Of a stretch of 64,000 bases of DNA, positions 1 through 64,000 are shown in pieces. The notes under the pieces were generated by a model. That model had not been told where the DNA came from. It made no database searches and saw nothing but the letters and a program-made list of their open reading frames with translations. The DNA lies in contig NZ_JAERRA010000001.1 of assembly GCF_016735685.1 (NCBI RefSeq), positions 682,001-746,000 of the forward strand, given 5' to 3'. Both the position numbers and the translations under genes were made by a program. The DNA is from Piscinibacter lacus (GTDB taxonomy: Bacteria; Pseudomonadota; Gammaproteobacteria; Burkholderiales; Burkholderiaceae_C). Each line of letters opens with the position of its first letter. Position 1 is the first letter of the stretch.

Positions 1-238
1 TGGAATGATTGGTTTCATCGGTCTGGTCGCGCCGCATCTGGTGCGCCTGCTGGCCGGCCCGGATCACCGTGTGCTGATCCCCGGCGCGGCCCTGCTTGGT
101 GCTCTGCTGGTTCTTGGCGCCGACCTCCTGGCGCGCACCCTGGTTGCACCGGCCGAGCTGCCGATCGGCCTGCTGACCGCGCTGATCGGCGGCCCTTTCT
201 TCATTGCCCTGCTGCGCCGCGCGCGCGGCCGATCCTGA
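1..238 (+). CDS. FecCD-family ABC transporter permease, C-terminal fragment
   Basis: This is the end of an inner-membrane permease subunit of the FecCD/BtuC family, which imports siderophores, haem, cobalamin or oxyanions with an ATPase and a periplasmic binding protein. The reading frame is already open at the window edge. The visible part begins with the family motif G-M-I-G-F-I-G-L followed by V-A-P-H-L-V-R-L-L, the conserved loop near the end of the fold that contacts the ATPase. Two hydrophobic segments and a short basic tail (RRARGRS) follow. Only about 78 residues of the usual 330 or so are present. The ATPase gene starts 8 nt downstream, so both are one operon. The substrate cannot be read from this piece. 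Confidence 0.9.
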
Positions 239-246
239 GTTCCGCC

Positions 247-1134
247 ATGGCCCTGCTGCATCCGCTCGCCCGTTTCCGTCGCAAGGCGCCGCGCACCCCC
301 TCCGGCTCGCCCCTGCTGCGCTGCCAGGGCCTGAGCCTGCGGCAGGCCGGCGGCCCCACCCTGATCGAGCCGCTCGACCTGCAACTGCGGGCCGGCGAGC
401 TGCTGGTGCTCCTGGGCGAGAACGGCGCAGGCAAGACCAGCCTACTGCGCCTGCTGGCCGGCGAGCCGCCCGCGCCCGGCCTGCAAGTCGGCGGCACGGT
501 TGAGCTGGCCGGCCGGCCGCTGGCCGACTGGTCGCCGCGTGCCCTGGCTCGCTGCCGTGCCGTGCTGCCCCAGCACACCGACCTGGCCTTCGACTTCCAT
601 GCGCTGGAAGTGGTCGCGCTGGCTCGCCATCCCCATGGCGATCCGCCCGCTGTCGCCCGCGCGCGGGCAGCCGAGGCCCTGGCGCAGGTCGGCGCCTCGG
701 CCTTCGCAGGGCGTGGCCTCCGCGAACTGTCGGGCGGCGAGCGGGCGCGGGTCTTCCTGGCGGCGGCCCTGGCCCAGATCGCCTCGCCGGACGCGGCGCA
801 GCCGCGCCTGCTGCTGCTTGACGAGCCGACGGCTGCGCTCGACCTGGCCCAGCAGCACCGCCTGCTGGCCACGGTGCGGGACCTGACGGCCGACAGCGGC
901 GTCGGCGTGGTCGCCATCGTCCATGACTTGAACCTGGCTGCGCAGTACGCCGACCGCGTGCTCCTGCTGGCCGGAGGCCGCCGCCTCGCCGAAGGGCCGC
1001 CCGCCCGCGTGCTGCGCCCTGCGCTTATCGCCAGGGGCTTCGGCGTGCGTGCCGCCTGCCTGAGCCATCCGCTCGTACCGACGCAGGCGCTCATTGCCAC
1101 CGCCCGTGCTGCGGCGCAGTGGGTGGAGGCATGA
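247..1134 (+). CDS. FecCD-type ABC importer ATP-binding protein (HmuV/FecE-like)
   Basis: Cytoplasmic ATPase that powers the permease encoded just upstream. At 295 aa it has a full nucleotide-binding domain: Walker A GENGAGKT at residues 57-64, Q-loop Gln109, signature LSGGE at 161-165, Walker B LLLLDEP at 188-194 and H-loop His226. The spacing and the segment LEVVALARHPH after the Q-loop resemble haem (HmuV) and siderophore importers. About 20 basic residues precede the domain. The substrate is not fixed by sequence: haem, B12, ferric siderophore and molybdate/tungstate (as for the FecCD-type MolBC system) are all possible. The stop codon overlaps the start of the regulator gene by 4 nt (ATGA), so the two are probably co-translated. 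Confidence 0.88.
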   Translation: MALLHPLARFRRKAPRTPSGSPLLRCQGLSLRQAGGPTLIEPLDLQLRAGELLVLLGENGAGKTSLLRLLAGEPPAPGLQVGGTVELAGRPLADWSPRALARCRAVLPQHTDLAFDFHALEVVALARHPHGDPPAVARARAAEALAQVGASAFAGRGLRELSGGERARVFLAAALAQIASPDAAQPRLLLLDEPTAALDLAQQHRLLATVRDLTADSGVGVVAIVHDLNLAAQYADRVLLLAGGRRLAEGPPARVLRPALIARGFGVRAACLSHPLVPTQALIATARAAAQWVEA

Positions 1135-2243
1135 GGGCGCCGCGCGCCAGGCTGAGCTTGCAGCTCGTCGAGCCACCGCCCGACGGCCTGCCCGATCCCA
1201 TCGCGCTGCAGCACCCCTTGTTTGCCCTGCTGGAGGCGCTCGACGCCCTGGGTTCGCTGCAGCACGCTGCGCGCAGCCTCGGCTTGTCCTACCGCCATTG
1301 CTGGGGTGAGCTGCACCGCTGGGAGGGGCAGCTCGGCCAGCCCCTGGTGCGCTGGGCCCGTGGCCAGCGCGCAGTGCTGACGCCCGAGGGCCGGACTCTG
1401 CTTCAGCGCGAGCGCCTGTGCCGCGCGCGCCTGAGCGGATCCATCGGCCAGTTGCAGCAGGCGCTGGATGCGCTCTTCCTGCCGGTGGATGCGCCAGTCC
1501 TGCGCCTGGCCGGTGCCGCCGATCCGCTGCTGGGTCGCTTGCAGCTTCAGGCCCGTGCCATCGGGCTGGCCTTGCCCGTCCAGCCGGCGCGTCCGGCCGA
1601 GGCCCTGCAGGCGGTGGTCCGCGGTCGCTGCGACGCTGCCGTCCTGTCCCTGCGCGAAGGCCTGCGGCGAGACGGGCCGAGCGCACGGGCGCTGCGCGCG
1701 GGACTCCGACCCGGCGCGCAGAAGCTGATCCAGCTCGGCCAGCGCAGCCTCGGTCTGATGCTGCCGCCCGGCAACCCGGACCGGGTGACCGGCTTGGCTG
1801 ACCTGGACCGGCTTCCCTGCCTGCGCTCGCCCGAGGACAGTGCAGAGCATCTGACCTTGGCCGAGCTGCGCGCCCAAGCCGGGCTGCCGCCCCCGCCCGA
1901 GGGGGCGGAAGAGCCGTGCCCCGAGGCACTGGCCGAGCAGTTGCGTGCCGGGCATGCCGCCCTGGCCTTCGGCCCCGAGGTCGCGGCCCGGGCGGCTGGC
2001 CTGGACTTCCTGCCCCTGGTCCGGGAGCACTGCCTGCTGCTGATGCCGCGGGCAGCGCTGGACGCGGTTCCGGCGGCCTGCTTGCTTGCGCTGCTGGCCG
2101 GGCCAGCCTGGGCCGCGGCGCTGGCCCAGATGCCGGGATGTTCAGCGCTTGGCGCCGGCCGGGTGCTGCCGCTGGGCCGCATGCTGTCCTGGTGGCCGGT
2201 GGCGGCGCTGCGCGCAGACCGGGCCGAGGATCTGGCGGCCTGA
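1131..2243 (+). CDS. ModE-like winged-helix regulator with periplasmic-binding-protein-like domain
   Basis: Predicted DNA-binding regulator of 370 aa. Residues about 25-90 form a winged helix of ModE/LysR type (A-L-D-A-L-G-S-L-Q-H-A-A-R-S-L-G, then R-H-C-W and a wing ending L-T-P-E-G-R-T-L-L). The remaining ~270 residues look like the PBP-like ligand domain (Pfam PF12727 type) found in regulators related to molybdate control. I chose the ATG at 1131 because it overlaps the ATPase stop as ATGA and has GGTGGAGG upstream; a GTG at 1119 would add four residues. Being last in the importer operon suggests it senses the imported ligand. Whether the ligand is an oxyanion is inference. Confidence 0.72.
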   Translation: MRAPRARLSLQLVEPPPDGLPDPIALQHPLFALLEALDALGSLQHAARSLGLSYRHCWGELHRWEGQLGQPLVRWARGQRAVLTPEGRTLLQRERLCRARLSGSIGQLQQALDALFLPVDAPVLRLAGAADPLLGRLQLQARAIGLALPVQPARPAEALQAVVRGRCDAAVLSLREGLRRDGPSARALRAGLRPGAQKLIQLGQRSLGLMLPPGNPDRVTGLADLDRLPCLRSPEDSAEHLTLAELRAQAGLPPPPEGAEEPCPEALAEQLRAGHAALAFGPEVAARAAGLDFLPLVREHCLLLMPRAALDAVPAACLLALLAGPAWAAALAQMPGCSALGAGRVLPLGRMLSWWPVAALRADRAEDLAA

Positions 2244-2266
2244 GCCGCCGGCGGTCTCAGCTCAGC

Positions 2267-3277
2267 TCAACGCGGCGGCGGCAGCGGCTCGCCCAGCAGG
2301 CGCCGGCCCAGCCAGGGCAGGCCGCGTTCCAGGTCGGGCCGGCGGCCGAGCTTGCGGGTGGGCTGCAGCGGGTGCAGGCCGGCGGCGCCGCGCTCGGCCA
2401 CCGCGAAGCTGAACACATAGCGCGGCTCCTGGCCCATGCGCAGGTCGGTGATGCGCAGCAGGCCGTCTTCCTCGCTGAACTTGTGGAAGCCCTTGCTGAA
2501 GGCCTGGATGCGCTGCACGCCGTCGAGCCCGGCGACCGCCGCGCCCAGGTCGAGCCGGCGCGGAAAGCGGTCGAAGGCCAGGCCCGGCCCGGCATCGAGC
2601 AAGCTGGCATAGCCTTCGTGGAAATGCTCGCCCTCGATCGCGACCACCCGCCACAACAGGGTGTTGAAGGCGGTGGGCGTGACGAGCAGGCGCTCGGCCG
2701 CGATGCCCTGGGCGGCCAGGGCCGCCTGGGCGCGTGTCGTGACCATCTGCTGGGCCAGCACCGACCAGCCCAGGTAGGCGCAGCCCAGCGCCAGGCCGAT
2801 CGCATTGGCCCGCAGGCCGCCCGGCCCGCGACGCGCCAGCGCGAGCGCCAGGCCAAGCAGCAGCGGCAGGGTGTAGGCCGGGTCGATGATGAAGACGCTG
2901 CCCAGGCCGTAGGGATGGTTGGAGAAGGGCAGGGCGAGCTGGGTGCCGTAGACCGTCATCGCATCCAGCAGCGGATGCGTCAGCAGGGCCAGGGCCAGGG
3001 CCGCCCACCAGCGGCGCCACAGCGCGGCCTGGCCGTGCAGGCGGGCGACCAGCAGGGCCAGCGGCAGCGAGGCCAGGGCCAGCCAGAACAGGGCATGCGT
3101 CTCGGCCCGGTGCAGCACCATGTCGAGGATGGGGTCGCCCTGGTCGATGAAGACGTCCAGGTCCGGTAGGGTGCCGGCCACCGCGCCCCAGCAGGCGGCC
3201 CGGCCGATGCCGACCCGGCGACCGGCCACGGCGACCGCCACGCTGGCCCCGAGTGCAAGTTGCGAGACTGAATCCAT
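2267..3277 (-). CDS. Membrane-bound metal-dependent hydrolase (YdjM/DUF457 family)
   Basis: A 336-aa inner-membrane protein of the YdjM/YbcI family (PF04307), annotated as membrane-bound metal-dependent hydrolases. The N-terminal half shows the family pattern: a small Ala/Gly-rich start, then G-T-L-P-D-L-D-V-F near residue 40, H-R-A-E-T-H at about 56-61 and L-T-H-P-L-L-D-A near 99-106, with Asp/His residues that could bind metal. At least four hydrophobic segments fill residues 60-190. The ~150-residue C-terminal part is soluble-looking and usual for the longer bacterial members. The gene is convergent with the regulator gene and begins about 60 nt downstream of the DUF493 gene. The physiological substrate is unknown for the family. 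Confidence 0.8.
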   Translation of the reverse strand: MDSVSQLALGASVAVAVAGRRVGIGRAACWGAVAGTLPDLDVFIDQGDPILDMVLHRAETHALFWLALASLPLALLVARLHGQAALWRRWWAALALALLTHPLLDAMTVYGTQLALPFSNHPYGLGSVFIIDPAYTLPLLLGLALALARRGPGGLRANAIGLALGCAYLGWSVLAQQMVTTRAQAALAAQGIAAERLLVTPTAFNTLLWRVVAIEGEHFHEGYASLLDAGPGLAFDRFPRRLDLGAAVAGLDGVQRIQAFSKGFHKFSEEDGLLRITDLRMGQEPRYVFSFAVAERGAAGLHPLQPTRKLGRRPDLERGLPWLGRRLLGEPLPPPR

Positions 3278-3337
3278 GCGAGGGCTTCCCTGGGGCGGCT
3301 CCGGCGCGCGGCGCCGGAGCCCAGACGGCCTGCGGGC

Positions 3338-3640
3338 CTAGAGCACGACCTTGACCAGCGGGTGGCCGCTGAAGGCGCGGTAGGCGGCGTCGAGCTGCTC
3401 GCGGCTGGTGGCTTGCAGCGTCAGCGTCAGGCCCAGGTAGCGGCCACCGCGGCTGGGCCGCTGCTCGACGCTGGCTTCGTCGAAGCCCGGGTCGAACTGC
3501 CGCGCCAGGGCCACCATGGCCTCGCGGTAGCCGGGCTGGTCCAAGCCCATCACCTTGATCGGGAAGGCGCAGGGGTAGTCGATCAGCGAGGGCCGCCCGG
3601 CAGGCGGGACGGCGGACTCGGGCGGTTCGGGCAGGGCCAT
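3338..3640 (-). CDS. YbeD/DUF493 family protein
   Basis: A small soluble protein of 100 aa matching the DUF493/YbeD family (ACT-like ferredoxin fold; E. coli YbeD lies between dacA and lipB). Recognisable features are L-I-D-Y-P-C-A-F-P-I-K-V-M-G at residues 19-32, Y-L-G-L-T-L-T-L near 68-75 and the ending H-P-L-V-K-V-V-L. The ATG at 3638-3640 is chosen because upstream residues of the longer open frame lie inside dacC and have no homology character. It sits 14 nt downstream of the D-Ala-D-Ala carboxypeptidase gene, as in many proteobacteria where ybeD follows dacA, which supports both calls. Its role is uncertain, with lipoate metabolism the usual suggestion. Confidence 0.88.
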   Translation of the reverse strand: MALPEPPESAVPPAGRPSLIDYPCAFPIKVMGLDQPGYREAMVALARQFDPGFDEASVEQRPSRGGRYLGLTLTLQATSREQLDAAYRAFSGHPLVKVVL

Positions 3641-3654
3641 GGTCGAGGCGGGGT

Positions 3655-4851
3655 TCACTGGATCCACAGGCGCAGCGCGTCCCAGGCGCGGCCGAGCAGG
3701 CCCGACAGCGGCACCGGCTCCAGCACGACCAGCGGCAGCTCGGCCACCGGCGTGCCGGCCGGCGTGCTGACCTTGATCGTGCCGACCCGCTGGCCGGCCG
3801 AGAGCGGGGCCACCAGCGGGTCGCTGCGCTCGATCTTGGTGACCAGCTTCTCGCCCTGGCCGCGCGGCACATTGACCCGCACCGCCTGGGTGGAGCCGAG
3901 CTTGACGGTCGGCGCCGTGCCCTTCCACACCGGCACGGTGGCGGCGGCCTGGTTCGCGTCGAAGAGCTGGACCGCGTCGAAGGCGGCATAGCCCCAGTTC
4001 AGCAGCTTCTGGCTTTCGTTGGCGCGGCTGTTCATCGAGTCGGCGCCCAGCACCACGCTCAGCAGGCGGCGCTCGCCATTGGGCAGCGCGCGCTTGGCGG
4101 TGGCGATCAGGCAGTACCCAGCCTTGTCGGTGTAGCCGGTCTTGAGGCCGTCGACGGTCGGGTCGCGGTAGAGCAGCAGGTTGCGGTTGCCCTGCTTGAT
4201 GCCGTTGTAGGTGTACTCCTTGATGGAGTAGTAGGGCAGCGAGTCGGGGAAGTCCTGCACCAGGCGGCTGGCGATCACGCTCAGCTCGCGGGCCGTGCTC
4301 TGGTGGCCGGGCGCGCTCAGGCCCTCGGGGTTCTTGAAGGCGGTCTGCTTCAGGCCGAAGGCCGCCGCCTGGCGGTTCATCATGTCGATGAAGCCTTCGA
4401 GCGAGCCGCCGACGCCCTCGGCCAGGGCCACGGTCGCGTCGTTGCCGCTCTGCACGATCATGCCCTTGAGCAGGTCGTCGACCCGCACCTGGCTGTTGAG
4501 CGGCAGGAAGCTGCGCGAGGCGCCGGTCATGCCGGTGCGCCAGGCGCGCTCGGAGACGGGCAGGGTCTGGTCGACCTTGAGCTTGCCGTCCTTCAGGGCC
4601 TGGAAGACCAGGTAGGCAGTCATCAGCTTGGTCAGCGAGGCCGGCTCGGTCGGCGCATCGGCATCCTTGGCGCCGAGCACCTGGCCGGTGGATACATCGA
4701 GCAGCAGCCAGGCGCGGGCGGCCACCTCCGGCGGCTGCGGCACCTGGGCGCGCGCCAGCGGCGTGGCCAGCAAGCTGCCGGCCAGCAGCAGACCCAGGGC
4801 CAGGCGGCCGGCCGAACGGAAGAGGGAGATCGTGGGGGACGGGGCAGTCAT
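3655..4851 (-). CDS. dacC: D-alanyl-D-alanine carboxypeptidase (PBP5/6 type)
   Basis: Periplasmic low-molecular-weight penicillin-binding protein that removes the terminal D-Ala from peptidoglycan pentapeptides. All three active-site motifs are present: S-L-T-K with nucleophile Ser72, S-G-N at 135-137 and K-T-G at 237-239. Residues 1-36 form a signal peptide ending L-A-R-A-Q. After the catalytic domain (about 40-290) comes the beta-rich PBP5 C-terminal domain and a terminal amphipathic segment (L-S-G-L-L-G-R-A-W-D-A-L-R-L-W-I) that would lie on the inner membrane. The length of 398 aa is normal. The symbol could equally be dacA; the paralogues cannot be told apart here. DUF493/ybeD follows 14 nt downstream. 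Confidence 0.93.
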   Translation of the reverse strand: MTAPSPTISLFRSAGRLALGLLLAGSLLATPLARAQVPQPPEVAARAWLLLDVSTGQVLGAKDADAPTEPASLTKLMTAYLVFQALKDGKLKVDQTLPVSERAWRTGMTGASRSFLPLNSQVRVDDLLKGMIVQSGNDATVALAEGVGGSLEGFIDMMNRQAAAFGLKQTAFKNPEGLSAPGHQSTARELSVIASRLVQDFPDSLPYYSIKEYTYNGIKQGNRNLLLYRDPTVDGLKTGYTDKAGYCLIATAKRALPNGERRLLSVVLGADSMNSRANESQKLLNWGYAAFDAVQLFDANQAAATVPVWKGTAPTVKLGSTQAVRVNVPRGQGEKLVTKIERSDPLVAPLSAGQRVGTIKVSTPAGTPVAELPLVVLEPVPLSGLLGRAWDALRLWIQ

Positions 4852-4968
4852 CGGGGAGGGGGCGAGGGCCGCGCCGCAGGCGCAGGCCAGGCCCGGATCG
4901 GGGCAGGGGAGGAGGGCGGAGTCACCCAGGGGCGCGCGGGTTCCGGTCGGCGGCGCAGGGGCGGGGCT

Positions 4969-5631
4969 TCAGGGCCGCCAGGCCTGGGCCAGCACCTGCT
5001 TCAAGCCGGTCAGTTGGCCGTGGAAAAAGTGTCCCACACCCGGCATCACGGTCACCGGGAGCTGCTGCGGGCGGGCCCAGTCCAGGGTGGCGGCCAGGGG
5101 CACGACCTCGTCGACCTCGCCGTGCACGACCAGGGTGCGGGCGCGCAGGCCCTCGGGCAGGGCCGGCACGGGCTGGCGGGCGGTGGAGGGGCCGATCAGG
5201 GCCAGGTGCTGCGGCCAATGGGCCTCGGGCAGGCGCAGCACGGCCTCGACCGCCATCCAGCCGCCGAAGCTGAAGCCGGCCAGCGCCCAGGGGCCCTCGG
5301 CCGGGCGCTCGGCGGCCAGCACGGCCAGGGTGTCCTCAAGCTCGCCACGGCCCTCGCCCCACACGCCCTCGGAGGCGCCCAGCGGCGAGGCGACGCCGCG
5401 GTAGTTGAAGCGGACCACCCGCCAGCCCCGCATCAGGCCGGCCCGCACCAAGGTCTGCACGACCTTGTTTTCCATGGTGCCGCCGTGCTGCGGATGCGGA
5501 TGGCAGCAGATCAGGGTGCCGGCCGGCGCGGCGCGGCCCTCGGCCACGTCCAGCGGCTCGTCGTAGGCGCAGGCCAGGGCGCCGGCCGGGCCGGGCCGCA
5601 GGCCGACCCGGGTCTTGGCCGCGGCGCTCAA
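4969..5631 (-). CDS. Alpha/beta hydrolase (dienelactone hydrolase-like, YsgA/CocE-type fold)
   Basis: A 220-aa cytoplasmic alpha/beta hydrolase. Key features are H-P-H-P-Q-H-G-G-T-M-x-N-K near residues 43-55, R-F-N-Y-R-G-V near 74-80, the nucleophile elbow G-F-S-F-G-G near 118-123, the acid in V-H-G-E-V-D-E-V and the catalytic His in G-V-G-H-F-F-H-G. This pattern is typical of a conserved proteobacterial hydrolase group of unknown substrate. I place the start at a TTG (5629-5631) that overlaps the ferredoxin stop as TTGA; all longer options run into the ferredoxin frame. It is the third gene of the MBL hydrolase-ferredoxin-hydrolase cluster, with tight coupling to the ferredoxin. Confidence 0.82.
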   Translation of the reverse strand: MSAAAKTRVGLRPGPAGALACAYDEPLDVAEGRAAPAGTLICCHPHPQHGGTMENKVVQTLVRAGLMRGWRVVRFNYRGVASPLGASEGVWGEGRGELEDTLAVLAAERPAEGPWALAGFSFGGWMAVEAVLRLPEAHWPQHLALIGPSTARQPVPALPEGLRARTLVVHGEVDEVVPLAATLDWARPQQLPVTVMPGVGHFFHGQLTGLKQVLAQAWRP

Positions 5632-5951
5632 CGGCCGACCTCGGGCGGCAGCCGCAGTCGCTCGACGACCTGGCCCTGGCCCAGGTGCTGCTCCACGATC
5701 TCGTCGATGTCGCTCTTGTCGACGAAGCTGTACCAGACGGCCTCGGGATAGACGACGGCGACCGGGCCGCCAGCACAACGGTCCAGGCAGCCGGCCTTGT
5801 TGACCCGCACGCCGCCGGGGCCGGCCAGGCCGGCCGCCTTCACGCGCTGCTTGCAGTGGTCGAAGGCGGCCTGCGCATCTTGGTCGGCGCAGGCGGCTTC
5901 GCCGTCGCGCTTGTTCAGGCAGAAGAAGATGTGGCGCTGGTAATAGCTCAT
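5628..5951 (-). CDS. Thioredoxin-like [2Fe-2S] ferredoxin
   Basis: A 107-aa ferredoxin of the thioredoxin-fold family related to Clostridium/Azotobacter/Aquifex 2Fe-2S proteins and to NuoE. The four expected ligands are visible as Cys11, Cys21, Cys55 and Cys59, the last pair in the family motif N-K-A-G-C-L-D-R-C-A-G-G-P. The N-terminus M-S-Y-Y-Q-R-H-I-F-F-C-L-N and V-V-Y-P-E-A-V-W-Y at 66-74 are also characteristic. It probably acts as a small cytosolic electron carrier; the partner is not known. It is translated between an MBL-fold hydrolase (upstream) and an alpha/beta hydrolase whose TTG start overlaps its stop. Confidence 0.92.
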   Translation of the reverse strand: MSYYQRHIFFCLNKRDGEAACADQDAQAAFDHCKQRVKAAGLAGPGGVRVNKAGCLDRCAGGPVAVVYPEAVWYSFVDKSDIDEIVEQHLGQGQVVERLRLPPEVGR

Positions 5952-5983
5952 GGCCGGGATTCTCGGGCAGCGGCGGCGGCCCC

Positions 5984-7078
5984 TCAGGCGGCGCGGAAGT
6001 GCCAGACGCCGTCGGCATCGGCCTCGCGCCGCAAGCGGCCGGCATGCCACAGGCGGTGCAGGTGGGCGATGGACTCGCCCATGGCGAAGCTGGTCTGGTG
6101 CAGGTCCAGCGGCCGGCGGAAGAGCAAGGGCAGCAACTGGTAGGCGGTGCAGGGCGCGGCGCGGCAGGCGGCCTCGACCACGGCCAGGCGCTCGGCATGG
6201 TGGGCCTGCAAGGCGTCGATGCGCTCGTGCAGGCCGCCGGCCCCGGCCGGCGCCCCCGCCACGCGGCCGAAGGGCAGGCCGTGCGAGGGCAGCACCAGGG
6301 TGTCGGCCGGCAGGGCGCGGAAGCGCTCGATCGAATCGAGGAAGAGGCCCAGGGCATCGGCCTCGGGCTCGGTCTCGGGCACGCCGACGTTGGTGGAGAT
6401 GCGCGGCAGCATCATGTCGCCGCCGATCAGCAGCGGCGGGCTGCCCGCCTGCGCGGGCCGGAACAGGGCCATGTGCTCGGGCGCATGGCCGTAGCCGGCG
6501 ATCGGCGTCCAGGCCTGGCCGCCGATCGTCAGCGGCCGGCCGTCGAGCAGGCGCTGGTAGCTGGCCGGCACGGCCGGCACCAGGCGGGCATAGAGGCCGC
6601 TGCGGGCGCGGATGCCGTCGAGCACGGCCTCGTCGCTCACGCCATGACGCGCGTAGTGGGCGGCCAGCGCCCGGTTGTCGGGCGCGGCGGCGCCGCAGGC
6701 GCGCTGCGCGCTGAGCCAGTCCCCCGCGCTGATGGCCAGCGGCACGCCGTGCTGCGCGCACAGCCAGTGCGCGAGGCCGAGGTGGTCGGGATGCATGTGG
6801 GTCGCGATCACCCGGCTCAGCGGCCGGCCGCCCAGCGGGCCGTCGAGCAAGGCCTGCCAGCGGGCGCGGGTGGCCGGATCGTCCAGGCCGGTGTCGACCA
6901 CGGCCCAGGCAGCCTGGCCGGCGGCCTCGTCGTCCAGCAGCCAGAGGTTGATGTGATCCAGCGCGAAGGGCAGCGGCATGCGCAGCCACTGCAAGCCGGG
7001 GGCGAGGGGCAGCAAGCCGCCGGGGGGCGGCAGCCGGTCGCCCAGGGGGTGGTGGAGGCGGACGTTGGGGGCGGGCAT
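5984..7078 (-). CDS. MBL-fold metallo-hydrolase
   Basis: A 364-aa metallo-beta-lactamase-fold hydrolase. The metal-binding signature T-H-M-H-P-D-H lies at residues 93-99; later ligands are His in G-Y-G-H-A-P-E-H, Asp in L-I-G-G-D and a terminal His in L-P-S-H-G. A C-terminal winged-helix-like segment (H-L-H-R-L-W-H-A-G-R-L-R-R) follows, as in LACTB2/glyoxalase-II-like group proteins that often hydrolyse thioesters. I take the ATG at 7076-7078 (MPAPNVRL) rather than the upstream in-frame ATG at 7172-7174, because the extra 32 residues are Pro/Arg-rich and overlap the divergent carbonic anhydrase start. Substrate is unknown. Confidence 0.85.
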   Translation of the reverse strand: MPAPNVRLHHPLGDRLPPPGGLLPLAPGLQWLRMPLPFALDHINLWLLDDEAAGQAAWAVVDTGLDDPATRARWQALLDGPLGGRPLSRVIATHMHPDHLGLAHWLCAQHGVPLAISAGDWLSAQRACGAAAPDNRALAAHYARHGVSDEAVLDGIRARSGLYARLVPAVPASYQRLLDGRPLTIGGQAWTPIAGYGHAPEHMALFRPAQAGSPPLLIGGDMMLPRISTNVGVPETEPEADALGLFLDSIERFRALPADTLVLPSHGLPFGRVAGAPAGAGGLHERIDALQAHHAERLAVVEAACRAAPCTAYQLLPLLFRRPLDLHQTSFAMGESIAHLHRLWHAGRLRREADADGVWHFRAA

Positions 7079-7172
7079 GGGCGGTGGCTGGGGCAGCGAT
7101 CGTTCAGCCGGCCTTGTACACGGCCGGCCGGTGGGGTGGCCGCAGGGGCCGGGAACTTGGCACACTCGCGGC

Positions 7173-7877
7173 ATGAATCACGACGCCACCCCGGGCCTCG
7201 GCCCCCTCTTCAAGCGCAACCGTGAATGGGCCGCCCGCACCGAGGCCGCCGATCCCGGTTTCTTCAGCCGCCTGCAGAAGCAGCAGACCCCCGAGTACCT
7301 GTGGATCGGCTGCGCCGACAGCCGGGTGCCGGCCAACGAGATCGTCGATCTCGCACCGGGCGAGCTCTTCGTGCACCGCAATGTGGCCAATGTGGTCGCG
7401 CATTCGGACCTGAACTGCCTGTCGGTCGTGCAGTTCGCGGTCGACCTGCTCAAGGTCAAGCATGTGATGGTGGTCGGCCACTATGGCTGCAGCGGCGTGA
7501 AGGCGGCCATGCTCGGGTCCCGCGTCGGCCTGGCCGACAACTGGCTGCGCCATGTGCAGGACGTGCGCCAGAAGCATGCCGACTGGCTTTACAGCCTGCC
7601 CGATCCCGAGATCGGCCACGAGGCCCTGTGCGAGCTGAACGTGCTGGAGCAGGTCTACAACCTGGGCCAGACCACCGTGCTGCTGGACGCCTGGCAGCGC
7701 GGCCAGTCGGTGACGATTCATGCGCTGGTCTACGGCTTGCGAGACGGTTTCCTCAACGATCTGCAGTTCTCGGCCACCGACCTGGAATCGCTGCTGCAAG
7801 GCCATGCCGATGCGGTGAAGGCCCTCAAGCAGCGCTATGCCGACCGGCTGGCCGCCCCGAACCCGCCCGCGCGCTGA
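7173..7877 (+). CDS. can: Beta-class carbonic anhydrase
   Basis: Zinc enzyme that interconverts CO2 and bicarbonate in the cytoplasm, supplying bicarbonate for carboxylases. The 234-aa protein has all zinc and catalytic residues: Cys47, Asp49 and Arg51 in W-I-G-C-A-D-S-R, then His103 and Cys106 in V-V-G-H-Y-G-C-S-G. The sequence R-N-V-A-N-V-V around residue 70 and the C-terminal D-L-E-S-L-L segment are typical of the Can/CynT type. The ATG at 7173 gives the usual N-terminus (M-N-H-D), close to other proteobacterial enzymes. The gene is divergent from the MBL hydrolase and lies 26 nt upstream of aceK. Confidence 0.94.
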   Translation: MNHDATPGLGPLFKRNREWAARTEAADPGFFSRLQKQQTPEYLWIGCADSRVPANEIVDLAPGELFVHRNVANVVAHSDLNCLSVVQFAVDLLKVKHVMVVGHYGCSGVKAAMLGSRVGLADNWLRHVQDVRQKHADWLYSLPDPEIGHEALCELNVLEQVYNLGQTTVLLDAWQRGQSVTIHALVYGLRDGFLNDLQFSATDLESLLQGHADAVKALKQRYADRLAAPNPPAR

Positions 7878-7903
7878 AGCGCGCCCTTGCCTGAACGCTG
7901 CCG

Positions 7904-9733
7904 ATGTTCCCGTCCGCCCTCGATGACACGCGAGCCTTCGACATCGCCCAGGCGCTGATCGAGGGTTTCAACCGCCACTACCGCCTCTTCCGCCAGACCA
8001 GCGCCGAGGCCAAGCAGCGCTTCGAGGCTGCCGACTGGCACGGCCAGCAGCGCGCGCAGCGCGAGCGCATCGAGTACTACGACCAACGGGTGGCCGAGGC
8101 GGCCGAGCGCCTGGAGACCGAGTTCGAAGCCGGCCAGCTCAGCACGACGACCTGGCAGCAGGTCAAGCTGCACTACATCGGCCTGCTGACCGACCACATG
8201 CAGCCCGAGCTGGCCGAGACCTTCTTCAACTCGGTCACGACCAAGATCCTGCACCGCGGCTACTTCCGCAACGAGTTCATCTTCGTGCGGCCGGCGCTGA
8301 GCACCGAATACATCGAGAACCTGGAGCCGGCCTCGCAGCCGACCTACCGCGCCTACTACCCGACCCGCCAGAACCTGCGCGAGACGGTGCGCCAGGTCAT
8401 CGAGCATTTCGAGCTGGCCCTGCCCTTCGAGGACTTGGACGGCGATGTCTCGCACATCCTCGACGCGGTGCTGGAGCGGCTGGGCGACGGCCGGCTGAAG
8501 ACCAACTTCCAGATCCAGGTGCTGTCCAGCCTGTTCTACCGGAACAAGGGCGCCTACCTGGTCGGCAAGATCGTCAACGGCTTCGTCGAGACGCCCTTCG
8601 CGCTGCCCATCCTGCACAACCGGCACGGCCGGCTCTACATCGACGCGGCCCTGTTCGGCGTCGACGACATGCTGCTGCTGTTCAGCTTCGCGCGGGCCTA
8701 CTTCATGGTCGACATGGCCATTCCCAGCGCGACCGTGCAGTTCCTGCGCAGCCTCATGCCGCGCAAGCCCAAGGCCGAGCTGTACAACGCGCTGGGCCTG
8801 CAGAAGCACGGCAAGAACCTGTTCTACCGCGACTTCCAGTACCACCTGCGGCACTCGACCGACAAGTTCCGCATCGCCCCGGGCATCAAGGGCATGGTGA
8901 TGCTGGTCTTCGACCTGCCGTCCTTTCCCTTCGTCTTCAAGGTCATCAAGGACTTCTACCCGCCGCAGAAGGAAACCAGCCGCGAGCTGATCCAGAGCAA
9001 ATACCTGCTGGTCAAGCAGCATGACCGCGTCGGCCGCATGGCCGACACGCTCGAATACAGCACCGTGGCCTTTCCGCGCGCCCGCTTCGAGGATGAACTG
9101 GTCGCCGAACTCAAGCACTTCTGCCCCAGCGTGCTGGAGGAGGAGGGCGACAGCCTGATCATCCGGCACCTCTACATCGAGCGTCGCATGGTGCCGCTCA
9201 ACATCTACTTGCAGGAAGCCCGCCCCGACCAGATGGAGCATGCCGTCGTCGAATACGGCAATGCGATCAAGGATCTGGTGTCCGCCAACATCTTCCCGGG
9301 CGACATGCTGTGGAAGAACTTCGGCGTGACCCGCCACGGCAAGGTGGTCTTCTACGACTACGACGAGATCGAGTACATCACCGACTGCAACTTCCGCCGC
9401 GTGCCCACGCCGCGCAACGAGGAAGACGAGATGTCGGGCGAGATCTGGTACGCCGTCGGCCCCCGGGATGTCTTCCCCGAGACCTTCGGCCCCTTCCTGC
9501 TCGGCCACCCGGGGGTGCGCGAGATCTTCATGAAGTACCACGCCGATCTGCTCGACGTGGACTTCTGGCAGTCGCACAAGGACCGCATCGGTGGCGGACA
9601 CGTGCATGATGTGTTCCCCTACGAGCAGCGGCGGCGCTTCCGCCACCGCATCGGCCAGCCTTTCTCCAGCATCGACGAGCCGCTGCCCGTGCTGCCGCCG
9701 GGCGCGACCGATAACGGTTACAACCCGCTCTGA
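7904..9733 (+). CDS. aceK: Isocitrate dehydrogenase kinase/phosphatase
   Basis: Bifunctional enzyme that phosphorylates and dephosphorylates isocitrate dehydrogenase to divide carbon between the TCA cycle and the glyoxylate shunt. At 609 aa the length is normal. The ATP-binding loop P-G-I-K-G-M-V-M is at about residues 326-333, the nucleotide-contacting V-I-K-D at 347-350, and the catalytic region [13 protein letters not shown] with acidic Asp467, followed by F-Y-D-Y-D-E-I. No isocitrate lyase or malate synthase gene is nearby, so the shunt genes must be elsewhere. The start ATG lies 26 nt after the carbonic anhydrase stop, which allows co-transcription. Confidence 0.96.
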
Positions 9734-9877
9734 GGCGCGGGGTCAGCCCGGGAAAGCCCGGGGGGCCATGTACGTGGTTCCCGCAGGCGCCCTTCCGGAC
9801 GGGCTCCCTAGCATCCGCCCTTCGGCCCCACCCCCGGCGCAGGCCCAGCCTGCGCTCACCCGACCCGAGGAGACACC

Positions 9878-11008
9878 ATGAGCGATTTCCAAGCCAAGAA
9901 GAGCCCCGGCGCCCCGCGCCGCCGCTTCCTGAAGAAGGCGTCTGCAGGCGCCGTGGGCGCGACCGCCCTGGCCGCACCGATGATCTCCAAGGCGGAGACC
10001 GTCACCCTGCGCTTCCAGAGCACTTGGCCGGCCAAGGACATCTTCCACGAGTACGCGCTGGACTTCGCCAAGAAGGTCAACGACATGGCCGGCGGCCGCC
10101 TCAAGATCGAGGTGCTTCCTGCCGGTTCGGTGGTGCCGGCCTTCCAGATGCTGGATGCCGTGCACAAGGGCACCCTCGACGGCGGCCACGGCGTGATCGC
10201 CTACTGGTACGGCAAGAACTCGGCCCTGGCCCTGTGGGGCTCGGGCCCGGCCTTCGGCATGGACCCGAACATGGTCCTGGCCTGGCACAACTACGGCGGC
10301 GGCCGGGATCTCGTGGCCGAGATCTACAAGTCCCTGAACCTGGACGTGGCCAGCTTCATGTACGGCCCCATGCCCACCCAGCCCCTGGGCTGGTTCAAGA
10401 AGCCGATCGCCAAGGCCGAGGACATGAAGGGCCTGAAGTTCCGCACCGTCGGCCTGGCCGTGGACGTGTTTACCGAGATGGGCGTGGCCGTCAACCCGCT
10501 GCCCGGCGGCGAGATCGTCCCGGCGCTGGACCGCGGCCTGATCGACGCGGCCGAGTTCAACAATGCCTCGTCCGACCGCCTGCTCGGCTTCCCCGACGTG
10601 ACCAAGAACTGCATGCTGCAAAGCTTCCACCAGAGCGGCGAGCAGTTCGAGATCCTCTTCAACGGTCCGAAGTACCGCAGCCTGCCTGCCGAACTGCGCT
10701 CGATGATCGACTACGCCGTGCAGGCCTCCAGCGCCGACATGAGCTGGAAGGCCATCCATCGCAACTCGACCGACTACGCCGAGATGAAGAAGGCGGGCGT
10801 CAAGTTCTACAAGACGCCGGACGCCATCCTGCGTGCCCAGCTCGAAGCCTGGGACAAGACCATCGAGAAGAAGTCGGCCGAGAACCCGCTGTTCAAGAAG
10901 GTGCTCGACTCGCAGCGGGCCTTCGCCCAGCGCTGCGGCCAGTGGCAGAACGACTACTCGGTGGACTTCACCATGGCCTTCAACCACTACTTCGGCCGCA
11001 AGGGCTGA
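9878..11008 (+). CDS. TRAP transporter solute-binding protein (TakP-like)
   Basis: Periplasmic binding protein (376 aa) of a tripartite ATP-independent periplasmic transporter, which imports carboxylates with a sodium gradient. The N-terminus carries a twin-arginine-type signal, R-R-R-F-L-K-K-A at residues 14-21, then an Ala-rich stretch ending S-K-A. The ligand region F-R-T-V-G-L-A near 189 and G-G-E-I-V-P-A-L-D-R-G near 213 resembles TakP of Rhodobacter, an alpha-keto acid binder; the Arg of FRT would pair with the substrate carboxylate. A good AGGAGA precedes the ATG. DctQ and DctM genes follow, separated by a hairpin. Pyruvate or another monocarboxylate/keto acid is the likely but unproven substrate. 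Confidence 0.92.
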   Translation: MSDFQAKKSPGAPRRRFLKKASAGAVGATALAAPMISKAETVTLRFQSTWPAKDIFHEYALDFAKKVNDMAGGRLKIEVLPAGSVVPAFQMLDAVHKGTLDGGHGVIAYWYGKNSALALWGSGPAFGMDPNMVLAWHNYGGGRDLVAEIYKSLNLDVASFMYGPMPTQPLGWFKKPIAKAEDMKGLKFRTVGLAVDVFTEMGVAVNPLPGGEIVPALDRGLIDAAEFNNASSDRLLGFPDVTKNCMLQSFHQSGEQFEILFNGPKYRSLPAELRSMIDYAVQASSADMSWKAIHRNSTDYAEMKKAGVKFYKTPDAILRAQLEAWDKTIEKKSAENPLFKKVLDSQRAFAQRCGQWQNDYSVDFTMAFNHYFGRKG

Positions 11009-11039
11009 CACCGGCCCGCATGACGGGCTGAAGCAAGCG

Positions 11040-11060
11040 GGGGCGCCACGATGGCGCCCC
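11040..11060 (+). terminator. Hairpin between the TRAP binding-protein and DctQ genes
   Basis: Perfect 8-bp stem GGGGCGCC / GGCGCCCC with loop ACGAT, followed by TGTCGCTTTC, a weak T-rich tail. It sits in the 92-nt gap between the binding-protein stop and the dctQ start. In TRAP operons such a hairpin usually lowers downstream expression or protects the abundant binding-protein mRNA; here this role is inference. Confidence 0.55.
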
Positions 11061-11100
11061 TGTCGCTTTCTCGGCCCGCCCTGAAGAACGAGGATCTGCG

Positions 11101-11721
11101 ATGCAAAAGTTGCTGCTCGCCGTCGACCGCCTGTCCACAGGCTTCGGCAAGCTGTGCGCCTGGACGGTGGTCCTGCTCACCCTGTTGATTTCCTGGGAGG
11201 TCTTCTCCCGCTACGCGCTGAACACCCCGCATGCCTGGGTGCTGGACGCGCAGATCATGCTCTACGGCACCCTGTTCATGACGGCCGGTGCCTACACGCT
11301 GAGCAAGAACGGCCATGTGCGCGGCGACGTGCTCTACGGCTTCTTCCAGCCGCGCACCCAGGCCTCCATCGACCTGCTGCTCTACATCCTCTTCTTCTTG
11401 CCGGGCATCGTCGCGCTGACCTGGGCCGGCTGGACCTTCGCGCAGGAGTCGCTCGCAATCCGCGAGCAGACCTTCTCGGCCGATGCCCTGCCGCTCTATC
11501 CCTTCAAGTTCGTGATCCCCGTGGCCGGCGCCGTGCTGCTGCTGCAGGGCCTGGTCGAGATCGTGCGCTGCGTGATCTGCCTGCGCGATGGCGTCTGGCC
11601 CTCGCGCGAACAGGACGTCGAGGAAGTCGACGTCGACAAGCTCAAGGAAATGGTCCAGGTGAAGGACGAAGACATTGCCGCGCTCGACGCCCTGGGCGCC
11701 AAGAAAGGGGGCCAGGCATGA
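11101..11721 (+). CDS. TRAP transporter small permease (DctQ)
   Basis: The 206-aa small membrane subunit. It has the four predicted membrane segments of DctQ (about 17-37, 55-72, 92-115, 137-160), with the family features S-W-E-V-F-S-R-Y at about 31-38 after the first segment and G-H-V-R-G-D-V near residue 71-77. An acidic tail of about 40 residues (E-Q-D-V-E-E-V-D-V-D) is longer than usual. The start has GAACGAGGATCTGCG upstream. Its stop overlaps the dctM start (ATGA), so the two membrane subunits are translationally coupled. It pairs with DctM and the upstream binding protein. Confidence 0.92.
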   Translation: MQKLLLAVDRLSTGFGKLCAWTVVLLTLLISWEVFSRYALNTPHAWVLDAQIMLYGTLFMTAGAYTLSKNGHVRGDVLYGFFQPRTQASIDLLLYILFFLPGIVALTWAGWTFAQESLAIREQTFSADALPLYPFKFVIPVAGAVLLLQGLVEIVRCVICLRDGVWPSREQDVEEVDVDKLKEMVQVKDEDIAALDALGAKKGGQA

Positions 11722-13742
11722 AGCTGCGCAAGGAACTGTGGTTCGGCTTCTCGCTGATGGCGATCATCGTCGCCGCGGCCGGGGCCATGCTGATCAGCGT
11801 GGACACCATCACCAATGGCCACATCGGCCTGCTGATGCTCTCGCTGGTGGTCGTGGCGATCATGCTGGGCTTCCCCACCGCCTTCACGCTGATGGGCATG
11901 GGCATGCTCTTCACCTGGATCGCCTACGAGGAGAACACCACCAAGACCCTGGACCTGATGGTCCAGTCGGCCTACAAGGTGATGAGCAATGACGTGCTCA
12001 TCTCAATCCCGCTCTTCGTCTTCATGGGCTACCTGGTCGAGCGGGCCAACCTGATCGAGAAGCTGTTCAAGAGCCTGCACCTCTCGCTGTCTCGCGTGCC
12101 CGGCTCGCTCGCCGTGGCCACGCTGGTGACCTGCGCGGTCTTCGCCACCGCGACCGGCATCGTCGGTGCGGTGGTGACGCTGATGGGCCTGCTGGCCCTG
12201 CCCGCCATGCTGCGGGCGGGCTACAGCGTGCCGCTGTCGGCCGGGGCCATCACGGCCGGCGGCTGCCTGGGCATCCTGATTCCGCCTTCGGTGCTGCTCA
12301 TCGTCTATGGCGCCACGGCCGGTGTCTCGGTCGTCAAGCTCTACGCCGGCGCCTTTTTCCCCGGCCTGATGCTGGCGGGCCTGTACATCCTCTACGTCAT
12401 CATCGTGGCCAAGGTGAAGCCCGAGCTGGCGCCGCCGCTGAGTGCCGCCGAGCGGGCTGTGCCCCTGCCCCAGCCGCTCAAGGCAGTCGGCGCCACGCCC
12501 GATCGCCGCGTGCTGCCCATGCTGCTGGGCGCCCTCAAGGGTCGCCGCAATGCCGAGGTGCCGACCGGCTACCTGCTCAAGCAGCTTTTCGTTGCGCTGC
12601 TGCCGGCCTTGCTGGTGCTGCTGGTCGCGCTGGCGGCCTATCCGCGGGCGCCTTCGGCCGACGACGCAGCGGCCGCCGAGCCCGCCCTGCAGGAGATCGG
12701 CGCCGCCACCGAGCGCCGGGCCGACAACGGCGGCCTGGCCGAGCCGCCCGGGGCATCGGGCGGGCTGAGCGAGCCGCCCGGCGCGTCGGGTGGCTTGAGC
12801 GAACCGCCGGGCGCTTCGGCTGGGTTGAGCGAGCCCCCGGGCGCTTCGGGCGGGCTCAGCGAGCCGCCGGGTGCTGCCGGCGGCCTGAGCGAGCCCCCGG
12901 GTGCCGCGCCCGCCGCGGCGCCGAGCGGCGGCCTGGCCGAACCGGGCCTGGCCGAGCCCGGCGCGCCCGAGGCGCCGGCCGCGGCGGTCGGCCCCTCGCA
13001 GAACTACTGGATCGGCGTGGGCGTGGCCGGCCTCGCGCTGCTGGCCTACTACGGGATCCTCAGCACGACGCGCTTCGAGATCTTCAAGATGCTGCTGTCG
13101 AGCTTCTTCCCGCTGCTGATCATGATCCTGGCGGTGCTCGGCTCCATCGTCTTCGGCCTGGCGACGCCGACCGAAGCGGCGGCCATCGGCGCCCTGGGCG
13201 GCTTCCTGCTGGCGGCGGCCTACAAGCAGCTCAACTTCACCGTGGTCAAGGAGTCGGTTTACCTGACGGCCAAGACCTCGGCCATGGTCTGCTGGCTGTT
13301 CGTGGGCTCGGCCATCTTCTCGGCGGCCTTCGCCCTGCTGGGCGGGCAGGAACTGGTCGAGAACTGGGTGCTCGGCATGAACCTGAGCAAGACCGAGTTC
13401 CTGATCCTGAGCCAGGTGATCATCTTCGTGCTGGGCTGGCCGCTGGAGTGGACGGAGATCATCGTGATCTTCATGCCCATCTTCATCCCGCTGCTGGACA
13501 ACTTCGGCGTCGATCCGCTGTTCTTCGGCCTGCTCGTGGCGCTGAACCTGCAGACCGCCTTCCTGAGCCCGCCGGTGGCCATGAGCGCCTTCTATCTGAA
13601 GGGCGTGGCCCCCAAGCACGTGACGCTGAACCAGATCTTCAGCGGCATGCTGCCCTTCATGGGCATCCAGGTGATCGCGATCGTGCTGCTCTACGTCTTC
13701 CCCGAGATCGGCCTGTGGCTGCCGCAAGTGCTCTACAAGTGA
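11718..13742 (+). CDS. TRAP transporter large permease (DctM) with an internal repeat-bearing insertion
   Basis: Ion-coupled transport subunit. The family halves are both clear: residues about 1-250 include A-T-G-I-V-G-A-V-V near 155 and G-I-L-I-P-P-S-V near 191-198, and residues about 430-674 include A-T-P-T-E-A-A-A-I-G-A and the C-terminal helices. The total of 674 aa is far above the usual ~430. The excess is an insertion after the mid-protein loop: a hydrophobic segment (L-F-V-A-L-L-P-A-L-L-V-L-L-V-A-L near 293-308), an acidic/Ala stretch, six copies of a 10-residue unit G-G-L-S-E-P-P-G-A-S at 338-397 and another hydrophobic segment (I-G-V-G-V-A-G-L-A-L-L). The reading frame is intact throughout. 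Coupled to dctQ by ATGA. Confidence 0.92.
   Translation: MKLRKELWFGFSLMAIIVAAAGAMLISVDTITNGHIGLLMLSLVVVAIMLGFPTAFTLMGMGMLFTWIAYEENTTKTLDLMVQSAYKVMSNDVLISIPLFVFMGYLVERANLIEKLFKSLHLSLSRVPGSLAVATLVTCAVFATATGIVGAVVTLMGLLALPAMLRAGYSVPLSAGAITAGGCLGILIPPSVLLIVYGATAGVSVVKLYAGAFFPGLMLAGLYILYVIIVAKVKPELAPPLSAAERAVPLPQPLKAVGATPDRRVLPMLLGALKGRRNAEVPTGYLLKQLFVALLPALLVLLVALAAYPRAPSADDAAAAEPALQEIGAATERRADNGGLAEPPGASGGLSEPPGASGGLSEPPGASAGLSEPPGASGGLSEPPGAAGGLSEPPGAAPAAAPSGGLAEPGLAEPGAPEAPAAAVGPSQNYWIGVGVAGLALLAYYGILSTTRFEIFKMLLSSFFPLLIMILAVLGSIVFGLATPTEAAAIGALGGFLLAAAYKQLNFTVVKESVYLTAKTSAMVCWLFVGSAIFSAAFALLGGQELVENWVLGMNLSKTEFLILSQVIIFVLGWPLEWTEIIVIFMPIFIPLLDNFGVDPLFFGLLVALNLQTAFLSPPVAMSAFYLKGVAPKHVTLNQIFSGMLPFMGIQVIAIVLLYVFPEIGLWLPQVLYK
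12729..12908 (+). repeat. Six 30-bp tandem repeats inside dctM
   Basis: Six in-frame 30-bp units encode the decapeptide GGL(S/A)EPPGA(S/A), with the fourth copy starting AGL. Codon differences at third positions between copies (for example CTG/TTG, GAG/GAA, CCC/CCG) show the array is not freshly amplified. Two shortened units (GGLAEP, GLAEP) follow after a PAAAPS spacer. The array lies in a segment between two hydrophobic stretches of the DctM insertion. Confidence 0.95.
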
Positions 13743-13750
13743 TCGGGTCG

Positions 13751-13773
13751 GCGCGGCCTCGCTGAGGCCGCGC
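13751..13773 (+). terminator. Hairpin after dctM
   Basis: Perfect 10-bp stem GCGCGGCCTC / GAGGCCGCGC with a 3-nt loop (GCT), starting 8 nt after the dctM stop. There is no T-run, so it may act with Rho or only stabilise the 3' end. It marks the likely end of the TRAP operon. Confidence 0.5.
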
Positions 13774-13832
13774 TGGACGCAGGCTGGCCCGGCCCCGCCG
13801 CGCAGGATTCATCACTTCCCGCGCGGAACGGG

Positions 13833-13883
13833 GGGTGAGGGCCTGAAAGCTCACCCGAAAGCGGGGGTATTGCCGGTATATTG
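13833..13883 (+). promoter_or_regulatory. Candidate promoter/operator of the sigma-T1SS operon
   Basis: A 7-bp inverted repeat GGGTGAG-(10 nt)-CTCACCC is followed after 20 nt by TATATT within CGGTATATTG (13874-13883). The same 10-mer occurs at 22580-22589 upstream of the collagen-like protein gene of the same island. A clear -35 hexamer at 17 nt spacing is missing. Use as a common promoter element is inference. Confidence 0.35.
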
Positions 13884-14147
13884 CGGCGCTCGGCGGCTGG
13901 AGGCTCTTGTCTAGCTGTCGGTTTGTAATGTTCCCCGGGACGCAGGAAACGGATGCATCCGTTTCTCGCCCGAGCGGCCATGCCGGACCCACGGGGTGCG
14001 GCGCGGTCGCCGGACCGGCCGGGGCCAGGCCACACCCTCGTCTGTCAACCGCTCCGGGGCCCGGATGTCGATCTGCCCGCGTCTTCCTGCTGTGCATCGC
14101 GCCCTGCCACCGGTCCGGGCGGGTTTCATGCTTTCGCGGATGCCGGC

Positions 14148-14816
14148 ATGAACACCCTGGTGCTGCCGACCGGCCTGGAGGGCGTCGCAGGCGCCGCCCT
14201 GCGGGTGGCCTTGCCGGTGTCCGAGCCGGAGCGCATCGACCTGCTGATCCGCCGCATTCAGGATCGCGACCGCCAAGCCCTGCGCGAGCTTTATCTGGGC
14301 TACAGCACCCGCATTCGTAACTATGCGATGCGTGTGTTGCACGACGAGCACGCGGCCGAGGACGTCGCACATGACGTTTTTCTGCGGGTCTGGCGCTACG
14401 CTTCGTCCTACGATCCGCAGAAGGTGGGTCGGCCCGAGGCCTGGCTGTTCCAGATCGCCCGCAACCAGGCGATGAACCATGCCGTGCAACGGGCCAAGGT
14501 CATCCAGCTTGATCAAGAAGACGGCGAGTCCGCCGACATCACGGCATGGCAGGACGGTCACGAAGATGGCCGCGACCGCCTTTTCGACCGGGTCAGCGCC
14601 CGCAGCGAAGCCTTTGCCCAGGCCCTGCGTGCTCTGCCTTCCCACTACCGTCAGGTGCTGTTCTTGCGGTTCCACCACGATTTGTCCAATCCCGAGATCG
14701 CAGCCCAGCTCGGCCTGCCCGTCGGCACGGTCAAGACCTGGTTGCGTCGCGGCCTGATCCACCTGCGCGCCACGCTGCGGGTCGAGATCGCGCCCAGCGC
14801 CGGGAGCGCGGAATGA
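14148..14816 (+). CDS. ECF-type RNA polymerase sigma factor
   Basis: A 222-aa sigma-70 family protein of the extracytoplasmic-function group. Region 2 runs from about residue 40 to 110 (R-D-R-Q-A-L-R-E-L-Y, then A-A-E-D-V-A-H-D-V-F-L-R-V-W-R, the -10-binding core). Region 4 is about 160-212 and has A-L-P-S-H-Y-R-Q-V-L-F-L-R and the helix-turn-helix S-N-P-E-I-A-A-Q-L-G-L-P-V-G-T-V-K-T-W. The first ~30 residues are extra. The ATG at 14148 is the best placed but has no strong ribosome site, so the start is uncertain. The ATGA overlap to the 151-aa gene and the following secretion genes suggest it controls this island. Confidence 0.88.
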   Translation: MNTLVLPTGLEGVAGAALRVALPVSEPERIDLLIRRIQDRDRQALRELYLGYSTRIRNYAMRVLHDEHAAEDVAHDVFLRVWRYASSYDPQKVGRPEAWLFQIARNQAMNHAVQRAKVIQLDQEDGESADITAWQDGHEDGRDRLFDRVSARSEAFAQALRALPSHYRQVLFLRFHHDLSNPEIAAQLGLPVGTVKTWLRRGLIHLRATLRVEIAPSAGSAE

Positions 14817-15268
14817 GCCAGCCCATGCCGACCTCCGAGGTCATCGCCGGCCTGCTCGCGCTGGGCGTGCTGCGGCCCGAGGAAGTCCGTGCGGTCGAGC
14901 CCCTGCTGAGCGGTCATCCGGACATGCGCGGCCGGCTCGATGCCTGGCAGCGCGCGGTCCAGGATGCCGGCCTGGCCGAAGTCGACGCCGACGGGGAGGG
15001 CGACGATGCCTGGTCGCGCCTCGAAGCCCAGTTGAGCCGCGAAGCCGAGCAGCGCTTGCTGCTGCTTCAGCGCTACCCCGAATTCCGTGACGAGGCCCTG
15101 CGCCTGGTCGCCCTGCTTCGCCTGCTGCTCCGGCGGCTGCGCGAGCTTCGCCAAGCCCAGGCCCAGGGCCTGGCGCTGGATGCCCCCGCGAGCGCCCGCG
15201 CTGCCGGACCACGCGGGCTTGGGGGCGGCTTCCCGTCCGGTTTCCGCAACGAGGATGCCTCGCCGTGA
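14813..15268 (+). CDS. Hypothetical protein, candidate anti-sigma factor
   Basis: A 151-aa protein without a family I can name. The first ~90 residues are acidic with helical character (V-I-A-G-L-L-A-L-G-V-L-R-P-E-E-V near the start; D-A-D-G-E-G-D-D-A-W near 63). A segment at about 100-125 (L-R-L-V-A-L-L-R-L-L-L-R-R-L-R-E-L-R) is amphipathic and very basic, and the tail is Gly/Arg-rich. It lacks a clear transmembrane helix or a zinc-binding HxxxCxxC motif. Position, coupled by ATGA to the sigma factor and by GTGA to the ABC transporter, is the main reason to suspect an anti-sigma or regulatory role. That role is inference. Confidence 0.6.
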   Translation: MSQPMPTSEVIAGLLALGVLRPEEVRAVEPLLSGHPDMRGRLDAWQRAVQDAGLAEVDADGEGDDAWSRLEAQLSREAEQRLLLLQRYPEFRDEALRLVALLRLLLRRLRELRQAQAQGLALDAPASARAAGPRGLGGGFPSGFRNEDASP

Positions 15269-17112
15269 TTGAATTTCTGCTTCCCGAGCGCCTGCGCGCC
15301 AAGGGCGGGCTGGTGGATGCCGCAGTCGGCGGACAACTGTCCCGCGGTTTCTCCGATGCCCGAAAGCTGCTCAAGGTGTCGGCCCTGCTGTCGGCGCCGA
15401 TCGGCCTGCTGGCCCTGCTGCCCTCGGTGTTCACGCTGGAGGTCTATGACCGCGTGATCTACCGCCACGGCATGTCGACCCTGATTGCGCTGCTGGCCGG
15501 CGTGGCGGTGGCTGTGGCCATCGAGTGGATGCTGCGCCGCGGCCGTTCGCGGCGCCTGCGCGAGGCCGGGGCCTCGATCGACTGGTCGCTGCAGGGCGCC
15601 CTGCTCGAACGCATGCTGAACCAGCCGCTGCGCGCGCTGGAGGAGCGCACCGCCGCGGCCTGGATGGCGCTGTTCCGCGATGCGAGCGCGGTGCGGGTGC
15701 TGCTCACCGGCGTGATCGTGCAGTCCATCTTCGACCTGCCGGTGGCGCTGTTCGCCCTGGTCATCATCGGCATCGTCGCGCTGCCGGTGCTGCCGGTGGT
15801 GCTGATCGCCCTGCTGGTCTTCAGCGTGATGGCCTGGTGGCTGGCCGACGAGGTCAAGTCGGGCAAGGTGCTGGAGCTTCAGCGCGCCCGCAACCTCGAC
15901 ATGCTCACCGCGGAAGTCTGCCGAGCCCGCGAATCGGTCAAGTCGCTCGCCCAGCAGACCGCCGTGATCAAGCAGTGGCGCGACAACTACGAGAGCTGGC
16001 TGGCCGAGAGCTACACCAAGAGCGGCGAGATCGAGGAATCGCGCGAGCTTTCGCACTCGATGCTGATCATCACCTCGGTGGCCATCACCGCTTTCGGCGC
16101 GCTGGCGGTGGTCAACCAGTGGATGACGATCGGCGGCCTGATTGCCGCCAACATGCTGGCGCTCAAGGCCATCTCGCCGATCTCCAACCTGGCCGGCGCC
16201 TGGCGCCAGCTCGCGCACTCGATCGAGGCGGCCAACCGCCTGCGGACCGTCTTCGAATCCGAGGTCGAGCTGGGCCGCGGTGAACTGGAGGTGCCGCGCC
16301 CGAACGGCCGCGTGGTGCTGGATCGCGTGACCTTCCGCTTCGCGCCCGAGCTCGACCCGATCATCAACGAGGTCTCGCTCAGCCTGGAGCCGCGGCAGTT
16401 CTATGCCATCGTCGGCCGCAACGGCGCGGGCAAGTCCACCCTGCTCAAGTTGCTGGCCGGCCTCTACCGGCCCGAGCAGGGCCGCCTGCTGCTGGGCGAC
16501 TACGACCTGCAGCAGTTCTCCCGCGAGGAGACGGCGAGCTGGATCGGCACGCTGTCGCAGAACGTCTACTTCCTCGACGGCTCGATTGCCGACCAGCTAC
16601 GCCGCGTGGCGCCGGACGCGACCGACGACCAGATCGTCCGCGCCTGCCAGCTTGCCGGGGCGCATGCCTTCATCGCCAAGCTGCCGCGCGGCTACAACAC
16701 CCAGCTTCGCGAGGGCGGCCGGGCGCTGTCGGCCGGCGAGCGGCGCAAGATCGCGCTGGCCCAGGTGCTGCTGCGCAATCCGGTGGTGCTGGTGCTCGAC
16801 GAGCCGACCAATGACCTGGACCACGAAAGCGAGCTGCAACTCATTGCCGCGCTCAAGTCCATCGCCCGCATCCGAACGGTGCTGGTCGTGACGCATTCCG
16901 CCCGCATGGTGGCCAATGCCGATGCGGCGCTCTCGGTGATCGGCGACGGCTCGGTGCTCAAGATCGGCACCGACGAGGCGCTGGCCACCTATTTCTCCAA
17001 CGTCGCCAACGCGGCGGCCCGCAACACCCCTGCCGCCGCACCCGTGAACGGTGCCGCGCCGGTGACGGTGACCTTGCCGACGGCCCCCGGCGTGGGCGCG
17101 CGGGCCGCCTGA
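15265..17112 (+). CDS. Type I secretion ABC transporter (permease-ATPase fusion)
   Basis: Inner-membrane engine of a type I secretion system, 615 aa. The N-terminal ~330 residues form the membrane domain with six predicted helices; no C39 peptidase or C39-like domain is present, as in PrtD-type exporters. The ATPase has Walker A GRNGAGKS at 384-391, a signature with Ala in place of the first Gly (L-S-A-G-E, 488-492) and Walker B ending D512-E513. A 30-residue Ala/Pro/Val-rich tail follows. The GTG start overlaps the previous stop. HlyD and TolC homologues follow in order, so the three-part secretion channel is complete. Confidence 0.93.
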   Translation: MIEFLLPERLRAKGGLVDAAVGGQLSRGFSDARKLLKVSALLSAPIGLLALLPSVFTLEVYDRVIYRHGMSTLIALLAGVAVAVAIEWMLRRGRSRRLREAGASIDWSLQGALLERMLNQPLRALEERTAAAWMALFRDASAVRVLLTGVIVQSIFDLPVALFALVIIGIVALPVLPVVLIALLVFSVMAWWLADEVKSGKVLELQRARNLDMLTAEVCRARESVKSLAQQTAVIKQWRDNYESWLAESYTKSGEIEESRELSHSMLIITSVAITAFGALAVVNQWMTIGGLIAANMLALKAISPISNLAGAWRQLAHSIEAANRLRTVFESEVELGRGELEVPRPNGRVVLDRVTFRFAPELDPIINEVSLSLEPRQFYAIVGRNGAGKSTLLKLLAGLYRPEQGRLLLGDYDLQQFSREETASWIGTLSQNVYFLDGSIADQLRRVAPDATDDQIVRACQLAGAHAFIAKLPRGYNTQLREGGRALSAGERRKIALAQVLLRNPVVLVLDEPTNDLDHESELQLIAALKSIARIRTVLVVTHSARMVANADAALSVIGDGSVLKIGTDEALATYFSNVANAAARNTPAAAPVNGAAPVTVTLPTAPGVGARAA

Positions 17113-17146
17113 GCGCGCCCCGATTCCCGAAGTCCACGGAGACCGC

Positions 17147-18463
17147 GTGCCAGGATCCAACGCCGAACAGTTTCTCGAACGTCTCAAGCGCAAGCAGGAC
17201 GAACCCCCGCCCCAAGGCTGGCGAGCCTGGGGCCCCAAGGTGGCCCTCGCCGCCGTGCTGACGGCCCTGGCCGTGGCGCTCTTCATTCCGGTGGAGTCGA
17301 CCATCACGGCATCCGGCCAGATCGTGCCCTCGGCCCGGACCAAGACCGTGCAGCACCTGGAGGGCGGCATCGTCGGCGAGGTGCTGGTCAAGGACGGCCA
17401 GCAGGTCCAGGCCGGCGACGAGCTGCTGCGCATCGACCTCGGTGCCGCCGGTCTGAACCTGGAGGAGATCACCGCCAAGGTCGCCGCCTTGCGGGCCGCC
17501 CAGCTTCGGCTGACGGCCGAGTCCACCGGCGCGGCGCTGGCGGCCTCGGCTTTCCCCGAGGACATCCCGCCCGAGGTCCGCGATGCCGAGCTTCAGGCCT
17601 ATCGCGCCCGACTGCTGGAGCAGGACGGCCAGGTGCTGGCCGCGCGCTCGCAGGTGCAGATCCACGCCAGCCGCGGCGAGGAGATCCAGGCCAAGATTGA
17701 AGGCCTGAAGATCCGCGTCGAGATCCTCAAGAGCGAATACGACCTGACCGCCCAGCTCGCCCGAGAGAAGCTCGTGGCCGAGCTGGAGGCCCTTCAGCTC
17801 CGCAAGGAGTACGAGACCGCAAGGGCCGAGCTGAGCAGCACCCGGCAGGGCCTGATCTCGGCCCAGGCGGCGGCCAATGAGGCGCGCGGCAAGCTGGCCG
17901 AGGCCGAGGGCCGCTTCCGCCGCCGCGCGGCCGAGGAACTGCTGACCACCGAGCGCAACCTGTCGACCGCCAGCGAGGACCTGCGCCGGGCGCGCAGCCA
18001 GCGCGAGCGCACCAGCATCACGGCGCCGGCCACCGGCATCGTCAAGGGCCTGCGCTCGGGCCAGCCGGGCTGGGTCGTCAAGCCGGGCGAGCAGGTGCTG
18101 GAGATCGTGCCGACCGATGCGCTGATCGAGGTCGAGGCCCGCCTCAAGCCGGCCGATCGCGGCCTCGTCACCCCCGGCATGCCGGTGAAGATCAAGGTCT
18201 CGGCCTACGACTTCCTGCGCTATGGCGCCCTGGACGGCAAGGTGCTGCGCATCGCCGCCGACGCCGACAAGCTGCCCGACAGCCAGGAGAGCTACTTCAA
18301 GATGGTGGTCGAGACCGAGGGCACCTCGCTGGGCGAGGAGAAGCAGCCGGTCACGGCCGGCATGCAGGCCGATGTGGATGTGATCATCGGCCACCAGCCT
18401 TTCATCTGGTTCCTGCTGCGGCCGGTGCTCAAGGTCGGGGCCGAGGCCTTCCGGGAGCCCTGA
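17147..18463 (+). CDS. HlyD-family periplasmic adaptor of type I secretion
   Basis: Membrane-fusion protein of 438 aa linking the ABC transporter to the outer-membrane channel. A single N-terminal membrane helix covers about residues 25-47. Next comes the first lipoyl half-motif T-V-Q-H-L-E-G-G-I-V-G-E-V (near 66-78), a long Glu/Ala/Lys-rich coiled coil (about 100-290), the second half-motif T-A-P-A-T-G-I-V-K-G-L near 290 and a beta-barrel end with G-M-P-V-K-I-K-V and the terminal helix V-L-K-V-G-A-E-A-F. The start is a GTG with CACGGAGA upstream. It lies 34 nt after the ABC gene and 1 nt before the TolC gene. Confidence 0.94.
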   Translation: MPGSNAEQFLERLKRKQDEPPPQGWRAWGPKVALAAVLTALAVALFIPVESTITASGQIVPSARTKTVQHLEGGIVGEVLVKDGQQVQAGDELLRIDLGAAGLNLEEITAKVAALRAAQLRLTAESTGAALAASAFPEDIPPEVRDAELQAYRARLLEQDGQVLAARSQVQIHASRGEEIQAKIEGLKIRVEILKSEYDLTAQLAREKLVAELEALQLRKEYETARAELSSTRQGLISAQAAANEARGKLAEAEGRFRRRAAEELLTTERNLSTASEDLRRARSQRERTSITAPATGIVKGLRSGQPGWVVKPGEQVLEIVPTDALIEVEARLKPADRGLVTPGMPVKIKVSAYDFLRYGALDGKVLRIAADADKLPDSQESYFKMVVETEGTSLGEEKQPVTAGMQADVDVIIGHQPFIWFLLRPVLKVGAEAFREP

Positions 18464-18464
18464 G

Positions 18465-19940
18465 ATGGTCCGCTGCCCCTTGCCCCTGCGCCTTCGTCCG
18501 CTGTTGCTGGCCTTGCTGGTCGCGGGCCTGGCGACGCCGGCTGCCGCCGTGTCCCCGGAAGTCGAGGCCATGGCCGAGCGCCTGGCCACCCTGGTGCGCA
18601 GCGCCCCGGAGGTGCAGCAGGCGCAGGCCGAGATCGCCGCCAGCCAGGCCGAGGTCCGCGCGGCTGAAGTGGCGCGCTACCCCCGCTTCGGCATCGACAC
18701 GGTCTTCGGCAATGTCGTGACCGACCTCGGCAACGACCGCGACCGGCGGGCCGATGTCCGCGTCGTCCCGAACGTCGCCGTCACCGTCTTCGATGCAGGC
18801 AAGGCGGGCGCGCGGGTCCGCGCGGCGCGCAAGGGCGTGGCCGCTTCCGAGGCCTTCGCTCGCAAGGCGGCCGAGACCGTGGTGCTCGACACCCTCACCG
18901 CCTACTTGCAGGTGCTGCGCTTCGGCCTGCTGGCCGAGGTCGGCAGCTCGTCCGAAACGGCGCTGCGCGAGCTGATGGCGTTGGAAGAGCGCAAGGCCGA
19001 GCTGGGGGGCGCCGGTCTCACCGACGCCCGGCTGGCCTCGTCGCGCATGGCCCTGTCCGCCAACCGGGTGCTGCAGTTCCGCCTCAACCTCGAAGAGGCC
19101 AGCGCCCGCTTCACCGCCCTGTTCGGCGTGTCACCTCGCCTGGACACCCTGCCCGTGGTTCGCATCCCGGGCGACTGGCTGAGCGGGGGCTTCGACGACT
19201 CGCTGCGCATCGCCCTGCTGCTCAATCCCGACCTGCGCGAGGCCTCGTCCCGACTGGAGCAGGCCCAGGAGCGCCTGGAAGCCGAACGCGCCGGCCGCTT
19301 CCCGGCGGTCGACCTCACGGTGAGCAAACGTTACGAGTTCCCGGGTGGCTTCACCGAGAAGCCGACCTTCGGCTTCCGCATGGCCCTGGGCTCGGGCACC
19401 TTTTTCGAAAGCGCCGCCAAGGTTCAGCGTGCCGAGGCCGAGGTCGGCAGCCAGGACCAGCGCCGCCAGGCCCTGCTGCGCGATGTGACCCAGGCCGCCA
19501 GCGCCGCCTGGCGACGCGCCCGGCTGGGCGGCCAGCGCGAAGACCTGTTGCAGACGGCGGCCAATGAATCCGTCGCTGTCTTCCGCGCCCGCAAGCGCCT
19601 GAATGCCGCGGGCCGGGAGACGACGCTGGCCATGCTCGACGCCCAGGTCGAGGCCAACAATGTGCTGATCGACTGGGTGAACGCCGTGTTCGACCAGCGC
19701 CTCAACGAGCTCAAGCTGGCCAAGGAGGTCGGCAAGCTTCTGCCGCCCGAAGGCGGCGAGGGCGACTGGGCCCGCGCCCTGTTCACCGACGAAGATTTCC
19801 GCGCCGGCGTGCGCGAGCTGCTGCGCAATGCCGTGCCCGGCCCGGCCGTGCTGCAGGCCGAGCGCAAGCCGGCGGTGCCGGTTCGCCTCGGCGCCTGGGC
19901 GGGTGCCTTGTCCCTGCGACTCGATCCCGCGCGGCCCTGA
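18465..19940 (+). CDS. TolC-family outer-membrane channel of type I secretion
   Basis: Outer-membrane efflux protein of 491 aa. Residues 1-28 are a signal peptide ending P-A-A-A. Two repeats of the TolC helical hairpin follow, marked by A-E-I-A-A-S-Q-A-E-V near 45 and R-E-A-S-S-R-L-E-Q-A-Q-E near 257, each with a strand region after it (Y-P-R-F-G-I-D-T-V-F; G-R-F-P-A-V-D-L-T-V). Its ATG comes 1 nt after the HlyD stop. The C-terminal ~60 residues are unlike TolC and probably periplasmic. It completes the ABC-HlyD-TolC channel for this locus. Confidence 0.92.
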   Translation: MVRCPLPLRLRPLLLALLVAGLATPAAAVSPEVEAMAERLATLVRSAPEVQQAQAEIAASQAEVRAAEVARYPRFGIDTVFGNVVTDLGNDRDRRADVRVVPNVAVTVFDAGKAGARVRAARKGVAASEAFARKAAETVVLDTLTAYLQVLRFGLLAEVGSSSETALRELMALEERKAELGGAGLTDARLASSRMALSANRVLQFRLNLEEASARFTALFGVSPRLDTLPVVRIPGDWLSGGFDDSLRIALLLNPDLREASSRLEQAQERLEAERAGRFPAVDLTVSKRYEFPGGFTEKPTFGFRMALGSGTFFESAAKVQRAEAEVGSQDQRRQALLRDVTQAASAAWRRARLGGQREDLLQTAANESVAVFRARKRLNAAGRETTLAMLDAQVEANNVLIDWVNAVFDQRLNELKLAKEVGKLLPPEGGEGDWARALFTDEDFRAGVRELLRNAVPGPAVLQAERKPAVPVRLGAWAGALSLRLDPARP

Positions 19941-19996
19941 GGCCCGTGCGGCCCGACCCGGGCGCCGGTCGGCCGCAACGGAAACAGACGGATTCA

Positions 19997-20018
19997 ATTC
20001 GCCCCGAGCGGGGCGAAT
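19997..20018 (+). terminator. Hairpin after the T1SS TolC gene
   Basis: Perfect 9-bp stem ATTCGCCCC / GGGGCGAAT with tetraloop GAGC, 57 nt after the tolC-like stop. The tail CCTCCGG has no T-run. It separates the secretion operon from the 531-aa protein gene and may attenuate or end the transcript. Confidence 0.5.
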
Positions 20019-20099
20019 CCTCCGGCTCCTCCCTTCGGTAACTCTTATGACGTCGACAGGCACGGTCCCTGCTGGGACAACCTGCCACCTGGAGTTGGA

Positions 20100-21695
20100 A
20101 TGGACACGCTGGACCTTGAACACGCCCTGCTCGGGCAGAGCCTGAATCAACTGCTCGCCCTGCAATCGACGGAGGCGGGGGGCACCGTTGCAGCCCTCGC
20201 CGACGCCGCGCCGGGCCTGCTCGACGGCCTGCAGGGTGGCGGCCTTGCCCTGCAGGAACTGCTGTCGGGCATCGTGGCCGGTGCCGCCCTGCCCCTTCTG
20301 CATGCCGAATCGCTGGCCGAGCTCAGTGCGCTGCTCGGTACCGGGCCGCTTGGCAGCGTGGGCAGCAGCAGCCTCGACCTGGGTCCCCTGCTCGACGATC
20401 TCGCCCTGCCCCTGCAAGGCAGCTTGCTTGAAACCATCGACGATCTGCTCGGCCTGGCCCCGGACGGCCTGCCCGCGGTCGACGGCTTGCTTGACCTCGA
20501 CGGTTTGCTGGGTGAGGTGCTGGCGGGCGATCTGGGCGGCCTGAGCCAGGCACTCGGCGGCTTGCCGGCGCAACTGGGCGGCTTGGGCGGCCTGGGCGGC
20601 ACCACCCTGGGCAGCACGCTCAGCCAAGTCGAGACGGTCATCGCCCAAGTGCTCGACCAACTCGAAGGCCTGCTGGGCGACAACCTCGTCCTGCCGGTCG
20701 TCCTCGACGATTTGCCCTTGGACGAGACCGTCCAGGCCATCCAGCAGATCCTCGGCAACACCCTGGTGCCCCTGGTCGGCGAAGGGGTTGATCTGCTGCA
20801 GGACATCGTCATCGACCTGCAGACAGCCCTGGATGCCGGCACCCTGGCCGCGATCTCGGGCCTAAGCCACGATCTGCTCGACCACACCGTCGGCACCGTG
20901 CAGGCCATCGCCGGCATCGTCAGCGTCGAAGCCCTCAGCCCGGCCCTGGACCTGGGCGCGTCGGCGATCGATCAGGTCAATGACCTGGTCGCTCAACTGG
21001 CGTCGCCCCTGGGCGACGCGCTGCCCGTGCTCTATCCCGTGCTTGCCCAGGTGCAGCAGCGGCTGGACGGGGTGGGTGAGCTGGTCGGCACGCTCGACAC
21101 GCTGGCCGAGCCGGTGCTTGAAGCCGGCTCCGGCGCGCTCGACAACCTGGTGCAGATCGTCGACGGTGCCCTGGCGGTGCTGGCCCCGACGATCGGCACC
21201 GTGGATGCGCTGCTGCAAGGCGGCGACCTGCCCCTGCTGGGCGACCCGCTGAACGTGCTCGACGGCCTGCCCCTGGTCGGTGATCTGCTCGGCGCCGTGA
21301 CCGGGCTGCTGGGCGGCAGCGGCCTGCCCCTGGGCGGTTCGGGCGGTCTGCCCTTGCTCGGCGACCTGCTGGGCGGCGATTTGCTGCCCGCCGGCCTGGC
21401 CGATCCGCTGGCCGTCCTTGAGGGCCTGCCCCTCGACGGCGGCCTGCTGGCGCCCGTTCAGGCGCTGCTGGGCGGTCTGCCGCTCGTGGGGGATGCTCCG
21501 GGGCTCGACGGCCTGCTGGGCGCGGCCGAGGGCCTGCTCGGGGGCGACCTGCCGGCCCTGGGGCTGGAGCCGGTGGCCGAGATCGCCGACAGCCTGCTGG
21601 GCGAGCTGCCCCTGCTCGACGGCCTGACGGCGCCGCTCGGCGGCGCGCTCCATCTCGGCGGGCTGGATACGCTGATTCCGGGCAGCAATCCCTGA
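20100..21695 (+). CDS. Leu/Gly/Asp-rich protein, candidate type I secretion substrate
   Basis: I do not recognise this 531-aa protein. It is extremely biased: Leu, Gly, Asp, Ala and Val dominate, there are almost no Lys or Arg residues and no Cys, so it is strongly acidic. Residues 1-330 are made of helical-looking stretches (such as L-L-D-D-L-A-L-P-L-Q-G and T-V-Q-A-I-Q-Q-I-L-G). Residues 360-530 contain imperfect units built on G-L-P-L-x-G-D-L-L-G-G. There is no Sec signal and no strict RTX nonapeptide. A ribosome site CTGGAGTTGGA precedes the ATG. Position directly after a complete type I secretion system, the acidic Cys-free make-up and similarity to the tail of the protein at 22647 suggest a secreted surface or matrix protein; that is inference. 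Confidence 0.7.
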   Translation: MDTLDLEHALLGQSLNQLLALQSTEAGGTVAALADAAPGLLDGLQGGGLALQELLSGIVAGAALPLLHAESLAELSALLGTGPLGSVGSSSLDLGPLLDDLALPLQGSLLETIDDLLGLAPDGLPAVDGLLDLDGLLGEVLAGDLGGLSQALGGLPAQLGGLGGLGGTTLGSTLSQVETVIAQVLDQLEGLLGDNLVLPVVLDDLPLDETVQAIQQILGNTLVPLVGEGVDLLQDIVIDLQTALDAGTLAAISGLSHDLLDHTVGTVQAIAGIVSVEALSPALDLGASAIDQVNDLVAQLASPLGDALPVLYPVLAQVQQRLDGVGELVGTLDTLAEPVLEAGSGALDNLVQIVDGALAVLAPTIGTVDALLQGGDLPLLGDPLNVLDGLPLVGDLLGAVTGLLGGSGLPLGGSGGLPLLGDLLGGDLLPAGLADPLAVLEGLPLDGGLLAPVQALLGGLPLVGDAPGLDGLLGAAEGLLGGDLPALGLEPVAEIADSLLGELPLLDGLTAPLGGALHLGGLDTLIPGSNP

Positions 21696-21725
21696 GCCCT
21701 CGGCCGTCCCGGCCGCTCCAAGAAC

Positions 21726-21759
21726 CAAACCCCGTGGACCGAGCGGTCCACGGGGTTTG
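21726..21759. terminator. Strong bidirectional terminator
   Basis: Perfect 15-bp stem, CAAACCCCGTGGACC (21726-21740) and its complement at 21745-21759, with tetraloop GAGC. On the plus strand it is followed by TTGTTTCACG. It lies between two convergent genes, the Leu/Gly/Asp-rich protein (plus) and the OmpA lipoprotein (minus), and can serve both because the stem contains A and T tracts at its base. Confidence 0.88.
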
Positions 21760-21806
21760 TTGTTTCACGCAATCCGCCTCCCGAACGGTCCGGGAGGCCG
21801 AAGGGT

Positions 21807-22361
21807 TCAGTAGCGGATCTCGGCGCGACGGTTCTTGGCGCGGCTGGCCGCGTCGCTGCCCGGCACGGCCGGACGCTCCAGGCCAAAGCTGACCGCTTCG
21901 ACCTGCGCCTCGGGCACGCCCAGGATGACCATCATCTTGCGCACCGCTTCCGAGCGGCGCTGGCCCAGGGCCAGGTTGTATTCGCTGGAGCCGATCGAGT
22001 CGGTGTGGCCTTCGATGCGGGCCTTGACCTCGGGGCTGGCGCGCAGCGTCCGGGCATGCGACTCGACGATGCCGCGGTACTCGGCCTTCACGTCGTACTT
22101 GTCGAAGTCGAAGTAGACGATGTCGCGCAACTTCAGGTTGTCGCTGTCGGCGTCGGCCGTCTTCACGATGTTCAGCGCCTCGGGCTGGCTGATCGTGCGG
22201 CCCAGGTTGGACTCGATCACGGTCTTCTGCTCGCTGCTCGACGAGGTGGCGGCGGCCGTGGTTGAGGCCTCCTTCTTACTTTCGGGGCTCTGGGTGGCAC
22301 AGCCAAACAGGCCCAGGGAAGTCGCCAGCAGCAGCGTCGACAGACGGGGGATCATCTTCAT
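21807..22361 (-). CDS. OmpA-family peptidoglycan-associated lipoprotein
   Basis: Outer-membrane lipoprotein of 184 aa. The signal ends at a lipobox with Cys21 (L-G-L-F-G-C). A Ser/Thr/Ala/Lys linker spans about 22-60, and the OmpA C-like domain about 75-184 carries the peptidoglycan-binding signature G-H-T-D-S-I-G-S-x-x-Y-N-L-A-L-G-Q-R-R near 118-136. The ATG at 22361 is preceded by TGGAGCG and gives the signal peptide; the longer frame adds residues without signal character. It is smaller and more linker-rich than Pal, and no tol genes are adjacent. It is divergent from the collagen-like protein gene, and may anchor surface material of this island to the wall (inference). Confidence 0.88.
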   Translation of the reverse strand: MKMIPRLSTLLLATSLGLFGCATQSPESKKEASTTAAATSSSSEQKTVIESNLGRTISQPEALNIVKTADADSDNLKLRDIVYFDFDKYDVKAEYRGIVESHARTLRASPEVKARIEGHTDSIGSSEYNLALGQRRSEAVRKMMVILGVPEAQVEAVSFGLERPAVPGSDAASRAKNRRAEIRY

Positions 22362-22579
22362 GGAATTCGCTCCAGGGGTCTCGTGGTCGGTGGTGGAGGT
22401 GGGCTGAACACGGCCAGACGGCCCCGGAACACCCACCGATCAAGGACCGAAGTGTGCAACAGGACGGCCCGAACGCCGAGTTCCGACTTGCGTCCGGCGA
22501 TCACCCCCCATTTGAGCTGAAAGCCGCGCCCTGTCTCGCCTTTCGTGAGCTCCACCACGAATCGCTTCCCCGGTCTGTT

Positions 22580-22589
22580 CGGTATATTG
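22580..22589 (+). promoter_or_regulatory. CGGTATATTG element upstream of the collagen-like protein gene
   Basis: The 10-mer CGGTATATTG, with TATATT as a possible -10 box, lies 57 nt before the chosen ATG at 22647 and is identical to 13874-13883 upstream of the sigma-factor operon. No good -35 hexamer is seen at standard spacing. A small inverted repeat TCGAA-ACATC-TTCGA follows within 30 nt. Confidence 0.35.
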
Positions 22590-22646
22590 GCGACATAGTC
22601 GAAACATCTTCGATCGCCGAACAACGTCTTGACAAGGATGAGACCC

Positions 22647-24290
22647 ATGGAAAACGCCAATGCAGGTGGCAGCGTCGCCGCCGTGAACCTCGCGACCGAA
22701 GCGCCTGCCGCCGCTGCTGACGCGGCCGCCTCTCAGGGCCTCGTCGTCCTGCGGGGCGGTCAGCCTGTGACCATCGCCCCGCGCGAAGCCCTGCTGGCGG
22801 GCGACCGGGTCGTGACGGGCAACCAAGCCGTCGAGGTCGTCGTGCCGAACGCCGATGGCAGCCGTCAGGCGCTGGTCAAGGTCGCGCCGAATTCCGAGGT
22901 CGTCATCCAGCCGGCCAAGGTCGACCCCGCTGCGGCGGCGGGCGACCTGCTGGTCGTGGCCGGCGATGCCGAGTTCGTCGAGATTGTTGACGCGGCGCCG
23001 ATCACCCTGGTCAAGAAGAGCGCGTCCGCCGTGGGCGCCGGGGCCGGTGGCGAAGAAGCTGCGGGCGGCCTGGGCCTGCTGCCGCTGCTGGCGGGCGGTG
23101 CGCTGCTCGCCGCCGGCATTGCCGCGGCCAACGACGACGATGATGACAATTCGACGTCGCCGACCGGTCCCACCGGCCCCACGGGTCCGACCGAGCCGAC
23201 CGGCCCCACCGGCCCCACCGGCCCCACCGGCCCCACGGGTCCGACCGAGCCGACGGGTCCCACCGGCCCGACCGGCCCCACGGGTCCCACTGAGCCGACC
23301 GGCCCCACCGGTCCGACGGGCCCCACCGGTCCGACGGGTCCGACCGAGCCGACGGGTCCGACGGGCCCCACTGGCCCGACCGGCCCCACCGAGCCGACCG
23401 GCCCCACGGGTCCCACCGGCCCGACTGGCCCCACGGGTGACAACCCCACGCTCACCGATGGCGTGGACCGCGTGGTCGACGGCGTCACCGACCTGGTCGA
23501 CAACCTGCTGGGCGGCCTGCTCGGCACCGGCCTGACCGATGGTCTGCTCGGCAACACCGGCGGCCTTACCAACGGCGTCGACCAACTGGTCGATGGCGCC
23601 ACCGACCTGGTCGACGAGCTCGCGCTGGGCAACAACCTGAACGGCGGCGGCCTGCTGGACGTGGTCGATGGCGTGGTGGCCGAAGTGGCCCCGGTGACGG
23701 ACGTCATCACCGGCAATCCGCTGCTGTCCGACACCCTGACGGATTCGGTCGACACCGTGACCGACGTCGTCGGCGATCTGCTCACCACCGACGCCCTCAA
23801 TTTCGACGGTGGCCTGCTCGGCGCCCTGCTGGGCTCGACGGGTGCGGCCGATCCGGCGGGCAGCCTGGTCGACACCCTGCTGGGTACCGTGGGCCAGGGC
23901 GCGGCGGCCGGTCCGGTCGACACCGTGGGTGGCCTGCTCGACACCGTGACCTCGGCCTTGCCGGGCACGGACGGCTTGCTGTCCGGTCTGGGCGACGACT
24001 CGGCCGGTGGACTGCTGGGCAACCTGGGCTCGGTCCTGCCGGGCACGGACGGTCTGCTGGGCGGCACCGGTTCGGGTGACCTGCTGGGCAATCTGGTCGA
24101 CACCCTGGGCGGCGTCCTGCCGGCCGGCGGCGACCTGCTGCCCTCGACCGACGGTCTGCTGGGTGGCGGCCTGCTCGACACTGTCACGGGCGCCGTGGCC
24201 GACCTGCCGCTGGCCCTGCCGGAGACCCCGTCCCTGCTGGGCGAGCTGCCGCTCGACCTGGGCAATCTCACCGGCGGCCTGACCCCCTGA
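22647..24290 (+). CDS. Collagen-like repeat protein with retention-like N-terminus, candidate T1SS substrate
   Basis: A 547-aa protein I can place only by parts. Residues 30-90 resemble a FecR/LapA-retention-type beta domain ([13 protein letters not shown], then [10 protein letters not shown]). A run A-A-A-G at 96-99 matches the consensus of LapG-type cleavage sites, though it lies in Ala-rich sequence. A hydrophobic segment (about 141-161) ends in N-D-D-D-D-D-N, as seen near the N-terminus of many Bap/LapA-like adhesins. Residues 172-264 are 31 P-T-G/E triplets. The rest (265-547) is Leu/Gly/Asp/Thr/Val-rich and like the protein at 20100. There is no Sec signal. I chose ATG 22647 with AAGGA 8 nt upstream; ATG 22638 is possible. 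Secretion by the nearby T1SS is inference. Confidence 0.75.
23160..23438 (+). repeat. 31 collagen-like Pro-Thr-Gly/Glu triplets (9-bp units)
   Basis: Thirty-one uninterrupted 9-bp units encode P-T-G, with Glu in place of Gly in five of them. The Glu positions split the array into blocks of 4, 6, 5, 6, 5 and 5 triplets, that is a higher-order period of 11 triplets (33 residues, 99 bp). Codon use alternates CCGACGGGT, CCCACCGGC and mixes, so units are similar but not identical DNA and replication slippage remains likely. Confidence 0.97.
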
Positions 24291-24326
24291 GCCTGAGCCG
24301 GCCTCCCGGCCGGCATGTCCGCTCCG

Positions 24327-24352
24327 AAACGGCCTCGCAAGAGGCCGTTTTT
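24327..24352 (+). terminator. Rho-independent terminator after the collagen-like protein gene
   Basis: Perfect 10-bp stem AAACGGCCTC / GAGGCCGTTT with tetraloop GCAA, ending in five T residues (24348-24352). It lies 36 nt after the stop of the collagen-like protein gene and should end that transcript as a single-gene unit. Confidence 0.9.
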
Positions 24353-24470
24353 CATGGGCGAAGCAGATCGCAAAGGGCCGGGGTGTGCAGGATGTCGTCC
24401 CCCGGGCGCGGCCCGTGGAGGACGGGCGGAGGGGCCGCCTAGAATCCCGCGTCCACCGCTGGAGTCTGCA

Positions 24471-25511
24471 TTGCCGTTCTCTTTCCAACGACTGCGTTTC
24501 GTCGCGGCCCCGGCCGTGTTGCTGGCCTGCCTGCTCGGCGCCCCGGGCATTGCGCGGGCGGATGAGGCCGACGAAGTCGCCCAACTGCTGCAGTCCGGCC
24601 GGGCGGTCGAGGCCTTGCGGCTCGTCGATCAGCGCCTGGCCAAGCGCCCGGACGATGTCCAGTTGCGCTTCCTGCGCGGCGTCGCCCTGGCCGAGCAGAA
24701 CCGCGTCAGCGAAGCCATCGCCGTCTTCAACAAGCTGGTGCAGGACCATCCCGAGCTGCCCGAACCCTACAACAACCTGGCCGTGCTTTATGCCAACCAG
24801 GGTCAGTTCGACCGGGCCCGCAGCGCGCTGGAAACCGCGATCCGCACCAACCCCAGCTACGCCACCGCGCACGAGAACCTGGGCGATCTCTATGCCAAGC
24901 TTGCGAGCCAGGCTTACAGCAAGGCCCTGCAGCTCGATGCCGGCAATTCGCGCGCGGCGCCCAAGCTGGCCATGATCCGCGAGCTGATCTCGCTCAAGGG
25001 CCCGCAGGCGCCAGCCGCCGTGGCCCGCGAGCCCGAGGTGGCGGCCCTGCCTTCGGTGGCCGTCGCGCCCGCCGCGCCAGTGGCCCTGCCGGTGCAGCCG
25101 GCGATCGCGCCGGCCGCCGAGGCCGAGAAGCCCGTCGCTGCCGCGCCGGCCGCGCCGGAAGCCACGGCCGACGACGCCCGGGCCGAAGTCCGTCGCGCCG
25201 TGGAGGCCTGGGCCGAGGCCTGGAGCCGCAAGGACCTGAAGGCCTACTTCGCCGCCTACACGCCCAATTTCTCCGCCGACGGCATGAAGCGCGCCGCCTG
25301 GGAAAGCAGCCGCCGCGAGCGCATCACCAGCAAGAAGAGCATCCGCATCGGCCTGGACGACTGGCGCATCGAAGTCCGCGGCAAGCAGGCCACCGCCAGC
25401 TTCCAGCAGGACTACCGGGCCGACACCTTCTCGGCCAATTCGCGCAAGACGCTCAAGCTGGTCCGGCAAGGCGGGCAATGGCGCATCGAGCGCGAGAGCA
25501 CCGGATCCTGA
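24471..25511 (+). CDS. Periplasmic TPR protein with NTF2-like C-terminal domain
   Basis: A 346-aa exported protein. With the TTG start at 24471 (GGAG 6 nt upstream) it begins with a signal peptide ([15 protein letters not shown]). Three to four tetratricopeptide repeats occupy about 32-165, e.g. [18 protein letters not shown] near 100-117. An Ala/Pro-rich linker covers about 180-235. The C-terminal ~110 residues ([11 protein letters not shown] then W-R-I-E-V-R-G-K and Q-W-R-I-E-R-E-S) form an NTF2/SnoaL-like domain of the type linked to L,D-transpeptidases (Cds6 family). The next gene encodes an L,D-transpeptidase with a related end, 2 nt away. Confidence 0.85.
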
Positions 25512-25513
25512 GC

Positions 25514-26764
25514 ATGCGTTCAGCCTTCGGGCGGATCGCCGGCCTGCTGCTGATGCTGGCTGCGTGGGCCGGCCCCGCACTTCAGCAAGCGGCCGAAGCC
25601 CGTGAGGCCCGGCGCACGGAGGCCAAGCCCGCCGACGCGCGCCCGCCCCAGCCCGGCAGTGCGCAGGCCGAAGCCCGTCTGCATGCCATCCACACCCTGA
25701 TCGGCCACGGCCGCATGGCCGAAGCGCGCGCCCAGGCCGAGCGCCTGGTGCGCGACTTTCCGCAGTTCCAGCTCGGCCACATGCTGCTCGGCGACCTGCT
25801 GAGCGCCCAGGCCGGCCGCTTCGGCGCGGGCGGCGTGCTGCCGGCCCGGCTCAACGCGACCCAGGGCGAGGCCCTGCTCCAGTTGCGCGACGAAGCCCGC
25901 CAGCGCCTGCTGGCCGTCCAGGACCGCCCGCCCGCCGGCCGCCTGCCCAGCGCCTTCCTGGCCCTGCCGGCCACGGTGCGGCATGCGGTGGCCGTGGATG
26001 CCTCGCGCCACCGGCTCTATGTCTTTGAGCGCTCCGCGCGCGGCCTGCGCCTCGTTGCCGACCATTACGTCTCGCTCGGCAAGTCCGGCGTCGACAAGCG
26101 GGTCGAGGGCGACCAGCGCACCCCCGTCGGCGTCTACTTCACCACCAGCCGCCTCGATGGCAAGCAGCTCGCCGACCTCTACGGCAGCGGCGCGCTCACC
26201 CTGAACTACCCGAACGAGATCGACCGCCTCAAGGGCCGCACCGGCAGCGGCATCTGGCTGCACGGCACGCCGGCCGCCAACTACGCACGCGCGCCGCTCA
26301 GCACCGACGGCTGCATCGTGCTGTCCAACCCCGACATGCAGCGCCTGATGCAGACCGTCGCGGCCCAGGGCACGCCGGTCGTCGTGGCGCACAAGCTGGA
26401 CTGGGTCGTGCCCGAGGCTTCCGAGCGCAGCAACCGCGGCTTCGGCGAGGCCCTGCGCGCCTGGTGGCAGGCCCGCGACCTGGGCGACGCCAATCGTCTG
26501 GCGGCCTTCTACGCCGCCTCGGCCAGCCCGCTGGCCGAGGCGCCCACGCTGCGCCGCGTCTCGTCCCGCGCGGGGCCGGCGTCCGTGCAGCGCTTCCAGT
26601 CGCCCAAGGACCTGAGCATCCTCACCTGGCGCGACCAGCTCGACCATGCTGTCGTCACCTTCGGCGACGTCGGCCGCGGGGCGCGCACCGGCGTCGTCCG
26701 CCGCCAGTACTGGACGCACGACGGCCAGCGCTGGCGCATCGTGCACGAATCGCTCATCGGCTGA
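25514..26764 (+). CDS. L,D-transpeptidase (YkuD domain) with NTF2-like tail
   Basis: Periplasmic peptidoglycan enzyme of 416 aa that makes 3-3 crosslinks or attaches proteins to the wall. Residues 1-29 are a signal peptide. A TPR-like helical stretch is at about 45-125 (R-L-H-A-I-H-T-L-I-G-H-G-R-M-A-E-A). The YkuD domain (about 155-295) has the catalytic pair His250 (W-L-H-G-T) and Cys267 in S-T-D-G-C-I-V-L-S. The last ~100 residues are NTF2-like and end Q-R-W-R-I-V-H-E-S, like the preceding TPR protein. The ATG follows the TPR gene stop by 2 nt. Its 3' end overlaps the convergent PGA-hydrolase gene by 11 nt. Confidence 0.9.
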   Translation: MRSAFGRIAGLLLMLAAWAGPALQQAAEAREARRTEAKPADARPPQPGSAQAEARLHAIHTLIGHGRMAEARAQAERLVRDFPQFQLGHMLLGDLLSAQAGRFGAGGVLPARLNATQGEALLQLRDEARQRLLAVQDRPPAGRLPSAFLALPATVRHAVAVDASRHRLYVFERSARGLRLVADHYVSLGKSGVDKRVEGDQRTPVGVYFTTSRLDGKQLADLYGSGALTLNYPNEIDRLKGRTGSGIWLHGTPAANYARAPLSTDGCIVLSNPDMQRLMQTVAAQGTPVVVAHKLDWVVPEASERSNRGFGEALRAWWQARDLGDANRLAAFYAASASPLAEAPTLRRVSSRAGPASVQRFQSPKDLSILTWRDQLDHAVVTFGDVGRGARTGVVRRQYWTHDGQRWRIVHESLIG

Positions 26765-27374
26765 GCCGCGGCGCCGGGCCGAGCAGGCCCTCGGCCACCA
26801 GCGCGGCGCGGATCGCGGCCACCGCCGCGGCCTCCTTCGGCCCTTCGCGCAACGGGCCGGTGAACTCAAGCTGAAGGCCCAGGCCCGCCGGTGCGCGGTT
26901 GCAGATGTTCTGCGGATGCCGGCCGGGAAAGCGGTGGCCCTCGGTCTCGGCCGGGATGCCGGCGGCCTCCAGCGCGGCGGCCAGGCGCGCCACCCGCGGC
27001 CGGTCCAGGCCGCCGAGCAGCACGCGCGCATCGTCCCGCCCCTCGCAGCCGTGCACCGTCAGCACGCGCTCGGCCCGGGCCGCCATCGCCAGGGCCTGGG
27101 GTTCGTCGAAGGCGCTGCTGGGCAGGTGCAGGCGCTCGAAGTTCATCGCCTCGCGCAGGCCCTCGAAGAGGTAGAGCGAAGCCTCCTCGCCGGCAATTGC
27201 CCGGGCCAGGCCCGAGCAGCCGCGCTCGATGCGCCCGGCATGCGGCGCCAGCACCAGCAGCCGCGCGCCCGCCACCGGTCGGCAGACGATGCGGTAGTCG
27301 ATGCCGGCCCGCTCGCGCGCGGCCAGTTCGGCAAAGCAGCCCGGAGGAGGCGGGGCGGGGCAGGGCGGTGTCAT
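26754..27374 (-). CDS. Poly-gamma-glutamate hydrolase family protein
   Basis: A 206-aa protein matching the poly-gamma-glutamate hydrolase family (PF05908), first known from Bacillus phages and now also found in many bacteria. Family features are A-P-H-A-G-R-I-E at 43-50 (His45 and Glu50 as zinc ligands), L-Y-L-F-E-G near 65-70, T-V-H-G-C-E near 105-110 and L-Q-L-E-F-T-G near 165. There is no signal peptide. The ATG at 27372-27374 is taken because the longer frame passes through the divergent DUF1289 gene region. It could be a host-encoded amidohydrolase acting on gamma-glutamyl compounds; the true substrate is unknown. Confidence 0.82.
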
Positions 27375-27464
27375 CGGGACCAGGGTTTGCGCCGCATTCT
27401 GCGCAGTCCAGCGGCCCGGCGGCCGATGCACGGGCATGGGCGCCGCGGCGCAGAATCCGCGCTC

Positions 27465-27740
27465 ATGCGCGACATCCATCGTCTCCCCGCACCCCTGCGC
27501 GCCCGGGCCGCTGCCCTCGCGGCGCTGCCTGCAGACCAGGCTGCGCCCAGTCCTTGCATCCAGGTCTGCCGCATCGACCCGCTGCGCGGTCTCTGTATCG
27601 GCTGCCTGCGCAGCCTGGACGAGATCGCCGCCTGGCCGCAGGCCAGTCCGGCCGAGCAGCGTGCCCTCTGGGCCCGCCTGCCGGCCCGGGTCGCCACGCC
27701 CCCTGACCCTGCGGGCTCGCGACAGGCGCCGCCTTCCTAA
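27465..27740 (+). CDS. DUF1289 family protein
   Basis: A 91-aa protein with the DUF1289 signature: P-C-I-Q-V-C at residues 30-35, then L-C-I-G-C-L-R at 43-49 and D-E-I-A-A-W at 52-57. The four cysteines (31, 35, 44, 47) could bind a metal or Fe-S cluster; function is not known. The ATG at 27465 leaves 90 nt to the divergent hydrolase gene. It ends 31 nt before the uvrA start, so both may be in one transcript. Confidence 0.87.
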
Positions 27741-27771
27741 ACTCACCGCTCCCCTTTCCCACAGGCCTCCC

Positions 27772-33700
<5,929 letters not shown>

Positions 33701-33708
<8 letters not shown>

Positions 33709-34873
33709 AGCGGGGCCGCGCCATGTGCTGCTGGTCGGCGGCTTCGATCCGCACCCGCCGCGCCATGTGCACCGCGCCATGCGCCGCACCCTGCGCGAGC
33801 GGCCGGCGGGACGGCCGGCCCTGCACCTGGGGCCGCTGCAGCCGGTCGATGCCGGCCGTGCCGACTGGACGCTGAGCGGGCCGGTCGGCCATCCCGCCGT
33901 CCGCTTCAGCCTGCTGGCCTGGGACGACTGCGTGCGCCCGGCCTGGGTGGCCGGGCCCGGCCGCGCGCTGCGCGATGCCGCCTTCGTCTACCCGGCCCTG
34001 CTGCGCCAGGGCGTGCTGGGCCGCATCCGCCGCCTGGCCCGGCCGGCCCATGCCATGGCCCTGCTGCCGCTGGCCCTGGGCCTGGGCGGGCCGCTGGGCG
34101 GCGCGGCCCTGGCCGCGGGCTTCGCCGCTCTGGCCGGGGCGGGCGGCGCCCCGCTGCTGGCTGCGGCGGCCGCGGGCGGCCTGGGCGGGGGCGCGCTGGC
34201 CCTTGGCCTGGGCCGGCGCCTGCATGCCGACTGGCTGCTGCGGCTCTACGGCCACACCCGCGCGCAGGCCCTGGGCCGCACGCCGGCGCTGGAGGCGCGC
34301 CTCGAGGCCTGGGCCACGACCCTGGTCGAGGCGGCCGAGGCCCTGGCCGCCGCCACGCCGGCCGGCGCGCCGCGCGGTGAGCTGCTGCTGGTCGGGCACA
34401 GCACCGGCAGCTTGCTGGCCGTCTCGGCCCTGGCCCGCGCGCTGCGGCGTGCGCCCGGCCTGGGCACGCGCGGCCCGGCCCTGGCGATGCTGAGCCTGGG
34501 CCACTGCACGCCCATCCTGGCCGAGCTGCCGGAGGCGAGCGCCTTCCGCGCCGAGCTGGCCACGCTGCGCGCCTGCGCGGCGCTGGACTGGCTGGACGTG
34601 AGCGCGCCGACCGACTGGGCCGGCTTCCCGCGCACCGGCCCCTGGTATGGCGCGGATGGCCCGATGCGCCGCCGCCAGGTCTCGCCGCAGTTCCACAAGA
34701 CGATGACGCCGGCCGGCTATGCCCGGCTGCTGAAGGATCGACAGGCCTTGCACCTGCAATACCTTCGATCGCCCGAACAGACCGGGGGCTACGATCCCTT
34801 CGAGCTGTTCGCCGGGCCGCATGCCCTGGCCGAGCGGCTGCACTGGCCCTCGCCTTGGCAGCCCCCTGCATGA
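33701..34873 (+). CDS. Membrane-anchored alpha/beta-hydrolase-like protein, paralogue A
   Basis: A 390-aa protein I cannot assign to a named family. The N-terminus has [18 protein letters not shown], and W-D-D-C-V-R-P near 75. Two hydrophobic hairpin segments fill about 115-175. Then come [11 protein letters not shown], a nucleophile elbow G-H-S-T-G with Ser234, and [10 protein letters not shown]. The C-terminal part contains H-L-Q-Y-L-R. The whole layout is repeated in the gene at 36708. The fold suggests an esterase or acyltransferase in or on the inner membrane. The ATG lies inside the end of uvrA (8-nt overlap), and the stop overlaps the P450 start (ATGA). Confidence 0.72.
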
Positions 34874-36360
34874 GTCGTTTCTGTCCGCACTACCCGCCGC
34901 CCGCCGCCCGCCGTCCCTCGCTGTGGACGATGTTCTTCAGCAAGCGGCGCTCCTGGCTCGACAGCCTGTACGCGCGCAGCTACACGATGAAGATGGGCGA
35001 GGTCCACCTGCCCGGGGCGGACCTCTACATGGTCAACGAGCCGGCCCTGGTGCGCCGCGTGCTGGTCGACGAAGCGGCGGCCTTTCCCAAGCACGCCATG
35101 CTCGGCGACGCCCTGCGGCCGCTGCTGGGCGACAGCATCTTTACCACCAATGGCGCGGTGTGGCAGCGGCAGCGCAGCCTGATGAATCCGTCCTTCGAGG
35201 CGACCCGCGTGCGCCATGTCTACAGCCGCATGCGCGATGCGGCCGAGGCCATGCTCGCGCGGCTGCGTGCCGTGCCGGACGGCAGCGAGCACGACCTTGA
35301 AACCGAGATGACCCATGTGGCCGCGGACATCATCCTGCGGACCATCCTTTCGCAGCCGCTCGACGGCGGCGATGCGCGCCGCATCTTCGAGGCCTTCGAG
35401 CGCTACCAGGCCCTGGCGCCGCGGCTGATGCTGCCGGCCTTCTTCGGCCTGCGCTGGCTGCGGCCCTGGTGGCAGGTGCGGCGCAGCCGCCAGGCGGCCG
35501 AGGCAATCCGCAGCCTGCTGAGCGCGCTGATCCAGCCGCGCCATGCCGCCTTCCACGCCGCCCGGGCGGCCGATGACGGGGCGGACGAGGGCGGCGACGA
35601 CATCCTCGCCACCCTGCTGAGGGTGCGCGACCCGGCCACCGGCGAGGGCTTCCGCTTCGAGGAGCTGGTCGATCAGGTCGCCATGCTTTTCCTGGCCGGC
35701 CACGAGACCTCGGCCAGCGCGCTGTCCTGGGCCCTGCACCTGCTGGCCCATGCGCCCGAGGTGCAGCAGCGCCTGCACGACGAAGCGCTACGCCAGCTCG
35801 GGTCCGGCCCGCTGCCCGACGAGGTCGGCGCGGTCAAGGGCCTGGTGCTGGCGCGCAATGTCTTCCGCGAGACGCTGCGGCTCTTCCCGCCGGTCGGCTT
35901 CCTGGCCCGTGAATCGGCCCAGGCCTGCCCGATGCGCGACAAGCAGCTTCCGGCCGGCGCCTCGGTGCTGGTCTCGCCCTGGCTGATCCACCGCCACCGC
36001 GGCCTCTGGGCCGATCCGGACGTCTTCGACCCCGACCGCTACGGCGCCGAGGACGAGCCCGCGCCCGAGGCCGCCGAAGCCGCCGCCGCCGAAGCCGAAG
36101 GCCCGGCCCTGCCCAGCGCCCGCGAGTCCCTGCGCCGTGCCTACCTGCCCTTCGGCCTGGGGCCGCGGGTCTGCATCGGCGCGGCCTTCGCCTGGCAGGA
36201 GGGGGCGCTGGTGCTGGCCGCGCTGGCGCGCGAGTTCGTCTTCGAGCCGGTCGAGGGCCATGTGCCCGAGCCGGTCGGACGCCTGACCATCCGGTCCGAC
36301 AACGGCATCCGCCTGCGCATCCGCCGCCGGCCTGCCGCCGCTGCGCAGGAGGCCGCATGA
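34870..36360 (+). CDS. Cytochrome P450
   Basis: Haem monooxygenase of 496 aa. Diagnostic parts are the I-helix A-G-H-E-T-S at about 276-281, E-T-L-R of the K-helix (Glu334, Arg337) and the haem loop F-G-L-G-P-R-V-C-I-G with ligand Cys435. The sequence resembles the CYP4/CYP102-like fatty-acid group more than small camphor-type P450s (N-terminal F-T-T-N-G-A-V-W-Q-R-Q-R near 95), but no reductase domain is fused and there is no membrane anchor. An Ala/Glu-rich insert of about 20 residues precedes the haem loop. Start by ATGA overlap with the hydrolase-like gene; stop by ATGA overlap with the 114-aa gene. A lipid substrate would fit the neighbours but is inference. Confidence 0.9.
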   Translation: MSRFCPHYPPPAARRPSLWTMFFSKRRSWLDSLYARSYTMKMGEVHLPGADLYMVNEPALVRRVLVDEAAAFPKHAMLGDALRPLLGDSIFTTNGAVWQRQRSLMNPSFEATRVRHVYSRMRDAAEAMLARLRAVPDGSEHDLETEMTHVAADIILRTILSQPLDGGDARRIFEAFERYQALAPRLMLPAFFGLRWLRPWWQVRRSRQAAEAIRSLLSALIQPRHAAFHAARAADDGADEGGDDILATLLRVRDPATGEGFRFEELVDQVAMLFLAGHETSASALSWALHLLAHAPEVQQRLHDEALRQLGSGPLPDEVGAVKGLVLARNVFRETLRLFPPVGFLARESAQACPMRDKQLPAGASVLVSPWLIHRHRGLWADPDVFDPDRYGAEDEPAPEAAEAAAAEAEGPALPSARESLRRAYLPFGLGPRVCIGAAFAWQEGALVLAALAREFVFEPVEGHVPEPVGRLTIRSDNGIRLRIRRRPAAAAQEAA

Positions 36361-36701
36361 AGGAACGCCTGGCCGGATTCCTGGTGATGACCGCGATCGT
36401 GCCGCTGGCCGTGCTCGGCTACCTGCTGCTGGTCTGGATCGGCTTTTTCGGCCGCACCGCGCGCGGGCGCGCCGGCGTGCGGGCGATGGACCATTTCGTC
36501 AACGCGACCCTGTTCAACGGCTATGCCTGGGAGTCGGTTTCGTCCCACGCCTGGCGCGCCCGCGACCGGCGCTGGGCGCGCGTCATCATCTGGCTGACCG
36601 ACCGCGTGCAGAAGGACCACTGCCGCCGCGCGAACAAGCGCGAGCAGCCGCTGGTCGACCTGATGCTGGCCCGGGGCCTGCACAAGCAGACGGTGGTCTG
36701 A
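36357..36701 (+). CDS. Small membrane protein of unknown function
   Basis: A 114-aa protein with one hydrophobic N-terminal segment (about 7-31, ending L-V-W-I-G-F-F-G) followed by a soluble, Arg/Trp-rich part: F-N-G-Y-A-W-E-S-V-S-S-H-A-W-R near 53-67 and V-I-I-W-L-T-D near 76-82. I do not recognise the family. It is translationally coupled to the P450 (ATGA) and ends 6 nt before the GTG of paralogue B, so it is probably part of the same pathway or complex. Arginine richness at the cytoplasmic side suggests N-out/C-in topology or a phage-like conserved membrane protein; neither can be shown. Confidence 0.7.
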   Translation: MKERLAGFLVMTAIVPLAVLGYLLLVWIGFFGRTARGRAGVRAMDHFVNATLFNGYAWESVSSHAWRARDRRWARVIIWLTDRVQKDHCRRANKREQPLVDLMLARGLHKQTVV

Positions 36702-36731
36702 GAAGCGGTGAACGAAGCCGCCATGCCCGCT
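36698..36731 (+). repeat. Partial copy (one end) of the 42.3-42.5 kb intergenic element
   Basis: Thirty-four bases beginning at the stop of the 114-aa gene match, at 31 of 34 positions, the minus strand of 42478-42511, the right end of the inverted-repeat element. The match covers the GTG start and the first residues of paralogue B. The rest of the element is missing here. Confidence 0.7.
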
Positions 36732-38063
36732 GACGCCCCGGCCGGCGCATCCGCCGCGCCCGCCGTGCCGCTGGGTCCAGAGGCGCCGGATGCCCCGGTG
36801 CGCCGCCGCCGCGTTGCCTTCCTGTGCGGCTTCGATCCGCAGGGCCCCGCGCACTACCACCAGCTCTACCGCGAGCAGGCCGCGGCAGCGGCCGCCCTCG
36901 GCGGCTATGCCATCGAGGTGGGGCCGCGCCGCAAGGGCGGCGAGCTGCTGGCGAGCTGGTCGATCACCGGCCGCTTTCCGACCCCGCCGTCCTTTGGGCC
37001 GGCCGCCGCTTCGCCGTCCGACCCGGCGGCCGAGCCCGTGCACACCGTGCACACCCGCTTCGACTTCCTGCGCTGGGACGATGTCGTCCGCAGCCACTGG
37101 CCGCGCGGCCGGGCCGCGCTGTTCGCCACCACCTTGCGCGGAAGCTGGGCCATGTGGCGCCAGGGCGTGATGCTGGAGACCTTGCGCAGCGCCTGGCCGA
37201 TGTTCCTGGCCATCGCCCTGCCGGCTGCGCTGCTGCTGCTCGGCGCGCTGCTGGGCGGGGGTCTGCTGGCCGCCGCCGGCGCGCTGCTGGCCGGGGGGCA
37301 GGGGCTGGCGGCCCTGGTCCTGCTCGGCCTGGGCGGGCCGGCGCTGTGGCGCCTGGCCGTCTGGGCCGAGGCGCGCAGCCACATGGCCTGGCTGATGCGC
37401 AGCCTGGCCTGCCTGGACCGCCAGGCCTGCGGCCGCACGCCCGATCTGGAGGCCCGGCTCGACGCCCAGGCCGAGCGCCTGGCCGACGAGCTGCGCCGCG
37501 CCGACGAGGATGAGTGGCTGCTCGTCGGCCACAGCTCGGGCGCGATGCTGGCCGCCATCCTCCTGGCCCGCGCGCTCCAGCGCCTGGCCGATGGACCCGC
37601 CGCCGGCCCGCGCCCGGCCCTGGCCCTGCTGACCCTGGGCCATTGCAGCCCGCTGCTGGGCGCCCATCCCGGGGCGGCGGCCTACCGCGCCGAGCTGGCC
37701 CGGCTGCGCGCCACGCCCGGCCTGTGCTGGATCGACTATGCCGCCCCGCCCGATGGCTGCTGCTTCGCGCTGGCCGACCCCAGCCGCCATGCCCAGCCGC
37801 TGCACGCCGGCCCCGGGGCGCCGCGGCTCTTCAACCCGCGCTTCGCCGAGGCCTTCGACCCGCCGGCCTATGCCGCGCTGCGGCGCGACAAGTTCCGCAT
37901 GCACTTCCAGTACCTGATGGCCGGTGGCCGGCCGCCCGCCGCGGACGGCTACGACTACTTCGCGATCACCGCCGGCCCGCAGACCCTGGCCGCGCGCCAT
38001 GCCGGCCGGCCCGGCGTGCGCGACTTCCGCCGCTTCCAGTGCCTGGGCGGGCCGCGCCGGTGA
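36708..38063 (+). CDS. Membrane-anchored alpha/beta-hydrolase-like protein, paralogue B
   Basis: A 451-aa paralogue of the protein at 33701. It shares F-L-C-G-F-D-P-Q-G-P-A-H-Y-H, R-W-D-D-V-V-R, two hydrophobic segments (about 165-185 and 190-225), C-G-R-T-P-D-L-E-A-R-L-D, the elbow G-H-S-S-G with Ser276, and L-T-L-G-H-C-S-P-L-L. It ends with M-H-F-Q-Y-L-M-A-G-G and G-Y-D-Y-F. The first ~30 residues are Ala/Pro-rich. The start is a GTG at 36708 inside a copy of a repeat end; an ATG at 36723 is a good alternative. Its stop overlaps the glycosyltransferase start (GTGA). Activity is unknown; esterase, thioesterase or acyltransferase on lipid intermediates are possibilities. Confidence 0.72.
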   Translation: MNEAAMPADAPAGASAAPAVPLGPEAPDAPVRRRRVAFLCGFDPQGPAHYHQLYREQAAAAAALGGYAIEVGPRRKGGELLASWSITGRFPTPPSFGPAAASPSDPAAEPVHTVHTRFDFLRWDDVVRSHWPRGRAALFATTLRGSWAMWRQGVMLETLRSAWPMFLAIALPAALLLLGALLGGGLLAAAGALLAGGQGLAALVLLGLGGPALWRLAVWAEARSHMAWLMRSLACLDRQACGRTPDLEARLDAQAERLADELRRADEDEWLLVGHSSGAMLAAILLARALQRLADGPAAGPRPALALLTLGHCSPLLGAHPGAAAYRAELARLRATPGLCWIDYAAPPDGCCFALADPSRHAQPLHAGPGAPRLFNPRFAEAFDPPAYAALRRDKFRMHFQYLMAGGRPPAADGYDYFAITAGPQTLAARHAGRPGVRDFRRFQCLGGPRR

Positions 38064-39337
38064 GCGGGGCCCGGCCGCCCATCGTCCTCGCCACGCTGGG
38101 CACGGCGGGCGATCTGCATCCCTTCCTGGCCATCGCCCGCGCGCTGCAGGAAGCTGGCGAGCCGGTCTGCGTGCTGAGCCAGGCCGCGCACCGCGCCGCC
38201 GTCGAGGCGCGCGGCCTGCCCTTCACGCCCATCGCCGAACTGCGCGCGAGCACGCGCTGCTTCGCGCATCCCAAGGTCTGGCATCCGATCGACGGCCTCG
38301 GCGTGTTCTGGCGCCACCTGCTGCTGCCGGCGCTGGCGCCGACGGTCGAAGCCCTGCGCGCGCTGCGCGCCGCCCATCCGCAGGCCCCGCTGCCGGTGCT
38401 GGCCGGGCCGCTGGTGCTGGGGGCGCGGCTGCTGGCCGAGGCCGACCCCGGCCTGCGGCTGCTGACCGCGGCCACCGCGCCGATGGCGCTGCGCTCGCTG
38501 GGCGATCCGCTCTGCCTCGGCGCCTGGACGGTGCCGCGCGCCGTGCCGCGGGCGCTGCGCCGCCTGCTGTGGGCCGGGCTGGACCGCTGGAAGCTCGATC
38601 CCCTGGCCGCGCCGGCGCTGAACGCCTGGCGCGCCGAGGCCGGCTTGCCGAAGCTGGGCCCCGGCATCTTCGGCGACTGGCTGCCCAGCCCGCGCGGCGT
38701 GCTCGGCCTCTACCCCGCCGATTTCGGCCCGCCGCCCGAGCCCGGCCGCGCCTGGCCGGTCGAGGCCCTGGGCTTTCCGCGCGACGAGCCCGGCCCGCCG
38801 CCCGCCGCCCTCGCGCCGGACGGTCCGCCGGGCCGCATCGTCGCCTACCCCGGCTCGGTGCCCACCCGCAGCCAGGACGCGCTGGCCGAAGCCGCCTGGG
38901 CCCTGGCCGCCGCCGGCCGGCCGCTGGTCTGGATCGGCGCGCCGCCGCCCGCCTGGGCCGGCCGCCCGCGCCCCGCCGGCCTGCGCGACACGCCCTGGAC
39001 GGCACTGCCCCAGGCCCTGGCCGGCGCCGCGCTCTTCGTGCACCACGGCGGCATCGGCGCCACCGCCCAGGGCCTGGCCGCCGGCCTGCCGCAGGTGCTG
39101 CTGCCCTCGGCCTACGACCAGTTCGACAACGCCGAGCGCTATGCCCTGGGCCTGGGCCCGCAGCCGCCGCGCTGGGCGCTGCGCCGCCTGCCGCTGCGCG
39201 AGCGCCTGGAGGCCGCGCTGGCCGCGCCGCCGCCCGCGCGCGCCGCACCCGATCCGGCCGACTACAGCTGGGCCGGCGCGCCGAATGCCGCCGTGCGCCG
39301 CGTGGTCGAGCGCCTGCGCGCCCTGCGTTCGGCCTGA
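38060..39337 (+). CDS. Family-1-type glycosyltransferase (UGT/MGT-like, GT-B fold)
   Basis: A 425-aa nucleotide-sugar-dependent transferase of the GT1/GT28-like group that modifies lipids, sterols, macrolides and rhamnolipid-type acceptors. The N-terminal domain starts L-A-T-L-G-T-A-G-D-L-H-P-F-L-A-I-A-R-A-L, typical for this group, and the donor-binding motif F-V-H-H-G-G-I-G-A-T, then A-G-L-P-Q-V-L-L-P-S-A-Y-D-Q-F-D-N-A, lies at about 325-360. There is no signal or membrane helix. The start GTG overlaps the stop of paralogue B. As last gene of the chain it suggests a glycosylated lipid or secondary product made by P450 and hydrolase-like neighbours. Confidence 0.88.
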   Translation: MSGARPPIVLATLGTAGDLHPFLAIARALQEAGEPVCVLSQAAHRAAVEARGLPFTPIAELRASTRCFAHPKVWHPIDGLGVFWRHLLLPALAPTVEALRALRAAHPQAPLPVLAGPLVLGARLLAEADPGLRLLTAATAPMALRSLGDPLCLGAWTVPRAVPRALRRLLWAGLDRWKLDPLAAPALNAWRAEAGLPKLGPGIFGDWLPSPRGVLGLYPADFGPPPEPGRAWPVEALGFPRDEPGPPPAALAPDGPPGRIVAYPGSVPTRSQDALAEAAWALAAAGRPLVWIGAPPPAWAGRPRPAGLRDTPWTALPQALAGAALFVHHGGIGATAQGLAAGLPQVLLPSAYDQFDNAERYALGLGPQPPRWALRRLPLRERLEAALAAPPPARAAPDPADYSWAGAPNAAVRRVVERLRALRSA

Positions 39338-39341
39338 ATCC

Positions 39342-39357
39342 GGCCCGGCCCCGGGCC
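39342..39357. terminator. Short hairpin between convergent glycosyltransferase genes
   Basis: GGCCCGG and CCGGGCC face each other with only 2 nt between, so the usable stem is about 6 bp with a 4-nt loop. It fills the 20-nt gap between the two convergent glycosyltransferase genes. No T-run is present. Confidence 0.3.
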
Positions 39358-40686
39358 TCAGCCGCAGGCGGCGAGGCGCGCCTTGACCGCCTCGACCTGC
39401 CCGGCCGGCACGCTGCCCTCGTTGAGCGCGCGCAGCAGCAGGGTGCGCGCGGCCGGCTTCTCGCCGGTCTGCATCAGGATCAGGCTCAGCTCGTCGAGCC
39501 GGCGCCAGCCGTAGCAGTCGCTCTCGACGAAGAGGTGGTCGCTGCCGGGCTTGAGCCGCATGGCATCGACGATCACTGCTCGGGCCGAGGCCCAGCGCCC
39601 GGCCCGCCGCAAGTAGCTGGCCAGGGCCACCGGCACCTCGGCCCGGCCGGGGCGGAAGTCGTAGGCGCGCAGGTAGGCGTCGATCACCTCGGCCGCGGGC
39701 CGCGCCAGGCGCTCGCGCAGGCGGGCGGCGAGGTACATCGCGCACCAGACCTCCTGGTCCCAGCCGCCCATCGCGACGCGGGCCTCGTAGGCGTCCAGTG
39801 CGCGCTCCAGCTCGCCCGCGCCCATCCAGCTCTGCGCCAGGTAGAACTGGTAGCGGGTGTTGCCGGGTTCGGCGCGCAGCGCGGCTTCCAGCACCTGCGC
39901 GTCCTCGCGCGACTTGTTCGGGTTGCGCGCCCGCGCCCCGTCGCGGGTGTATGTGACGTGCGGCCCGTCGAGCTCGACCGGCTGGATGGCCTGGCCGCAG
40001 TCGATGTACTCGTGCAGCACGCCGACATAGCGCCAGGGCAGCCGGGCATCGACCAGGCTGGTGCGCAGGTAGCGCAGCGTGCCGTCGTGCATGCGCAGGC
40101 TGTAGGCGGGCGCATTCAGCGGCTGCGGCAGGGTCCAGCCGGGGGGCAGCGAGAGGATCTCGTCCGCGTCGATCACCAGCAGGTAGTCGCTGTGCGGCTG
40201 GGCCAGCGCCAGGGCCTCGCTGCGGTTGTGGCCGAAATCGCGCCAGGGCCGCTCATGCAGCTCGCCGGGCAGGCCGAGCTCGGCGGCCACCGCGCGGACC
40301 ACGTCCTGCGTGCCGTCGCTGGAGCCGGTGTCGACGAGGGTGTAGCGGTCGATCAGCGGCGCGACGCTGCGCAGGCAGCGGCCGATCACCGTGGCCTCGT
40401 TCTTCACGATCATGCACAGGCCGATGCGCGGCTTGGCCGCCGGCAGGCCGAGCTGCGGCAGGGCCGGCATCTGCAGGGCCGGGCGCTTGGCCGCTGCGGG
40501 GGGCGCGCTGGCGCCGGCTGCGGGCGCGGCAGCGGCGGGCGTGCGCGGCGCGGCGCGGGTGATCGTCATGCCGCCCTGGCTGCGGGCGGCGGGGGCCGGC
40601 GCGGCCGCGGGGGGCGCGGGCGCGGGCTTCGGCGCGGGCGCCGGGCCGACCGGGCTGGGGATGGGGCGACGCGGCAACGGGTCCAT
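39358..40686 (-). CDS. Family-2 glycosyltransferase with TPR-like C-terminus
   Basis: A 442-aa protein of the SPT/'SunS-like' GT2 group. Residues 1-85 are Pro/Ala-rich low complexity. The GT-A domain has L-C-M-I-V-K-N-E at 90-97, V-D-T-G-S-S-D-G-T at 118-126 and the metal-binding D-A-D at 173-175. After it, residues about 255-440 form helical repeats of TPR type (Y-Q-F-Y-L-A-Q-S-W-M-G-A-G-E-L-E-R-A-L-D-A-Y). This combination is common in glycosyltransferases that modify proteins or cell-surface glycans. The true start may be downstream of the Pro/Ala stretch (Met40 or Met73). It is convergent with the GT1 gene. Confidence 0.85.
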   Translation of the reverse strand: MDPLPRRPIPSPVGPAPAPKPAPAPPAAAPAPAARSQGGMTITRAAPRTPAAAAPAAGASAPPAAAKRPALQMPALPQLGLPAAKPRIGLCMIVKNEATVIGRCLRSVAPLIDRYTLVDTGSSDGTQDVVRAVAAELGLPGELHERPWRDFGHNRSEALALAQPHSDYLLVIDADEILSLPPGWTLPQPLNAPAYSLRMHDGTLRYLRTSLVDARLPWRYVGVLHEYIDCGQAIQPVELDGPHVTYTRDGARARNPNKSREDAQVLEAALRAEPGNTRYQFYLAQSWMGAGELERALDAYEARVAMGGWDQEVWCAMYLAARLRERLARPAAEVIDAYLRAYDFRPGRAEVPVALASYLRRAGRWASARAVIVDAMRLKPGSDHLFVESDCYGWRRLDELSLILMQTGEKPAARTLLLRALNEGSVPAGQVEAVKARLAACG

Positions 40687-40785
40687 CGGGATCGTCGGGT
40701 GGAGGGTCGGAAGGTCAGAAGGTCAGAAGGGCCGCAGCGACAGGCGGGCCGGGGCCCGCGCCCGCACCGGGGCTCAGGCGAGATC

Positions 40786-42339
40786 TCAGTCTCCCACGGT
40801 CCCGGGGTCGAGCCGGGCCGCCAGCTCGGCCGGCAGGCGGGCCAGCCGCTCGGCCGCGCTGCCGCGGCCCTGCACGACGCAGGCCCGCAGCCAGCGCGGT
40901 GCGTCGGCGGCCGGGGTGGTCTCGTCCGGTCCGGCCAGGCGCACCGCGCTGAGCGCGGCATGGCCGTCGGCGCGCAGCCGGGCGAGCAGGCGGCCGACGG
41001 CTGCCTCGCCGCCTTCGCGCGGGCGGAAGGTCTGCACCCCCAGCGCCCCGGGGCCGCAGACGAAGGCCGGGCTGGCATGCAGCGCGGCGCGCAGGGCGGC
41101 CGCGCCGTCCAGCTCGGCCCGCAGGCTGGCGCGCAGGCCCTGGGCCCCGGCGGCCTGCAGGCTCAGCCAGAGCGGCAGGGCGCGGAAGGGCCGGCTGTTC
41201 TCGGGGCCGCATTGCGAGGGGTCGGGGGCCGGGTCCGCCGCCGGCTCGGCATCCGCGTAATAGGGCGGGGCATCGGCAAAGGCGACGGGCAGCGTCTCGG
41301 GCCGGCGCAGCAGCAGCGCGCCGCAGCCCAGGGGCTGGTGCAGGGCCTTGTGCGGGTCCAGGGCCAGGGAATCGGCCTGGTTCAGGCCGTCCGGGTCGGC
41401 CAGGGCCGCGGCGCCGCAGGCGGCCAGCCGGTCGGCGCCGCCCGGCTCGGCCCGCAGCGCGGCATAGGGCGCGCCGTAGGCGCCGTCGATGTGCAGCCAC
41501 AGCCCCTCGCGCCGGGCGAGCGCGGCCAGCGCCGCCAGCGGATCGACCGCGCCACTGCCGACCGTGCCGGCATGCGCCACCAGCAGCCAGGGGATGCGGC
41601 CGGCGCGGCGGTCGGCGGCCAGGGCGCGGGCCAGGGCCTCGGGCTGCAGGCGCTGTTCGGCATCGACGGGCAGGCGGCGCAGGCCGCGCGCCCCCAGGCC
41701 GGCCAGGCGCAGGGCGCGGTCCAGCCAGTGGTGGCTGGCGGCCGAGGCATAGGCGACGAGCCGGGGGCCGCGTGCTCCCAGGCCTTCTTCGTGCCAGCCC
41801 GGGCAGGCGCGGGCCAGGGCGGCCCAGACGGCGGTCTGCCCGGCCGCGCTGCCGCCGCCCAGCAGCAAGCCGCCGCGCAGGGCGGGTGCGCCGACCAGCT
41901 CGGCCAGCCAGGCCAGGGTCTGGGCCTCGATCGCGCAGGCCAGCCCGGCCATGCGGCGCAGGCCGAGGTTGGCTTGCAGGCCGGCCGCCAGCAGGCTGCC
42001 GAGCACGGCGACCGGGTCCACCGGCGCGGTGATGTGGGCCAGGGCGCGGGGATGGTCCGGCGGCGGCAGGCCGTCGAGCAGCAGCGGCAGGGCCTGGTCG
42101 AGCAGGGCATCCGCCGGCCGGCCGGCTTGCGGCAGCGGCGCCGACAGGTCGAGGGGGATGTCGCCGGGGGCCGGCCAGGCCCGGCCGGGGGCCGCGTTGC
42201 CGGCCGACTCCCCGGCCAGCGGATCCCGCAGCCGCGCAGCCAGGGCGGCGACTAGCGCCTGCCCGGCCGGCGCCCAGGCCCGGGCGGGATCGTCCGCGGC
42301 CGGCCCCTGGGCCGGCGGCGGGGCGGTCGTCTGGCTCAC
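40786..42339 (-). CDS. PLP-dependent group II decarboxylase
   Basis: A 517-aa member of the aromatic-amino-acid/glutamate/diaminobutyrate decarboxylase superfamily. The PLP lysine is Lys331 in S-L-A-L-D-P-H-K-A, preceded by the cofactor Asp in L-W-L-H-I-D-G-A-Y-G and V-A-H-A-G-T-V near 252. The N-terminal domain with P-L-D-L-S-A-P-L-P near 65 and I-T-A-P-V-D near 103 (normally H-x-x-x-P) is also of this type. The start is a GTG at 42337-42339, just outside the inverted-repeat element. Which amino acid it decarboxylates, and whether it works with the glycosyltransferases next to it, cannot be told. Confidence 0.83.
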   Translation of the reverse strand: MSQTTAPPPAQGPAADDPARAWAPAGQALVAALAARLRDPLAGESAGNAAPGRAWPAPGDIPLDLSAPLPQAGRPADALLDQALPLLLDGLPPPDHPRALAHITAPVDPVAVLGSLLAAGLQANLGLRRMAGLACAIEAQTLAWLAELVGAPALRGGLLLGGGSAAGQTAVWAALARACPGWHEEGLGARGPRLVAYASAASHHWLDRALRLAGLGARGLRRLPVDAEQRLQPEALARALAADRRAGRIPWLLVAHAGTVGSGAVDPLAALAALARREGLWLHIDGAYGAPYAALRAEPGGADRLAACGAAALADPDGLNQADSLALDPHKALHQPLGCGALLLRRPETLPVAFADAPPYYADAEPAADPAPDPSQCGPENSRPFRALPLWLSLQAAGAQGLRASLRAELDGAAALRAALHASPAFVCGPGALGVQTFRPREGGEAAVGRLLARLRADGHAALSAVRLAGPDETTPAADAPRWLRACVVQGRGSAAERLARLPAELAARLDPGTVGD

Positions 42340-42343
42340 GACC

Positions 42344-42512
42344 GCTCAGAAGGTGTGAATGGACCGGCCGTGTCCGAGCAGGTCGCCCGGAGTCATCCCA
42401 TCAAGGCGCAAAGCACAGCCGTAGCCCGAGCTACGGCGAGCATTTGCAAGGCCGAGGGGGCGGCTCGGGGCGGCATGAGCGGGCATGGCGGGTTCGTTCA
42501 CACCTTCTCAGC
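42344..42512. repeat. 169-bp intergenic element with 16-bp inverted ends
   Basis: The left end GCTCAGAAGGTGTGAA (42344-42359) and right end TTCACACCTTCTCAGC (42497-42512) are inverted copies with 15 of 16 matches. In the centre is a perfect 8-bp stem GCCGTAGC / GCTACGGC with loop CCGA (42418-42437). No open frame with coding character is seen inside. The right end includes the stop codon of the LON-domain gene; the left end lies 4 nt from the decarboxylase start. It looks like a non-autonomous mobile or REP-like intergenic repeat. Confidence 0.65.
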
Positions 42513-43296
42513 CAACCAGGCCCTGGCCGCGCAACTGGGTGGTGACTTCGGCGAGGCGGGCGAGGGGATCGGCTTCGGCCATCAGGCGCTGCTTGCGTTG
42601 CAGGGGCAGCGGCAGCAGCTCGGCCCAGCGGTTGGCGACCCAGCCGGCGTCGTCCAGCCGCAGCGGCGGCGTGACCGGCGCCTGGCCGCGCGCCGCCAGG
42701 CGGTGCAGCACGGCGGCCAGGGCCGAGCCGGGGCCGGGGCCGAGCGGCCGGTCGCCCAGGTCTTCGGCCAGGGCTTCGGCATGGGTCTGCGGCCGGGCGC
42801 CGGGCTCGGCGGGCAGGGCGCGCGGCGGGTCGTTGGGCAGGGCGCGCACGGTGGCAAGCCAGAGGCCGTCCTCGCGCTGGCGCGGCGGCGCGGCGCGGTC
42901 CTGCGGCTCGACGCCGACGCTGCCGCGACCGCCCAGCACGCGGAAGCGCGCGCCGCCGCGGCAGGCGATGCGCAGCAGGCCGTCGGGGGCGCGGTCCCAG
43001 TCCTCAATGGCGGCCAGGCAGCCGACGGTGGCAAAGGGCAGGCCAGGGCTGCGGCGCGCATCCGGGCCGTCCTCGGCGGCAAGTTCCTCGGGTGCGGCCG
43101 GCGCCTGCACCTCGCTGCCGCGCCGCAGCATGACGATGCCGAAGGGCCGGCCGTCGCGCAGGCAGTCCGAGACCATGGCCAGGTAGCGCGGCTCGAAGAT
43201 CTGCAAGGGCAGCCGGCCCCCGGGGAAGAGCACCAGGCGCAGCGGGAAGAGCGGCAGCTCGAAGGGCGCCAGGGAGGGGGCGGTCGGTGGGCGCAT
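42508..43296 (-). CDS. LON-substrate-binding-domain protein
   Basis: A 262-aa stand-alone LON N-terminal (PUA-like) domain protein, with no ATPase or protease part. The start F-E-L-P-L-F-P-L-R-L-V-L-F-P-G-G-R-L-P-L at about 12-31 and I-F-E-P-R-Y at 33-38 are the family hallmark. Further conserved bits are F-G-I-V-M-L near 52-57 and the helical end W-A-E-L-L-P-L-P-L-Q-R-K-Q. Such proteins are common in proteobacteria but their job is unclear. The stop TGA forms the end of the neighbouring inverted-repeat element. Confidence 0.87.
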   Translation of the reverse strand: MRPPTAPSLAPFELPLFPLRLVLFPGGRLPLQIFEPRYLAMVSDCLRDGRPFGIVMLRRGSEVQAPAAPEELAAEDGPDARRSPGLPFATVGCLAAIEDWDRAPDGLLRIACRGGARFRVLGGRGSVGVEPQDRAAPPRQREDGLWLATVRALPNDPPRALPAEPGARPQTHAEALAEDLGDRPLGPGPGSALAAVLHRLAARGQAPVTPPLRLDDAGWVANRWAELLPLPLQRKQRLMAEADPLARLAEVTTQLRGQGLVG

Positions 43297-43383
43297 GGCG
43301 GGGCCGGGCGGAGGGGCGGGATCGGGGAGCGGGCGGCGCGGGGCCGGGGGCTCGATGGGCAGGGCGGGGCGTCCGGCCGGCGC

Positions 43384-44337
43384 TCAGCGCCGGTCGAGTT
43401 CGCGGTGGCGCAGCAGCACCGCGCCGAGGTGGGCGCAGGCCGGATCGCCGGCCGCGCGGGCGGCGCGGAAGCGCGCGGCGAGCTGCTCGGCGGCATGCAC
43501 CGAGCGGTGCTGGCCGCCGGTGCAGCCAATCGCCACGGTCAGCGAGGCGCGCTGGTCGCGGGCGTAGTCGGGCAGCCAGCGGCGCAGGAAGTCGGCGATG
43601 CGCTCATGCATCTCCAGCACCTCGGGCTGGGCCTGCAACCAGTCGGCGACGGGCGCATCGCGGCCGGTCAGCGCGCGCAGCGGCGCCTCGTAATGCGGGT
43701 TGGGCAGCACGCGCAGGTCGAAGACGAGGTCGGCATCGAGCGGCACGCCGGCCTTGAAGGCAAAGGATTCGAAGGCCAGGCTGAGCGCGCCGGGCGGCGC
43801 ATCGACGAGCTGCCGCAGCCGCGCCCGCAATTGGCTGGCGGCGAGCAGGCTGGTGTCGATCACGGTGGCGGATTCGCGCAGCTCGGCCAGCAGCTCGCGC
43901 TCCAGCTCGATGGCGTCGACCAGGGCGCGGTGGGCGGTGTCGGCATCCTCGGCGGCGGGGTCGGCCGGCCGGCTCAGGGGATGGCGGCGGCGCGTCTCGG
44001 CATAGCGCCGCACCAGGGCTTCGGTGTGGGCATCGAGAAAGATCACCCGCACCGGCGTGCCGCGGCTGCGCAGCGCGGCCAGGCCGGGGCCGAGGTGGCA
44101 GAGCGAGTGCGCGGCGCGCACGTCCATCGCAATGGCCACGCGGCGCGGCGGGCTGCCCGGCTCGGTCTCCAGCGCGACGAAGGCGCCAAGCAGCTCGGGC
44201 GGCAGGTTGTCGACGCAGTAGAAGCCGGCATCCTCCAGCGCACGCAGGGCCACCGACTTGCCCGAGCCCGAGATGCCGGTGATCAGCACCAGCTCGGGCG
44301 GGTTCGGCGCGGGGGGGCGGGGTGGGGTGTCCGGCAT
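43384..44337 (-). CDS. rapZ: RNase adapter protein RapZ
   Basis: A 317-aa GTP/ATP-binding adaptor that in E. coli presents the sRNA GlmZ to RNase E and senses glucosamine-6-phosphate. Walker A G-I-S-G-S-G-K-S is at 21-28, F-Y-C-V-D-N-L-P-P near 39-47, F-L-D-A near 100, and the C-terminal domain carries [10 protein letters not shown] near 277-286 that forms the sugar/phosphate pocket. An internal Ala/Glu-rich piece near 125-135 is slightly longer than in E. coli. The ATG at 44335-44337 gives the usual N-terminus. Glm sRNAs are not expected in betaproteobacteria, so its target here is open. Confidence 0.93.
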
Positions 44338-44398
44338 GCGGCGCAGCCTAACAAAGCCGGGGCCGACCCCGGCCCGCGCAGGGCGGACCGGCGGGCGC

Positions 44399-46144
44399 TC
44401 AGCGTGCGGTATTGATCGGGGTGACCGGGGCCGGCGGCCGGCGGCCGGTCTCGGCGGCCAGCAGGCTGCGGGCATGGGCGCGGCTGGTGGCCGATTCGCC
44501 GCCGAGCATGCGGGCGAGCTCCTCGACCCGCGCCTCGCCGTCCACCGGCTCGACCTCGCTGTGGGTGCGGCCGGCCACGGTCTGCTTGCGCACCACGAAG
44601 TGCTGGTTGGCGCAGGCCGCCACCTGCGGCAGGTGGGTGACGGCGAAGACCTGGCGCTCGCGGCCCAGGCGGTGCATCAGCGCGCCGACGGCATCGGCCA
44701 CGGTGCCGCCGACGCCGGCATCGATCTCGTCGAAGATCAGGGTGTCCACCCCCGGCAGCGGGTCGGTGCCCGGCCGCGGGCTGCTGCATGTGCTGACGGC
44801 AATGGCCAGCGCGATGCGCGACAGCTCGCCGCCCGAGGCCACCCGCGCCAGCGCCCGCGGCGTGGCGCCGGCATGGCCGGCGACGCGGAACTCGATCAGG
44901 TCCTGGCCGTGGCGCTGCGGCTCGGGCAGGGGATCGACCGCCACCTCGAACACGCTGCCGGCCATGCCGAGCTGCTGCAGGGCCGCGCCGACTTCGGCGG
45001 CCAGCCGCGGCGCGGCCTTCAGGCGGGCGCGCCGTGCGGCTTCGGCCTGCTGGCGGTAGGCGGCCCAGGCCTGGTCGACCGCAGCTTCCAGCGCCGGCAG
45101 GTCGCTTTCGGCATCGAGCCGGGCGCGCTCGGCCTGCCACTGGGCCAGCAGCGTGGGCAGGGCCTCGGGCGGCTGACGGAAGCGCCGCGCCAGGGCCAGC
45201 CAACTGCCCAGGCGCTCGTCGAGTTCGCTCAGGCGCTGCGGGTCCAGGCCCTCGCCGTGCAGGCGGTGGCCCAGCTCGCGGCTGCTGTCGCTGATCAGGG
45301 CCTGCACCTGGCGCAGGGTGTCGATCGGACCGCTCAGGCTGTTGTCATGCACCCAGACGGCTTCGAGCCGGTCGATCGCCGCATCGATGCAGGCGCTGGC
45401 GCCCGGCGCCTCGCCCGACTCGCCGCCGTCCAGCGCCGCCACGGCCGCAGCCAGGGCGTCGAGGATGGCCTGCGCATGGCTGAGGCGGCGGTGCTCGGCC
45501 TCCAGCTCGGCCCATTCGCCTTCGCCGGGGCCCAGGCGCTCGACCTCGCCGATCTGCCAGATCAGGCGCTCGCGCTCGGTCTCGCGCTCGGCCTGGCGGC
45601 TGCGGGCGGCGTCCAGGCGCTCGCGGGCCTGCTTCCAGGCCTGGTGGGCGGCGGCCAGGGGCGCGGCGTCGACGCCCGCCCGGCTGTCGAGCAGGGCCCG
45701 CACCGGCTCCGGCCGGGTCAGGCCCTGCCAGGCATGCTGGCCGTGGATGTCGACCAGCCAGTCGCCGAGCTCGCGCAGCTGGCTGAGGGTGGCTTGCGCG
45801 CCATTGATCCAGGCGCGGCTCTTGCCCTGGCTGTCGACGGTACGGCGCAGCAGCAGGCTGCCGCCGCCGTGGCCGTCGGGGTCGGCGGCGGAATCGAAGC
45901 CGCCATCGGACAGCCAACCGGCCAGGCCCTCGGGCGTGTCGAACTCGGCGGCGATCTCGGCCCGCGCCGCGCCCTCGCGCACGACGCTGCCGTCGGCCCG
46001 CTGGCCCAGGGCCAGTTGCAGGGCGTCGATCAGGATGGACTTGCCGGCGCCGGTCTCGCCGGTCAGGGCGGTGTAGCCCGGCCCGAAGTCCAGTTCGAGG
46101 GCGGGCACGATGACGAAATCACGCAGGCTCAGTCGGCGCAGCAT
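44399..46144 (-). CDS. recN: DNA repair protein RecN
   Basis: SMC-like ATPase of double-strand break repair, 581 aa. The N-terminus [13 protein letters not shown] and Walker A G-E-T-G-A-G-K-S at 29-36 are typical. Two coiled-coil arms rich in Ala, Glu, Arg and Gln (about 150-350) surround the middle, and the C-terminal head has the signature [12 protein letters not shown] near 440 and Walker [15 protein letters not shown] near 475. The ATG at 46142-46144 is the standard start. Downstream of nadK on the same strand, a common betaproteobacterial order (nadK-recN). Confidence 0.95.
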
Positions 46145-46227
46145 GGCGGTGGGGGCTCGGTGGCGGCCGGATCGGCAACCCGGATTGTGCGCAGGCCGGC
46201 TGACGGCATGGCCAGGGCGCGGTGGCT

Positions 46228-47136
46228 TCAGTCGCCCGGGCCGCTGCCGCTGCTGCCCTCGTTCCAGCGCAGCTTGCGGCGCAGGGTGGCGTAGTAGCTC
46301 CAGCCGCGCGGGTGCAGGAAGCGCACCCGGTGCGCGCTGCGCCGCACCAGGATGCGGTCGCCATGCAGCAGGCTGGCCAGGCCCTGGTGGTCGAAGTTCA
46401 GGCTGCAATCGCGGCCGGCGACGATCTCGATCGCGACCTCGCCCGAATCCGGCAGCACGATGGGCCGGTTCGACAGCGAATGCGGCGCGATCGGCACCAG
46501 CACCCAGCCGGCGATGCCCGGATGCAGCAGCGGCCCGCCGGCCGACAGCGCATAGGCTGTGGAGCCGGTCGGCGACGCGATGATCAGGCCGTCGGCGCGG
46601 AAGTTGGCGACGAAGTCGCCCTGCACCTCGACCCGCATCTCGACCATGCCCGACATGCCGCCGCGGGTGACGACCACGTCGTTGACGGCATGGCCCTCGA
46701 AGATGGTGCGGCGCATGCTGCCGCCTTCGTCGCGGGTCACGCAGCCGGCCAGCATGGTGCGCTGCTCTTCCTCGTAGTCACCGGCGATCATCGGCGCCAG
46801 GGTCTCGCGCAGGGCTTCGAGCGGGATGTCGGTGATGAAGCCGAGCCGGCCCTGGTTGATGCCGACCAGCGGCACGTTCTGCGGCGCGAGCTGGCGGGCC
46901 ACGGCCAGCATGGTGCCGTCGCCGCCGACGACCACGGCCAGGTCGCAGTGCCGGCCGATCTGCTCGGGCGGCAGGGCCGGGTGCTCGCTCAGGCCGGTGT
47001 TCAGCGCGGTGGCCTCGTCCAGCGAAACCTCCAGGCCCTGGCTCAGCAGGAAGTCGGCCACCTGGGCCAGCACCCGGCGGCTGCCCGGGGCTTGGTACTT
47101 GCCCACGAGGGCCGCATGTTTGAAGCGCGCGGGCAT
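46228..47136 (-). CDS. nadK: NAD kinase
   Basis: Phosphorylates NAD to NADP. The 302-aa protein has the catalytic G-G-D-G-T near 74-78, the N-Q-G-R-L-G-F segment at about 98-104, and [14 protein letters not shown] near 178-191, all hallmarks of the family. I use the ATG at 47134-47136 (M-P-A-R-F-K-H); longer frames lack similarity. It is divergent from hrcA with 148 nt between the starts and lies upstream of recN. Confidence 0.96.
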
Positions 47137-47284
47137 GAGGAATGCAGGAGAGGGTGTCGAAAAATTACACCACAGCCCCCTGCGTCCACCGGCTCGGACC
47201 GACTGGGGTGAACCCCCCTTGCCCGCGCCGCCGCGGACGGCCCCCTGGGCCCGCGGGACGGGGCGGCCTCCTAGAATGAGCCGC

Positions 47285-48307
47285 ATGCTGGATGACCGCG
47301 CCAAGACCCTGCTGAAGACCCTGGTCGAGCGCTACATCGCCGACGGGCAGCCGGTCGGCTCGCGCACCCTGTCGCGGGCCTCGGGCCTGGAGCTGAGCCC
47401 GGCGACCATCCGCAACGTGATGGCCGATCTCGAAGATCTCGGCCTCATCGCCAGCCCGCACACCAGCGCCGGCCGCGTGCCGACCGCCCGCGGCTACCGG
47501 CTCTTCGTCGACACCATGTTGACCGCCCGGCCGCTCGACGCCGCCCAGGTGCTGTCGCCCGAGGGCGCGGCGCCGCTGGCGCCGGACCAGCCGCAGCGCG
47601 TCATCGCCCATGCCGCGCAGATGCTGTCGAGCCTGTCGCACTTCGTCGGCGTGATCACGGCGCCGCGCAAGGCCGGCGTCTTCCACCACCTGGAGTTCCT
47701 GCGCCTGGGCGAGCGGCGCGTGCTGGTCATCCTGGTCGCGCCGGACGGCGATGTGCAGAACCGCCTCATCGTCACCTCGCAGGACTTCACGGCCGCCCAG
47801 CTCATCGAGGCCACCAACTTCATCAATGCGCACTACGCCGGCCTGACCCTGGATGCGGTGCGCGAGAAGCTGCACACCGAGGTGGATGCGCTGCGCGGTG
47901 AGATCGCCCAGCTCATGCAGGCCGCCGTGCAGATGGGCAGCGCCGCCGCGGGCGAGCCGGCCGAGCAGCTCGTCGTCAGCGGCGAGCGCAACCTGCTGAC
48001 CGTGCAGGACTTCTCCAGCGACCTCGGCAGCCTGCGCAAGATGTTCGAGCTCTTCGAGCAGAAGACCCAGCTCATGCGTCTTCTGGAAGTCTCCAGCCGC
48101 GCCGAGGGCGTGCGTATCTACATCGGCGGCGAGAGCCAGTTCGTGCCCTACGAAGAGCTGTCGGTCGTCTCCGCGCCCTACACGGTCGACGGCCAGGTCG
48201 TCGGCACCCTGGGCGTGATCGGCCCGACCCGCATGGCCTACGAGCGCATGATCCAGATCGTCGACATCACCTCGCGCCTGGTCGGCCAGGCGCTCAGCCA
48301 GAAGTAG
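47285..48307 (+). CDS. hrcA: Heat-inducible transcription repressor HrcA
   Basis: Repressor that binds CIRCE operators of groE/dnaK operons and is kept active by GroEL. The 340-aa protein begins [11 protein letters not shown] and has the winged-helix region [11 protein letters not shown] then [16 protein letters not shown] (about 22-55). The GAF-like dimerisation domain and end (V-I-G-P-T-R-M-A-Y) are intact. An ATG 9 nt upstream (47276) would add M-S-R and is equally possible. I see no CIRCE inverted repeat before this gene, so autoregulation by CIRCE is unlikely here. Confidence 0.95.
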
Positions 48308-48354
48308 GGCGGCGGGCCGCCCCGACGCCGCGCCACAATGCGCGCCTGCCCCGG

Positions 48355-48431
48355 GGGCCGGAAGCTTAAGCGGTATAAGCAAGCGACTCATAATCGTTCG
48401 ACAGTGGGTTCGAGTCCCACCCGGCCTACCA
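48355..48431 (+). tRNA. tRNA with CAU anticodon (Ile2- or Met-type), CCA encoded
   Basis: 77-nt cloverleaf: acceptor GGGCCGG / CCGGCCT (first pair G-U), D stem GCTT/AAGC, anticodon stem AGCGA/TCGTT with loop CTCATAA (anticodon CAT), variable loop CGACA, T stem GTGGG/CCCAC with loop TTCGAGT, discriminator A and an encoded CCA. The stem-loop GCGACTCATAATCG resembles bacterial tRNA-Ile2, whose C34 is changed to lysidine; elongator Met cannot be excluded. Position 8 is A where T is nearly always found. It lies between hrcA and dut. Confidence 0.85.
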
Positions 48432-48460
48432 ATCCTGGCCCTTCGCCGCGAGCCGTTCCG

Positions 48461-48937
48461 ATGTCCCTGCCCAACGAGATCGAGATCCGCGTGCTCGACG
48501 CGCGATTGAACGACTGGGGCCTGCCGCGCTACCAGACGGCGCTGGCGGCCGGCCTCGACCTGATCGCCTGCCTCGATGCGCCGCTGACGCTGGAGCCGCA
48601 GGCCCCGGCCGTGCTCATCCCCAGCGGCCTGGCGCTGCACATGAATGCCGAGGGCCTGTGCGCGATGGTGCTGCCGCGTTCCGGCCTGGGCCACAAGAAG
48701 GGCCTGGTGCTGGGCAACGGGGTCGGCCTGATCGATGCGGACTACAGCGCCCAGCTCTACATCAGCGCCTGGAACCGCAATCCGGCCGAGAGCGGCCGGG
48801 CCATCACCGTGCAGCCGGGCGAGCGCATTGCGCAGCTCGTCTTCGTGCCGGTGCTGCGGCCGGCGCTGCGGGTGGTCGAGCAGTTCAGCGCCGGCAGCGT
48901 GCGCGGCGCGGGCGGTTTCGGCTCGACGGGCGTCTGA
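48461..48937 (+). CDS. dut: dUTP diphosphatase
   Basis: Hydrolyses dUTP to dUMP and pyrophosphate, keeping uracil out of DNA and feeding dTMP synthesis. The 158-aa protein contains the five trimeric dUTPase motifs: A-G-L-D-L at 30-34, P-R-S-G-L near 73-77, G-N-G-V-G-L-I-D-A-D-Y near 87-97, G-E-R-I-A-Q-L-V near 121-128 and the C-terminal arm G-A-G-G-F-G-S-T-G. In motif 3 the usual D-Y-x-G is D-Y-S-A, a small change. The ATG at 48461 lies 30 nt after the tRNA; a longer frame runs through the tRNA and is rejected. Confidence 0.96.
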   Translation: MSLPNEIEIRVLDARLNDWGLPRYQTALAAGLDLIACLDAPLTLEPQAPAVLIPSGLALHMNAEGLCAMVLPRSGLGHKKGLVLGNGVGLIDADYSAQLYISAWNRNPAESGRAITVQPGERIAQLVFVPVLRPALRVVEQFSAGSVRGAGGFGSTGV

Positions 48938-48953
48938 GGCGCGCCCGGGCCGG

Positions 48954-48974
48954 GCGGGCGGCGGGGCCGCCCGC
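48954..48974. terminator. GC hairpin between dut and amt
   Basis: Perfect 9-bp stem GCGGGCGGC / GCCGCCCGC with loop GGG, located between the convergent dut and ammonium transporter genes. It has no T-run on either side; a bidirectional stop or 3'-end stabiliser is likely. Confidence 0.45.
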
Positions 48975-48982
48975 GGCCGGCT

Positions 48983-50182
48983 TCAGCCCTCGCGCTCGGG
49001 CGTCGCGCGGATCTTGTGGACCGCCAGGTCGGCGCCGAGGTATTCGTCCTCCGCATCCAGCCGCAGGCCCACCGCGGCCTTGATCAGGCCGTAGACCAGG
49101 GTGCCGCCGATCACGGCCACCAGCACGCCGGCCAGGGTGCCGACGAGTTGCGCGCCGAAGCTCACCCCGCCCAGGCCGCCGAGCGCGGTGCTGCCGAACA
49201 GGCCGGCCGCCAGGCCGCCCCAGGCGCCGCACAGGCCGTGCAGCGGCCAGACGCCGAGCACGTCATCGATCTTCAGCTTGTTCTGCGTGATGACGAACAT
49301 CTTCACGAACAGCGCACCGGCGACGCCGCCGGTGGCCAGCGCGCCCAGCGGATGCATCAGGTCCGAGCCGGCGCAGACGGCGACCAGGCCGGCCAGCGGG
49401 CCGTTGTAGGCAAAGCCCGGGTCGTTGCGGCCCAGGGCCCAGGCGACGAGGGTGCCGCCGACCATGGCCATCAGCGAGTTCACCGCGACCAGGCCGCTGA
49501 CCTTGTCGATGGTCTGCGCGCTCATCACGTTGAAGCCGAACCAGCCGACGGTGAGGATCCAGGCGCCGAGTGCGAGGAAGGGGATGTTCGAGGGCGGGTG
49601 CGCGGCGCTGACCCGGCCGTCCCGGCCGTAGCGGCCGCTGCGCGCGCCGAGCAGGATGACCGCCGGCAGCGCGATCCAGCCGCCCACCGCATGCACGACG
49701 ACCGAGCCGGCGAAGTCGTGGAAGGGCTGGCCGAACCAGGCCGTCAGCAGCTCCTGCATGCCGAAGCGGCCGCCCCAGACCATGCCTTCGAACAGCGGGT
49801 AGATGCAGCCGACGATGGCGAAGGTTGCAGCAAGCTGCGGATTGAAGCGGGCCCGCTCGGCGATGCCGCCCGAGACGATGGCCGGGATGGCGGCCGCGAA
49901 GGTCAGCAGGAAGAAGAACTTGACCAGCTCGAAGCCGTTGCGCGCGCCCAGCTCGGCGGCCGGCACCAGGAAGCCGACGCCGTAGGCGATGGCATAGCCG
50001 ATGAAGAAATAGGCCAGGGTCGAGACGGCGAAATCGACCAGGATCTTGACCAGGGCATTGACCTGGTTCTTGTGCCGCACGGTGCCCAGCTCCAGGAAGG
50101 CAAAGCCAGCATGCATGGCCAGCACCATGATGGCGCCCAGGAGGATGAACAGCGTATCGCTGCCCGCTTTCAGTTCGTCCAT
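48983..50182 (-). CDS. amtB: Ammonium transporter (Amt/Rh family)
   Basis: Inner-membrane ammonium channel of 399 aa with eleven predicted helices and no signal peptide. The twin-histidine pore is seen as His164 (D-F-A-G-S-V-V-V-H, with Asp156) and His315 (D-D-V-L-G-V-W-P-L-H-G). The N-terminus A-G-F-A-F-L-E-L-G-T-V-R-H-K-N and E-R-A-R-F near 109-113 are also typical. The C-terminal tail (A-E-D-E-Y-L-G-A-D) has the GlnK-interacting form. No glnK gene is adjacent, as is usual in enterics; the 213 nt upstream hold no gene. The symbol amt would do as well. Confidence 0.93.
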   Translation of the reverse strand: MDELKAGSDTLFILLGAIMVLAMHAGFAFLELGTVRHKNQVNALVKILVDFAVSTLAYFFIGYAIAYGVGFLVPAAELGARNGFELVKFFFLLTFAAAIPAIVSGGIAERARFNPQLAATFAIVGCIYPLFEGMVWGGRFGMQELLTAWFGQPFHDFAGSVVVHAVGGWIALPAVILLGARSGRYGRDGRVSAAHPPSNIPFLALGAWILTVGWFGFNVMSAQTIDKVSGLVAVNSLMAMVGGTLVAWALGRNDPGFAYNGPLAGLVAVCAGSDLMHPLGALATGGVAGALFVKMFVITQNKLKIDDVLGVWPLHGLCGAWGGLAAGLFGSTALGGLGGVSFGAQLVGTLAGVLVAVIGGTLVYGLIKAAVGLRLDAEDEYLGADLAVHKIRATPEREG

Positions 50183-50395
50183 GCCGACCTCGTCTGCACT
50201 TGATTGGTGTTGTGAGCGCTATTGCGGTGCGCCGTCGCCCGACCTCGGGCGATTGGCGGGCGGGGCTTGCAACTCGCGTTCCATGCCGGTGCGCGATGCA
50301 CTGTGGCAAGGCTGCGCTGCCCCCTTGCGGAGCCATCCCCGGCCCATCCCGGGCCGATACGGACGCGAAACGGGGCCGAAACGGGGCGGATGCGC

Positions 50396-53300
50396 TCAGG
50401 CCGGTCCCGCCGCAGCCTGCGCCGCGCTGCGGAAGCGGCCGAACTTCAGCAGCACCGTCGGCAGCACCAGCAGGTTGAGCAGGGTCGAGCTGATCAGGCC
50501 GCCGACGATCAGGGTGGCCATCGGCCCCTCGATCTCGCGGCCCGGCTCGGCGCTGCCCAGGGCCAGCGGCGCCAGGCCCAGGCCGGTGACCAGGGCGGTC
50601 ATCAGGATGGAGGGCAGGCGTTCCTGCGCGCCGCGCAGGGCGGTGGCCAGGTTCCAGGGCAGGCCCTCGACCTCGACAAGCTGCTGGTAGTGCGAGACCA
50701 GCATGATCGAGTTGCGCAGCGTGATGCCGAAGAGCGTGACGAAGCCGACCACCGAGCCCAGGCTCAGCCCGCCGCCGCCGGCCAGCACCGCCACCACGCC
50801 GCCGATCAGGGCAAAGGGCAGGTTGATGAAGGTCAGCACCAGATGGTGCAGCGAGCCGAAGGCCAGGTAGAGCAGGGCCGCCACGCCCAGGCTGGCCAGC
50901 AGGGCGGCGGCCAGCAGCTCGCTGCGGGCGGCGCGCTGGGCCAGGGCGGCGCCGGTGACCTCGATGTGGTGGCCGGGTGCGAGCTGCACCCGCTCGGCCA
51001 GGTCCTGGCGCAGGCGTTCGACGAAGCGCTCGGGGTCGCGGCGCGGATCGATGTTGGCCACCACGGTCTGCACCCGCCGGCTGCCCTCGCGCAGGATCTT
51101 GTAGCGGCCCTGGCCCAGCTCGACATCGGCCACCTCGGCCAGGCGCAGCAGGCGGCCATCGCGGGCACGCAGCGGCAGCTCGCGCACCTGGCCCAGGTCC
51201 TGGCGGGCCTCGGGGGCCAGGGTCAGCACCAGCGGCGCGGGCCGGCCGCCGAGCCGGTCGCTGCCAGCCACCTCGCCCAGGGTCAGGCCGTCGTAGGCCA
51301 TCTGCACGGCCTGCATCACCTCGCCGGCGCTCAGGCCGTGGCGGGCCAGGGCCTCGGGCCGCAAGCGGATGGCCAGCTCGGGCGTGCCCGGCGGCGCGAG
51401 CTGCTGCACGTCGCGCACGCCGCGCTGCGCGGCCAGCACGGCGGCCACCGCCTGGCTGTCGCGGTCCAGCGCATCGAGTGAGGGGCCGTAGAGCTGCACC
51501 ACCACATCGGCCGGGTGGCCGCTCACGGTCTCGCCGATGCGCTCGGTCAGGAAGGTGTTCACGCCGAACTGCAGGCCGGGGAAGCCGGCGCTGCCGGCGG
51601 CCTCCTCGTCGCTGCGGTCCTCGTCGCCATCGTCGCCCGACAGGCTGCGGCGGATGTCGGCCAGGATGCGCGCCTGCTCGGGCCCGGACTTCTGGCCGAT
51701 CTCGACTTCGATCTCGCTGTAGTGCGGGCCGAAGGTGTCGGCGCCGTCCTGCGCGCGGCCCACCCACTGCGCGACCGACTCGACCCCGTCGATGGCCAGC
51801 AGCGTCTCGCTGACCCGCTTGCCCAGGCGCAGCGATTCGCCCAGCGAGGTGCCGGGGATCGCGGCCATGTGCACGATGTAGTGGCCTTCCTTGAGCGGCG
51901 GGATGAAGCGGCCGGCCAGCAGCGGCAGCACCGCCAGGCCCAGCGCCATCAGCAGGCCGGTGCCGATCAGCACCGGCAGGGCATGACGCTCCACCGCCAG
52001 CAGCAGGCGGCCGTAGCGCGGCTTGAGCCAGGCGATCAGCGGCGGATCGCCCGCCGGCAGCGGCCGGCCGCCCAGCAGCAGCAGCGAGAGCGCCGGCGTC
52101 ACCGTCAGCGCCACCGCCAGCGAGGCCAGGATGGCCGCGATGTAGGCCAGACCTAGCGGCGCGAAGAGCTTGCCCGCCACGCCCGAAAGCGTCAGCAGCG
52201 GCACGAAGACCAGGGCGACGATGAAGGTGGCATAGACCACCGAGGCGCGCACCTCCATCGAGGCCTCGTAGACCACTTGCCACAGCGGCCGGCCGTCGGG
52301 CGCGGCGCGGTGCTCGCGCAGGCGGCGGAAGATGTTCTCGCTGTCGATGATCGCGTCGTCGACCACCTCGCCCAGCGCAATCGCCAGGCCGCCCAGCACC
52401 ATGATGTTGAGGCTCATGCCGGCGCTCGTGATCGCGGTGATCGCGGCCATCAGCGACAGCGGGATCGCCACCACCGAGACCACCGCCGTGCGCACGTTGT
52501 AGAGGAAGAGGAAGAGCACGCCGATCACCAGCGCCGAGCCGATCAGCACATCGCGCTGCACATGGCCCACCGCGGTGGCGATGAAGCGCGCCGGTCGGAA
52601 CAGGTCGCGGTGCAGCTCGGCACCCTGGCTGCGCAGCGCCGGCTCGATGCTGGCCAGCGCCAGGTCGAGCCGCTCGGTGAGCTGCTGGGTGTTGGCGCCG
52701 AGCTGGCCCTGGATCATCAGCAGCACGCCGGGCTCGCCATTGATCAGCGCGCCGTTGTAGGGCGGCGCGCCGGCCTCGCGCAACTGCGCCACCTGGCCCA
52801 GGCGCACCGGCTGGCCGCCGTGCCGGCCGATGACGGCCGATTCCAGCGCCGCGGCCGTCTCGCCGCCGAGCAGCAGCTTCAGTGGCACGCGCTGGTTGGG
52901 TGTCTCCACGAAGCCGGCGGGCCGGCTGCCCCCGGCAGCGCGCAGGGCCTCGACCAGCTCGTCCAGGCCCAGGCCCAGGCGTGCCAGGGCCTCGGGGTCG
53001 AGCTGCACCTGCCACTGGCGTTGCAGGCCGCCGAACACATTCACATCAGCCACGCCCGACACCGCCAGCAACTGCGGCCGCAGCACGCCGTCGACCAGGC
53101 TGCGCAGGGCCACGCCGTCCAGCGTCTTGGAGGTCAGGCCCACGCCCAGCACCGTCGAGGCCGAGGAGGTCAGCGGCGTGATGTGCGGCACCACGCCCTC
53201 GGGCAGGCCGCGCGTCTGGGCCAGGCGCTCGGCCACCTGCTGGCGGTTGCGGTGCAGCTCGCCCCGCTCGTCGAAGATCAGCGTGACCACCGACAGGCCC

Positions 53301-53563
53301 GGGATGGACTGCGAGCGCAGCGATTGCAGGCCGACCAGGCCCGAGACAGCCTGCTCGATGGGCTGCGAGACGCGCGCCTCGACCGCCTCGGTGCCCAGGC
53401 CCGGCGCCTCGGTCTGGATTACGACCTGGGCGGGCGCGAATTCCGGGAAGACATCGAGCCGGGCCTCGCCAAGCTGGGCCAGGGCCAGGCCCAGCAGGGC
53501 CAGGGCCAGGCCGACGACCAGGCCGGCCCGGCGGACCGAAAAGCGGAGCAGGGCGGCGATCAT
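50396..53563 (-). CDS. RND efflux pump inner-membrane protein, heavy-metal efflux (CzcA/CusA) family
   Basis: Proton-driven transporter of 1055 aa from the heavy-metal-efflux RND group. It begins M-I-A-A-L-L-R-F-S-V-R and has twelve predicted helices with two large periplasmic loops (about 35-335 and 555-860). The fourth helix reads G-L-A-I-A-L-G-E-V-V-D-D-A-I-I-D-S-E-N; compared with CzcA (D-F-G-x-I-V-D-G-A-x-x-x-x-E-N) it keeps the second Asp and the Glu but lacks the first Asp. The transported ion is therefore not predictable. It is the last gene of an OMF-adaptor-RND operon and its ATG overlaps the adaptor stop. Confidence 0.9.
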   Translation of the reverse strand: MIAALLRFSVRRAGLVVGLALALLGLALAQLGEARLDVFPEFAPAQVVIQTEAPGLGTEAVEARVSQPIEQAVSGLVGLQSLRSQSIPGLSVVTLIFDERGELHRNRQQVAERLAQTRGLPEGVVPHITPLTSSASTVLGVGLTSKTLDGVALRSLVDGVLRPQLLAVSGVADVNVFGGLQRQWQVQLDPEALARLGLGLDELVEALRAAGGSRPAGFVETPNQRVPLKLLLGGETAAALESAVIGRHGGQPVRLGQVAQLREAGAPPYNGALINGEPGVLLMIQGQLGANTQQLTERLDLALASIEPALRSQGAELHRDLFRPARFIATAVGHVQRDVLIGSALVIGVLFLFLYNVRTAVVSVVAIPLSLMAAITAITSAGMSLNIMVLGGLAIALGEVVDDAIIDSENIFRRLREHRAAPDGRPLWQVVYEASMEVRASVVYATFIVALVFVPLLTLSGVAGKLFAPLGLAYIAAILASLAVALTVTPALSLLLLGGRPLPAGDPPLIAWLKPRYGRLLLAVERHALPVLIGTGLLMALGLAVLPLLAGRFIPPLKEGHYIVHMAAIPGTSLGESLRLGKRVSETLLAIDGVESVAQWVGRAQDGADTFGPHYSEIEVEIGQKSGPEQARILADIRRSLSGDDGDEDRSDEEAAGSAGFPGLQFGVNTFLTERIGETVSGHPADVVVQLYGPSLDALDRDSQAVAAVLAAQRGVRDVQQLAPPGTPELAIRLRPEALARHGLSAGEVMQAVQMAYDGLTLGEVAGSDRLGGRPAPLVLTLAPEARQDLGQVRELPLRARDGRLLRLAEVADVELGQGRYKILREGSRRVQTVVANIDPRRDPERFVERLRQDLAERVQLAPGHHIEVTGAALAQRAARSELLAAALLASLGVAALLYLAFGSLHHLVLTFINLPFALIGGVVAVLAGGGGLSLGSVVGFVTLFGITLRNSIMLVSHYQQLVEVEGLPWNLATALRGAQERLPSILMTALVTGLGLAPLALGSAEPGREIEGPMATLIVGGLISSTLLNLLVLPTVLLKFGRFRSAAQAAAGPA

Positions 53564-54750
53564 CAGTCGTCGTTCTCGTTCTTCAGCAGGCCCTTCTGCT
53601 CTTCGGACAGCAGCAGTTGCGCGCCGCGCACGACCACCGGCTGCGTCGCGTCGAAGCCCGGCAGGAACCAGCGGCCCGACGCGCCGGGCTCGCGCTCGGC
53701 CCCGGGCAGGGCCTGGCGGCGGAAGGCTTGCAGCGGGCCGGCGGCAGCGGTTGCCGCGGGGGCCAGCTCGTCGTCGTCGTCATCGTCGTCCCCATGGCCG
53801 GCCGGGGCCGGTCCGGAGGCGGCCTCGGCCAGCGCCTCCTGTCGGTAGACCCAGGGCTGGCCGGCATGCCAGATCAGGGCGCTGGCCGGCACCCAGGCAC
53901 CCGCCAGCGCCGGGCCCAGCAGCAAATGGCCGTCGACCACCTGGCCGGCGGACAAGCTGCCGCCGCCCGCGCGGAAGAGCAGGGCGCGCAGGCCCGGTGG
54001 CAGCGTGCCGGCGGCTGCTGCGGGGGCGGCGCCCAGGGCCTCGGCGCGCCGGCGGGCCGGGGGCAGATCGGCCCGCGCCAGCTCAAGCTCGGCCGAGGCC
54101 GGCAGCTCGGCCTCGGCCGGCCAGGCGGCGCGCAGCAGCACGTCGCGGCCGTCGATCAGCCGTGCCCAGGCCTGGGCGCCGGGGCTGCCCTCGGGCGCCA
54201 CCAGCCAGGCGCCGAGGCGCGGTCCCCAGGCGGCCTGGGCCGATTCGGCGGCGGCGCGCCGGGCGGTCTCGGCGGCGGCGCGGGCCAGCTCGGCCCGGGC
54301 CAGCGCATCCTGCGCGGCTTCCAGCGCGCGGGTCGAAACCTGCTGGCCGTCGGCATGCAGGGCCTGCATGCGGGCGGCTTCGCGGCTTGCGGTGTCGCGG
54401 GCCAGCCGGGCCGCATCCTCGGCGGCGCTGGCGGCCAGCCAGGCCTGACGCGGCGCCAGCAGGGCCTGCGCGTCCAGCACCTCCAGCCGCAGCGTCCGGC
54501 TGGCGCGCAGGCCGCCGGCCTCGGGCGGGGCGACCTGCAGGTCGACATGGCGCTGCGCGGTCGCGCTCAGCACCACCTGGGGCGCGCCGGCGCCGACATC
54601 GCGCAGGTGGTCGGCGGTGGGAATCTCTTCCTCCTCGGCTTCGGTGGCGAGCTGGAACTCGTCGCGCGCGAAGTAGACGCCGCCCCACAGCAGCAGCACG
54701 AGCAGCAGGGTCTGGACGATCAGCAGGCGCTGGGCGAGGCGTGGGCTCAT
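53563..54750 (-). CDS. RND efflux periplasmic adaptor protein
   Basis: A 395-aa HlyD/CzcB-type adaptor between the outer-membrane channel and the RND pump. An N-terminal membrane anchor is at about 8-29, followed by acidic E-E-E-E-I-P and a helical hairpin rich in Ala/Arg/Glu (about 100-175). Barrel segments follow with G-R-D-V-L-L-R-A-A-W near 200 and V-P-A-S-A-L-I-W near 290. Asp321-327 is an uninterrupted run of seven Asp after a G-H-G, which could bind metal. The last ~60 residues (ending L-L-S-E-E-Q-K-G-L-L-K-N) are of the type seen in CzcB relatives. Overlaps with both neighbours (ATGA, and start of RND). Confidence 0.82.
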   Translation of the reverse strand: MSPRLAQRLLIVQTLLLVLLLWGGVYFARDEFQLATEAEEEEIPTADHLRDVGAGAPQVVLSATAQRHVDLQVAPPEAGGLRASRTLRLEVLDAQALLAPRQAWLAASAAEDAARLARDTASREAARMQALHADGQQVSTRALEAAQDALARAELARAAAETARRAAAESAQAAWGPRLGAWLVAPEGSPGAQAWARLIDGRDVLLRAAWPAEAELPASAELELARADLPPARRRAEALGAAPAAAAGTLPPGLRALLFRAGGGSLSAGQVVDGHLLLGPALAGAWVPASALIWHAGQPWVYRQEALAEAASGPAPAGHGDDDDDDDELAPAATAAAGPLQAFRRQALPGAEREPGASGRWFLPGFDATQPVVVRGAQLLLSEEQKGLLKNENDD

Positions 54751-56177
54751 GGCAGGACGGCGGGCAGGCGATCGAGGGGGAGTTGCAGCACGTCCTCCAG
54801 CGCCGCGCGGGCCTGGTCGAGGGCATGGTCGGCCGCCAGCCGGCGGCTGCGGGCGTCGAGGTCCAGGGCCTGGGCATCGAGCAGGGCCAGGCGGTCCTGG
54901 TGACCGGCGGCCAGGCCGGCCTCGACCCGGGCGCGCTGGGCTGCGGCGGCGGCCTCGGCCGCTCCGGCGGCGGCCCGGGCCGATTCGGCCGCGGCCAGAT
55001 CGGCGCGGGCCCGGGCCAGCTCGACCAGGGCCTCGGCCTGCACGCGCAGGCAGGCGGCGGCGGCGGCCTCGCGTTCGGCGCGGGCGCGGGCCAGGGCCGG
55101 CGCATTGCCCTCGGCCGGCGGGCCGATCACCCGCAGGCCCAGGGTCCAGAGGCGGTCGCCCTGGTCCCAGGCCAGGCCGGGCGCGAACTGGATCTCGGGC
55201 CAGCGCCGCGCCCATTCGGCCCGCTGCCGGGCCTCGGCCGCGGCATGGCGGGCCAGGGCGGCGCGCAGGTCCAGGCGGTGGAGCAGGGCCGCCGCTTGCA
55301 GGCGGCCGGGATCGAGCGGCGGGGCGGCGGGCGGGCGCTCGTCCAGCGTCAGGCCGGCCAGGGCCTCGGGCGTCAGGCCGGCGGCGGCGCCCAGGGCCAG
55401 GCGGGCACGGGCCTCGGCCTGCCGGGCCTGATCGGTCGCGGCGCGGGCCGCGGCCTGGGCGCGCTCGGCGGCCTGCACGGCGGGGGCATCCAGCGCGCCT
55501 TGCGCAAGCTGCTTGGCCAGGGCGGCATGGCGCGCCTCGGCCAGGGCCTGGCGCTCGGCCTGCAAGGCCTGCGCGGCGCGTGCGGCCCGCCAGTCGGCAT
55601 GGCGCTCGCGCAGCGCGCGGTGCACCGACCAGACGCTGTGGGCCAGCTCGAAACGGGCCGCCTCGACCCGGGCCTGGCCCGCCTCGGCCTCGGCCGCGCG
55701 GCGGGCCTGGCCGCTGCGACCCAGGGGCAGGGCTTCCAGGGCGATGGCCAGGCTCCATGGGGAGCGACTGGCCTCGCCCCGCTCGCTGTGCGCCTCCAGG
55801 CCCAGGGCCAGTTCGGGGCGCGGCAGCCGGCCGGGCGACTCGGCCTCCAGCGCCGCCTGGCGGGCACGGGCCTCGGCCAGGGCGGGCTGGCGCAGCAGGG
55901 CCAGGGCGCTCAGGGCCGGAAGATCCCAGCGCGGCAGCGGCCAGACGGCGGTCTCCAGCCCGCGGGCGCGCAGCGATTCGCGCAGCGCCGGGCTGTCGGG
56001 CTGCAGGGCCTGCCACTGCGCCTGCTGGGCGGCCAGGTCGAGCGGCTCGGCCGCCTGATGCGGGGCGGCGCAGGCGACCAGCCCGAGCAGCGCCGCCAGG
56101 ATCAAGCGCCGGGGGCTGCGGCCCGCCGGCCGCAGGGGCTCGGGCGCGCAGGGGGGCGGGAAAACCTTCGGGAACAT
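54747..56177 (-). CDS. TolC-family outer-membrane lipoprotein (CzcC-like)
   Basis: Outer-membrane channel of an RND efflux system, 476 aa. A signal with lipobox L-G-L-V-A-C (Cys36) suggests lipid anchoring, and the basic R-R-L-I-L segment precedes it. The remainder is dominated by Ala/Arg/Glu/Gln helices in two hairpins (about 90-260 and 300-465), with Ala alone making a very large share. Strand regions such as W-P-E-I-Q-F-A-P-G-L-A-W near 335-347 match the TolC pattern. It is the first gene of the operon, coupled to the adaptor by ATGA. No metal regulator gene is next to it. Confidence 0.85.
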   Translation of the reverse strand: MFPKVFPPPCAPEPLRPAGRSPRRLILAALLGLVACAAPHQAAEPLDLAAQQAQWQALQPDSPALRESLRARGLETAVWPLPRWDLPALSALALLRQPALAEARARQAALEAESPGRLPRPELALGLEAHSERGEASRSPWSLAIALEALPLGRSGQARRAAEAEAGQARVEAARFELAHSVWSVHRALRERHADWRAARAAQALQAERQALAEARHAALAKQLAQGALDAPAVQAAERAQAAARAATDQARQAEARARLALGAAAGLTPEALAGLTLDERPPAAPPLDPGRLQAAALLHRLDLRAALARHAAAEARQRAEWARRWPEIQFAPGLAWDQGDRLWTLGLRVIGPPAEGNAPALARARAEREAAAAACLRVQAEALVELARARADLAAAESARAAAGAAEAAAAAQRARVEAGLAAGHQDRLALLDAQALDLDARSRRLAADHALDQARAALEDVLQLPLDRLPAVLP

Positions 56178-56296
56178 TTCCCCATCCTAGCGAGCCGCCG
56201 GTCGGCCTCCGGCCCGGGATTCGCCGGGTCGACAAGTGCCCGCCGGCGGGCCAGCCCCGGCCCGGCGCCCGGCCCGGTCGCCGGGCTGGCGCGTGC

Positions 56297-57346
56297 TCAG
56301 CGGGCGCTGTCGCGCGCGGGGCGCTCGGGCTTGGCGGCTGTCGCGGCCATGGGCTGGAAGCGCTGCGGCGGCCGCGGCGCGCGGGCGTAGAGGCCCTCGA
56401 CCTGCGGCAGGCTGCGGCGGATGTCCTCGATGCGGGTGCCGTGCGAGGGATGGGTCGAGAGGAACTGCGGCGGCGCGCCCTTGGAAGCCTGGCCCATCTT
56501 CTGCCACAGGCTGATGCCGGCGGCCGGGTCGTAGCCGGAGCGGGCCGCCAGCTCCATGCCGATCAGGTCGGCCTCGGTCTCGTCCTCGCGGCCGAACTTC
56601 ATCGTCAGCAACTGGGTGCCGAGGTTGGCCGCCGCATCGCCGACCGCGCCCAGGCCCAGCAGTTGCGCGCCCAGCTTCAGGCCCAGGCTGGTGGCCGAGC
56701 TTTTGCCGATGCGCTCGCGGGCATGCTCGCGCAGGGCATGGGCGACCTCGTGGCCCATGATGGTCGCGACCTCGTCGTCGTCGAGCTGCAACTGCTGCAG
56801 GATGCCGCTGTAGAAGGCGATCTTGCCGCCCGGCATGCAGAAGGCATTGATCTGGTTCGAGCCCAGCAGGTTGACCTCCCAGCGCCAGTTCTTCGAGCGC
56901 GGGTTCCACTCGGTCGCGAAGGGCACAATGCGATCGGCGATCACGCGCAGGCGGCGGGACTGGGGATGGTCCGCCCCGGCCAGCGCATTCTTCTGCCGCG
57001 CCTGGGCCAGCATCTGGGCATATTGCTGGGCGGCGGCGGCTTCGATCTCCTCGGCCGGCACCAGGCCCACGGCCCAGCTCTTCTTGCCCACGTCCACGCC
57101 CTCGCGTGCCCAGGCCGGCAGGGCCAGTGCGGCGCCCGCGCCCAGCAGGGCGGTCGCGCCGCGTCGCCGCGCGGGGTTGCGCGGGGCGGTGCCCGCCGCA
57201 TCCTCGGCCCCTCTCAGGGCGCGGGCCGAGAAGCCGCTGAAGCCGCCATAGGCATTCAGTGCGCCCAGGGCGGCGCACCAGGCGCAGTGCGCGCGTTCGT
57301 CCGGCACGGCGTGCGGGGCGGGGGAGGGGGTGTGCAACTCGCTCAT
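56297..57346 (-). CDS. M48-family zinc metalloprotease
   Basis: A 349-aa peptidase of the M48 (BepA/LoiP-like) type. The zinc motif H-E-V-A-H is at 199-203, with a third ligand Glu in E-D-E-T-E-A-D near 255. N-A-F-C-M-P-G-G at 167-174 and T-H-P-S-H-G-T-R near 310-317 are further family marks. Residues about 62-81 (R-R-G-A-T-A-L-L-G-A-G-A-A-L-A-L-P-A-W-A) look like a membrane or signal segment, but 60 residues come before it, including C-A-W-C at 21-24. An internal start would make a normal exported protease, so the start is uncertain. It lies 6 nt downstream of the AmpG-like gene. Outer-membrane protein quality control is the likely role. Confidence 0.87.
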   Translation of the reverse strand: MSELHTPSPAPHAVPDERAHCAWCAALGALNAYGGFSGFSARALRGAEDAAGTAPRNPARRRGATALLGAGAALALPAWAREGVDVGKKSWAVGLVPAEEIEAAAAQQYAQMLAQARQKNALAGADHPQSRRLRVIADRIVPFATEWNPRSKNWRWEVNLLGSNQINAFCMPGGKIAFYSGILQQLQLDDDEVATIMGHEVAHALREHARERIGKSSATSLGLKLGAQLLGLGAVGDAAANLGTQLLTMKFGREDETEADLIGMELAARSGYDPAAGISLWQKMGQASKGAPPQFLSTHPSHGTRIEDIRRSLPQVEGLYARAPRPPQRFQPMAATAAKPERPARDSAR

Positions 57347-57352
57347 GGGGTC

Positions 57353-58879
57353 TCAGACAGGTTCGTCGGCCGGGCGTTCCACCATGCGCTTGACAGCCGG
57401 CAGCAGCGCATAGGCCGGAAAGGCCAGCCAGAAGGTCAGGAAGAAGTAGGCCGGGTAGCCCATGGCCTCGGCGCCCAGGCCGCCGGCCCAGCCCGCCACC
57501 GCCCGGCTGAAGGCGAAGACGCTGGACAGGATGGCGTATTCCGTCGTGGCCCGCGCGCGGCCGGTGATGCCCATCAGGAAGGCCAGGAAGGCGCCGGTGC
57601 CCAGGCCGCCGGTCAGGCTCTCCAGCGCACTGGCGCCATAGACCAGGGCTTGCGCGGCCAGGTCGGGCGGCAGGGCCGGCTGCGCGATGCTGCCGGCCGG
57701 CACCAGGCTGGCGACCAGGGCGTACCCCAGGTTCGACAGCGCCTGCCACAGGCCCAGCACCCACAGCCCGCGGAACAGCCCGACGCGGTCCACATACCAG
57801 CCGCCGATCAGGCCGCCGGCGATCGACAGGCCCAGGCCCAGGTTGACGCTGACCAGGCCGATCTGCGCATTGCTGAAGCCGGCATCCACCCAGTAGGGCT
57901 TGACCATGAAGCCCATGGCCGCATCGCCCAGCTTGAAGCTCAGGATGAAGAGCAGCACGGCGACCATGCCGGGCCGCGTCAGCAGGCCGATCCAGGCGCC
58001 GAAGGCCGGGCCCTGCGCCAGGGCCGCGGCCTCGGGATGGCGTGCCGCCCGCACCAGCAGGGTGGCGCCGGCCAGCATCAGGCCGACCGGCAGCGCGCCG
58101 CGGAACCAGGCGCTGCCGGCCACGGCGGTGATCGCATCCCATCCCATGGCGCGGGCCAGCGGGCCGAGCACCGGCCACAGCAGGCCGGCCAGCACCAGGC
58201 CCAGGGCCAGCAGCCAGCGCGGTTGCGCGCGCAGCCGCGCCAGCTCGCGGCGCAGGCCGCCGGCCTGGGGCGGCGGGCCGGTACGCGCCGTCTCGCGCGG
58301 GGCGGCCAGGGCCATCAGCGCATTCAGGCCGAAGACGGCCGCGCCGATCAGCCAGGCCGCCGTCCAGCCCAGCGTGCCCGAGACGACCAGCAGGCCGCCG
58401 GCCATCAGCATGCCGGCGCGGTAGAAGCCGATCCGCAGGCCGTTGGCCAGGCCGTAGGTCTGGCGGTCGAGCATCTCGATGGTGTGGCCGTCGGTCGCGA
58501 TGTCGTTGGTGGCCGACAGCAGGGTGAAGAGGCCGATCGCGATCCACACCCCGCTGGCCACGCCGCCGCCGGCCTCGGCCCCGCCGTGCAGGCCGAAGCC
58601 CAGCAGCACGAGCGCCATGCCGGCATGGGCCGCGGCGATCCAGCGGCGGTGGTGGCGGGTCCAGTCGATCAGCGGAGCCCAGAGGAACTTGATCGTCCAG
58701 GCCAGGCCCAGCAGCGAAAGCAGGCCGATCTCGGCCAGGTTCACGCCCTGCTGGCGGAAGTGGACCGGGAAGAGGTCATAGAAGACGCCGAGCGGCAGCC
58801 CCTCGCCGAAGTAGAGCAGCGCGACCCAGAACAGCTTGCGGCGGTAGGCCGGGCGGGGCACGGCGGCATCCAAGGACAT
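57353..58879 (-). CDS. ampG: AmpG-like muropeptide permease (major facilitator superfamily)
   Basis: A 508-aa MFS transporter with 12-14 predicted helices. The start R-K-L-F-W-V-A-L-L-Y-F-G-E-G-L-P-L-G (14-31) and L-A-W-T-I-K-F-L-W-A-P-L-I-D near 58-71 are typical of AmpG, which imports GlcNAc-anhydroMurNAc peptides for cell-wall recycling. Y-G-A-S-A-L-E-S-L-T-G-G-L-G-T-G-A-F near 424-441 also fits. The gene is followed by the M48 protease gene at 6 nt. A role for another solute cannot be ruled out for divergent AmpG relatives. Confidence 0.85.
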   Translation of the reverse strand: MSLDAAVPRPAYRRKLFWVALLYFGEGLPLGVFYDLFPVHFRQQGVNLAEIGLLSLLGLAWTIKFLWAPLIDWTRHHRRWIAAAHAGMALVLLGFGLHGGAEAGGGVASGVWIAIGLFTLLSATNDIATDGHTIEMLDRQTYGLANGLRIGFYRAGMLMAGGLLVVSGTLGWTAAWLIGAAVFGLNALMALAAPRETARTGPPPQAGGLRRELARLRAQPRWLLALGLVLAGLLWPVLGPLARAMGWDAITAVAGSAWFRGALPVGLMLAGATLLVRAARHPEAAALAQGPAFGAWIGLLTRPGMVAVLLFILSFKLGDAAMGFMVKPYWVDAGFSNAQIGLVSVNLGLGLSIAGGLIGGWYVDRVGLFRGLWVLGLWQALSNLGYALVASLVPAGSIAQPALPPDLAAQALVYGASALESLTGGLGTGAFLAFLMGITGRARATTEYAILSSVFAFSRAVAGWAGGLGAEAMGYPAYFFLTFWLAFPAYALLPAVKRMVERPADEPV

Positions 58880-58909
58880 GGCCCATTCTAGGAAGGGCCC
58901 CGGCGGGCC

Positions 58910-59851
58910 TCAGACGCCCAGCATGCGCCGCAGGTTCTGCACCGCCGCGCCCGAGGCGCCCTTGCCCAGGTTGTCCAGCCGCGCGACGAGCAGGGCATGG
59001 CCGCGGGCCGCATTGCCATAGACCCGCAGCTCCAGCCGGTTGCTGTCGTTCAGGGCCTCGGGTTCAAGCTTGGCGCCTTCGGCCGCCAGGGCCTCGGGCG
59101 GCAGCACGCGCACCCACTCGCTGCCGGCATAGCGCGCGGCCAGGGCGGCATGCAGGGCCTCGGGCGCGGGCCGGCCGGGCAGCAGGTCCAGGTGCAGGGC
59201 GATCTGCACCAGCATGCCCTGCTTGAAGCGGCCCACGCTGGGCACGAAGATGGGCCGGCGGCTCAGGCCGCCGAAGGCCATGATCTCGGCCACATGCTTG
59301 TGCTCCAGCGCCAGGCCGTAAAGCTCGAAGGCCGGGGCCGTGCTGCCCGGGGCCTCGTAGGCTTCGATCATGCCGCGGCCGCCGCCCGAATAGCCGCTGA
59401 CGGCATGGATGGCGACGGGGTGGTCGGCCGCCATGAGCCCGGCATCGATCAACGGCCGCAGCAGCGCGATCGCGCCGGTCGGGTAGCAGCCCGGGTTGGC
59501 GACCCGGCGCGAGGCCGCGATGGCCGCATCCTGGGCCGCGGACAGCTCGGGCAGGCCATAGGTCCAGCCGGGCGCGACACGGTGCGCGGTGCTGGCATCG
59601 ACGATCTTCGGCCCGCCGCCGGGCAGGGCATCGCAGAGCGCGACCGACTCGCGGGCCGCATCGTCGTGCAGGCAGAGCACGACCAGGTCGACGCCGCCCA
59701 TCAGGGCCTGCTTGGCCTGCGGGTCCTTGCGCTGGGCCGGGTCGATGGACACCAGCTCGATGCCGGGCAGGCCGGCCAGGCGCTCGCGGATGCCGAGGCC
59801 CGTGGTGCCGGCTTCGCCGTCGATGAAGATGCGTGCAGGGCGGGAGCTCAT
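58910..59851 (-). CDS. argC: N-acetyl-gamma-glutamyl-phosphate reductase, short type
   Basis: NADPH-dependent enzyme of arginine synthesis that reduces N-acetylglutamyl phosphate to the semialdehyde. At 313 aa it belongs to the shorter ArgC type (type 2). The dinucleotide region is [12 protein letters not shown] at 8-19, and the active-site cysteine is Cys122 in [10 protein letters not shown]. The segments S-G-Y-S-G-G-G-R and R-P-I-F-V-P-S-V-G also fit. The ATG at 59851 is preceded by a purine-poor leader, so the ribosome site is weak. It lies divergent from sucC. Confidence 0.94.
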
Positions 59852-60316
59852 GGGCGTGGCGTCGGGCGGGGTCGTCGGGCGGGGCGGGCGCTGCGCGGCG
59901 CGAGGGCAAGGCCTGCGTCAGCGTGCGGACTTGAAATTGTCGTTCGAGCCGGTGACGGGGCTGCGACGCGAGGCCGGGCCGGACCCCTCGCTGCACCCCG
60001 CGCCCACCGCACCCATCGCAACAATCCGGGCCTTCCGACCCGTCGATGCTGCAATGCACCATGATAGAGTGAAGTGCTCCGTGGACGGCACAGCCTGTCC
60101 GCTGCGGGAGCGCTTCGCGTCCTGCGATGCCGACCGCCCCCCACGCCGTCCTCGACCCTCTCCTCGCCCCCTGCCGTGGTGCAGCCACGGACGCGGGGCA
60201 GCCGGGTGGAGGCGCGACCGGTCACGACCCGGCGCCGATCGGCCGGGCCGACGACCTCCCGACCGCTGCACCGGCACCCGTGGTGCAGCACCCATGACCT
60301 CGAAGAGGCTCCGCAC
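59852..60316. other. Intergenic region between argC and sucC
   Basis: 465 bp with no convincing gene. It should contain the divergent promoters for argC and sucCD. A locally AT-richer stretch with TTGAAATTGT is at 59931-59940 and CATGATAGAGTG is near 60059-60070, but no standard -35/-10 pair at 16-18 nt is evident. Open frames crossing it have Pro/Arg-rich, shadow-like composition. No RNA structure with a known consensus was recognised. Confidence 0.5.
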
Positions 60317-61483
60317 ATGAAGATCCACGAATACCAAGGCAAGGACATCCTGCGCCAGTTCGGCATACCGGTGCCGCGCGGCATTCCCGCGTTCACCGTG
60401 CAGGAGGCGGTGGAGGCCGCGCAGCAACTGGGCGGCCCGGTCTGGGTCATCAAGGCCCAGATCCATGCCGGCGGCCGCGGCAAGGGCGGCGGCGTCAAGG
60501 TCACCAAGACCCTCGAGGGCGTCAAGGACCTGGCCAATCGCATCCTCGGCATGCAACTGGTCACGCACCAGACCGGCGCCGAAGGGCAGAAGGTCCGCCG
60601 CCTCTACATCGAGGAAGGTGCGGACATCCTGAAGGAGTACTACGTCTCGCTGGTCACCGACCGCGCGACGCAGAAGGTCGCCTTCATCGCCTCCAGCGAA
60701 GGCGGCATGGACATCGAGGAAGTCGCCCACCGCACGCCCGAGAAGATCATCACCGAGCTGATCGATCCGCTGAGCGGCCTGGGCGAGGCGCAGGCCCGCA
60801 AGATCGCCACGGCCATCGGCCTGCCGGAAGGCTCGCAGGCCCAGGCTGTCGAGCTGTTCCAGAACCTCTACAGCTGCTACATGGAAACGGATGCCTCGCT
60901 GGTCGAGATCAATCCGCTGAACTGCGACAGCCAGGGCAAGTTGATCGCGCTCGACGCGAAGTTCAACTTCGACGCGAATGCGCTGTTCCGTCACCCGGAG
61001 ATCGTCGCCTACCGCGACCTCGACGAGGAAGACCCGGCCGAGATCGAGGCCAGCAAGTTCGACCTGGCCTACATCCAGCTCGACGGCAACATTGGCTGCC
61101 TGGTCAATGGCGCCGGCCTGGCCATGGCCACCATGGACACCATCAAGCTCTTCGGCGGCGAGCCGGCGAACTTCCTGGACGTGGGCGGCGGCGCGACCGC
61201 CGAGAAGGTCACCGAGGCCTTCAAGATCATGCTCAAGAACCCCGATGTGAAGGCCATCCTGGTCAACATCTTCGGCGGCATCATGCGCTGCGACACCATC
61301 GCCGAGGGCGTGGTCACTGCCTCTCGCGCGGTGGGCCTGTCGGTGCCGCTGGTGGTGCGCATGAAGGGCACCAACGAGGACCTGGGCAAGAAGATCCTGG
61401 CCGACTCCGGCCTGCCGATCATCAGCGCCGACACCATGGCCGATGCGGCCACCCGGGTCGTCGCCGCCGCCGCTGCTGCCTGA
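60317..61483 (+). CDS. sucC: Succinyl-CoA synthetase beta subunit
   Basis: The 388-aa ADP/GDP-forming beta subunit of the TCA-cycle enzyme. The ATP-grasp start [12 protein letters not shown] is clear, followed by [14 protein letters not shown] near 48-61, E-I-N-P-L near 199-203, and the C-terminal G-G-I-M-R-C-D and M-K-G-T-N-E-D that contact the alpha subunit. AGAGG lies 6-10 nt before the ATG. sucD follows after 16 nt, giving a two-gene operon ending at a strong terminator. Confidence 0.97.
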
Positions 61484-61499
61484 CCCCGGAAGGACCCCC

Positions 61500-62393
61500 A
61501 TGAGCATCCTGATCAACAAGGACACCCGGGTCATCACCCAGGGCATCACCGGCAAGACCGGCCAGTTCCACACCCTGGGCTGCCAGGCCTACGCGATGGG
61601 CAAGGACTGCTTCGTCGCCGGCGTGAATCCCAAGAAGGCGGGCGAGAAGTTCTCGGACATCCCCATCTTCGCCAGCGTCACCGAGGCCAAGGGCGCGACC
61701 GGCGCCAATGCCAGCGTGATCTATGTGCCGCCCGCGGGCGCCGCGGCGGCCATCTGGGAAGCGGTCGAGGCCGACCTGGACCTGGTCATCTGCATCACCG
61801 AAGGCATTCCCGTGAAGGACATGCTGATCGTGCGCAACAAGATGAAGGCCAAGGAAGCCGCCGGCGGCAAGAAGACCCTGCTGCTGGGCCCCAACTGCCC
61901 GGGCCTGATCACGCCTGAGGAAATCAAGATCGGCATCATGCCGGGCCACATCCACCGCAAGGGCCGCATCGGCGTGGTCAGCCGCTCGGGCACGCTGACC
62001 TATGAAGCCGTCGCGCAGCTCACCGAGCTGGGCCTGGGCCAGTCGACCGCGGTCGGCATCGGCGGCGACCCGATCAACGGCCTCAAGCACATCGACGTGA
62101 TGCAGGCCTTCAACGACGATCCGGACACCGATGCGGTGATCATGATCGGCGAGATCGGCGGCCCGGACGAAGCCGAAGCCGCGCGCTGGTGCAAGGCGAA
62201 CATGAAGAAGCCGGTGGTCGGCTTCATCGCCGGCGTCACCGCCCCCCCGGGCAAACGCATGGGCCATGCCGGCGCGCTGATCTCGGGCGGCGCCGACACC
62301 GCCGATGCCAAGCTGGCCATCATGGAGGAATGCGGCTTCACCGTGACCCGCAATCCCTCCGAGATGGCGCGCCTGCTCAAGAAGATGCTGTGA
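61500..62393 (+). CDS. sucD: Succinyl-CoA synthetase alpha subunit
   Basis: The 297-aa alpha subunit, which binds CoA and carries the phosphohistidine intermediate. The CoA-binding part begins [13 protein letters not shown] near 13-25, and the active histidine is His256 in [14 protein letters not shown] near 219-223 is the family motif that interacts with the beta subunit. A ribosome site GGAAGGA precedes the ATG at 61500. It lies 16 nt after sucC. Confidence 0.97.
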
Positions 62394-62453
62394 GCCAGCG
62401 GCGGCCCGCGGGCCGCCCCGCAGCGCATGCATCGCGCGGACAGCGCGCACGAC

Positions 62454-62475
62454 GGGGCCCTTCGGGGCCCTTTTT
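62454..62475 (+). terminator. Rho-independent terminator of sucCD
   Basis: A GGGGCCC stem pairs with GGGCCCT across loop TTCG (six GC pairs plus one G-U) and is followed by five T residues at 62471-62475. It is located 60 nt after the sucD stop. Confidence 0.9.
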
Positions 62476-62502
62476 CGTGGCCGCTCGCGCCGGCTGACGC
62501 GA

Positions 62503-62518
62503 TGCGTAGCACTACGCA
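62503..62518. promoter_or_regulatory. 16-bp dyad upstream of the TerC gene
   Basis: TGCGTAG-CA-CTACGCA is a perfect palindrome with 7-bp arms and a 2-bp centre, 110 nt before the TerC start. The small centre fits a protein-binding operator better than an RNA loop. I found no regulator gene next to it, so the partner is unknown. Confidence 0.4.
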
Positions 62519-62628
62519 CGGGAGCGTCGCGACCGACCCCTACACTCCCGCGCTGTTTCAGCCCCCCGGCTCGCGCCGGGCTGCGGGCGCCCCCCACACC
62601 CAGTCAAGACCAGCCAAGAGGATCCGCG

Positions 62629-63345
62629 ATGGAAGCCCTGATGACCCCCGAGTTCTGGATCGCCGTCGGGCAGATCATCATGATCGACATCCTGCTCGGC
62701 GGCGACAACGCGGTGGTCATCGCGCTGGCCTGCCGCAAGCTGCCGCCGGCCCAGCGCCGCCTCGGCATCCTGTGGGGCACGGCCGGCGCGATCGGCCTGC
62801 GGGTGATCCTGATCTTCTTCGCGCTGACCCTGCTGCAGATCCCGCTGCTCAAGATCGTCGGCGCCGTGCTGCTGCTGTGGATCGGCATCAAGCTGCTGAT
62901 GCCCGAGCATGACGACGAGCACGCCAACATCCAGGCTTCCGATAAGCTCTGGGCCGCGGTCAAGACGGTCATCGTTGCCGACCTGGTGATGAGCATCGAC
63001 AACGTCATCGCCATCGCCGGGGCCGCCGAGAGCGCGGGCGACCACCAGATGCCCCTGGTCATCTTCGGCCTGCTGGTCAGCATCCCGATCATCGTCTGGG
63101 GCTCGCAACTGGTCATCAAGCTGATGGACCGCTTCCCGGCCATCATCACCATCGGCGGCATGCTGCTGGGCTGGATCGCCGGCACCATGGCCGTGACCGA
63201 CCCGGCCCTGGTCAATCCGGACGTGATGGCTTCCGTCCCCAAGATCGAGGTGAGCGACACGCTCAAGTACGGCGCCGGCATCGCCGGGGCCTTGCTGGTG
63301 CTGGCCATCGGCAAGCTGGTCGGCGCGAAGAAGGCGGTCCACTGA
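62629..63345 (+). CDS. TerC-family membrane protein (YjbE type)
   Basis: A 238-aa integral membrane protein of the TerC family, subgroup YjbE, associated with manganese/metal-ion export and exoenzyme metalation in other bacteria. Two conserved acidic motifs are visible: D-I-L-L-G-G-D-N-A-V-V at about 20-30 and D-L-V-M-S-I-D-N-V-I at about 120-129, the presumed ion sites. Seven helices are predicted. GAGGATC lies before the ATG. I looked for a yybP-ykoY manganese riboswitch, which often precedes such genes, and did not find its consensus. The gene ends at a hairpin. Confidence 0.92.
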   Translation: MEALMTPEFWIAVGQIIMIDILLGGDNAVVIALACRKLPPAQRRLGILWGTAGAIGLRVILIFFALTLLQIPLLKIVGAVLLLWIGIKLLMPEHDDEHANIQASDKLWAAVKTVIVADLVMSIDNVIAIAGAAESAGDHQMPLVIFGLLVSIPIIVWGSQLVIKLMDRFPAIITIGGMLLGWIAGTMAVTDPALVNPDVMASVPKIEVSDTLKYGAGIAGALLVLAIGKLVGAKKAVH

Positions 63346-63350
63346 GGGGC

Positions 63351-63375
63351 CCGGGTCCGCAGGCTGCGGACCCGG
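63351..63375 (+). terminator. Hairpin after the TerC gene
   Basis: Perfect 11-bp stem CCGGGTCCGCA / TGCGGACCCGG with loop GGC, 6 nt after the TerC stop. There is no T-run. It probably ends or stabilises the TerC transcript before the kinase gene. Confidence 0.6.
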
Positions 63376-63395
63376 CGGATCGCCGCGCGCCCCCG

Positions 63396-64000
63396 ATGGA
63401 TCGCCCCGCCGAAGCGCCCGATGCCGACTGGGCCGGCCTGAGGCCGCGCAGCGACGGCGGCTTCGCCCCCCTGCCGGCGGGCTGGCCGAGCCACATCGGC
63501 CCCTACCGCCTGGAAGGCTGGATCGGCGAAGGCGGCACTGCCGAGGTGCTGGCCGCCCGCGACAGCCGCGACGGCCGGCCGCTCGCCCTCAAGCGCCTCA
63601 AGCCCCTGGAGCCGGGCGCCGACGGTGCCGACCTGCGGCGCCGCTTCCTGCAGGAGGCCGCGCTCGCCGCGCGACTGCTGCATACCGACCTGCTGCGCCT
63701 GCACGAGGCCGGCCTCGATGCCGAGGGCCGGCCCTATCTGGCGATGGAGCGCATCGCGGGCGGCGATCTCGGCCGCGCCCTGCCGCCCGGCCAGCCCCTG
63801 CCGCTGGCCACCGTGCTGCACCTGGGCGCACGCATCGCCTGGGCGCTGGACCATGCGCACCGCCACGGCGTGATCCACCGCGACCTCAAGCCGGCCAACC
63901 TGTTGATCGACCCGGCGCGCAAGCAGCTCAAGCTGGCCGACTTCGGCCTGGCGCGGCTCGACGGCGCCGAGCTGACCCGCACCGGCACCGCCCTGGGCAG
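63396..64000 (+). CDS. Serine/threonine protein kinase, N-terminal part (cut by window end)
   Basis: The frame starts at ATG 63396 and remains open to the last base (201 codons). It is a Hanks-type kinase: glycine loop I-G-E-G-G-T-A-E-V near 43-51, the ATP lysine in L-A-L-K-R near 63-67, the catalytic loop H-R-D-L-K-P-A-N near 160-167 and D-F-G-L-A near 182-186. A ~35-residue acidic/Pro-rich piece precedes the domain. Bacterial kinases of this type often carry sensor or TPR domains after the catalytic core, which lies outside the window. It follows TerC by 50 nt after a hairpin. Confidence 0.9.
   Translation, partial: MDRPAEAPDADWAGLRPRSDGGFAPLPAGWPSHIGPYRLEGWIGEGGTAEVLAARDSRDGRPLALKRLKPLEPGADGADLRRRFLQEAALAARLLHTDLLRLHEAGLDAEGRPYLAMERIAGGDLGRALPPGQPLPLATVLHLGARIAWALDHAHRHGVIHRDLKPANLLIDPARKQLKLADFGLARLDGAELTRTGTALG

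Follow-up and report, generated by a model that had tools for sequence, protein, structure and literature searches.

Which proteins leave the cell through a type I secretion system whose genes follow those for a sigma factor, and are exporter and cargo controlled together? The question arose from a window of 64,000 nucleotides of Piscinibacter lacus (contig NZ_JAERRA010000001.1, positions 682,001 to 746,000; all positions below are those of the window). The genome has 3.03 Mb, and its nearest named relative is Aquariibacter albus (Burkholderiales, Sphaerotilaceae), with an ABC protein 97% identical. A first-pass annotation had proposed that two proteins encoded behind the exporter genes, here called 20100 and 22647 after their start positions, are secreted by this system under control of the sigma factor. 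We consider it likely that the locus is a self-contained, sigma-switched surface-display cassette, with 22647 as the protein displayed and tethered.

Gene order of the locus and the 20100 protein

Open reading frames, order and couplings were present as annotated, and profiles matched all the families named (sigma, ABC, HlyD, OEP and OmpA). The first gene (14148..14816, plus strand) codes for an ECF-type sigma factor of 222 aa with regions 2 and 4 only (Pfam Sigma70_r2 and r4_2; TIGR02937 above cut-off). It overlaps by ATGA with the gene for an anti-sigma-like protein of 151 aa (14813..15268, plus), which overlaps by GTGA with that for a type I ABC exporter of 615 aa (15265..17112, plus; Pfam ABC_membrane and ABC_tran; TIGR03375/TIGR01842-like, under cut-off) in which no C39 domain was matched. 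After gaps of 34 and 1 nt follow the genes for an HlyD-type periplasmic adaptor (17147..18463, plus; TIGR01843 above cut-off) and a TolC-type outer membrane protein (18465..19940, plus; Pfam OEP above and TIGR01844 under cut-off), so that by Pfam and TIGR profiles a type I secretion gene set of ABC, HlyD and TolC is encoded together. The gene for 20100, a Leu/Gly/Asp-rich candidate substrate of 531 aa (20100..21695, plus), starts 159 nt after tolC, and that for 22647, a candidate tethered substrate of 547 aa, occupies 22647..24290 (plus). Between them lies, as annotated, the gene for an OmpA/Pal-like lipoprotein (21807..22361, longest ORF to 22436; Pfam OmpA, TIGR02802 just under cut-off); its strand, previously unstated, is minus. 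Just 3' of 22647 are TPR/Cds6-like and L,D-transpeptidase (YkuD) genes (24471-26764), an arrangement shared by A. albus. The region 11718-13742 codes for a multi-spanning permease-like protein, which we take to be of the TRAP type, with GGLSEPPGA-like units repeated in one loop.

The composition of both candidates agreed with the annotation in that they are acidic, Cys-free and devoid of GGxGxDxxx nonapeptide repeats. Acidic and basic residues stand at 68 to 1 in 20100 (Leu 27%, Gly 17%, Asp 9%) and at 66 to 9 in 22647; Trp is also absent from both, and the printed pI of 4.05 for either is the floor of the calculator. No Sec signal was seen in either protein, as judged by eye. Compared with the A. 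albus orthologues, dN/dS was 0.43 for 20100 and 0.23 for 22647 (0.11 for the sigma factor), neither candidate gene contained an internal stop, and third codon positions were the most changed (242 of 511 and 226 of 374 differences, respectively), which indicates that both evolve as coding sequences.

For 20100, the case for a secreted substrate turned out weaker than for 22647. Profile searches gave no family match, a protein-database search returned at least five close, unnamed proteins, and matches were found in two of 60 relatives, both of the same genus. A Leu-rich paralogue in both Aquariibacter genomes (L056:6662-8158 and L058:6500-7816; 39% and 38% identical) adjoins a Flp-type pilin-like gene, as judged by eye, and not a type I system; its leader is conserved around GTGTGAATCCGGTAACAGGG. 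That 20100 is no substrate at all, and stays intracellular or membrane-associated while its gene merely lies behind tolC, is therefore a serious possibility, although not the one we lean towards: the restriction to one genus among 60 relatives, the pilin-linked paralogue, the lack of the N-terminal domain described below and of a confident fold (mean pLDDT 35, no usable model) all speak for it. On the other side stand its acidic, Cys-free composition and the fact that its position behind tolC is taken in G038, a genome of another family, by a Cys-free, Leu/Ser/Thr-rich acidic protein of 473 aa.

Architecture of the 22647 protein and comparison with known surface proteins

In alignment with its relatives, 22647 divides into an N-terminal domain, a hydrophobic Gly/Ala segment, an Asp cluster, a (GPT)n stalk and a Leu/Gly/Asp-rich region; the domain and the (GPT)n tract are absent from the first-pass annotation. 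The conserved, beta-rich N-domain (22734..23021, plus; about residues 30-125 by alignment, AF2 pLDDT about 75 for residues 31-90) carries the motif L-x-A-GDR-V. The stalk is a collagen-like tract of GPT/EPT repeats (23160..23435, plus; residues 172-263), for which collagen-type matches were sub-threshold only (Pfam Collagen, 26.4 bits vs. a gathering cut-off of 27.2), and the remainder (23436..24287, plus; residues 264-547) consists of 22% Leu, 21% Gly and 13% Asp. For the alignment, pieces of less than 80 residues, pieces with X, duplicates and matches of E >1e-3 were left out; a profile of the domain comprised 32 sequences after nine of 41 rows had been dropped (seven duplicates, two weak). 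Among the N-domain frames with a length of 150 aa or more, 26 of 32 were free of Cys, counted after skipping matches spanning <60 model positions and with two of 34 frames falling under 150 aa; the six with Cys include frames broken by assembly gaps or frameshifts.

The stalk position is filled differently among the relatives. GPT repeats occur in the host genome and A. albus, SD in G023 and G384, AD in six genomes (G017, G903, G932, G961, G968 and G1037), DPT or DPTN in three (G128, G942 and G1041), DTT in G841 and PPP in some paralogues, and the protein P0005, named from Aquabacterium, has Ig-like domains there. Searching a protein database with the N-domain region of 22647 returned at least five proteins, and the same region of a relative matched none among the 8000 candidates sharing most words with it. 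At L055:8303-11526 (G000:C1:1826303-1829526), near ABC-type and FtsX-like genes (by eye), two paralogues of 22647 stand in tandem and share its N-domain, with about 60% identity; no type I secretion gene was matched there, and the paralogues are without the leader motif CGGTATATT discussed below.

Foldseek returned 25 matches to the N-domain at E<=10 and none at E<=0.001, and a family's absence from this list does not count against it; the best structural match was weak and concerned an anchoring domain, 5ix9, which we take to be a domain of the Marinomonas primoryensis adhesin. Two sequence searches of the PDB were set aside, one with the N-domain profile (five matches, the best at E 0.015 to an oxidoreductase) and one with a single retention module (one match, E 0.37).

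An RTX substrate was rejected on the grounds of the absent nonapeptides and the position of the genome's RTX genes. RTX-type matches fell at three places outside the window, and one long RTX frame, at a distance of about 6-11 kb, has an HlyD/ABC set of its own near the end of contig 1, so the system studied here is unlikely to be just the RTX exporter; a tie to a classical RTX protein, which the first-pass annotation had named as counter-evidence, was thus not found in this genome. The LapA system as such was likewise rejected. The retention module family NF033682 (retention_LapA) gave no match at E<=0.001 in G000 or G001, and none at E<=5 against eight N-domain-bearing sequences; as a control, five matches above cut-off were obtained in four of 40 genomes searched. 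A LapG-type protease (PF06035) was matched in none of eight genomes at E<=0.001, and among 14 control genomes only Caulobacter gave matches. The LapA-type cleavage motif [T/A/P]AAG, as defined in PMC13090378, is absent from 22647, which has EAAG instead; the site varies among relatives (TAAG in G384, PAAG in G017 and G903) within an Ala/Gly-rich context. LapA-type adhesins, as described in PMC13090378, nevertheless share with the candidate the export by ABC, HlyD and TolC (putative here), a beta domain preceding the displayed part, and a weak structural and profile resemblance of that domain, whereas 22647 is small and without RTX or Ig match.

The other likenesses concern the stalk. P0005 resembles Bap-like Ig-repeat adhesins (NF040520, Blp2-like; sub-threshold match) in carrying Big_13/Big_6 domains between the N-domain and the Leu/Gly/Asp-rich region, while 22647 has the collagen-like tract in place of Ig domains. 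The long SD dipeptide stalk in G023 recalls MSCRAMM-type proteins (SdrC/SdrD/ClfA; matches under cut-off), but the cassette is Gram-negative and linked to a type I system, and the likeness is one of repeats only. Bucl8, reportedly a collagen-like protein of Burkholderia that carries outer-membrane efflux domains, also combines a collagen-like tract with an export locus of Burkholderiales; 22647, in contrast, contains no OEP domain, and TolC is encoded by a separate gene. No description of a cassette of sigma factor, type I system and N-domain protein was recognised in the accessible portion of the open-access literature.

These comparisons bear on whether 22647 stays on the cell. It may instead, once exported by the type I system, be released completely to serve as a matrix component or surface-active protein outside the cell, its N-domain then serving for export or chaperone binding; the small size of 547 aa, the lack of LapG matches in all eight genomes and the lack of a match to the LapA retention family fit such a release. 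We regard it as unlikely, because the conserved order of N-domain, hydrophobic segment and stalk resembles an anchored stalk and the best structural match, weak as it is, is to an anchoring domain.

Co-occurrence with the exporter and cassette forms in relatives

The N-domain profile matched in 18 of 299 genomes of the family, and the ABC subfamily at E<=1e-95 in 16 of the 299, all of them among these 18. One of the other two, G841, encodes the ABC protein in two overlapping frames beside the N-domain gene; the match in the other, G963 (E 3.9e-7), was judged false, being a FecR-type protein of 167 aa without the architecture, and is still counted in the 18. In a sample of the order, four of 399 genomes had the N-domain and five the ABC protein, with all four in common; the gene for the fifth ABC protein (G182, 36% identity) neighbours a frame of 2,653 aa, which is free of Cys and reaches the end of the stretch. 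Fisher's test gave P values of 1.2e-24 for the family and 4.8e-9 for the order sample, ignoring the relatedness of the genomes. At class level, the ABC protein was found in three of 369 genomes, including a new case (G492, 37%) whose neighbour is a frame of 3,235 aa, G/D-rich and without Cys, and a contig scan with the ABC protein yielded four loci, two from close relatives and two at 25-26% identity. A single-sequence search with the N-terminal 165 aa of 22647 had matched three of 60 relatives, including a weak match in G002 (E 4e-4), and missed G017 and G023, both of which the profile detects.

The N-domain gene lies beside the type I secretion genes in 14 of 17 genomes (G963 excluded), and a contig end intervenes in the other three (G817, G924 and G932). 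Secretion of 22647 is thus supported by the near-identical genome sets and the neighbourhood of the genes, and that of 20100 less so. The 18 genomes hold 39 N-domain matches, up to eight per genome, so many copies are unlinked to a type I system; in the genus g479, for example, G924, G817 and G999 have eight, three and six matches, respectively, and one system of the ABC subfamily each.

Two main forms of the cassette were distinguished. The sigma-led form occurs in the two Aquariibacter species, in Polaromonas sp. CG_9.7 and in G038. In Polaromonas an N-domain frame diverges from the sigma gene, but a stop codon closes it directly behind the N-domain, near the end of the contig, so that a stalk is not visible. 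G038 encodes an N-domain protein of 253 aa on another contig and, behind tolC, frames of 473 (the Cys-free one) and 284 aa. The other form, found at 12 loci, has the order N-domain gene, OmpA, Mur-ligase-like gene, ABC and HlyD, with TolC next in nine loci and the fetched stretch ending in HlyD in the other three; at the G932 locus, a separate contig carries the N-domain piece, and the stretches L052 and L161 start at or inside the N-domain gene. A three-sequence sigma model detected no sigma gene in these stretches of 16-20 kb. The genes between OmpA and ABC code for a MurF-like ligase domain fused to an N-terminal part of about 600 aa without family match (e.g., L052:5669-8734, L068:6892-9975 and L106:4087-7206). 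An OmpA gene adjoins the N-domain gene or piece in 12 cassettes besides the one studied here. In G999, the N-domain gene directly precedes the type I genes, and neither an OmpA nor a Mur-ligase-like gene was detected in the 20-kb stretch.

It is quite improbable that the system exports some other cargo and that the N-domain proteins are FecR-like membrane or periplasmic proteins, held in the inner membrane by the hydrophobic Gly/Ala segment behind the N-domain and sharing no more than neighbourhood and regulation: the N-domain does have an equal weak similarity to FecR domains, and unlinked copies exist, but bar the one FecR-type match it occurs in the 299 genomes only together with the ABC subfamily, the two genes adjoin each other in 14 of 17 cases, and no other substrate-like gene is common to the cassettes among the neighbour genes examined.

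A shared leader motif and the proposed cassette

The promoter-like 9-mer CGGTATATT, likewise missing from the first-pass annotation, lies upstream of the sigma gene (13874..13882, plus) and again 58 nt before 22647 (22580..22588, plus). An exact genome-wide search found two copies per genome in both Aquariibacter species, always in these two leaders, each of which retains the surrounding block between the species; the reversed control word had no copy in either genome. Dinucleotide shuffles of the window contained the 9-mer at a mean of 0.00. At one mismatch, the window held no further copies, and six of 100 window shuffles attained two. None of the loci fetched from other genera contained the motif. 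No other evidence that 22647 and the operon are jointly controlled is as strong as this pairing; the sigma factor is a candidate reader of the motif. The proposed control of both candidates by the sigma factor is supported for 22647 and the operon and less well for 20100, which has no copy of its own and would need read-through or its own promoter. The sigma leader also contains the palindrome AAACGGATGCATCCGTTT (13947..13964, no strand assigned); the corresponding A. albus sequence, AAACGGTTGCGACCGTTT, retains the arms and shows a paired, compensatory-looking change, as might be expected of an operator or an RNA hairpin.

Known pairs of ECF sigma and anti-sigma factors resemble the locus in the overlap of the sigma gene with an anti-sigma-like gene and in a motif common to the sigma gene and a target gene; here, however, the operon runs on into the type I genes, and the genome holds just two exact motif copies. 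The 151-aa protein matched NF052375 below cut-off (E 2.7e-4; 21 bits vs. 100), as did its counterpart in G038 the anti-sigma family (E 3e-8, 33.9 bits); a 122-aa frame at the same position in Polaromonas gave no anti-sigma family match, and inspection by eye showed no transmembrane segment in the 151-aa protein.

In the proposed display cassette, the co-translated 151-aa protein would hold the sigma factor, which upon release would act at the two CGGTATATT promoters to turn on its own operon (sigma, 151-aa protein, ABC, HlyD, TolC and, by read-through, 20100) as well as the 22647 gene. The product of that gene would then leave the cell through ABC-HlyD-TolC without a Sec signal; the beta domain at its N-terminus and the hydrophobic segment would remain as an anchor, and the stalk and the Leu/Gly/Asp-rich part would be displayed on the exterior. 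The OmpA lipoprotein may help to stabilise the protein at the outer membrane or peptidoglycan.

On a wider reading we are evenly divided: 22647 may belong to an unnamed family of proteins displayed by type I systems, with a fixed N-terminal anchor, a Leu/Gly/Asp-rich tip, swapped low-complexity stalks (GPT, SD, AD, DPT, DTT, PPP or Ig) and a dedicated ABC subfamily, and in Aquariibacter the exact-motif regulon of the sigma factor may consist of two promoters, those of the exporter operon and the displayed protein. If so, the family would add a non-RTX class of type I substrates without detectable LapG, and its conserved anchor and interchangeable stalk would tell the requirement of the exporter apart from a mere spacer. 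The two-copy motif would represent a minimal, closed sigma regulon that is directly testable, and the near-perfect pairing of the N-domain with the ABC subfamily provides a handle for finding further substrates in environmental bacteria.
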